From Clostridiaceae bacterium (GTDB taxonomy: Bacteria; Bacillota; Clostridia; Saccharofermentanales; UBA5734), in contig JAAYJD010000142.1 of the NCBI GenBank assembly GCA_012523135.1, forward strand, positions 91,294-126,985: a DNA stretch of 35,692 bases, written 5' to 3'. Under the pieces are notes generated by a model, which saw only the letters and a program-made list of their open reading frames with translations, was not told where the DNA came from and did no database searches. A program made the translations under genes and the position numbers. This document shows, piece by piece, positions 1 to 35,692 of the stretch; positions within the stretch are counted from its first letter, which is position 1, and each line of letters begins with the position of its first letter.

Positions 1-410
1 CGGTCAAGCTGTCCGCCCAGGGATTGTCGATCATCTGCCGGGACCTCGGCCAGCAGCCGGACAGCCTGAGCCTGGAGACCGGCCATTTCATCATGGACCT
101 GGTCGACGCGGCCGCCGTCATCCTGGCGACGCCGACCGTGCTCGGCGGTCCGCATCCCAACATGGCCTACGCCGCCCTGATCGCCAACGCAGTCAGGCCC
201 AAGGCCCGTTTCATGGCCCTGATCGGGTCCTTTGGCTGGGCGACTCAGGTGGAAAAGGTGATGGAAAGCCTGACGGGCAACATCAAGGCCGAACGGTTGC
301 CGTCGGTCCTCGCCAAAGGGCTGCCGACAGAGGACGACTGGTCACGCCTCGACGCGCTGGCCGCTGATCTGGGCGCGCGCATCCGCGGCTTGCCGAACCT
401 GATCGAATAA
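1..410 (+). CDS. Flavodiiron (FprA-type) flavoprotein, C-terminal part
   Basis: The open frame enters from the left edge, so the N-terminal metallo-beta-lactamase-like di-iron domain expected for this family lies outside the window. What remains, about 135 residues, resembles the flavodoxin-like FMN domain of FprA-type flavodiiron proteins. The sheet strand and loop AAVILATPTVLGG corresponds to the family's VGSPT-N/G FMN loop, IGSFGWATQVEK to the GSYGWGG-type loop, and the end to the family's closing helix. Full-length members reduce oxygen or nitric oxide in the cytoplasm, using electrons passed by the FMN, and are common in anaerobes. The internal TTG at 24 is not needed as a start because the frame continues upstream. 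It converges with the DUF4364 gene, with 24 bases between stops. A plain flavodoxin-domain protein cannot be excluded without the missing half. Confidence 0.72.
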   Translation, partial: VKLSAQGLSIICRDLGQQPDSLSLETGHFIMDLVDAAAVILATPTVLGGPHPNMAYAALIANAVRPKARFMALIGSFGWATQVEKVMESLTGNIKAERLPSVLAKGLPTEDDWSRLDALAADLGARIRGLPNLIE

Positions 411-434
411 TCGTTTACTGTATAACAATAAAGG

Positions 435-1151
435 TCAGGGGCGCGGTGCCGCATCGGCGCCGCGCTCTGTTTCTGTCTCTGTCTGGCCCTGGTCGGGCAG
501 GAAGGACTGCTGCAGCGGATCCGGATTGGGGAGGGCCGCTCCAGCTTCGCCGGCGCCCTCTGCTTCGCGATCTTCAGATCCCATTTCCGGCGACGGTGTC
601 AACTCGCCTGTCAGGACGGAGAGAAGCCCCAGATAGACCGTAGACGGATGGCGTTTCCAGCGCTCGCAGATCATCTGGCCCATTTGCCGGTCTGGGATGG
701 CCAGGCGCAGGTCGACCAGATCCTTAAGCCCGTCATGCTGACGGAGCCTGACGGTGAAAAAGCCGTTTCCGTCCGGATCACAGCTGGCGGACAGGGTGTT
801 CTGCAGCCGGATGTCTTTGCGCCAGCCGGAACAGGCCTGGGCCAGGTAGGAGCGGATGGGCAGCGGAATCCGGTTTTCCAACGTGTCGAAGAGCGTCTTG
901 CCCCGCGGGGTCAGATCGCAGCGGGTCACCGGGCGGCCGATCGCGTCCATAACCGACTCGCCCTTGCGCGTGCTTTCCGCTGCCAGCTCGTCCCGGCAGA
1001 GTGCCTCGAACGCGGTGACGAAGTCAAAGTAGTCCATATAGAGGGTTTCCAGGGAAATCGTGGTCAGTTGGCTGAGCGTAACGCCGGGGATGCGGTTCAG
1101 GATCGATAAGATAATCAGCTTGTTGATCGCCAGTTCAGCTGCTTCCAACAT
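435..1151 (-). CDS. DUF4364 family protein
   Basis: The 238-residue protein resembles the clostridial DUF4364 family. The N-terminal half (AELAINKLIILSILNRIPG, then a helix-rich stretch and DLTPRGKTLFD) has the pattern of a winged-helix DNA-binding domain, with the TPRG segment typical of the wing strand. The middle is a second small alpha/beta part. The last 60 residues are acidic, low in complexity and probably disordered. Family members have no established function that I know; a transcriptional regulator is a reasonable inference. I chose the ATG at 1151, preceded by GGGGTG. An in-frame TTG at 1163 would add four residues. The gene diverges from galE and has its own promoter at 1188-1216. 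A perfect palindrome at its predicted start site suggests autoregulation. Confidence 0.72.
   Translation of the reverse strand: MLEAAELAINKLIILSILNRIPGVTLSQLTTISLETLYMDYFDFVTAFEALCRDELAAESTRKGESVMDAIGRPVTRCDLTPRGKTLFDTLENRIPLPIRSYLAQACSGWRKDIRLQNTLSASCDPDGNGFFTVRLRQHDGLKDLVDLRLAIPDRQMGQMICERWKRHPSTVYLGLLSVLTGELTPSPEMGSEDREAEGAGEAGAALPNPDPLQQSFLPDQGQTETETERGADAAPRP
441..465 (+). terminator. Possible terminator hairpin after the flavodiiron gene
   Basis: Ten bases at 441-450 pair with 456-465 (one G-T pair) around a five-base loop. A pyrimidine-rich, T-containing stretch follows on the plus strand. It starts 31 bases after the flavoprotein stop. It also lies inside the last codons of the minus-strand DUF4364 gene, so the pairing could be a by-product of GC-rich coding sequence. 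The T-tract is interrupted, which makes this only a weak intrinsic terminator. Confidence 0.3.
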
Positions 1152-1167
1152 GTCACACCCCAATTCC

Positions 1168-1184
1168 GGCAGGTTTTACCTGCC
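1168..1184. promoter_or_regulatory. Perfect palindrome at the DUF4364 start site (candidate operator)
   Basis: GGCAGGT-TTT-ACCTGCC is a perfect seven-base inverted repeat with a three-base centre. It begins three bases downstream of the minus-strand -10 box (1188-1193), so it covers the expected transcription start, where a bound repressor would block initiation. In RNA it would form a hairpin at the extreme 5' end of the DUF4364 transcript. Binding by the DUF4364 protein itself is only an inference. Confidence 0.5.
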
Positions 1185-1187
1185 TTT

Positions 1188-1216
1188 AGTATACGCAAAC
1201 GGCCGGATTTTGCCAA
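1188..1216 (-). promoter_or_regulatory. Promoter for the DUF4364 gene
   Basis: Read on the minus strand, TTGGCA (1216-1211) is followed after exactly 17 bases by TATACT (1193-1188), a close match to the housekeeping sigma-A consensus. The predicted start lies near 1181, about 30 bases before the ATG at 1151. The -35 box lies only eight bases from the -35 box of the divergent galE promoter. Confidence 0.7.
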
Positions 1217-1224
1217 GCTGTCTC

Positions 1225-1253
1225 TTGGCAGGGTCAGGATCACGTGGTATGGT
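1225..1253 (+). promoter_or_regulatory. Promoter for galE
   Basis: TTGGCA (1225-1230), a 17-base spacer and TATGGT (1248-1253) make a sigma-A-like promoter about 34 bases upstream of the galE start. Its -35 hexamer is identical to that of the divergent DUF4364 promoter. The two hexamers form the arms of the inverted repeat TGCCAAG-N6-CTTGGCA (1211-1230). Confidence 0.6.
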
Positions 1254-1286
1254 TATTTTGACAGAAGATCACGGGAGGGAAACGAC

Positions 1287-2318
1287 ATGGTCCGCATTCT
1301 TGTCACCGGCGGGGCCGGATACATTGGCAGCCACACCTGTGTCGCGCTGCTTCAGAGCGGCTGCGATATCGTTGTGGTCGACAACCTGGACAACAGCAGC
1401 GCCGAATCGCTGGCGCGTGTCCGCCGGATCTGCGGCAAGGATTTCCCGTTTTACCAGCTTGATGTCTGCGACCGGGCCGGGCTCGATGAGGTTTTCCGGC
1501 GCCACCCGATCGATGCCGTCATTCATTTTGCCGGCTTCAAGGCCGTCGGCGAATCGGTTGCCCAGCCCTTGCGATACTACCGCAACAACCTCGACAGCAC
1601 CATGACCCTGTGCGAGGTGATGCGCGCGCATGCGGTCCGCCGCCTGGTTTTCAGCTCGTCGGCCACCGTCTACGGCATGCCCGAAAAGGTCCCCATTACC
1701 GAGTCGTTCCCGCTGGCCTGCACCAATCCGTATGGCTGGACCAAGCTGATGAACGAACAGATCCTGACCGACCTGGCGGCGGCGGAACCAGACTGGTCCG
1801 TATTGCTGCTGCGCTATTTCAATCCGGCCGGTGCCCACCCGACCGGCCTGATCGGCGAGGATCCGAACGGCATTCCCAATAACCTGATGCCCTACATAGC
1901 CCAAGTGGCCATCGGCAAGCGTCCGGTCCTGCACGTTTTCGGCAACGACTACCCGACGCCCGACGGCACCGGGGTGCGCGATTACATCCACGTCGTCGAC
2001 TTGGCCGAAGGCCATCTGCGCGCGCTCGACCATGCCCTGGCCCATACGGGGGTGGAAGCCGTCAACCTGGGGACGGGGACGGGCTACAGCGTGCTGGACA
2101 TGGTCGCGGCTTTCGAACAGGCCAGTGGCCGCAAGGTTCCGTATGTGATCGATCCGCGCCGGCCCGGCGATGTCGCGGCCTGCTATGCCGATCCTGCCAA
2201 AGCCGCCCGCGTGCTGAACTGGAAGGCCAGGAAGAACCTCGCCGACATGTGCGCCGATGCCTGGCGCTGGCAGCAGATGAATCCCGATGGCTACGCGTTG
2301 AAGCCGGAGGTGCCCTGA
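1287..2318 (+). CDS. galE: UDP-glucose 4-epimerase
   Basis: This cytoplasmic NAD-dependent enzyme of the extended short-chain dehydrogenase family interconverts UDP-glucose and UDP-galactose, for galactose use and for polysaccharide precursors. The 343-residue length is normal. The NAD-binding motif GGAGYIGS sits at residues 8-15, the catalytic Ser/Thr region SSSATVYG at 123-130, and the catalytic pair Tyr149 and Lys153 in NPYGWTK. The family segments RYFNPAGAHP, GTGVRDYIHVVDLA and NLGTGTGYSV are all present. The ATG at 1287 follows GGGAGG at suitable spacing. Its stop overlaps the cvpA start (TGATG), so the two genes are translationally coupled. No other galactose gene is nearby, which points to a role in envelope sugar supply rather than galactose catabolism. 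Confidence 0.95.
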   Translation: MVRILVTGGAGYIGSHTCVALLQSGCDIVVVDNLDNSSAESLARVRRICGKDFPFYQLDVCDRAGLDEVFRRHPIDAVIHFAGFKAVGESVAQPLRYYRNNLDSTMTLCEVMRAHAVRRLVFSSSATVYGMPEKVPITESFPLACTNPYGWTKLMNEQILTDLAAAEPDWSVLLLRYFNPAGAHPTGLIGEDPNGIPNNLMPYIAQVAIGKRPVLHVFGNDYPTPDGTGVRDYIHVVDLAEGHLRALDHALAHTGVEAVNLGTGTGYSVLDMVAAFEQASGRKVPYVIDPRRPGDVAACYADPAKAARVLNWKARKNLADMCADAWRWQQMNPDGYALKPEVP

Positions 2319-2977
2319 TGCTGGTGGACCTGATCCTGGTCGTGTTGCTCCTGCTGACCGCTTTCTGGGGGGTAAAGGCCGGGCTTTTCGACATGCTCGG
2401 CCGGCTGCTGATCCTGCTGCTTTCGCTGGGCTTGACGTTGCTGGCGCTCGGCCCGGTCACGCGTTTTCTGCTCGACATCCCCTGGCTGGCACCCCTGGGC
2501 GCCTGGCTGGCCCATCCGGTGGTCGCCCGGATCGAGGAAGCCGCCCTGAGCATCGAGGAGACGATCAGCCAGTTTGCCTTGCCGCCGCTGCTTGAAGCGC
2601 TGATGGCGTCCCAGGTGCCGGCAGAAGGCGGCGATATGAGCGCAGTCCTGCCCGAACTGACGGCAACCCTGTTCCGTTTTGCCCTGACCGCGGCCATTTT
2701 CGTGCTCCTGTTTGCCGTGATCAGCTTTCTGATTCATCACCTGACCGGTCTGCTGACCCGCTGGTCGGATGACCTGCCGCTGATCGGGACGCTGAATCGC
2801 GCGGGCGGGTTTCTGGCCGGTGCCGTATTCGGGCTGGTCATCGTCAACATCCTCCTGCTGCTGGCCGGTTTGCTCGCACCCTATTTTCCGGAGCTGATCG
2901 GGCATATCGCCGCCTCCCGACTGGCCGGCCACCTCTACCTGATGAATTTTCTGCTCGATCTGGTCGCCACCCCTTGA
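2318..2977 (+). CDS. CvpA family membrane protein
   Basis: The 219-residue protein has four strongly hydrophobic segments in the arrangement of the CvpA (colicin V production) family. Two N-terminal helices cover roughly residues 3-20 and 27-48, a long amphipathic middle section follows, and two helices lie in the C-terminal half. The N-terminal pattern (MLVDLILVVLLLLTAFWGVKAG) is characteristic of the family. CvpA proteins sit in the cytoplasmic membrane; their biochemical role is not settled, with links to envelope stress tolerance and biofilm formation. The ATG at 2318 shares a base with the galE stop and is preceded by CGGAGG. The stop codon lies inside the -35 box of the groESL promoter. 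Confidence 0.8.
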   Translation: MLVDLILVVLLLLTAFWGVKAGLFDMLGRLLILLLSLGLTLLALGPVTRFLLDIPWLAPLGAWLAHPVVARIEEAALSIEETISQFALPPLLEALMASQVPAEGGDMSAVLPELTATLFRFALTAAIFVLLFAVISFLIHHLTGLLTRWSDDLPLIGTLNRAGGFLAGAVFGLVIVNILLLLAGLLAPYFPELIGHIAASRLAGHLYLMNFLLDLVATP

Positions 2978-3002
2978 CAAAAAACAGGTGAACGCCTATA
3001 TT
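2974..3002 (+). promoter_or_regulatory. groESL promoter
   Basis: A perfect -35 TTGACA (2974-2979), a 17-base spacer and TATATT (2997-3002) form a strong sigma-A promoter. The TGA stop of the preceding cvpA gene (2975-2977) is embedded in the -35 hexamer. The CIRCE operator follows directly, covering the initial transcribed region. Confidence 0.9.
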
Positions 3003-3013
3003 AATCCTTGGAG

Positions 3014-3040
3014 TTAGCACTCTTAATGCTAGAGTGCTAA
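3014..3040. promoter_or_regulatory. CIRCE operator (HrcA binding site)
   Basis: The classical inverted repeat TTAGCACTC (3014-3022), nine-base spacer, GAGTGCTAA (3032-3040) is present without a mismatch. CIRCE is the operator of the heat-shock repressor HrcA, which needs GroEL for activity, so the operon is under negative chaperonin-feedback control. hrcA itself is not in the window. Confidence 0.97.
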
Positions 3041-5096
<2,056 letters not shown>

Positions 5097-5099
<3 letters not shown>

Positions 5100-5125
5100 G
5101 CAAAAGCCGATCTATCGGTTACAAT
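5097..5125 (+). promoter_or_regulatory. Putative promoter for the DUF6106-MFS-thioesterase genes
   Basis: TACAAT (5120-5125) makes a good -10 box. TAGGCA (5097-5102), 17 bases upstream, is a moderate -35 match that overlaps the groEL stop. The position just after the groESL terminator and about 33 bases before the next start fits a promoter. The spacer contains the small palindrome CCGATCTATCGG (5108-5119). Confidence 0.5.
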
Positions 5126-5157
5126 AGATGCAGATGGCTCAGGGAGGTTTTCGCAAC

Positions 5158-5682
5158 ATGAATGACGCCTTTATCGAAAAAATCGTCCAGCGCCGCAAGA
5201 CCGGCAAAGACTATCTGACGATCGCCGGCCTGCTCGTGGCCAGTTTCGTTCTGCTGACGGCCCTGATGATGTTCGGCGGCTATATCAGCTTTCTGGTCCC
5301 GATTCTGCTGGTCGGCATTTTCTACGGCTTGTGGTACCTGTTGACCAATATGAGCCGGGAGTTCGAGTACATCGTGACCAACGGCGACCTTGACATCGAC
5401 ATGATCATCGCCCGCCGGCGGCGCAAACGGGTCTTTTCCGGCAAAGCCAATAATTTCGAGATCATGGCCAAGGTGAACAGCGACGAGTACCGCGATGCCC
5501 AGCGCGGCAAGCCGAAGCTGCTCGATTTCTCGTCATCGATCCAGGCGCCGGACAATTGGTTTTTCATCACCGATTACAAGGGCGAGCGCTGCCTGGTCGT
5601 TTTTGCCCCGGATGAACGCATGCTCAAGAGCATGAAGCGTTTCAACCCCAGCAAGATCAAGTACGTGCAGTACGGCGCCTGA
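5158..5682 (+). CDS. DUF6106-like membrane protein
   Basis: A 174-residue protein resembling the clostridial DUF6106 family, whose function is unknown. Two adjacent membrane segments (about residues 20-41 and 43-63) form an N-terminal hairpin. They are followed by a soluble domain beginning MSREFEYIVTNGDLDIDMI and carrying a very basic RRRRKR stretch. The soluble part resembles a small PH-like or photosystem-assembly-type fold, with strands around IVTNGDLDIDMI, WFFITDY and CLVVFAPDERM. The ATG at 5158 is preceded by AGGGAGG; an in-frame ATG at 5128 lies upstream of that site and was rejected. It is followed after 21 bases by the MFS gene, probably in one transcript. Confidence 0.6.
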   Translation: MNDAFIEKIVQRRKTGKDYLTIAGLLVASFVLLTALMMFGGYISFLVPILLVGIFYGLWYLLTNMSREFEYIVTNGDLDIDMIIARRRRKRVFSGKANNFEIMAKVNSDEYRDAQRGKPKLLDFSSSIQAPDNWFFITDYKGERCLVVFAPDERMLKSMKRFNPSKIKYVQYGA

Positions 5683-5703
5683 CCGCGAGTTAGGCAGAAC
5701 AGG

Positions 5704-7065
5704 ATGGCGCTTGTGTGGACTAAAACTGCCCGGCCCGCCTTCACCAAGGTGGAGAAAAGCTGGATCACCTATGACTGGGCCAATTCCGTTTATGCAACGA
5801 TCATCATGGCGGCGGTTTTTCCGATCTACTTCGCGACGGTCGCCGGAGAGGCCGGCGTTGCCGGCGATATCAAGTGGGGCTTTGCCACATCCATCGCCAC
5901 GCTGACGGTCGCCTTGCTGTCGCCGATTCTGGGCGCCATCGCCGATTTCCGCGGCATGAAGAAAAAGCTCTTTGCCGCATTCCTTGGCCTGGGGCTGGTC
6001 TTCACGGCCGCGATGGCCCTGACCGACCTCTGGCAGCTGATGCTGGTCGGCTATGTGTTCTCCTACATCGGCTTTTCCGGTTCACTGCTCTTTTACGATT
6101 CTTTCATGACGGATGTCACGACGCCGGACCGTATGGACAAGGTGTCGGCCTGGGGTTACGCGATGGGGTACATCGGCGGCAGCACGATCCCGTTTATCCT
6201 GTCGATCGCCCTGATCCTGTTCGGCGAGAAGATCGGCATCGACGGCATCTGGGCCGTCAAGCTGTCCTGCCTGCTCTGCGTGGTCTGGTGGGCTGTTTTC
6301 AGCATCCCCATGCTGCGGCATGTACGCCAGGTCCACTCGGTGGACAAACCGCCCCGCGATCTGATTCGCCGCTCGCTGGCCAACATGGTGCGGACGGCGC
6401 GCGATATTGTCGCCGACAAGGCGATCCTGGTTTTCGTGCTCGCCTATTTTTTCTATATCGACGGCGTCAACACCGTGATCCACATGGCCACGGTTTATGG
6501 TTCGACGCTGGGCCTGGGGACAACCGGGATGATCCTGGCGCTCCTGGTTACCCAGATCGTAGCGGTTCCGTTCTCGATCCTGTTCAGCAGCCTGGCCGGA
6601 CGGGTCGGCTCGATCCGCATGATCCGCATCGCCATCGTCGTCTACCTGGTGATCTGCGCGACCGGCTTCTTCATGGGCTATTCCCTGGAGCGTGTCGCGC
6701 CGGACTCCCCCCTGTACGCGGCGGCCCTGCAGCGGTCGACCTATCTTTTCTGGGCAATGGCGGTTCTGGTCGGCACGTGCCAGGGCGGCATCCAGGCCTT
6801 GTCCCGCTCCTTTTTCGGCAAGTTGATTCCGCCCAAACGCTCCAACGAATTTTTCGGCTTTTTCGATATCTTCGGCAAGTTCGCCGCCGTCATGGGTCCG
6901 GCCATCTATGCCCTGATCGCCAAATGGACGGGGCGCTCCTCCTACGGCATCCTCGGCCTGGTGATCCTGTTCGGCTGCGGCCTGCTGACCTTGTACCTGG
7001 GGCGGCGCCAGCTGGCCCGGGCTGAAGCACAGGGGAATGAAGCTGCCCGAACGACTGGCGTCTGA
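5704..7065 (+). CDS. UMF1-family MFS transporter
   Basis: The 453-residue protein has about twelve hydrophobic segments. The N-terminal motif ITYDWANSVYATIIMAAVFP is characteristic of the UMF1 (Atg22-like) branch of the major facilitator superfamily. The family's middle signature GGIQALSRSFFGKLIPPKRSNEFFGFFDIFGKFAAVMGP also matches. Relatives include yeast Atg22, linked to vacuolar amino-acid efflux; bacterial substrates are mostly unknown, so export of small metabolites is only a guess. It acts in the cytoplasmic membrane. The ribosome binding site is weak (AACAGG just before the ATG), suggesting coupling to upstream translation. The thioesterase gene follows after 37 bases. Confidence 0.85.
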   Translation: MALVWTKTARPAFTKVEKSWITYDWANSVYATIIMAAVFPIYFATVAGEAGVAGDIKWGFATSIATLTVALLSPILGAIADFRGMKKKLFAAFLGLGLVFTAAMALTDLWQLMLVGYVFSYIGFSGSLLFYDSFMTDVTTPDRMDKVSAWGYAMGYIGGSTIPFILSIALILFGEKIGIDGIWAVKLSCLLCVVWWAVFSIPMLRHVRQVHSVDKPPRDLIRRSLANMVRTARDIVADKAILVFVLAYFFYIDGVNTVIHMATVYGSTLGLGTTGMILALLVTQIVAVPFSILFSSLAGRVGSIRMIRIAIVVYLVICATGFFMGYSLERVAPDSPLYAAALQRSTYLFWAMAVLVGTCQGGIQALSRSFFGKLIPPKRSNEFFGFFDIFGKFAAVMGPAIYALIAKWTGRSSYGILGLVILFGCGLLTLYLGRRQLARAEAQGNEAARTTGV

Positions 7066-7102
7066 CGCCAAAACACAGCAAACAACAGAAAGCGGGGATA
7101 AC

Positions 7103-7891
7103 ATGCTAATCGGCCATCCACCCGGCCGCTGGTCTTTTCCTGTGCGCAGCTCCGATACGGACGCCCACAGCCAGCTTCACCTGTCAGCGCTTTTCGCGTG
7201 CATGCAGGAGGCCGCCTTCCTGCATCTCGCGCAGCTCGACGACCTGTTCGGCGATTTTGACGCACTCGGCCTTTGCTGGCTGCTCAGTCGTGTTTCCGTC
7301 CGCCTCGATGCCCTGCCGGTCTGGCCGGAAGCGATCGTGGTTGAGACCCGCCACCGTGGCTTGCGCCGGCTGACTTTCGTGCGCGATTTCACCTTCCGCA
7401 CATCGGATGGCCGGCTGCTGGGCCAGGCTGTCTCGGAATGGCTGGTTGCCGATCAGGCGGACCACCGGCCGCAGCGGCCCGATCCCGCCTGGCTGTTCAC
7501 GCGTCCGGCTGAGACAGACGACCTGCCGGCCTGTCCGCGTTTGCCATCATCTGGCTGGACGTTCTCCGGACCGGTCCTCGTCCGGCGGGCCTGCTTCAGC
7601 GACATCGACAAAAACCACCACGTCAACAACACCCGTTATGTCGCCTGGGCGACCGACGCCGTCCAGGCCGCGCGCCAGGCCGGTTCCCGCACCATTTTGC
7701 GCCTGGATGTCCGCGCTTTCGACATCCACTACCAGCACGAAGTTTCGCTGGGCAGCGAACTGGCTTTCTTCGCGGCGCCTGAACCCGGACGCCCCCTTTA
7801 CTGGCGCGTCGAAGCCCGGACCGAGCCGCAGGACGAGATCGTTTTCCGCGCCGGACTGCTCCTGGCCGCAGCCAATTCTGAACAATTGTGA
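7103..7891 (+). CDS. Acyl-ACP thioesterase
   Basis: A 262-residue double-hotdog protein of the FatA/FatB-type acyl-ACP thioesterase family, which releases fatty acids from acyl carrier protein in the cytoplasm. The N-terminal hotdog (RSSDTDAHSQLHLSALFACMQEAA) and the C-terminal hotdog are both visible. The second carries the catalytic motif D167-x-D-x-N171-x-H173-V-N-N, which matches the family's Asp/Asn/His active site. In anaerobic Firmicutes such enzymes help adjust membrane fatty acids or free fatty acid supply. I chose the ATG at 7103, which has GGGGA upstream; the longer frame from 7037 overlaps the MFS gene and lacks a ribosome binding site. The chain-length preference cannot be read from the sequence. 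Confidence 0.88.
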   Translation: MLIGHPPGRWSFPVRSSDTDAHSQLHLSALFACMQEAAFLHLAQLDDLFGDFDALGLCWLLSRVSVRLDALPVWPEAIVVETRHRGLRRLTFVRDFTFRTSDGRLLGQAVSEWLVADQADHRPQRPDPAWLFTRPAETDDLPACPRLPSSGWTFSGPVLVRRACFSDIDKNHHVNNTRYVAWATDAVQAARQAGSRTILRLDVRAFDIHYQHEVSLGSELAFFAAPEPGRPLYWRVEARTEPQDEIVFRAGLLLAAANSEQL

Positions 7892-7918
7892 ACTCCAACC
7901 GTGTTCCGGCGTTTTTTT

Positions 7919-7927
7919 TGCTATAAT
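7919..7927 (+). promoter_or_regulatory. Extended -10 promoter before the ABC cassette
   Basis: TGCTATAAT is a perfect extended -10 element (TG at 7919-7920, TATAAT at 7922-7927) preceded by a T-run. No good -35 box lies at 17 bases, as is usual for extended -10 promoters. The direct repeat AATTGTGAA occurs on both sides (7884-7892 and 7932-7940), a possible site for a regulator. Confidence 0.7.
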
Positions 7928-7948
7928 TTGGAATTGTGAAATCTTGAA

Positions 7949-7971
7949 CCTCAGCAGGGGGTCTGCGGAGG
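7949..7971 (+). other. Leader hairpin before the ABC ATPase gene
   Basis: CCTCAGCAG (7949-7957) pairs with CTGCGGAGG (7963-7971) with one mismatch around a GGGGT loop. It ends one or two bases before the ribosome binding site AAGGAGGA (7973-7980). It could stabilise the mRNA 5' end or modulate translation. There is no T-tract, so it is not a terminator. Confidence 0.4.
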
Positions 7972-7986
7972 CAAGGAGGAAAAGGC

Positions 7987-8940
7987 ATGATTGAAATACG
8001 CAACCTGGTGAAGTATTACGGTGATATCCTGGCAGTCAACGATATTACCTTTACGGTCAACAAGGGCGAAATCCTGGGCTTTCTGGGCCCGAACGGCGCC
8101 GGGAAGTCGACCACGATGAACATCCTGACCGGATTTTTATCGGCGACATCCGGAACGGTGACCGTCAACGGTTTCGACATCCTGGACAATCCGCAGCAGG
8201 CCAAGAAATGCATCGGCTATCTGCCGGAAAGTCCGCCGCTCTACCTGGACATGACGGTGGTCGAATACCTGCGTTTTGTCTCCGAACTCAAAGGTGTCCC
8301 GGCCGCGCAGCGCATCAAGCAGCTGGCCGAGATCATGAAGCTGGTCCGGATCACCGATGTCTCCGGCCGGTTGATCAAGAACCTGTCCAAAGGCTACCGC
8401 CAGCGCGTCGGCATCGCCCAGGCCATGATCGGCAACCCGGAGGTCCTGGTGCTCGACGAACCGACTATCGGGCTCGATCCCAAGCAGATCATCGAGATCC
8501 GCAACCTGATCAAGGAACTGGGTAAGGCGCACACCATCATCCTCAGCTCGCACATCCTGCCTGAAGTCCAGGCGGTCTGTGAGCGTGTCGTGATCATCAA
8601 CAAGGGCAGCATCGCCGCCATCGACACACCGGAAGGCCTGTCGCACAAAATGGCCAAGACATCCAAGCTGCAGCTCAGCGCCGAGGGGCCGTCCCGGGAT
8701 ATCATTCAGAAAATCCGGCTCGTGCCCGGAGTCCGCAACGCGGAGCAGGTGATCGAGAAGGAGGGCGGCATCACGGTCTTCGAGATCGAGGTCGATCCGG
8801 ACACCGATGTCAGAAAGCCGATCTTCTTCGAGATGGCCCGCAGCAGCTGGCCGATTGTGGAGTTCAAATCGCTCGATCCGACCCTGGAGGAAATCTTCCT
8901 GCAGGTCACCAGCAGCATGCAATCCGGTAAGAGGGGGTAA
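7987..8940 (+). CDS. ABC transporter ATPase, GldA-like
   Basis: The 317-residue cytoplasmic ATPase has Walker A GPNGAGKST (34-42), the signature LSKGYRQRVGIAQA near 133, and Walker B VLVLDEPTIGLDP near 153. It also has the C-terminal extension, ending in LEEIFLQVTS, found in ABC-2 export ATPases such as GldA, NatA and CcmA-type drug exporters. The following genes encode an ABC-2 permease and a GldG-like protein, so the GldA-type assignment rests on context as much as sequence. Energy from ATP hydrolysis would drive export of, or work on, an unknown envelope substrate. The start has AAGGAGGA upstream. The permease gene follows after four bases. Confidence 0.9.
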   Translation: MIEIRNLVKYYGDILAVNDITFTVNKGEILGFLGPNGAGKSTTMNILTGFLSATSGTVTVNGFDILDNPQQAKKCIGYLPESPPLYLDMTVVEYLRFVSELKGVPAAQRIKQLAEIMKLVRITDVSGRLIKNLSKGYRQRVGIAQAMIGNPEVLVLDEPTIGLDPKQIIEIRNLIKELGKAHTIILSSHILPEVQAVCERVVIINKGSIAAIDTPEGLSHKMAKTSKLQLSAEGPSRDIIQKIRLVPGVRNAEQVIEKEGGITVFEIEVDPDTDVRKPIFFEMARSSWPIVEFKSLDPTLEEIFLQVTSSMQSGKRG

Positions 8941-8944
8941 ACCA

Positions 8945-9730
8945 ATGACACGCATCATGGCTATCTTCAAACGCGAATTCCAAGCCTATTTCCGGTCTCC
9001 GATCGGATTCGTGGTCTTCGCCATTTTCATGGCCGTCAGCGGATTGTATTTCGCATCCGGCATTCTCGGCTCCTATGTTGACATGGTCGGTGAGATCAGC
9101 TTTGTCCAGTCGTTCCTGTTCATCATCATCCCGCTGCTGACCATGCGCACATTTTCGGAAGACCGGCGCAACGGCACCGAGGTGTTGCTGTTCACCTCGC
9201 CGGCCAGCACGCTGGAAATCGTGCTGGGCAAATACCTGGCCGCCCTGGCCTTGTTTGTTGTCATGACAGCCGGGACGTTCACGCATCTGGTCATCGCCTA
9301 TTTCTACGGCGGGCTGCTCGATGTCAGTGTGCTCGGTGCCTACATCGGCTTCATCTTCCTTGGCGTGGCATATGTTTCGATCGGCTGCTTCGCCTCCGCC
9401 CTGACCGAGAACCAGATCATCGCCGCCGTCATCTCGTTTGTGATCATGCTGATGCTGATGCTGCTGGATTTTGTCTCCAGCATGCTCGGTTCAGTCGCGT
9501 CGACCCTGATCGACAAGATCAATGTCTTCAACCTGTCCGATACCAAGATCAGCGAGATCGGCACGGCCGTGACCGACGCGATCCAGTGGCTGAACCCGAT
9601 GACCCGCCTGAACAACTATGTTTCGGGAATCTTCGAGATCGCCCCGATCCTGTTCTTTGTCAGCCTGGCTGCGGCGTTCGTCTACCTGACCAACCGCATC
9701 CTGGAAAAACGGCGCTGGAGCCAGAGGTGA
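8945..9730 (+). CDS. ABC-2 type permease, GldF-like
   Basis: A 261-residue integral membrane protein with about six hydrophobic segments. It begins MTRIMAIFKREFQAYFRSPIGFVVFAIF, the hallmark opening of GldF/NosY-type ABC-2 permeases. The segment TMRTFSEDRRNGTEVLLFTSPAS after the second helix is a conserved coupling region of that family. It partners the upstream ATPase. The ATG at 8945 is preceded by GAGGGGG. The longer frame starting at 8807 lies within the ATPase gene and was rejected. The stop is followed immediately by the GldG-like gene, indicating one operon and probably one complex. Confidence 0.9.
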   Translation: MTRIMAIFKREFQAYFRSPIGFVVFAIFMAVSGLYFASGILGSYVDMVGEISFVQSFLFIIIPLLTMRTFSEDRRNGTEVLLFTSPASTLEIVLGKYLAALALFVVMTAGTFTHLVIAYFYGGLLDVSVLGAYIGFIFLGVAYVSIGCFASALTENQIIAAVISFVIMLMLMLLDFVSSMLGSVASTLIDKINVFNLSDTKISEIGTAVTDAIQWLNPMTRLNNYVSGIFEIAPILFFVSLAAAFVYLTNRILEKRRWSQR

Positions 9731-9736
9731 GTGAAG

Positions 9737-11245
9737 ATGAGTATGTTCAAGAAACAAGATAAAGCCCCCGCGTCAGCCGCGGCCAAATCCCGGCGCGTCG
9801 ACAAGCGCAACCGCAGCCTGAAGACGCTGTCCATCACGTCGACGATCCTGTTCATTGTCCTGCTTTTAGTTTTCAATGTCGTCTTCGACAGCCTGCTGGG
9901 CGACAAGCTCAAGTGGGACTGGACGCCTGGCGGCCAGTATTCGATCGGTGATGTCAGCAAGGAAATTCTGGGCGACCTGACCCGCAAGGTGGAGATCATC
10001 GGCCTGTTCGACGCCAATGCCGACCAGAAGTACCTACGCGTCCAGCCGATGCTCGACGAGTACGCCGCCAGCTCCAACGGCAACCTGACCGTGCGCTACA
10101 TTGACCCGGACCGCAGCCCGGGTGTGCTCAAGGAAATCGACCCGCAGGACCTGCTCAAGCCTGAAGCCGGCGAGTTTGTCGTGTTCAGCCCGGAAACCGG
10201 CAAGGGCAAGAACGTGACCTATTACGACATCTTCGACATCGGCTACGATGAGAGCTACAACTCGTACCTCAAGGGCATCAAGGCCGAACAGAGCTTCACC
10301 GGCGCGATCAAGTACGTGACCGCCGAGGTGACCCCAGTCGTCTATTTCACGACCGGCCACGACGAAATCAAGTACAGCGAGGCTTACAGCTCGCTGGTCA
10401 TGATCCTGTCCAACAACAACTACGACGTCAAGGAACTCGACCTGTTCAGCCTCGAAACAATGCCGGAAGACTGCGCCGTCCTGGTCATGGCCTCGCCCAA
10501 GAAAGATGTCACGACGGCCGAGCGCCGCCTGATCGGCAACTACCTGCAGCAGGGCGGCAGCCTGATGTTCATCGCGGACTACAACAACACCTCGTTCCCG
10601 GAGCTGAACCAGCTGCTGCTCGATTACAACATGGAGATCAGTGACACGCGTTTGCGCGAAGGCGACCCGGCGCACCGCTTCCAGGACGACGCCTACATCA
10701 TGCGGGCGATCGCCCCGGCCAGCAAAGTGACGACAGAGGCAATCGATGGCTGGACGCTGGTCGACAACGCCCGTGGCATGCACATCCTGACCAACACCAA
10801 AGAATGGATCGAAGTCCAGTCGGTCCTGACAACCTCTGAAGAAGGATACGCCGAAACCGCCGGCGATCCCGAGCAATCCTCGGCAGCCGGAAAGCAGAAC
10901 ATCGCACTGCTGTCCGAGAACAGGGGCTTTATCGACGGGACCAACGTCACACAGGCGGCCAAGGTCATGCTGATCGGTTCGAGCACTTTGTTCAATGACA
11001 CGATCCTGCAGACATTCGGCAACCAGCTTTACAACGCCGGCCTGTTCTATTATTCGGTCCAGTGGCTGGCCAACATGAGCGAAGGCGACACCTTGTACAT
11101 CCAGTCCAAGCAGCCGGTTTCCTATGCCGTTTCCAAGGGATCCAGTTCGACGAATGTCTTAACCGCTGTCGTGGCCATGGTGATTCTGCCGGCCATCCTG
11201 CTGATCGCCGCCCTGGTCATCTACAGGAAACGCAAGCATCTCTAA
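9737..11245 (+). CDS. GldG-like ABC transport auxiliary protein
   Basis: About 502 residues. A basic cytoplasmic tail precedes a membrane helix (TLSITSTILFIVLLLVFNVV), then a large extracytoplasmic domain, and a C-terminal helix (ILPAILLIAALVIY) with the tail RKRKHL. The outer domain begins with YSIGDVSKEILGDLTRKVEIIGLFD and later contains VVYFTTGHDEIKYSEAYSSLVMILSNNNYDVKELDL. Both match the GldG or ABC_transp_aux family, thought to be an extracytoplasmic partner of GldF-type permeases. The ATG at 9737 sits six bases after GAGGTGA; a GTG at 9731 is an alternative two codons upstream. In Bacteroidetes GldG takes part in gliding; in clostridia its role is not known. Confidence 0.85.
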   Translation: MSMFKKQDKAPASAAAKSRRVDKRNRSLKTLSITSTILFIVLLLVFNVVFDSLLGDKLKWDWTPGGQYSIGDVSKEILGDLTRKVEIIGLFDANADQKYLRVQPMLDEYAASSNGNLTVRYIDPDRSPGVLKEIDPQDLLKPEAGEFVVFSPETGKGKNVTYYDIFDIGYDESYNSYLKGIKAEQSFTGAIKYVTAEVTPVVYFTTGHDEIKYSEAYSSLVMILSNNNYDVKELDLFSLETMPEDCAVLVMASPKKDVTTAERRLIGNYLQQGGSLMFIADYNNTSFPELNQLLLDYNMEISDTRLREGDPAHRFQDDAYIMRAIAPASKVTTEAIDGWTLVDNARGMHILTNTKEWIEVQSVLTTSEEGYAETAGDPEQSSAAGKQNIALLSENRGFIDGTNVTQAAKVMLIGSSTLFNDTILQTFGNQLYNAGLFYYSVQWLANMSEGDTLYIQSKQPVSYAVSKGSSSTNVLTAVVAMVILPAILLIAALVIYRKRKHL

Positions 11246-11270
11246 GCCTGATAAGGAGGGACGGAAACAC

Positions 11271-12812
11271 GTGCTCAAGCAATATCGCTCCCTGATCGTT
11301 TTCGGTGCCATTATCGTCGTCCTCCTGCTGGTCTGGATCGGCTCCGCCGTGATCCCGGGCCTGGGGAAGAGCGAAGAAACCACCACCACGACCACCGCCG
11401 CGGCCATCGAACCGCTGTTCAAAACGGACATGACCGCCATCCAGCACCTGGAGGTTGTCAATACATCCGGCAGCTTTAAGCTGATCCCGGAGGAAGTCAA
11501 GGACAAGGATGACAAAATCGTCCAGATCTGGTCGGTCGACGGCAAGGAAGACTATCCGTTTTCCTCGTCAACACTGGAAAGCCTGGCCAAGGTGGCCGGC
11601 AATGTCTATGCCAGCAAGGAAATCGCCACAGGTGTGACCGACCTGGCTGCCTACGGCCTCGACAAGCCGAGTGCGACGCTGCGTGTCCATCTCAAGGACG
11701 GTGCCGTGCATGAGATCAAGTTCGGCAATGAGATCCCGTCCGGCTACTATGACTACGCGATGCTCGACAACTCCGGCCGCGTCTGTACGGTGGCCAGCAG
11801 CACCGGCGGCCGTGTCCGGGTGACGCTGATGGACCTGCTGGACAAAGCCCAGGTTGTCGGGTTGGACCCCAACACCCTCACCAGCCTTATATTCGAGCGG
11901 CCCAAGGACGATTTAAAGCTGGTCAGCTCGGTCAAACTGATCGGCGAGGCCGGCAGCGGCAGCGAATACCTCGATTTTGCGATCCAGGAACCTGTCCGGC
12001 GCACCGGCAGTTCCGAAGGGCTGACCAAGCTGGTCAGCGAGTCCACGGCCCTCAGCGTGGTCGCGTTTGTCGAACTGGATCCTGCTGACCTGGCCCAATA
12101 CGGCCTGGACAAGCCCCAGTACGCCTTTACGCTGACGACAGAGGACAAGACCGTCAACATTAAAATTGGCAGCAAGGCGGACAGCGCCAATTACTACGCC
12201 ATGTCGGATCAGCTGCCGGCCGTGTTCACGGTCGCGGCCAGCACCTTCACATCTGTCGACATGAAGGTCACCGAAATGATGGACCGCTTCGTCTGCCTGG
12301 AGAGCATCTGGGAAGTCAGCAAAATCGAAGCTGACATTCTGGGCACGACGTTTGTCACCGAGATCGAGATGACCAAAGACCAGCGTGCTGACGACGAAGG
12401 CGTCGTCTACACGATCGACGGTGAAAATGCCCGCATCTTCAGCGAGAAGGACAAGAGCCTGTACAGCCTTTTCTACCAGCGCCTGATCGGCATCCTGATC
12501 GAGGGTCTGGACACAGCGGCCCAGCCGGTCAACACCCGGGACGTACGCCTGGTCTTCCATATCAAGGCCGATGACGTGAACAATGTCCCTGCGTATACGA
12601 AAATTGTTGAATTTGCCCGGCGTGACGACTATACTTATTATGTGTTCACCGACGGCGTCTATGGCGGCTACTATGTCGATGGGGAGAAAGCCTTCACGTC
12701 GAACCGCAAGGACAACGAAGGTGTCCTGGTCGCCTACAAGATGATCCGCTATGCCATGGACCACGCGGTGGACGGGATTTTCAACACGCAGGAAGGTTAT
12801 CAGTTGGACTGA
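11271..12812 (+). CDS. DUF4340 domain protein, membrane-anchored
   Basis: A 513-residue protein with one N-terminal membrane helix (RSLIVFGAIIVVLLLVWIG), a short TTTTTT-type Thr linker, and a large outer part with two DUF4340-type repeats. Each repeat has the pattern AAYGLDKPSATLRVHLKDG...IKFGNE (about 124-150) or AQYGLDKPQYAFTLTTEDKTVNIKIGSK (about 277-304). DUF4340 genes frequently sit next to or are fused with GldG-type genes, so it is probably an accessory of this transporter. Its function is otherwise unknown. The start is GTG, with AAGGAGG 11 bases upstream. The stop overlaps the next ATG (TGATG). Confidence 0.85.
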   Translation: MLKQYRSLIVFGAIIVVLLLVWIGSAVIPGLGKSEETTTTTTAAAIEPLFKTDMTAIQHLEVVNTSGSFKLIPEEVKDKDDKIVQIWSVDGKEDYPFSSSTLESLAKVAGNVYASKEIATGVTDLAAYGLDKPSATLRVHLKDGAVHEIKFGNEIPSGYYDYAMLDNSGRVCTVASSTGGRVRVTLMDLLDKAQVVGLDPNTLTSLIFERPKDDLKLVSSVKLIGEAGSGSEYLDFAIQEPVRRTGSSEGLTKLVSESTALSVVAFVELDPADLAQYGLDKPQYAFTLTTEDKTVNIKIGSKADSANYYAMSDQLPAVFTVAASTFTSVDMKVTEMMDRFVCLESIWEVSKIEADILGTTFVTEIEMTKDQRADDEGVVYTIDGENARIFSEKDKSLYSLFYQRLIGILIEGLDTAAQPVNTRDVRLVFHIKADDVNNVPAYTKIVEFARRDDYTYYVFTDGVYGGYYVDGEKAFTSNRKDNEGVLVAYKMIRYAMDHAVDGIFNTQEGYQLD

Positions 12813-13954
12813 TGTTACAGCGCCACAACCAACCGGACAAGCAGCGAAACAGAGCCAGCCTGATCGTGATGATCGTGCTGGCTTTCCTGCTTATGGCCGG
12901 CACCGCCGTGCTGGTCAGCCAGCTTCCCGAAGATGAAGCCTGGCGTCTGAACACGACCGCAGAACCGACCGGCAGCCCGCTGGCCGGTTTTGCCTGTGAC
13001 GCCGCCGAGGCACAGAACCTCTATCCGTTCGGCGACAGCCTGGTCCGGCTGTCCACCGGCCGCATCACCAGCCTCGACATCCTCGGCAACGAACGCTTTG
13101 TCGTCGATGTCGATTTCGCTTCGCCTTACGCGGTCGTGCAGGGCCGTTGGCTGCTGGCCGCGGACCGGGACGGCCCCGGTTACGTGATGCTGACCTCTGA
13201 CGGGCTGGCCTTCCAAGGCGAGCTGAACGGTCCGGTCAGCGGCGCGGCTGTCGGGCCGGACGGTGTCACGGCCCTGATCCAGAACCAGCAAAATGGCAAC
13301 GGCATCGTCTCCGTTCTCGAGGCGGGCACCGGCAGGCACCTTTTCGACTGCCATTTTCCGGAGTCCGGTTATGTCCTTTCGGTAACTTTTTCCGACCGTG
13401 CCAGCTTCGATGTCAGCCTGGTCAACACGGACGGATCCGCCGTGCAGCCGATCATCAAGCGCTACAATATCCAGGGCAGCCAGACCGGGCAGCTGATCCC
13501 CGATCTGGCCGCATTGTACCCGCTGCTGAGCCATACGCGCCAGGGTGACCCGGTTTTAGCTGGCGCAAACCAGCTGGCCGCGCTGTCCTACACGAGTGAC
13601 GGACCGCTCTGGACACGGGCGTTTCAGCGGATCCAGGCACTGGTGTCGCACGAAGACCGCCTTTATGTTCTGGCGGCAGAGTCGCTCAACAGTAGCCTCG
13701 GCCTTTACCTGTTCGACGCCGCCGGCGCCGAAAAACGGCTGTACGACATCGGTGAATCCGCGATCGGGCCTGTGCTGTCCGGCCGTCTGGCCGGAGTCGC
13801 CAGCGGGACGCGCCTGCTGATCCTGGACAGCCAGAGCGGGGAACTGCTGCAGGAGGAAAACCTGTCGGCAGATATTGTACGTTTTGCATTTAACGGGCAA
13901 ACCAGCGTGACCGTGGTCACAAACAGCGGTGTCAGCAGCCTGCCCGTCCGCTAA
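12812..13954 (+). CDS. DUF5711-like membrane-anchored beta-propeller protein
   Basis: A 380-residue protein with a basic N-terminus, one membrane helix (SLIVMIVLAFLLMAGTAVLV), and an outer domain made of repeated short beta-strands. Examples are SLVRLSTGRITSLDILGNERFVVDVDF, GRWLLAADRDG, YVMLTSDG and RLLILDSQSGELLQEE. This is the look of a seven- or eight-bladed propeller as in the clostridial DUF5711 family. No catalytic motif is visible. It is translationally coupled to the DUF4340 gene and is the last gene of the Gld-like cassette, so it may act with the outer domains of that complex. The family assignment is from memory of its general layout and is less certain than the topology. Confidence 0.55.
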   Translation: MLQRHNQPDKQRNRASLIVMIVLAFLLMAGTAVLVSQLPEDEAWRLNTTAEPTGSPLAGFACDAAEAQNLYPFGDSLVRLSTGRITSLDILGNERFVVDVDFASPYAVVQGRWLLAADRDGPGYVMLTSDGLAFQGELNGPVSGAAVGPDGVTALIQNQQNGNGIVSVLEAGTGRHLFDCHFPESGYVLSVTFSDRASFDVSLVNTDGSAVQPIIKRYNIQGSQTGQLIPDLAALYPLLSHTRQGDPVLAGANQLAALSYTSDGPLWTRAFQRIQALVSHEDRLYVLAAESLNSSLGLYLFDAAGAEKRLYDIGESAIGPVLSGRLAGVASGTRLLILDSQSGELLQEENLSADIVRFAFNGQTSVTVVTNSGVSSLPVR

Positions 13955-14001
13955 CCGACCACGGACGCGGCCAGCCACTGCCAGGAACAAAGGAGAAGCT
14001 T

Positions 14002-15819
14002 GTGGAAAAACAACCGAAGAGCCGGACGGACATCGAGGCCGCGTACCGCTGGCGCCTGGAAGACATATTTGCCAGCGACGCGGCATGGGAAGAAGCCCTC
14101 AGGCAAATCCAGCCGCTGCTGGACCAGGTCGCCGGCCACAAAGGCCGCCTGGCCGAATCGGCTGGCCGCCTGCTGGCCGCCATGCGGGATGCCAGCCGGC
14201 TGGATATGGACCTGATGGAGCTGTTCGCCTATGCCCGGATGCGGCGCGACGAGGACAACGGCAACAGCCTGTACCAGGACATGACGGACCGCGTCACCGG
14301 ACTGTATTACCAGTCGGCTGCGACCACCGCCTTCCTGTCGCCGGAAATCGCCGCGATCCCCGAAGAGACGCTGCGCGCTTTCCTGGATGCGGAAGCTGGC
14401 CTGGAGCCCTACCGGCACCAGCTTGTGAATCTCCTGCGCACCAAACCGCACATCCTGCCTGAAGAGCAGGAAGCGCTGCTGTCCCGATTCGGGCCGGTGG
14501 CCGAGGGCATCGGGCACACCTACACCATGCTGGACAATGTCGACATCAAGCTGGGCTCGATCGCGGACGGGCAAGGCGGCACGATCGAGCTGACGCCGGC
14601 GGTTTTCGGCCGCCTGCGCGAGCACCGCGACCGCACGGTGCGCGCCGACGCGTTCGCCCGGGTGCATCAGGCATTTGCCGATGTCGGCCGGACGCTCGCG
14701 ACCCTCTATGCGACCCGCATCAAGGCCGATCTGCTTTTTGCGCTGGCCCGACGGCATGAAAATAGCCTGAGCACGGCGCTTTTCGAGGACAACCTGCCGG
14801 TCAGCCTGTACAGCGGCCTGATCGACGCCGTCCACAACGGCCAGGAAACATTGAACCGCTATTTGGCCCTGCGCAAGCGCCGGCTGGGTTACCAGGATCT
14901 GCACATCTATGACACCTACCTGCCGCTGCTGGACGTACCGGCCAAGAACTATACCTTTGAAGAGGCCTGCGCGATCATCCGGCGCGGCCTGGCCCCGCTC
15001 GGCCCGGACTATCTGGAGGCCCTGGAGCACCATCTGACCGGGCGCTGGATCGATGTCTGTGAAACCCCGGGCAAGACGAACGGCGCCTATTCCTGGGGCA
15101 CGTACAAGACGCATCCGTACATCCTGCTCAATTTCAGCGGCTCCTTGTCCGACCTGTTCACCCTGGCGCACGAGCTGGGCCACAGCCTGCACACCTGGTT
15201 CAGCAACAAGCGGCCATACCCGCAGTCGCACTACCCGATATTCCTGGCGGAAATTGCTTCCACGGTCAACGAGATCCTGATGATGCGCACCCTGCTCAAG
15301 GCTTGCGACACCCGCACGGCCGAGGGGCGGCACGAGAAAGCGTACCTGCTGAACCATTTCCTGGAGGAATTCCGCCTGACCGTTTTCCGCCAGACCATGT
15401 TCGCCGAATTCGAGTGGCAGGCGCACCGGCGTGCCGAGCAGGGCGAAGCGCTGACCGCTGAGATCCTCTGTGGCCTGTATCTGGATTTGCTGCGCCAGTA
15501 CTTCGGCCCGGACCTGGTCATTGACGATTTCATGAAATGGGAATGGACCCGCATCCCGCATTTCTACAACGCCTACTATGTCTTCCAGTACGCAACCGGG
15601 TTTTCAGCCGCGGTGGCCCTGACCCGGCAGATCCTGGCCGAAGGGGAACCGGCGGTTACGCGCTACCTGGCCTTTTTGGGCTCCGGCAGTTCGGACTATC
15701 CGCTGCGTCTGCTCCAGTCTGCCGGAGTCGACCTGTCCGGTCCCGGCCCGGTCCGCGACGCCATGCTGGAATTTGCCGATCGCCTGGATGAGCTATCGGG
15801 GCTGCTCGAGGAGGCCTGA
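14002..15819 (+). CDS. pepF: Oligoendopeptidase F, M3 family metallopeptidase
   Basis: The 605-residue cytoplasmic zinc peptidase cleaves short peptides. The zinc motif is complete: HELGH at 390-394 with the third ligand Glu417 in FLAEIASTVNE. Other family markers are GKTNGAYSWGTYKTHPYILLNFSGSLSDLFTLAHELGHSLHTW before and across the zinc site, and IPHFYNAYYVFQYATGFSAA near the C-terminus, which carries the substrate-binding His and Tyr. Length is normal for PepF (about 600). The GTG at 14002 sits six bases after AAAGGAG; no better ATG exists nearby. It leads a close-packed group with the CYTH and FAD genes, with three bases to the next start. Confidence 0.94.
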   Translation: MEKQPKSRTDIEAAYRWRLEDIFASDAAWEEALRQIQPLLDQVAGHKGRLAESAGRLLAAMRDASRLDMDLMELFAYARMRRDEDNGNSLYQDMTDRVTGLYYQSAATTAFLSPEIAAIPEETLRAFLDAEAGLEPYRHQLVNLLRTKPHILPEEQEALLSRFGPVAEGIGHTYTMLDNVDIKLGSIADGQGGTIELTPAVFGRLREHRDRTVRADAFARVHQAFADVGRTLATLYATRIKADLLFALARRHENSLSTALFEDNLPVSLYSGLIDAVHNGQETLNRYLALRKRRLGYQDLHIYDTYLPLLDVPAKNYTFEEACAIIRRGLAPLGPDYLEALEHHLTGRWIDVCETPGKTNGAYSWGTYKTHPYILLNFSGSLSDLFTLAHELGHSLHTWFSNKRPYPQSHYPIFLAEIASTVNEILMMRTLLKACDTRTAEGRHEKAYLLNHFLEEFRLTVFRQTMFAEFEWQAHRRAEQGEALTAEILCGLYLDLLRQYFGPDLVIDDFMKWEWTRIPHFYNAYYVFQYATGFSAAVALTRQILAEGEPAVTRYLAFLGSGSSDYPLRLLQSAGVDLSGPGPVRDAMLEFADRLDELSGLLEEA

Positions 15820-15822
15820 GCG

Positions 15823-16512
15823 ATGGAAACTGAGATCAAACTCAACGCCAGTGAACTTCAGGATGTCAACGCGATTGTCGACGATCCCTGGCTGAGCATC
15901 CTGCTGATGCCCGATTCTGCCCAGCAGATCGCGATGGACAGCCGCTACTTCGACACCCCGGACGGCTTGCTGGCGGCGAGCGGCCATGCCCTGCGCCTGC
16001 GTACGGAGAATGAATGCCGGATCATGACCGTCAAGTCCGGCGGTCCTTCGGGCGACGGTCTGCACCAGCGCCTGGAATGGTCGGTTGAACTCGAGGACGA
16101 TGACGACAGCCTGGCGCACCCGGAACGCGGTCTGGAGATTGACGCCTTCATGAAACGCGCGGTCAGCGAGGGCGATCCGGACGAGCTGCTGTACGACATC
16201 CTGCACCTGGTCGCCGGTCAGCCGCTGGTCGAAGTCTGCCAGATTGTCTTTACCCGCCGGGCGTTTGACATCGGTTTCGGCGACACCCTGATGGAGCTGG
16301 CCCTGGACGAAGGCGAACTGCGCGGCGGCGGAAATCGCGCGCCGCTATGCGAAGTCGAGCTCGAACTCAGGGAAGGAGACGCCCGCGACTTGGTCGCCCT
16401 GGGCGAAGAGCTGGCCACGCGTTTTGGCCTTATCCCGGAAAACAGGAGCAAGCTGGCCCGCTGCCTGCAGCTGGCCGGCCGCTCCGCTGGTCCAGATGAG
16501 CCAGACCGCTGA
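15823..16512 (+). CDS. CYTH domain protein (inorganic triphosphatase-like)
   Basis: The 229-residue protein starts directly with the CYTH metal-binding signature E2-x-E4-x-K6 (METEIKL). It continues with strands rich in alternating charged residues: YFDTPDGLL, LRLRTEN, MTVKSGG, and LCEVELELREGD followed by the helix DLVALGEELATRFGL. CYTH enzymes of the YgiF/ThTPase type hydrolyse tripolyphosphate or thiamine triphosphate using divalent cations within a beta-tunnel. The substrate is not visible from sequence. It lies three bases after pepF and overlaps the following flavoprotein gene by 17 bases. YgiF proteins usually carry an extra CHAD domain; there is none here. Confidence 0.83.
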   Translation: METEIKLNASELQDVNAIVDDPWLSILLMPDSAQQIAMDSRYFDTPDGLLAASGHALRLRTENECRIMTVKSGGPSGDGLHQRLEWSVELEDDDDSLAHPERGLEIDAFMKRAVSEGDPDELLYDILHLVAGQPLVEVCQIVFTRRAFDIGFGDTLMELALDEGELRGGGNRAPLCEVELELREGDARDLVALGEELATRFGLIPENRSKLARCLQLAGRSAGPDEPDR

Positions 16513-17845
16513 GCAGGTTCCAACCTGTGCGGTCGCCATCGTCGGCGGCGGCGCGGCTGGTCTGGCCTGCGCGATCGCAGCCGGCCGGATCTGGGCGGAA
16601 CAGCAGGCTCTGGCCCCGGCGCTGCTTGGCAAGCCGGCCGAAGAACGGCCTGCCGGGCAGCTGCCTGTCGTGCTGCTGGAGAAGCAGGATCGCTTGGGGC
16701 GCAAGCTGCTGGCCACAGGCAACGGACGATGCAATCTCAGCCACCAGCCTTTGGACCGGGCTGCATACCACGGCACGGACCCCGCCTTTGCCGACGCGGC
16801 GCTGAATCGCTTCGGCGCCAATGAGACGCTGGACTGGTTCCGGCAACTGGGTTTGCTGTGCCGCACCGATCCGGATGGACGGGTTTTTCCCTACAGTTAC
16901 CAGGCATCTGCCGTATTGGACCTGCTCAGGCTGGAGCTGGACCGTCTGCCAGTCGCCGTGCTGACCCGCTGGCGGGCCGCTGCCATCCAGCCGGATGGGA
17001 AATCCGGACTAACCGTCATTTCCGAAGCTGACGACCGCCTGTCAGCAGGACAGGTCGTCCTTGCAACCGGCGGACTGGCCGCTCCGGCCTTTGGCTGCCA
17101 GGGCGACGGCTACACCCTGCTGGGCGCCTTAGGACATCGCCTGATCGAACCGAAGCCGGCGATCGTCCAGCTGACGACCCCCCGTGAGGCGGTGCGCGCC
17201 TGGACGGGCATCAAGGTCGAGGGCAGGGCGACGCTTCGCCGCGGCAGCGCCATCCTGCGCCAGGAAGACGGCGAAATCCTGTTCACGGAATACGGTGTGT
17301 CCGGCCCGCCGATTCTACAGCTCGCCGGCTTGGTAAACCAGCACAGCGCCAGATCCGGCCGGCCTTTGCAGCTGGAAATCGATTTTTTGCCGCTGCTGGC
17401 GGAGGCGGCTGTCACCGGATTTCTCGCGGCCCGCCTGGCCCGGAACGGGCAATTGCCGCTGAAGTCGCTTCTGACCGGACTGGTTCACAAGCGGATCGGC
17501 CAGTCGCTGGCCCGGCAAGTCAGCGGGCTGTCTCTGGACGCGCCGTGCGCCAGCCTTGACATGCTGCAGCTGCAGCAACTGGCCTGGCAGCTCAAGCGCT
17601 GGCCGGTACCGGTGACAGGGACACGCGACTGGACCCAGGCCCAGGTGACGGCCGGCGGCCTGCAGACGGCCGATTTCGATCCCGACACCCTGGCCTCCCG
17701 TCGGGTGCCTGGACTGTATGCCGCCGGCGAAGTGCTGGATATCGACGGCGATTGCGGCGGTTACAACCTGCAATGGGCCTGGTCGTCCGGCCGTCAGGCC
17801 GGCGAGGCCGCTGCCCGGGCCAGCCTGGGCCAGTGGCCGACATGA
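16496..17845 (+). CDS. BaiN/HI0933-family FAD-dependent oxidoreductase
   Basis: A 449-residue flavoprotein with the FAD-binding motif VAIVGGGAAGLACAIAAG (13-30). The family-specific LGRKLLATGNGRCNLSH follows, and the C-terminal motif GLYAAGEVLDIDGDCGGYNLQWAWSSGRQAGEAAA closes the FAD site. BaiN was reported in bile-acid reducing clostridia, but most family members have no assigned substrate, so no reaction is claimed. About 20 extra residues sit between the first helix and the second strand of the Rossmann fold. The ATG at 16496 overlaps the CYTH gene by 17 bases and has no clear ribosome binding site, implying coupling. The frame extends upstream to 16424 but only within the CYTH gene. Confidence 0.85.
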   Translation: MSQTAEQVPTCAVAIVGGGAAGLACAIAAGRIWAEQQALAPALLGKPAEERPAGQLPVVLLEKQDRLGRKLLATGNGRCNLSHQPLDRAAYHGTDPAFADAALNRFGANETLDWFRQLGLLCRTDPDGRVFPYSYQASAVLDLLRLELDRLPVAVLTRWRAAAIQPDGKSGLTVISEADDRLSAGQVVLATGGLAAPAFGCQGDGYTLLGALGHRLIEPKPAIVQLTTPREAVRAWTGIKVEGRATLRRGSAILRQEDGEILFTEYGVSGPPILQLAGLVNQHSARSGRPLQLEIDFLPLLAEAAVTGFLAARLARNGQLPLKSLLTGLVHKRIGQSLARQVSGLSLDAPCASLDMLQLQQLAWQLKRWPVPVTGTRDWTQAQVTAGGLQTADFDPDTLASRRVPGLYAAGEVLDIDGDCGGYNLQWAWSSGRQAGEAAARASLGQWPT

Positions 17846-19407
17846 ACACGATGATCGTCACGGTCGCGTTGCCGCCGCAGCACACCCGGGCCGATCTGAC
17901 GCTCGCCGCTGCAAAGCAGGCCCGGCTCGCGCCCGACGCGCTCCAGGAAAAAGATGTCCGTATCCTGCGCCGTTCGCTGGATGCCCGCGATAAGCGGAAG
18001 ATCCATTGGATCTATCGCGTTGCCCTCTATCCTGAACCGCTGCACCTGGGCGGCATAGCCGCGCTCCAGCGGGATCTGCCGCCTGCGGCCGGACCCGCTC
18101 CGGTGGTGATCGGCAGCGGGCCGGCCGGCTTGTTTGCCGCGCTGGACCTGGCCCTGGCCGGCCGCAATCCGGTGGTGCTCGAACGCGGCCGCCCGGTGGC
18201 CGAACGCACCCGGTCGGTCGCGCGTTTCTGGCGCGACGGCGTGCTGGATCCGTCCTCGAATGTTCAGTTCGGCGAAGGCGGGGCTGGGACCTTCTCAGAC
18301 GGCAAGCTGACCACCGGCATCCGCGACAGGCGCTGCCAGGCCGTTCTGGAGGAATTTGTTCTGGCAGGCGCGCCCGATGAGATCCTTTGGCTGGCCAAAC
18401 CCCATGTTGGGACAGACCTGCTGCGCGTGGTTGTTGTCCGTCTGCGCGAGAAAATCGAGTCGCTGGGCGGGCGTTTTTGCTTTTCCTGCTGTTTAACCGG
18501 CCTGACAACGGCGCATGGCCGGCTATCCGGCCTGGTTTACCGCCGCGAGCGGCCCGACGGCAGCACCTGCGAAGAAGCCATCGCCTGCAGCCAGGCAATC
18601 CTGGCGATCGGGCACAGCGCCCGCGACACCATGGCGATGCTGGAGCAGGCCGGCCTGGCGCTGGAACGCAAGCCGTTTTCGATCGGCGTCCGGATTGAAC
18701 ATGATCAGCATCTGCTCGACCAGGCCCAGTACGGACCGGTGGCCGGTCTGCCCCCGGCCGAATACAAGCTGGCCTGCCATCTGGATAACGGGCGCTCCGT
18801 CTACACCTTCTGCATGTGCCCGGGCGGACATGTCATCAACGCCGCGTCAGAACCCGGCACCGTCGTCACCAACGGGATGAGCCTGCACAGCAGGCAGGCG
18901 CCCAACGCCAACAGCGCCCTGCTGGTTTCCGTCACCCCGGACGATTTTCCGGGCCGCGGACCGCTGGCCGGCATGGCGTGGCAGCGGTCCCTGGAGATGA
19001 AGGCCTTCGCGGCCGGCGGACGCACCTACGCGGCGCCGGCCCAGACGGTCGGGTCGTTCCTGGGCAAAGCCGGCCCGGCCTGCGCGCCGCATCCGGTTCA
19101 GCCCAGTTTCCGGCCGGGCGTCAGCTGGGGCGAACTCGGCGAGGTGCTGCCTCCTTTCGTGGCGGCATCCCTGCGCCAGGCCCTGCCGCTGCTCGAGCGC
19201 CGCCTGCACGGCTTTGCCAGTCCCGGTGCGGTTTTGACCGCCGTCGAGACGCGCAGCTCGTCCCCGGTGCGCATAAGCCGGGACGCGATTTACCAGGCGG
19301 ATCTGCCGGGTTTGTTTCCGGCAGGCGAGGGCGCAGGCTATGCCGGCGGCATCATGTCCGCCGCAATCGACGGGCTGCGCTGCGCTGAAGCGCTGCGCCA
19401 AGCCTGA
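17842..19407 (+). CDS. COG2509-type FAD-dependent protein
   Basis: A 521-residue protein. The N-terminal 80 residues form a small alpha/beta part (ILRRSLDARDKRKIHWIYRVAL), followed by the FAD-binding motif VVIGSGPAGLFAALDLA (about 89-105). Family segments include SNVQFGEGGAGTFSDGKLTTGI, FCMCPGGHVINAASEPGTVVTNGMS and, at the end, LFPAGEGAGYAGGIMSAAIDGL. These proteins are widespread, conserved flavoproteins of unknown reaction. The start overlaps the preceding stop (ATGA), so the two flavoproteins are co-translated; an internal ATG at 17851 is an alternative start. A functional link between the two flavoproteins is inference from this coupling only. Confidence 0.85.
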   Translation: MNTMIVTVALPPQHTRADLTLAAAKQARLAPDALQEKDVRILRRSLDARDKRKIHWIYRVALYPEPLHLGGIAALQRDLPPAAGPAPVVIGSGPAGLFAALDLALAGRNPVVLERGRPVAERTRSVARFWRDGVLDPSSNVQFGEGGAGTFSDGKLTTGIRDRRCQAVLEEFVLAGAPDEILWLAKPHVGTDLLRVVVVRLREKIESLGGRFCFSCCLTGLTTAHGRLSGLVYRRERPDGSTCEEAIACSQAILAIGHSARDTMAMLEQAGLALERKPFSIGVRIEHDQHLLDQAQYGPVAGLPPAEYKLACHLDNGRSVYTFCMCPGGHVINAASEPGTVVTNGMSLHSRQAPNANSALLVSVTPDDFPGRGPLAGMAWQRSLEMKAFAAGGRTYAAPAQTVGSFLGKAGPACAPHPVQPSFRPGVSWGELGEVLPPFVAASLRQALPLLERRLHGFASPGAVLTAVETRSSSPVRISRDAIYQADLPGLFPAGEGAGYAGGIMSAAIDGLRCAEALRQA

Positions 19408-19458
19408 TGTTTTGCAATCGCAGTGTAAACCTTGAGATATCGGGCTGTGATTCAGCCG

Positions 19459-19467
19459 TGCTATACT
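19459..19467 (+). promoter_or_regulatory. Extended -10 promoter of the wall protein gene
   Basis: TGCTATACT (TG at 19459-19460, TATACT at 19462-19467) is an extended -10 element 27 bases before the ATG at 19494. No convincing -35 box is present. A small hairpin-forming repeat, GGCTG-N5-CAGCC (19443-19457), abuts it upstream. Confidence 0.6.
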
Positions 19468-19493
19468 AAGAAAAAACGAAAGGGCTTTTAACC

Positions 19494-22400
19494 ATGAAAA
19501 AGCGCTTCCGCATTCTTCTGGCCAGCCTGCTGATCGGTCTGGTACTCCTTCAGACCGTACCGCACAGCACGAAGGCGACCGCGAATCCGACGGCGGTGGG
19601 CCTGACCGAGTTTGTCCTCAAAACCTGGCGGCAAGGCTGGGGCTATGTCTACGGCACCTACGGGCAGCTCATGACCCAGTCCCTGATCGACAGCAAAGCC
19701 CGCCAGTACCCGGCAGCCTTTGCCGAAGTGAAAAGCGACGGGCGGACGGTCTATGCGCATGCCCAGGAATGGATCGGGGTGCGTGCCGCCGACTGCGTCG
19801 GCCTGGCCAAAGCCTACCTCTGGTGGGTCGATGACCGTATCGGGCCCCAATATTCGGCCTCGACGGACGTTTCGGCCAACGGCCTGTTTTATCGCTCCAC
19901 GGTCAGAGGCCCGATGAGCACGATCCCGAACACGCATGGCGTGATGGTCTGGCGCGACGGCCATGTGGGCATTTACGTCGGCAACGACGAAGTGATCGAG
20001 TCGCGCGGGGTTGAATACGGCGTCGTCCGGACCCGGCTCAGCGACCGCAACTGGACCAGCTGGTTTCTCCATCCCAACCTGAAATACAACGCCCAGGGCT
20101 GGACCCAGATCGACGGCAAAACCTTCTACTACCGAAACGGCGCATACCTCACCGGACCGCAGGTGATCGACGGACAAGTCTGCCTGTTCGGCCAGGATGG
20201 TGTGCGGCTGACCGGGTTCCAGGCCGTTGGCGGCCAGCTGCGTTATTACACGGCTGACGGTTCGGTGCTGACCGGCTGGCAGACGATCGACGGCAACCGC
20301 TATTATCTGGATGCGGCGGGCCAGCCGCTGACCGGCCGGCAAACACTGGATAACCAGACGTATTATTTCGGTTCCGCCGGCACACGGCTGACCGGCTGGC
20401 AAACCGACGAAGGGCAAATCCTCTACCTGGATGAGCAGGGACTGGGCCGATCCGGCGCAGTAGCTGTCGATGGCCGCACCGTGATGCTGGACAATTCCGG
20501 TCGCCTGGTGCGCGGCTGGCTCGAAGACGCCTCTGGCTGGCGCTGGTACGCGCCTGACGGTGCGGCGGTGCCGGCCGGCTTGCTGCAGACCGCTGACGGC
20601 GCTTACTGGCTGGACGCGCAAGGCGTGCGCCAGACCGGCTGGCAACAGGTGGATCAGCGCGACGTCTGGTTCGATCCCCAGACCGGCCTGCGCGCGACGG
20701 GCGGCACGCTGATCCCGGACCCGGACCAGGCCGCGGTCGTGGTCCGTCTGCAAGCGGACGGGTCTCGCGCCGATTCCGGCAAACCGGTCCTGCTTGACGG
20801 CCTCTGGCAGCTCTGCGACACGCAAGGGTGCCTGATCAACAGCGAAACCGAACTGGCGGCGGTCAACGCCGGCGGTGAAACCGTGCCGGTGCTGCTGGCC
20901 ATCGGGGGCGAACCCCTGGCGCTGCAGCTGGCCAACCAGGATGCCTTTGCCGTTATCCTGCCAGTGGATGTCGTCGAACAGCCGGCGGGGCCGGCTGTCC
21001 AGGCAACCCTCAGCGGCAGTGCCCCGACTGAAGGCAACTGGATCTCCTTTGACCCGGCCGTGGCCGCGATCGACGCGGTCGGCCAGGTTACACCGGTCGG
21101 TCCCGGGCAGACTTTGGTTGGCTTCCTGGCCGGAAACCAGTACGCGCTGGCCGGCCTGACCGTCCTGCCCGACCCGGCCAGCCTTGCCGCGCCGTCCGAC
21201 CCGGTCCGGCTCTCGCCCGGCAGCGGCCTGGATTATCCGGTCACCGGTCTTATGCCAGCGCTCCGCCCGTTCTACACACTGCGCACATCTGATCCCGAAA
21301 CCGTCGCAATCCGGCCTGACGGCGGCCTGGCCGCACATCAGCCCGGGCAGGCGACCCTGACCTTGCTGCGTGAGGACAGGGAAGTCCTGTCCTGTACCGC
21401 GACGGTCGCCTGGCCCGCAATCGGGCTGACGGCGGACCGCGATGTCCTTCACCTGGCGCTGGGCGAATCCCGCCAGGCTCCGGTCGGCGTGCTGCCTCAA
21501 GAGGTATCGGCCGGCCTGACGTACAGCAGCAGCCAGCCGCTGGTCGCCTCCGTGAACGAAGACGGCCAGATCAAAGGCCTGACCACCGGCGAAACGACCA
21601 TCACCGCGCAAAGCGGCAGCCTGACCCGGACGCTTCGGGTCAGCGTCAGCGGCACTTTGCCGACACTTGGCCGCGGGACCAGCGGTGAAGCGGTCCTGCG
21701 CCTGGAGGAATCGCTGGCCCGACTGGGCTACCTGCCGGAAGCGCCGGACAGCCAGATGGGTCCGCTCGACGAATATGCGGTGCGCTGCCTGCAAGTCAGC
21801 CTCAAGTTAAAGCCGACCGGCCAGGCCGACCACGCCCTGCAGCAGCTGCTGTATGACGGGACGGCGCCGGCGGCCGCACCGGCCCAGGTAGCCGGAACGC
21901 TGCGCGCCGGAGACCAGGGCGGGCAAGTCCTGGTCCTGCAGCAGCGCCTGGTCGACCTGCATGTCCAGAAAACAGTCGCGGACGGCATCTGGAATGCACA
22001 CACCACCCAGGCCATGATGACACTGCAGTTGCTCAACGGCCTGGAGCCGAACGGCATCGCCGGCACCGACGAGATCCGCCTCGTGTTCAGCGCCGGCGTC
22101 ATTCCGGGACGTGACGCGCTGCAGTTGGAGGATACCGGCCACGAGGTCGTTCTGCTGCAGGAACGCCTGCAGAGCCTGGGTTATTACGGCGGACCTGTCG
22201 ACGGACGCTTCTCGAGCGCTGTGGAAAAGGCAGTCAGCCAGTTTCAGGTCCGCTGCGGGCTGACCGATGACGGCGTCGCCGGACCGACAACCCAAAAACG
22301 CCTTTTCGGCGCGGACGCGCCGGTCGCGCCGGGCACATCGCCGGCGCCTGTTACACCCGCTCCGACGGTCACACCGGTGCCAGCACCCGCGGACGACACC

Positions 22401-23720
22401 ATCGCCAGGGGCAGTCCGGCCGAACAGGTCACCGCTCTCGAGGCCAGACTCGTCGCCCTCGGTTACCACTATGCGCTGCCGGACGCGTCGTTCGATGATT
22501 TGACGGACGTCTCGGTGCGCAACTTCCAGGTGCGCGCCGCCTTGCCCGTGACCGGACTTGCCGACCTGGAGACCCAGAAACGGCTGGTTTCTTCTGCTGC
22601 GCCGCGTTCTGCGACCTCGTACCGCTACGGCAGCAGCGGCGACAACGTGCGCCGGATCCAGCAGCGCCTGATCGATCTCAAGATTCTGTATGACATCGTC
22701 GACGGGAAATTCGGCCCGAAGACAGAAGCGGCTGTCAAAACCTACCAGCGCAGCGTCGGGCTGGCTGTCGATGGTTCAGTCGGCCCGCTGACCGCCGCCA
22801 GACTGTTCCAGTCCCCGGTACCGGTCGCGCCGCTCAACCCTGGTGCCGCCGCGCCAACGCCGACACCGACGCCGACCCCGACCCCGACACCCGCCCCGAC
22901 GCCAACCGCCGCACCTACGCCTACGCCTACGCCTACGCCGACCCCGACGCCGACCCCGGCACCCGCCGCTCCGGACGTTCTGAGCCGGGGCAGCAGCGGT
23001 GGATCGGTCGCCGCGCTGGAGAGCCGCCTGGTGGCGCTCGGTTACCACTATGCGCTGCCCGACACGGCCTACGACAGCGTGACCGAAGCAGCGGTCGCCA
23101 GCTTCCAGGCCCGTGCCGGTTTGCCGAAAAATGGCGTGGCCGACCTGGCGACGCAAAGCCGCCTGCTGGCGGCAACGGCGCCCCGTTCCGCGCAATCCTA
23201 CCGCTATGGCAGCCACGGGGACGACGTGCGTCGCATTCAACAGCGCCTGATCGATCTCAAGTTTCTGAACGATGCCGCCGATGGCCGGTTTGGACCGAAG
23301 ACAGAAGCCGCCGTCAAGGCTTACCAGAAAAACGGCGGTTTGAGCAGCGATGGCATCGTCGGACCGCGTACCGTGGCCAAACTGTTCTATGCCCCGGTCC
23401 AGGCGGTGCTGCCCGACCCGGGCACCGGTTCGCCGTCAACGCCAGCCCCGACGCCAGATCCGCAGCCGCAGCCAGGCCAACTGACCCCGCCTGTCCTGAA
23501 CGGCAGCCTGCGGCGCGGCAGCACCGGCGAAGCAGTTCGCCAGGTCCAGCTCAGGCTGGCTGAACTGCATTATCCGGTCGGTTCAGCAGATGGTAAATTC
23601 GGGCCGATGACCGAACAGGCTGTCCGGCTCTTCCAGCGCAAGGCCAGGATCACGGTCGACGGCATCGTCGGACCGCAAACCATCCAGGTGCTTTACAGCA
23701 CAGCGGCGCCCGTTTACTAG
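19494..23720 (+). CDS. Secreted modular cell-wall protein: NlpC/P60-like, choline-binding-type repeats, Ig-like and peptidoglycan-binding domains
   Basis: The 1408-residue exported protein starts with a Sec signal peptide (basic MKKRFR, hydrophobic core, likely cleavage after ATA near residue 30). Residues about 35-195 form an NlpC/P60-like cysteine peptidase-like domain with candidate nucleophile Cys101 (RAADCVGLAK) and His157 (WRDGHVGIYVG). Residues 200-404 are tandem choline-binding-type wall repeats (for example TGWQTIDGNRYYLDAAGQPL). Residues about 480-722 look like bacterial Ig-like (Big2-type) domains. From 723 to the end come eight peptidoglycan-binding type 1 domains (RxGSxGxxVxxLQxRL...G..DGxFGPxTExAVxxFQ), separated by Pro-Thr linkers. 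It probably remodels or holds onto peptidoglycan outside the cell. No sortase motif or C-terminal membrane anchor is present. The ATG follows GAAAGGG. It has its own promoter and converges with the ABC-F gene. Confidence 0.88.
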   Translation: MKKRFRILLASLLIGLVLLQTVPHSTKATANPTAVGLTEFVLKTWRQGWGYVYGTYGQLMTQSLIDSKARQYPAAFAEVKSDGRTVYAHAQEWIGVRAADCVGLAKAYLWWVDDRIGPQYSASTDVSANGLFYRSTVRGPMSTIPNTHGVMVWRDGHVGIYVGNDEVIESRGVEYGVVRTRLSDRNWTSWFLHPNLKYNAQGWTQIDGKTFYYRNGAYLTGPQVIDGQVCLFGQDGVRLTGFQAVGGQLRYYTADGSVLTGWQTIDGNRYYLDAAGQPLTGRQTLDNQTYYFGSAGTRLTGWQTDEGQILYLDEQGLGRSGAVAVDGRTVMLDNSGRLVRGWLEDASGWRWYAPDGAAVPAGLLQTADGAYWLDAQGVRQTGWQQVDQRDVWFDPQTGLRATGGTLIPDPDQAAVVVRLQADGSRADSGKPVLLDGLWQLCDTQGCLINSETELAAVNAGGETVPVLLAIGGEPLALQLANQDAFAVILPVDVVEQPAGPAVQATLSGSAPTEGNWISFDPAVAAIDAVGQVTPVGPGQTLVGFLAGNQYALAGLTVLPDPASLAAPSDPVRLSPGSGLDYPVTGLMPALRPFYTLRTSDPETVAIRPDGGLAAHQPGQATLTLLREDREVLSCTATVAWPAIGLTADRDVLHLALGESRQAPVGVLPQEVSAGLTYSSSQPLVASVNEDGQIKGLTTGETTITAQSGSLTRTLRVSVSGTLPTLGRGTSGEAVLRLEESLARLGYLPEAPDSQMGPLDEYAVRCLQVSLKLKPTGQADHALQQLLYDGTAPAAAPAQVAGTLRAGDQGGQVLVLQQRLVDLHVQKTVADGIWNAHTTQAMMTLQLLNGLEPNGIAGTDEIRLVFSAGVIPGRDALQLEDTGHEVVLLQERLQSLGYYGGPVDGRFSSAVEKAVSQFQVRCGLTDDGVAGPTTQKRLFGADAPVAPGTSPAPVTPAPTVTPVPAPADDTIARGSPAEQVTALEARLVALGYHYALPDASFDDLTDVSVRNFQVRAALPVTGLADLETQKRLVSSAAPRSATSYRYGSSGDNVRRIQQRLIDLKILYDIVDGKFGPKTEAAVKTYQRSVGLAVDGSVGPLTAARLFQSPVPVAPLNPGAAAPTPTPTPTPTPTPAPTPTAAPTPTPTPTPTPTPTPAPAAPDVLSRGSSGGSVAALESRLVALGYHYALPDTAYDSVTEAAVASFQARAGLPKNGVADLATQSRLLAATAPRSAQSYRYGSHGDDVRRIQQRLIDLKFLNDAADGRFGPKTEAAVKAYQKNGGLSSDGIVGPRTVAKLFYAPVQAVLPDPGTGSPSTPAPTPDPQPQPGQLTPPVLNGSLRRGSTGEAVRQVQLRLAELHYPVGSADGKFGPMTEQAVRLFQRKARITVDGIVGPQTIQVLYSTAAPVY
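22398..23424 (+). repeat. Duplicated pair of peptidoglycan-binding domains within the wall protein gene
   Basis: Two copies of a two-domain module, about 440 bases each, lie at roughly 22398-22845 and 22977-23424 with an exact offset of 579 bases (193 codons). Landmarks repeat at DNA level: GGTTACCACTATGCGCTGCC at 22461 and 23040, and CAGCGCCTGATCGATCTCAA at 22662 and 23241. The Pro-Thr linker lies between them. This indicates a fairly recent in-frame duplication. Confidence 0.85.
22848..22972 (+). repeat. Pro-Thr low-complexity repeat tract
   Basis: A run of CCN-ACN codons encodes an Ala-Pro-Thr-Pro linker of about 40 residues, in which ACGCCG, ACGCCT, ACACCG and ACCCCG units alternate. It is a flexible spacer in the wall protein and is prone to length change by slippage. 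The unit is six bases, so the frame survives changes in copy number. Confidence 0.8.
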
Positions 23721-23736
23721 CACGTTGATTTTCCGG

Positions 23737-25668
23737 TCAGCCGGGTTCATCCTCGCTGACCGGCTCTTCGGAAGCCAGGCGGAGATAGGCCTGGTACTTG
23801 CGCTCCAGGTCCTCGAGCAAGCCGGCATAGGCCTCATAGGCATCTGGGCCTGTTTCGGCGCTGAAGGCGGCTTCCAATTCAGCCTTTTTGGTTTCGCTCA
23901 GCTCGATTTCGTTTTCCAGGGCCCGCAGCTGTTCCTTGCGCAGAGCCGTTTCCCGCCGCTCCTGGGCCCGGTTGAACCGCCGCCTGGCCGCGCTGCTGTC
24001 CGGCTGCCGGTCTGGGGCAGGCGCAGGGGGGCGCTCTTGCGATTCAGCCACCCGGGCCGCCTGGCGGTAAGCCTCGAAGCTGTCAAAGGGCAGTACGCGG
24101 CTGCCGATGAAACCCAGGACCAGGCTGCAGCAGCGCTCGATGAACATGCGGTCGTGGCTGACGGCTAAAATGGCGCCGTTGAAGCTGAGCAAGGCCTTTT
24201 CCAGGACTTCGCGCGAGTAGATGTCCAGGTGGTTGGTCGGTTCGTCCAGAAACAGGATGTTCGGCTCCTCCAGCAGCAGGCAGGCCAGGTACAGGCGCGA
24301 CCGTTCGCCTCCGCTCAGCACCTGGAGCTGCTTGTAGACATGCGTGTCCCTGAAACCGTAGCGGGCCAGCAAATCGCGGCCCTGGGCCTCCGACAGCGTA
24401 GCGCGGGACAGCAGTTCGTCCAGGACCGTCCTGCTCTCGTCGGCAAAAATGACATGCTGACCCAGCGTACCGACCGACATCTGGGCCGCCAGCCTGACCC
24501 GTCCCTCCGCCGCGGTCATCTCGCCCCGGAGCAGGTTGAGCAGGGTGGTCTTGCCGCATCCGTTGGGACCGCACAGGCAGGCCTTGGCGCGCGCGCGCAA
24601 AACGAAAGAGACGTCATGGAAGAGCAGCCCCTGCCCGTAGCCGCCGGCCAGACCGATGGTTTCCAGCAAGATGCGGTCGGGGTCCCCGGTGGTCAGGCCG
24701 GGCACAAACTGGAAGCTCAGCTTCTGGCTGGCGCTATGCGCGCGCCCGATCGTTTCCTCAAGCTGGGTTGACAGGCGCGCGACGACCTTTTCGCGGGCGT
24801 GGTACTGGGACATGTTGCGGTGCGACAGCATGGTCTGGGTGACTTCCTGCTGGCGTTCCAGCTCGCGGGCAATCTTCTTGATCTCCCGCTCCAATGTCAC
24901 GGCTTCCGCTTCCGACTGCGCCACAAAGCGGCTGTAATTGCCCGGCCGGATGCGCAGCCGGCCCGCGTCAAGTTCGGCGACAGCCGTGGCGGTGCGGTCG
25001 ATGAAGGTCCGGTCATGCGAGACCAGCAGGACAGAGCCGCGAAAACGGGTCAGGTACTGCTCCAGCCATTCCAGCGCGTCGAGGTCAAGATGGTTGGTCG
25101 GTTCATCGAGCAGCAGCAGATCGGGGTTGCGGATGATCAGGCGGGCCAGGGCCACCCGCATGCGTTCCCCGCCTGACAAGGTGGCCAGCGGCCGGGACAG
25201 GACGTCGCCGGTCAAGCCGAGTCCGGCCAGCGCTTCTTCCATAAGATGGCGATGCTGATAGCCGCCCAGCGCCTCGTAGCGCGCGGTCAAATCGGCGTAG
25301 CGGGTCAGGACCGCCTGCAGCGGTCCGGCCTGTGCAGCGTCCTGCCCGAGCGTTTCCAGCTCCAGCTCGGTCTGGCGCATGGCCGATTCCAGCTGGCGGA
25401 TCTCCGGACTCGTCCAGGACGCATCTTCCGGCGCGTCGGCAGGCAGCTGCTGCGGCAAATAGCCCCGGATGGTCTGGGAGGCGACGACGATCTGGCCGCC
25501 GTCCGGTTTTTCCAGGCCCATGATCAGGCGCAGCAGCGTCGTCTTGCCCGCACCGTTGCTGCCGAGCAGGCACAGCCGTTCGCCCCGGTCCAGCTGGAAC
25601 GAGATGTCCTGTAAAACCGGATGTCCGAAATAATGCTTCTGAACGGCCTGGACGGCGATCAAGCTCAT
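23737..25668 (-). CDS. ABC-F family ATPase
   Basis: The 643-residue soluble protein has two ABC domains and no membrane segment, as in ribosome-acting ABC-F factors such as EttA, Uup and the antibiotic-resistance types. Domain one has GSNGAGKTT (36-44), LSGGERMR and LLLLDEPTNHLD; domain two has GPNGCGKTT, LSGGERSR and ILFLDEPTNHLD. Between them is the charged interdomain linker (about 240-310, FVAQSEAEAVTLEREIKKIARELERQ) that reaches into the ribosome. A C-terminal coiled coil follows after a Pro-rich hinge, as in Uup/YdiF-type members. The ATG at 25668 is preceded by GGAGG; the longer frame to 25782 crosses the promoter and was rejected. Whether it gives drug resistance or general translation rescue is not decidable here. 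Confidence 0.92.
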   Translation of the reverse strand: MSLIAVQAVQKHYFGHPVLQDISFQLDRGERLCLLGSNGAGKTTLLRLIMGLEKPDGGQIVVASQTIRGYLPQQLPADAPEDASWTSPEIRQLESAMRQTELELETLGQDAAQAGPLQAVLTRYADLTARYEALGGYQHRHLMEEALAGLGLTGDVLSRPLATLSGGERMRVALARLIIRNPDLLLLDEPTNHLDLDALEWLEQYLTRFRGSVLLVSHDRTFIDRTATAVAELDAGRLRIRPGNYSRFVAQSEAEAVTLEREIKKIARELERQQEVTQTMLSHRNMSQYHAREKVVARLSTQLEETIGRAHSASQKLSFQFVPGLTTGDPDRILLETIGLAGGYGQGLLFHDVSFVLRARAKACLCGPNGCGKTTLLNLLRGEMTAAEGRVRLAAQMSVGTLGQHVIFADESRTVLDELLSRATLSEAQGRDLLARYGFRDTHVYKQLQVLSGGERSRLYLACLLLEEPNILFLDEPTNHLDIYSREVLEKALLSFNGAILAVSHDRMFIERCCSLVLGFIGSRVLPFDSFEAYRQAARVAESQERPPAPAPDRQPDSSAARRRFNRAQERRETALRKEQLRALENEIELSETKKAELEAAFSAETGPDAYEAYAGLLEDLERKYQAYLRLASEEPVSEDEPG

Positions 25669-25703
25669 GGGTTCCTCCGTGATTGGTCGGTAAACGCGAA
25701 GAC

Positions 25704-25733
25704 AGTATAGCATAACCGCCCAAAGCCTGTCAG
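25704..25733 (-). promoter_or_regulatory. Promoter of the ABC-F gene
   Basis: On the minus strand, CTGACA (25733-25728) and TATACT (25709-25704) are separated by 18 bases, with the extended -10 TG at 25712-25711. The predicted start is near 25697, giving a short leader of about 30 bases. That leaves no space for the upstream-ORF attenuator seen in some resistance-type ABC-F genes. Confidence 0.65.
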
Positions 25734-25773
25734 GTTCAGCATAAAGCGTGAAGAAAAAGGGTGCGGATCGCGC

Positions 25774-25802
25774 TTGTCGCAACAGCGCGGAGCGCGTATG
25801 CT
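25774..25802 (+). promoter_or_regulatory. Putative promoter of the cimA-leuCDB-ilvDB operon
   Basis: TTGTCG (25774-25779), a 17-base spacer and TATGCT (25797-25802) give a moderate sigma-A match about 47 bases before the cimA start. TGGTACCAT follows at 25802-25810; a near-identical motif lies at a similar distance before ilvN. The leader is too short for a T-box or a leader-peptide attenuator. Confidence 0.45.
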
Positions 25803-25848
25803 GGTACCATAGCGCAAAAATGCTGCGCGTAAATGCGAGGTGGCGGAC

Positions 25849-27438
25849 ATGAGCAAACGAAACGTGGAAATACTGGATACGACTTTGCGCGACGGTGCCC
25901 AGGCCGAAGGGATCTCGTTTTCCGTCAACGATAAATTCCAGGTTGTCGAGACGCTGTCTGACCTGGGTGTCCGCTATATTGAAGCCGGTAATCCGGGCTC
26001 CAACCCCAAAGACCGCGAATTCTACAACCGGTTCCGCTCCGATCCGCCGGCCATGGCTGAAAGCCAGCTAGCCGCTTTCGGCAGCACGCGGCGCAAGAAC
26101 AGCCTGGCGGAAGAGGACGCGAATGTGCGCGAGCTGCTGGCGGCCGGAACACCGGTAATCGTCATTTTCGGCAAAGTATGGGATCTGGAGGTGCGGGACA
26201 TCCTGCGCTGTTCGCTCAAGGAAAACCAGGCGATGATCCGGGACACCATCGCCTACTGCCGCAGCCAGGGCCGTGAGGTCATCTTCGATGCCGAGCACTA
26301 TTTTGAGGCTTGCGCAGCCAACCGGGACTATGCCCTGAGCTGTTTGACGGCGGCCTGCGAGGGCGGCGCCTCGGTCGTCTGCCTGTGCGACACCAACGGC
26401 GCGACCATGCCGGAAACCATCGCTTCGCTGACCCGTGAGGCCGTTGCGGCACTGCCGGATGTGCGGGTCGGCATCCATTGCCACAACGACGCGGGCCTGG
26501 CGGTCGCCGGATCAATCGCCGCGGTCCTGGCCGGCGCCAGCCACGTCCAGGGCACCTTGAACGGGATCGGCGAACGCTGCGGCAATGCCAATTTGTCAAC
26601 GATCATCGCCAATTTGCACATCAAGTACCAAATCAGCTGCATCCCTGAAGAAAACCTGGCCCGACTGACGCCGCTCTCCCGCCTGATGGCGGACATCGCC
26701 AACCTGACCTTGCCCAACGGCGAACCCTATGTCGGCTTGTCGGCCTTTACGCACAAAGGCGGCATGCACGTCGACGGCGTCAAGAAGAATCCGATCACCT
26801 TCGAGCATATCGACCCGGCCGCCGTCGGCAACAGCCGGCGCTTCCTGCTTTCCGAGGTGTCCGGCCGTTCGGCAGTGCTGGACATCGTCCGGCGCGTCAA
26901 GCCGGACATCGACCGGGATGCCCCCGAAGTAGGCAGGGTCTTGCAGAAAATGAAGGAAATGGAACACTTGGGTTACCAGTACGAAGGCGCGGAAGCGTCC
27001 CTGGAGCTGCTGGTCTGCAAGGAGCTTGGCATTTACGCACCCTTCTTCAGCCTGGAAAAGCTGCGCATCGCCAGCGAACAGCCCAAATCGGGCGCGAACA
27101 GCGCCTACACCTACATCAAGATTCTGGTCGACGGCGTGGGCGAGGCGACCGCCGCGGAAGGCGAAGGCCCAGTCAACGCGATGGACCGGGCGCTGCAGCG
27201 GGCGATGGAAGTGTTTTATCCGGAACTGACCCGCGTCCGTCTGACAGACTTCAAGGTGCGCGTGATCAACGCCGACGCGACCGCGTCCAAGGTGCGCACC
27301 CTGATCGAGTCGACCGACGGGCGGCAGATATGGAACACAGTTGGTGTTTCGACCGACATCCTGGAAGCATCCTGGCAGGCGCTGGTCGATTCGCTCGAAT
27401 ACAAGCTGATGCGCCGCCAGCTCGAATGGGAGGAATAA
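25849..27438 (+). CDS. cimA: (R)-citramalate synthase
   Basis: A 529-residue DRE-TIM metallolyase. The catalytic opening is [19 protein letters not shown], the metal-binding motif [15 protein letters not shown] and the helix [21 protein letters not shown]-terminal allosteric domain of the LeuA type covers roughly residues 400-529. Length and the [10 protein letters not shown] variant fit the citramalate synthase subgroup rather than 2-isopropylmalate or homocitrate synthase. The enzyme condenses pyruvate and acetyl-CoA to citramalate, the first step of the threonine-independent isoleucine route; the allosteric domain is normally the isoleucine feedback site. The ATG at 25849 follows GAGGTGG; a GTG at 25840 is an alternative. 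The leuCDB and ilvDB genes downstream support the assignment. A LeuA activity cannot be wholly ruled out by eye. Confidence 0.88.
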
Positions 27439-27442
27439 ACCG

Positions 27443-28729
27443 ATGGCCATGACATTGACACAGAAGATCCTGGCGGCACATGCCGGACTGAACGCGGTCG
27501 AGGCCGGTGAACTGATCGAGGCCAAACTCGACCTGGTGCTCGGCAACGACGTGACAGCACCGCCGGCGATCAAGGTCTTTGAGGCAGCCGGGCTCAAGAC
27601 GGTCTTCGACCCGGAGCGGATCGCCCTGGTCCCGGACCATTTCACACCGAACAAGGATATCCAGTCAGCCGAGCATTGCGCGCGGATGCGCCGCTTTGCC
27701 CGCGACAAGCAGCTTTCGCACTATTATGAGCAGGGCGAGGAAGGCATGGGCGTCGAACACGTCGTGCTGCCGGAAAACGGCCTGGTCGCGCCGGGGGATG
27801 CGATCATCGGGGCGGATTCGCACACCTGCACCTACGGCGCCCTGGGGGCTTTCGCGACCGGTGTCGGCAGCACCGACCTCGCCTACGCCATGGCGACAGG
27901 CAAAACCTGGTTCCGCGTGCCCGAGGCCATCCGGATCCAGCTGAGCGGTCAGCTGAAGCCCGGCGTGACCGGTAAGGATGTCATCTTGCACCTGATCGGT
28001 CAAATCGGCGTCGACGGCGCGCTCTACCAGTCCCTGGAATTCACCGGCCCCGGTGTCGCCGGCCTCAGCATGGCCGAGCGCCTGACCATCTGCAACATGG
28101 CGATCGAGGCCGGTGCCAAGAACGGCCTGTTCCCGGTCGACGACGCAACCCGGGCCTACCTGGCGCACTACGCGCCGGAGCGCGTCGCCAAAAATGATTT
28201 CACGGTCTACGAAGCAGATCCGGACGCCCGCTATGCCCGCACCATCCAGATCGATCTTGCCGCCATCCGGCAAACCGTGGCTTTTCCCCATCTGCCGGAG
28301 AACACCCGCGAAATCGGCAGCTTCGATCCGATCCCGGTCGACCAGGTGGTCATCGGTTCCTGCACCAACGGGCGGCTCGAGGACCTGCGCCTGGCCGCGC
28401 ATTGGCTCAAGGGCCGCAAGGTGGCCAAGGGATTGCGCCTGATCATCCTGCCCGGTTCGCAGCGGGTCTGGCGCGAAGCGCTCAAGGAAGGCCTGTTCGA
28501 GATCTTCACCGACGCCGGGGCCGTGGTCAGCGCCCCGACCTGCGGGCCCTGCCTGGGCGGTCACATGGGGATCCTGGCCGCCGGCGAACGCTGCGTGTCG
28601 ACAACCAACCGCAACTTTGTCGGCCGCATGGGCCACCCGAAGTCGGAAGTCTACCTGGCCGGCGTGCCGGTTGCCTGCGCGTCTGCCGTACTGGGCCGGG
28701 TCGCCGGCACAGATGAACTGGACGCCTGA
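27443..28729 (+). CDS. leuC: 3-isopropylmalate/citramalate dehydratase, large subunit
   Basis: The 428-residue aconitase-family subunit carries the three [4Fe-4S] ligands Cys307 (GSCTNGR), Cys367 and Cys370 (TCGPCLGGH). The N-terminal family segment [43 protein letters not shown] is also present. The length fits the shorter archaeal/clostridial LeuC class, which often accepts both isopropylmalate and citramalate. With LeuD it isomerises citramalate to 3-methylmalate in this operon, and presumably 2-isopropylmalate in leucine synthesis. The ATG at 27443 lies four bases after the cimA stop, with GGGAGG upstream inside cimA. Confidence 0.94.
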
Positions 28730-28750
28730 GGGCGCGGGGGAGGTATTGTT

Positions 28751-29251
28751 ATGAGCATTCAAGGCCATGTCTTTAAATACGGGGCCAACGTCGACACCGA
28801 CGTCATCATCCCGGCCCGCTATCTGAACACCGCCGAGCCGGCTGAACTGGCCCGGCATTGCATGGAAGACCTCGACCCGTCGTTCATCAGCCGGGTCCAG
28901 CCAGGCGATATCCTGGTGGCCGGGGCCAATTTCGGCTGCGGGTCATCGCGCGAGCACGCTCCGGTCGCGATCAAGGCCAGCGGGATCAGCTGCGTGATCG
29001 CCCCCAGCTTTGCCCGGATCTTTTTCCGCAACGCGATCAACATGGGCCTGCCCATCCTGGAATGCACCGAAGCCGCCGAAGCGATCCAGAACGGCGACCG
29101 GGTTTCGGTCGACTTCGACACCGGGCGGATCGAAAACCTGACCCGCGGCCAGACGTTCACCGCCCGTCCGTTTCCGCCGTTCATCCGCCGGATCATCGAG
29201 GCCGATGGCCTGATGGGCACGCTTCGCCAGCTGCAGGGCAAGGGAGAATAA
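28751..29251 (+). CDS. leuD: 3-isopropylmalate/citramalate dehydratase, small subunit
   Basis: The 166-residue swivel-domain partner of LeuC. Family motifs are [18 protein letters not shown] at the N-terminus and [23 protein letters not shown], the substrate-binding loop containing the GSSRE signature. [17 protein letters not shown] follows. Length is that of the short, archaeal/clostridial LeuD type, matching its LeuC partner. GGGGGAGG precedes the ATG. Its stop is one base from the leuB start, so the genes are probably translationally coupled. Confidence 0.95.
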
Positions 29252-29252
29252 G

Positions 29253-30347
29253 ATGGGTAAATACAAGATCGCCGTCATTCCCGGCGACGGGATAGGGCCG
29301 GAAGTCACCAATGGAACACGCCGGGTGCTCGATGCCGTCGGCAAACGCTTCGGGCATTCGTTTGTCTTTGACGAGTGGCTGGCCGGCGGCATTGCCATCG
29401 ACGCGACCGGCGAACCGCTGCCGCCGGCGACCGTGGCCGGCTGCCGCGGCAGCGACGCGGTCCTGCTCGGCGCGGTCGGCGGTCCGCAATGGGACACCTT
29501 GCCCGGGGACAAGCGCCCGGAACGCGCCCTGCTGGGCCTGCGTTCAGCTCTGGGACTGTATGCCAACCTGCGGCCGGCCATTCTGCACGGACCGCTGGCG
29601 GCCGCCAGTCCGCTGCATCCGGCGATCAGCGCCAGGGGCATCGACCTGGTTTTTGTCCGCGAGCTGACCGGCGGCATTTACTTCGGCAGCCGCGGCCGCC
29701 GCCAGGGGCCGCACGGGACCGAGGCCTACGACACCGAGTTGTACAGCACCATGGAGATCGAACGGATCGCCCGCACCGCCTTCGACCTGGCCCGACAGCG
29801 CCGCCGGCACCTGACCAGCGTCGACAAGGCCAATGTCCTGGAGAGCTCGCGCCTGTGGCGGGAGACCGTGATCCGGGTTGCGGCTGATTATCCCGATGTC
29901 GCGTTGGACCACCTGTATGTCGACAACGCCTCGATGCAGCTGATCCGCCGTCCGGATGCCTTCGATGTCCTGGTGGCCAGCAACCTGTTCGGGGACATCC
30001 TGTCCGACGAAGCGGCCATGATCACGGGATCGATCGGCATGCTACCGTCGGCTTCTCTGGGCGAACCGGGAACTCCGGGGATGTACGAGCCGGTCCACGG
30101 CTCCGCGCCGGATATCGCCGGTCAGGACCTGGCCAACCCGTTGGCGACCATCCTGTCCGGTGCCCTGATGCTGAAGCTGTCCTTCGGCCTGGCTAAGGAA
30201 GCTGCCGCCGTTGAAAAGGCGGTGCAGGCGGTTCTCGAAGCCGGTTACCGGACCGGGGATATCATGGAACAAGCAGAACATGCGGCACGGCAAAAAGCCG
30301 TCGGGACCCAGGCCATGAGCGACTTGGTTGTCGCAGCACTAGCCTGA
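29253..30347 (+). CDS. leuB: 3-isopropylmalate/3-methylmalate dehydrogenase
   Basis: The 364-residue NAD-dependent beta-decarboxylating dehydrogenase begins with [12 protein letters not shown]. It has [11 protein letters not shown], the substrate-binding ELTGGIYFG with Arg residues nearby, [15 protein letters not shown], and the metal-binding [43 protein letters not shown] lies near the NAD site. It oxidises and decarboxylates methylmalate to 2-oxobutyrate in the citramalate route and isopropylmalate in the leucine route. Length is normal. AGGGAG precedes the ATG, and ilvD follows after 34 bases that hold a small palindrome. Confidence 0.95.
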
Positions 30348-30353
30348 CATGCC

Positions 30354-30365
30354 GTGTCATGACAC
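30354..30365. other. Twelve-base perfect palindrome between leuB and ilvD
   Basis: GTGTCATGACAC lies in the 34-base gap between leuB and ilvD, just upstream of the ilvD ribosome binding site CGAGGTGA. It could be an operator half-site pair or a weak mRNA hairpin; with no loop it is a poor terminator. No promoter is evident with it. Confidence 0.35.
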
Positions 30366-30381
30366 ATACGAGGTGATTTAC

Positions 30382-32064
30382 ATGCGCAGTGATCTGATCA
30401 AGAAAACGCCGGGGCGCGCCCCCCACCGTTCGCTTCTTTATGCCCTGGGGCTGACAGAAGAGGAAATGGGCAAGCCTTTCATCGGGGTCGTCAACGCCTT
30501 CAACGAAATCGTGCCCGGGCACACCCATCTCCGTTCGCTGACCGACGCGGTCAAGGAAGGCATCCGCAGCGCCGGCGGCGTGCCTTTTGAATTCCCGGCG
30601 ATCGCAGTCTGCGACGGCATCGCCATGAACCATGCCGGCATGAAATATTCGCTGGTCAGCCGCGAAGTGATCGCGGACAGCTGCGAGGTCATGCTGATGG
30701 CCCACGCCTTTGACGGCGTGGTCTTCATCCCCAATTGCGACAAGGTCATTCCCGGAATGCTGATGGCAGCGGCCCGCATGGATCTGCCCAGCATCTTTGT
30801 CAGCGGCGGCCCGATGCTGCCCGGGCGCAAAGACGGCCGTCCAGTCGGACTTAGCAATATTTTCGAGGCGGTAGGCGCCCATGCCGCCGGTAAAATGAGC
30901 GATGACGAGCTGACCCGGATGGAATTGTCGGTCTGTCCGACCTGCGGCAGCTGCTCTGGCATGTACACCGCCAACACGATGAACTGCCTGACCGAAGCCA
31001 TGGGCCTGGCGCTGCCGGGCAACGGAACCATCGCCGCCGTCTACGCGGACCGGCGCCGCCTGGCCCGCCGCACCGGCATGCAGATCATGAAACTGCTGGA
31101 AGAACAGCGGACGGCCCGCCAGATCATGACGGCAGCGGGCATCCGCAACGCGTTGCGCGTCGACATGGCCCTGGGCGGTTCGACCAACTCGGTGCTCCAT
31201 CTGCTGGCGATCGCCCGCGAAGCCGGCATCGAGCTCAGCCTGGCGGAAATCAGCCAGATCAGCGACACGACCCCGCAGCTTTGCAAGCTGAATCCGGCCG
31301 GAGACGATTTCATTACGGACCTCAACGAGCAGGGCGGGATCAGCGCCGTCATGGCCGAACTGGCCCGCAAGGACCTGCTTGAGACCGCCAACCCGACCGT
31401 CGACGGCAATTTGGCTGAACGCATTCGCCATGTCGGGGGCGCTGACGGCCGCCTGATCCGGTCCATCGACAACCCGCATGCACCGGATGGCGGCCTGGCC
31501 GTCTTGTTCGGCAGTCTGGCACCCAACGGCTGTGTCGTGAAAAAAGGCGCCGTCCTGCCTGAGATGATGCGCCACGAAGGGCCGGCCCGCGTCTTTGACG
31601 ACGAGGAGGCGGTGACTGAGGCGATTTTCTCAGATCAGATCAAGGCCGGCGATGTCGTGATCATCCGGTTCGAAGGCCCGCGCGGCGGGCCGGGCATGCG
31701 CGAAATGCTGACTCCGACCAGCTCGCTGGCCGGGATGGGTCTGGACAACACGGTTGCCCTGATCACCGACGGCCGCTTCTCGGGCGCGACCCGCGGCGCG
31801 TCGATCGGCCATGTCTGCCCCGAGGCGGCCGCTGGCGGACCGATCGCCCGCGTCCAGGAGGGTGACCGGATCCGGATCGACATTCCGGCGCGTCGCATCG
31901 ATATCCTGGTGCCGGACGAGGAACTGGCTGCCCGCTCGCCGGCTGTCCAGGCGCCGCGCAAGCTCAGCGGCGTCCTGGCCCGTTACGAGCACCTGGTCGA
32001 TGCCAGCAGCCGCGGCGCCCGGCTGGTGCTACCGGGAGGAGGACCGACCCATGAACGGAGCTGA
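30382..32064 (+). CDS. ilvD: Dihydroxyacid dehydratase
   Basis: The 560-residue Fe-S dehydratase makes 2-oxo acids from dihydroxy acids in the third step of isoleucine and valine synthesis. Cluster ligands are the Cys in [12 protein letters not shown] and that in [18 protein letters not shown]. The segment [15 protein letters not shown] resembles the E. coli-type enzyme and lacks the extra Cys of the [2Fe-2S] plant/cyanobacterial type, so an oxygen-labile [4Fe-4S]-type cluster is expected. The C-terminal [19 protein letters not shown] and [15 protein letters not shown] motifs are complete. The ATG at 30382 is chosen over 30349 because CGAGGTGA precedes it. The gene overlaps ilvB by 14 bases. 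Confidence 0.95.
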
Positions 32065-33775
32065 AGCGATCATCGATTTTCTGCTGCGCAAGGGCGTCAA
32101 GCATGCCTTCGGCTACCCCGGCGGCCCCGTCATCGTCTTGTTTGACGCGATCCATAAGTTTCATTTTCCCAGCATCCTGACGCGCCACGAGCAGGGCGCG
32201 GCCCACGCGGCCGAAGGCTATGCCAAGGCATCCGGCCTGCCGGGCGTCATGCTGGCGACGTCGGGTCCCGGGGCGACCAACCTGGTCACGGGACTGGCCG
32301 ACGCCTACCTGGATTCGGTGCCTGTCCTGGCGATCACCGGCGCGGTCGCCCGCAAGGCCACCGGCACGGACGCCTTTCAAGAGGCGGATATCACGGGAAT
32401 CACGCAGCCGGTGACCAAGTACAACTACCTGGTCATGAAAGCCGATGAACTGCTGCCGGTGCTCGAGGAAGCCTGGAACCTGACGACAGAAGGGCGGCCC
32501 GGCCCGGTTCTGGTCAATGTGCCCAAGGACATCCTGTCCAGCCCGATAGGCGGATCGGTTCAGACGATTCAGCCGTACGCGCGCCACCGCCCGCCGCGTA
32601 TCCGCACCCGGGCGCTGAGCGAGCAGGTCTACGCGGCGATCGGCAAAAGCCAGCGACCGCTGCTGCTGGCCGGCGGCGGCTGCGTGATCGCCCGGCACGG
32701 AACCGACGACCTGAAAGCCTTTGCAGAGTCGCTTCAAATCCCGGTGGCCACTACTTTGATGGGCAAGGGCTCGATCGCGGCCGATCACCCGCTTTACCTG
32801 GGCAACCTGGGCATGCACGGCACCCCCCAGGCCAACACCGCCCTCGGCAACTGCGACCTGCTGCTCGCGGTCGGCACGCGGTTCAGCGACCGCATCATCG
32901 GCGATCCAGAACTGTTTGCGCAGCAGGGAAGCGGACGGATCATCATCCATGTCGACATCGACCTTGCGGAGATCGGCAAGAACATCCGGTCAGACATCGA
33001 GATCGAGGACGACGCGGCCGCCTTTTTCGAGGAAATGCTCTCGGCCCGGCCGGACACCGCCTTCAGCGACAGCTGGCGCGCATGGCTGGACCAGCTACAA
33101 ACGATCCGGCGCCGCTACAGCCAGCTTGTCCAGGACATGTATGAGGATACCGCGCCGCTGCGGCCCCAGTACATCGTGCACCAGGTGGCGGAAAGGCTTA
33201 AAGGACAGAACCCGATTGTCGTGACTGACGTCGGCCAGCACCAGATGTTCGCGGCGCAGCATTACCCCGTCGAGTCGCCCCGCTCGTTTATCACGTCCGG
33301 CGGCCTGGGCACGATGGGCTTCGGCCTGCCGGCAGCGATTGGCGCGTCGGTGTCCGATCCCGAACGGACGACGGTGCTCTTTTGCGGCGACGGCGGCTTC
33401 CAGATGACCATCCAGGAACTGGGGACGCTGGCCAAACTGCAGCTTCCGGTCAAGATCCTGATTTTCGACAACAGCTGCCTGGGCATGGTGCGCCAGTGGC
33501 AGGAGCTTTTTTTCGACAAGCGCTATTCCAACACGTTGCTCGACAACAACCCGGATTTCGTCGCGATCGGGCAGGCTTACGGCATTCCTGGCGGCCGGGC
33601 CGGCGACGGCGCTTCGCTGACAGCCGAGCTGGAGAAAGCGCTGGCTGTCCCAGGCCCGTACCTGATCCATTGCGCCGTCGATCCGGAGATGAATGTCTAC
33701 CCCATGATCCCGGCCGGGAAAATGCCGCAGGACCTGATCATGCCCGGTATGGACGAGCCCGAGCGGCAGGGCTGA
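32051..33775 (+). CDS. ilvB: Acetolactate synthase, large (catalytic) subunit
   Basis: The 574-residue thiamine-diphosphate enzyme joins two pyruvates, or pyruvate with 2-oxobutyrate, in the first common step of valine and isoleucine synthesis. It has catalytic Glu47 in [38 protein letters not shown], the FAD-binding middle domain and the ThDP motif [44 protein letters not shown] follows, conserved in biosynthetic, FAD-type enzymes rather than catabolic AlsS. The ATG at 32051 is preceded by GGGAGGAGG and overlaps ilvD. Unusually the regulatory subunit gene ilvN does not follow; it lies on the opposite strand beyond ilvC. Confidence 0.95.
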
Positions 33776-33799
33776 ACTGCCTGAATGAGCAAAGAGAAA

Positions 33800-33833
33800 A
33801 AAGCCCGCCCGTTCAACCGAACGGGCGGGCTTT
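33800..33833. terminator. Bidirectional terminator between ilvB and ilvC
   Basis: A perfect 15-base stem (33800-33814 with 33819-33833) closes an AACC loop. On the minus strand it is followed by six T residues, so it is a strong terminator for ilvNC. On the plus strand only TTTCG follows, so termination of the ilvB transcript relies mainly on the stem. Confidence 0.92.
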
Positions 33834-33854
33834 CGTCAAGGCTTTGTCCTTGCC

Positions 33855-34856
33855 TTAGTCTTCCAGCTTTTTGCTCCAGCTCATCATGGACCGCAGCTCG
33901 CGGCCGACTGTTTCGACCGGATGGGCCGCCTCGATGCGCCGGCGTGACATGAAATTGGGCCGGCCGGCCTGGTTCTCCAAGATCCAGTTGCGGGCAAACG
34001 AGCCTTCCTGGATTTCCCGCAGCACCTTACGCATTTCCTGGCGCGTCTCCTCGGTGATGATCCGCCTGCCGATGCTGTAGTCGCCGAACTCGGCCGTGTC
34101 CGAGATGGAGTAGCGCATGCGGGCGAAACCGCCCTCGGCGATCATGTCCACGATCAGTTTCATTTCGTGGACGCACTCGTAATAGGCGTTTTCAGGATCG
34201 TAGCCGGCTTCGACCAGCACCTCAAAGCCCGCTTTCATCAGTTCGGTGACCCCGCCGCAGAGCACGCACTGCTCGCCGAAGAGGTCGGTCTCGGTCTCTT
34301 CGCGGAAGCTGGTGCCCAACAGGCCGGCCCGGGCCGCGCCGATGCCGTAGCCGTAGTCAAAGGCGATGTCGCGCGCCTTGCCGGTGTAATCCTGGTGCAC
34401 CGCGTAGAGCGCGGGCACACCGCGGACTTCCTGGTACTGGCTGCGCACCGTGTGCCCCGGCCCCTTGGGGGCGATCATGAAGACATCGACATCAGCGGGC
34501 GGCTGGATGCGGCCGAAGTGGATGTTGAAGCCGTGCGCGAAGGCGAGCGCCTTCCCGGCGGTCAAATGGGGGCGTATATCCTGTTCGTAGAGATCCGGCT
34601 GTTTTTCATCGTTGATCAGGATCATGATGACATCGGCCGCGGCGGCCGCCTCGCCGGCGGTCAGGACCTTCAGGCCGGCTTCTTCGGCGCGTGCCCAGGA
34701 CTTGCTGCCGGCGTAAAGGCCGACGATGACGGAAAAACCGCTTTCCTTAAGGTTCAGGGCATGTGCGTGGCCCTGGCTGCCGTAGCCGATGACGGCGATG
34801 GTCTTGCCGTCCAGGGCATGGGTCCGGCATTCATTTTCCTTATAGATTTTTTTCAT
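33855..34856 (-). CDS. ilvC: Ketol-acid reductoisomerase
   Basis: The 333-residue class I (short) enzyme converts acetolactate and acetohydroxybutyrate to dihydroxy acids. The N-terminal Rossmann domain has [15 protein letters not shown] (21-35). The cofactor loop is [10 protein letters not shown] (45-54), with two Ser residues that usually contact the NADPH phosphate. Metal and substrate residues are in [15 protein letters not shown] and [15 protein letters not shown], both in the C-terminal knotted domain. [12 protein letters not shown] carries the catalytic Lys. The ATG at 34856 follows GAGGAGG and overlaps ilvN by 17 bases, so translation is coupled. Confidence 0.96.
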
Positions 34857-35406
34857 CGTGTTCCTCCTCTAGTTCAGCTGCCGCGGGCTCGTGCTGCGGA
34901 TCTGCCGCGGCGACAGACACGTTCATGATCCGGGTACCGCGCTCGATCGCGATCGGTCCGGTTCGCACCATTTCCAGGATGCCAAAGGGTTCAAGCAAGT
35001 GGGACAGGGCCTCGATCTTGTCGTCCTTGCCGCTCAGTTCGATGGTCAGGGTGGACGGGGATACATCGATGATGTGACCCCGGAAAATATCGACGATCTG
35101 CAGGACTTGCGTCCGCGTGCCGGCATCTGCCGCGACTTTGAAAAAAACAAGCTCGCGGGAAAACGACTCGCCGGCTTTCAAGTGGCGGATCATCAGGACG
35201 TCCGGCAGCTTATGCAGCTGACGGATAATCTGGCGAACCAGCTCCTCATCGCCGGTCAGGCTGATGGTGATGCGCGAGATGGCCGGGTCCTGGGTCGTAC
35301 CGACAGCAAGACTCTCGATGTTGTAGCCGCGCCGAGCGAACAGGCTGGTGACGCGATTGAGAACACCCGCGCGATTTTCGACCAGAACAGACAGGTTCTG
35401 CAGCAT
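34840..35406 (-). CDS. ilvN: Acetolactate synthase, small (regulatory) subunit
   Basis: The 188-residue subunit binds valine and activates IlvB. The N-terminal ACT domain begins [32 protein letters not shown], the family hallmark, followed by [28 protein letters not shown]. The second domain ends with [17 protein letters not shown]. The last 25 residues form an acidic, probably disordered tail ([14 protein letters not shown]) that overlaps the ilvC start; such a tail is longer than in many homologues. The ATG at 35406 is preceded by CAGGAGG. It is probably the first gene of an ilvNC transcript that converges with ilvB, although the two subunits form one enzyme. Confidence 0.94.
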
Positions 35407-35441
35407 GATCAGGCCTCCTGTGTTTTCAGCATCCGATCTTC

Positions 35442-35470
35442 ACGGTACCACGTTTGGCGCCGCACGGCAA
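35442..35470 (-). promoter_or_regulatory. Weak candidate promoter and TGGTACCGT motif before ilvN
   Basis: Read on the minus strand, TTGCCG (35470-35465), a 17-base spacer and TACCGT (35447-35442) give a poor but correctly spaced promoter. The -10 hexamer is part of TGGTACCGT (35450-35442), 36 bases before the start codon. No better candidate is seen between the mscL terminator and ilvN. Confidence 0.3.
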
Positions 35471-35511
35471 CAGCTCCGCGGAGGTTGTCGGAAAATGACC
35501 ATTTTTTGACA

Positions 35512-35540
35512 AGAAAAGAGCTGTCCGGACGGACAGCTCT
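35512..35540 (-). terminator. Terminator of mscL
   Basis: AGAGCTGTCC pairs perfectly with GGACAGCTCT (35517-35526 with 35531-35540) across a four-base loop. On the minus strand TTTTCTT follows. It starts 20 bases after the mscL stop and separates mscL from ilvNC. Confidence 0.88.
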
Positions 35541-35560
35541 CGTGATTGGCCTTTCCCGTT

Positions 35561-35692
35561 TTATTGGTTCTTGAGCAGATCGCGGATTTCTTCGAGCAGG
35601 ACGACATCCGCAGGCTTGGCTGCTGGTGCTGGCGCTTCGGGCGGTTTTTTCATCTTGTTCAGGCCTTTGATGATGAAGAAGAGGACCAGGCC
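35561..35692 (-). CDS. mscL: Large-conductance mechanosensitive channel, C-terminal part
   Basis: A 43-residue C-terminal fragment runs off the right edge. It reads GLVLFFIIKGLNKMKK, then a Pro-Ala-rich linker (PPEAPAPAAKPA), then DVVLLEEIRDLLKNQ and stop. This is the end of the second transmembrane helix, the linker and the C-terminal helical bundle of MscL, whose closing VLLxEIRDLLK motif is highly diagnostic. MscL is a pentameric membrane channel that opens under hypo-osmotic stress. The start and first helix lie outside the window. It has its own terminator and is not co-transcribed with ilvNC unless that is read through. Confidence 0.9.
   Translation of the reverse strand, partial: GLVLFFIIKGLNKMKKPPEAPAPAAKPADVVLLEEIRDLLKNQ

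Follow-up and report, generated by a model that had tools for sequence, protein, structure and literature searches.

Gene and domain organization

The window, a 35,692-nucleotide stretch of DNA from a Clostridiaceae bacterium, comes from a genome of 3.42 Mb in 366 contigs that is 97.46% complete and 4.64% contaminated. In the frame listing of the window, positions 19494–23720 of the forward strand form one intact reading frame, which starts with ATG and encodes a protein of 1408 residues. A promoter scan gave nothing promoter-like on the coding strand ahead of the gene. The ten neighboring proteins are assigned by Pfam to DUF5711, peptidase M3, CYTH, two FAD proteins, an ABC-F-like protein, a LeuA-like protein, parts of an aconitase and Iso_dh. 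The DUF5711 protein (12812–13954) has no assigned function.

The Pfam listing for the protein comprises eight families at E≤1. PG_binding_1 (eight stretches, E = 2.9e-116), Choline_bind_3 (three stretches, E = 2.8e-25) and Big_2 (E = 3.1e-10) score above their cut-offs. NLPC_P60 stays below its own (residues 155–192, E = 0.042, 14.3 bits against a cut-off of 23) and reaches 19.1 bits in the whole-genome search. The domain plan is as follows:

19494..19577, + strand: probable Sec signal peptide (residues 1–28), recognized by eye on the translation from a KKR n-region and a hydrophobic core
19578..20099, + strand: NlpC/P60-like cysteine peptidase domain (residues 29–202) with Cys101, His157 and Glu169, from the AF2 model, VIA-align and conservation
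20094..20705, + strand: about ten cell-wall/glycan-binding repeats of ~20 residues (residues 201–404), from Choline_bind_3, a count by eye and relatives among PDB sequences
20931..21179, + strand: possible degenerate Ig-like (Big_2-type) segment (residues 480–562), weak profile match
21180..21437, + strand: possible degenerate Ig-like (Big_2-type) segment (residues 563–648), weak profile match
21453..21626, + strand: Big_2 Ig-like domain (residues 654–711), Pfam E = 3.1e-10
21681..21848, + strand: PG_binding_1 domain 1 (residues 730–785), 33.6 bits
21918..22070, + strand: PG_binding_1 domain 2 (residues 809–859), 32.3 bits
22137..22304, + strand: PG_binding_1 domain 3 (residues 882–937), 67.1 bits
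22422..22586, + strand: PG_binding_1 domain 4 (residues 977–1031), 43.4 bits
22635..22805, + strand: PG_binding_1 domain 5 (residues 1048–1104), 64.7 bits
22809..22979, + strand: Pro/Thr-rich linker (residues 1106–1162), 40% Pro and 26% Thr by composition
22995..23165, + strand: PG_binding_1 domain 6 (residues 1168–1224), 52.7 bits
23217..23384, + strand: PG_binding_1 domain 7 (residues 1242–1297), 73.2 bits
23523..23693, + strand: PG_binding_1 domain 8 (residues 1344–1400), 73.6 bits

An earlier note on this DNA had described one modular protein of 1408 residues with eight peptidoglycan-binding domains and a single candidate catalytic domain. Both Pfam and a whole-genome search, which recovers the eight PG_binding_1 domains singly, bear this out. 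The pair formed by domains 4 and 5 is duplicated as pair 6–7, with 62.5% identity across 160 aligned positions. The pairs stand on linkers rich in Pro and Thr, and a 6-base tandem repeat (22847–22958) lies within the linker listed above. Three spacer regions had also been proposed. These may correspond to a clear Big_2 domain (residues 654–711) and two segments ahead of it that resemble it weakly. Against a two-sequence profile of residues 640–722, with controls at 0.71–1.8, residues 480–562 gave E-values of 0.0016 in the window protein and 0.00028 in its ortholog L005 (see below), and residues 563–648 gave 0.00033 and 2.9e-06; the hhalign probabilities were 12.0 and 44.6, respectively. The predicted structure of the stalk (residues 395–725, from two sequences) had a pLDDT of 36.3. 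Profile comparison weakly suggests two extra Ig-like segments before the Big_2 domain.

The PG_binding_1 array also brings with it a name, since the NCBIfam model spore_SleB (TIGR02869) matches at 320.4 bits against a cut-off of 236.5, as would befit a spore cortex-lytic enzyme. This score exceeds the cut-off because it is summed over the eight PG-binding repeats. The match falls into eight stretches, the best of which covers model positions 3–71 of 201, and no SleB-type catalytic domain appears among the eight Pfam families at E≤1. As the catalytic half of SleB was not found, we rejected this identity, regard TIGR02869 as a naming trap, and consider a cortex-lytic role very unlikely. The same model is matched at E≤1e-5 by 27 of 86 relatives of the catalytic domain.

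Ortholog and selection

The ortholog L005, in a second genome of the genus (G003), has 1395 residues from the matching ATG, keeps the whole domain plan and is 80% identical to the window protein over 1394 aligned codons. Its MAG, "Clostridiaceae bacterium isolate AS10tlH2TH_285", was the sole relative in a scan of named genomes, where the window query matched it with 88% identity over 219 query residues. The two flanking genes are also the same: that of the FAD protein lies upstream, and that of the ABC-F-like protein lies downstream on the opposite strand.

The dN/dS between the two genes, from NG86 simple counting on this single pair with dS as high as 1.34 in one short linker, is 0.18 overall, indicating purifying selection. 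The value for the catalytic domain is 0.12 and the binding parts span 0.04–0.20, with 0.09 for the PG_binding pair 4–5. Residues 1336–1408, which include PG_binding_1 domain 8, have the lowest value among the regions compared (0.04, with 95% identity to the ortholog), and peaks occur at residues 401–560 (0.34) and in the Big_2 part (0.38). An antisense frame of 768 residues (19488–21794, reverse strand) spans about half of the gene. L005 does not preserve it: of the antisense frames of at least 150 residues listed inside that gene, the longest has 192. It is therefore most likely a by-product of base composition. Thus, the full length of L005 beside the same two neighbors, the dN/dS of 0.18 and the unkept antisense frame argue that 19494–23720 is not a chance frame.

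Across the genus, the N-terminal part was found in three of five genomes. The earlier note had named truncation in relatives as telling against its reading; L005 is full length, and the G004 copy ends at a contig end, after the first 352 aligned residues and with the same upstream genes as in the window. No PG_binding_1 match was found anywhere in the G004 genome, and either the remainder of the gene lies in an assembly gap or this ortholog has no PG_binding_1 array. Searches of G005 and G006 (completeness 92 and 73) gave no match. One contig of G006 runs from the FAD gene across to the LeuA-like gene; between them lie an ABC transporter pair and a gene resembling one for a glycoside hydrolase, as named from a reading of the translations. 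This matching interval (L139, 1–6895) lacks both the giant gene and the ABC-F-like gene, and is a variable spot between conserved genes. Since the G004 copy is cut at the contig end without an array and G005 and G006 have no match, the full domain plan is seen in two species only.

Fold and predicted active site of the catalytic domain

Structure prediction, proposed earlier as a way of locating the active site, yielded a confident NlpC/P60 fold for residues 29–202. The AF2 model, based on an alignment of 68 rows (the window, L005 and chosen viral loci), has a mean pLDDT of 95.7 and a pTM of 0.90. With VIA-align it matches the NlpC/p60 domain of SagA (Z 14.5, 109 residues, 2.2 Å), BCE_2878 (Z 14.3), LytE (14.2), Acd24020 of C. 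difficile (13.9), RipA and RipB (10.7–12.2), the phage lysin Lys2972 (11.5) and the CHAP domain of LysGH15 (8.2). The top three Foldseek matches were RipB, P60 of MAP1204 and NlpC2 (with modest E-values of 1.1e-4 to 2.7e-4, TMq 0.45–0.52), and TM-scores normalized by the model were 0.31–0.52 among the rows listed. As the non-catalytic RipD also matches (Z 11.6), the fold alone is no proof of function.

Similarity at the sequence level is low. A phmmer search with residues 29–209 gave no match among PDB sequences, the 68-row profile gave weak matches to NlpC/P60 chains (best E 0.0021), and the matches of the window domain to PHROGs were also weak (best E 0.00076, a minor tail protein). The gathering score of NLPC_P60 is not reached by the window domain; 50 of the 86 relatives match this family at E≤0.001. 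Since the model has the papain-like NlpC/P60 fold and the Cys and His of the triad are in place, with the Pfam score below the cut-off, the domain is a divergent branch of the NlpC/P60 (C40) superfamily, outside the Pfam family as curated.

The earlier note had placed the catalytic residues at Cys101 and His157, correctly, but had found the third residue (Glu169 or Asn164) unusual and the activity uncertain. Our alignment of 106 rows (93 distinct) includes near relatives, so that its counts are not independent events. Asp100 and Cys101 are present in all 93 distinct rows and His157 in 92, the exception (L025) being cut short. Position 169 is Glu in 80 of the distinct rows, Gln in six, His in four, Asp in two and a gap in one. 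The distance from the histidine to this position is 12 residues in 102 of the 105 rows in which that histidine is present. Asn164 is not conserved: the 106 rows have Asn at this position in 64 cases, Gly in 28 and Asp in 9.

The window domain thus has Glu169 in place of the canonical histidine. A profile alignment to Spr of E. coli sets the Glu of "VIEA" opposite the His of "FVHA", which we take to be the third catalytic residue of Spr. The four relatives with His at this position tie position 169 to the canonical Cys-His-His triad. Such a triad is given for 2K1G in PMC10318531. For RipA, PMC12067865 describes a triad of Cys383, His432 and Glu444, reports that Glu444 is crucial for activity via an ionic contact with an active-site arginine, and states that Cys-His-Glu is common to RipA, RipB and RipE. 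The RipA mutant structures 4q4g, 4q4n and 4q4t are among the structural matches to our model. RipA and RipB share with the window domain the NlpC/P60 fold, Cys-His-Glu and the 12-residue gap between His and Glu (H432–E444; H157–E169), at 15–20% identity in structure alignments; their accessory parts presumably differ from those of the window protein. Among the 93 distinct rows, 39 have Arg and 18 have Lys at position 171, which by analogy may be the counterpart of the ionic contact to Glu in RipA. From the alignment, Glu169 is the usual third residue of the subfamily, contrary to the earlier view.

With a single catalytic domain for eight PG_binding_1 domains and some ten repeats, the protein could also be one that mainly cross-links the wall as a scaffold, its catalytic domain having gone inactive; non-catalytic NlpC/P60 proteins, such as RipD, do exist. 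However, the domain shares its triad positions with the subfamily as a whole, and the catalytic-domain dN/dS of 0.12 falls within the range of the binding parts (0.04–0.20). Both a scaffold and a long-reach enzyme had been considered earlier; because the triad positions are conserved across the subfamily, we favor an active wall-anchored hydrolase and regard the scaffold as improbable.

Kinship with phage lysins

With the single sequence as query, a viral scan came up empty; a four-row profile found two relatives, and an 11-row profile matched 312 of 416 candidate stretches, of which the best 80 were used. Among the 18 phage records matched, nine are annotated at the match, seven of them as endolysin, lysin, lytic amidase or lysozyme; non-phage elements may be present among the unannotated "Bacteriophage sp." records and the IMG/VR contigs. 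Proteins at the 82 viral loci, counted with duplicates, reach at most 753 residues (median 260), and in 78 of the 82 the domain starts no later than residue 25. A search of the order gave relatives of the catalytic domain in 29 of 188 genomes, and a search of the class in 37 of 391. The latter scored at most nine candidates per genome, so that longer proteins with a weak domain could escape it; its longest other frame, among the places listed, has 623 residues. In the order search, the longest frames listed besides the G003 ortholog have 691 and 632 residues, and both carry DUF4214 and DUF6273 instead. Cellular proteins of the same order (L116:529–2418 and L117:403–2472), which combine DUF4214, a partial lysin-domain match and DUF6273, show a long bacterial architecture of the lysin domain other than that of the giant.

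In the tree, from which 16 of the 106 rows were left out as duplicates or as shorter than 140 residues, the giants' three catalytic domains cluster together with support 100. This group sits within an open fork of 43 rows (support 83), which is otherwise made up of rows from viral contigs, phage records and the order's own N-extended lysins. The tree is unrooted, with a midpoint used for drawing, and carries no direction of transfer between phage and cell. The N-extended lysins (L104–L112, L129) have 311–439 residues, with 146–274 preceding the domain, and at position 169 they have Gln in four of ten and His in four of ten; from their N-terminal part, we take them to be probably of mobile-element or ICE type. 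The same catalytic lineage includes the endolysin XTK82420.1 of the Christensenellales phage NatCom_6392 (34.5% identity to the window domain) and the lysin WDQ45511.1 of Enterocloster phage PMBT24 (26.3%), and the Cys/His/Glu motif is common to these phage lysins and the window domain. The relatives of the catalytic domain are thus for the most part lysins, either of phages or, in similar form, of probable mobile elements.

For partner domains, we scanned with Pfam 86 relatives out of the 93 distinct full frames, with the orthologs L005 and L008 included and L025, L031 and the near-copies or variants L048, L050, L052, L053 and L070 left out. PG_binding_1 occurs in 29, SH3_3 in 10, LysM in nine, SLH in six, and Choline_bind_3 and GH25 lysozyme in five each; Big_2 occurs in L005 alone. 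Since 29 of the 86 carry PG_binding_1 and five carry Choline_bind_3, PG_binding_1 and, more rarely, choline-binding repeats belong to the kit of these lysins. Partner modules similar to those of the window protein are found in the PMBT24 lysin (choline-binding repeats) and in the viral L026 (two PG_binding_1 and LysM). One viral protein (L080:2956–4677) joins the lysin domain to a C-terminal domain of the phi29 gp9 tail-knob type, and is perhaps a tail-borne lysin.

Given this kinship of the catalytic domain, the gene might be the endolysin of a remnant prophage or belong to a mobile element. The ten neighbors, however, are of cellular kinds, the FAD and ABC-F-like neighbors are the same in L005 and the upstream genes the same in G004, and at 1408 residues the protein exceeds the viral median of 260 (82 loci, counted with duplicates). 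The window protein differs from its phage relatives further in its probable signal peptide. No lysis module was seen among the ten neighbors, which are of cellular kinds and of which the FAD and ABC-F-like ones are kept in L005, and we rejected a phage endolysin; a prophage remnant seems extremely unlikely.

Wall-binding modules

All matches to PG_binding_1 (eight) and Choline_bind_3 (three) in the host genome fall within 19494–23720. Choline_bind_1 has two matches, one in this gene and the other, below threshold, in another gene (C129, E 0.088). PG_binding_1 occurs in three of the 23 genomes surveyed in the family, namely the host, G003 and G015 (one frame of 132 residues).

The repeats of residues 201–404 had been described earlier as of the teichoic-acid type, a reading that finds weak support here. 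The host genome, searched for genes of decorated teichoic acid as had been suggested, has no match to LicD (PF04991) at E≤0.001 and none to the TagF-type Glyphos_transf (PF04464); among 14 control genomes, LicD matched in two and Glyphos_transf in three. The protein has the CW-binding repeats of a choline-binding protein; the LicD route to choline on teichoic acids was not found in its genome. The repeats also score higher against those of glucansucrases and large clostridial proteins than against pneumococcal (LytA-type) autolysins, although such bit scores grow with the number of repeats. Given this closer resemblance to glycan-binding repeat regions than to LytA-type ones, and the empty searches for LicD and TagF-type genes, the ligand of the repeats is probably some glycan and not choline-teichoic acid.

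Proposed function

We consider it fairly probable that the protein is an exported peptidoglycan endopeptidase or hydrolase, anchored at multiple points, with a Cys-His-Glu site and an autolysin-like role. The gene is intact, its domain plan and triad positions are conserved, the model has the NlpC/P60 fold, selection is purifying and the catalytic domain is kin to phage lysins. The protein would be secreted and bound non-covalently to the wall, where the N-terminal NlpC/P60-like domain would cut peptide bonds of peptidoglycan stems by means of the predicted Cys101-His157-Glu169 triad. The bond cut would most probably be that between D-Glu and the diamino acid, by analogy with other NlpC/P60 enzymes. 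Many weak contacts with the wall, made through the glycan-binding repeats, the Ig-like stalk and the array of eight PG_binding_1 domains with its Pro/Thr linkers, would confine the enzyme to a limited area instead of its being lost to the medium. We infer that its substrate would be the wall of the cell itself. Against this reading stand the NLPC_P60 score below the Pfam cut-off, the modest model-normalized TM-scores (0.31–0.52) and the fold match to the non-catalytic RipD.

The phage-lysin kinship would fit an enzyme aimed at other cells as well. Such a lysin would be released against other bacteria, in competition or in feeding on dead cells, its modules gripping foreign walls while the phage-type domain cuts. 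The predominance of phage lysins and similar proteins among the relatives of the catalytic domain is in keeping with this, as is the patchy distribution of the gene, which is present in three of five genomes of the genus and missing from the matching interval of G006. Against it, no recognizable immunity gene or secretion partner was found by Pfam among the ten neighbors, and multi-contact anchoring normally retains an enzyme on the wall of its producer. We judge a released lysin to be unlikely and prefer the anchored hydrolase.

Among known wall hydrolases with the NlpC/P60 fold, Acd24020 and Acd33800 of Clostridioides difficile and LytE and CwlO of B. subtilis match the model with VIA-align Z-scores of 12.3–14.2. 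They presumably have other accessory domains and Cys-His-His triads; the window protein differs from them in its CW repeats, Ig-like part and PG_binding_1 array. No publication on a protein of this architecture was found in a thin test with few terms in a licence-limited literature. The parts are ordinary and known, and it is their number and combination that are unusual.

A tentative history, which we put forward as possible rather than likely, is that this clostridial genus acquired the catalytic module of a phage lysin, to which a signal peptide was added, and that the protein then grew as binding modules were added and duplicated in pairs. The product would be a domesticated, immobilized wall-remodeling enzyme with a Cys-His-Glu site, and the only PG_binding_1 protein of its genome. 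A lineage nearly without PG_binding_1 has put its entire set of eight copies of this domain, together with all of its Choline_bind_3 matches, into one phage-lysin-like enzyme. For lysins near or under the NLPC_P60 cut-off, the rule that emerges is that Cys-His-Glu is the usual site, and an apparently unusual third residue is therefore no sign of inactivity.
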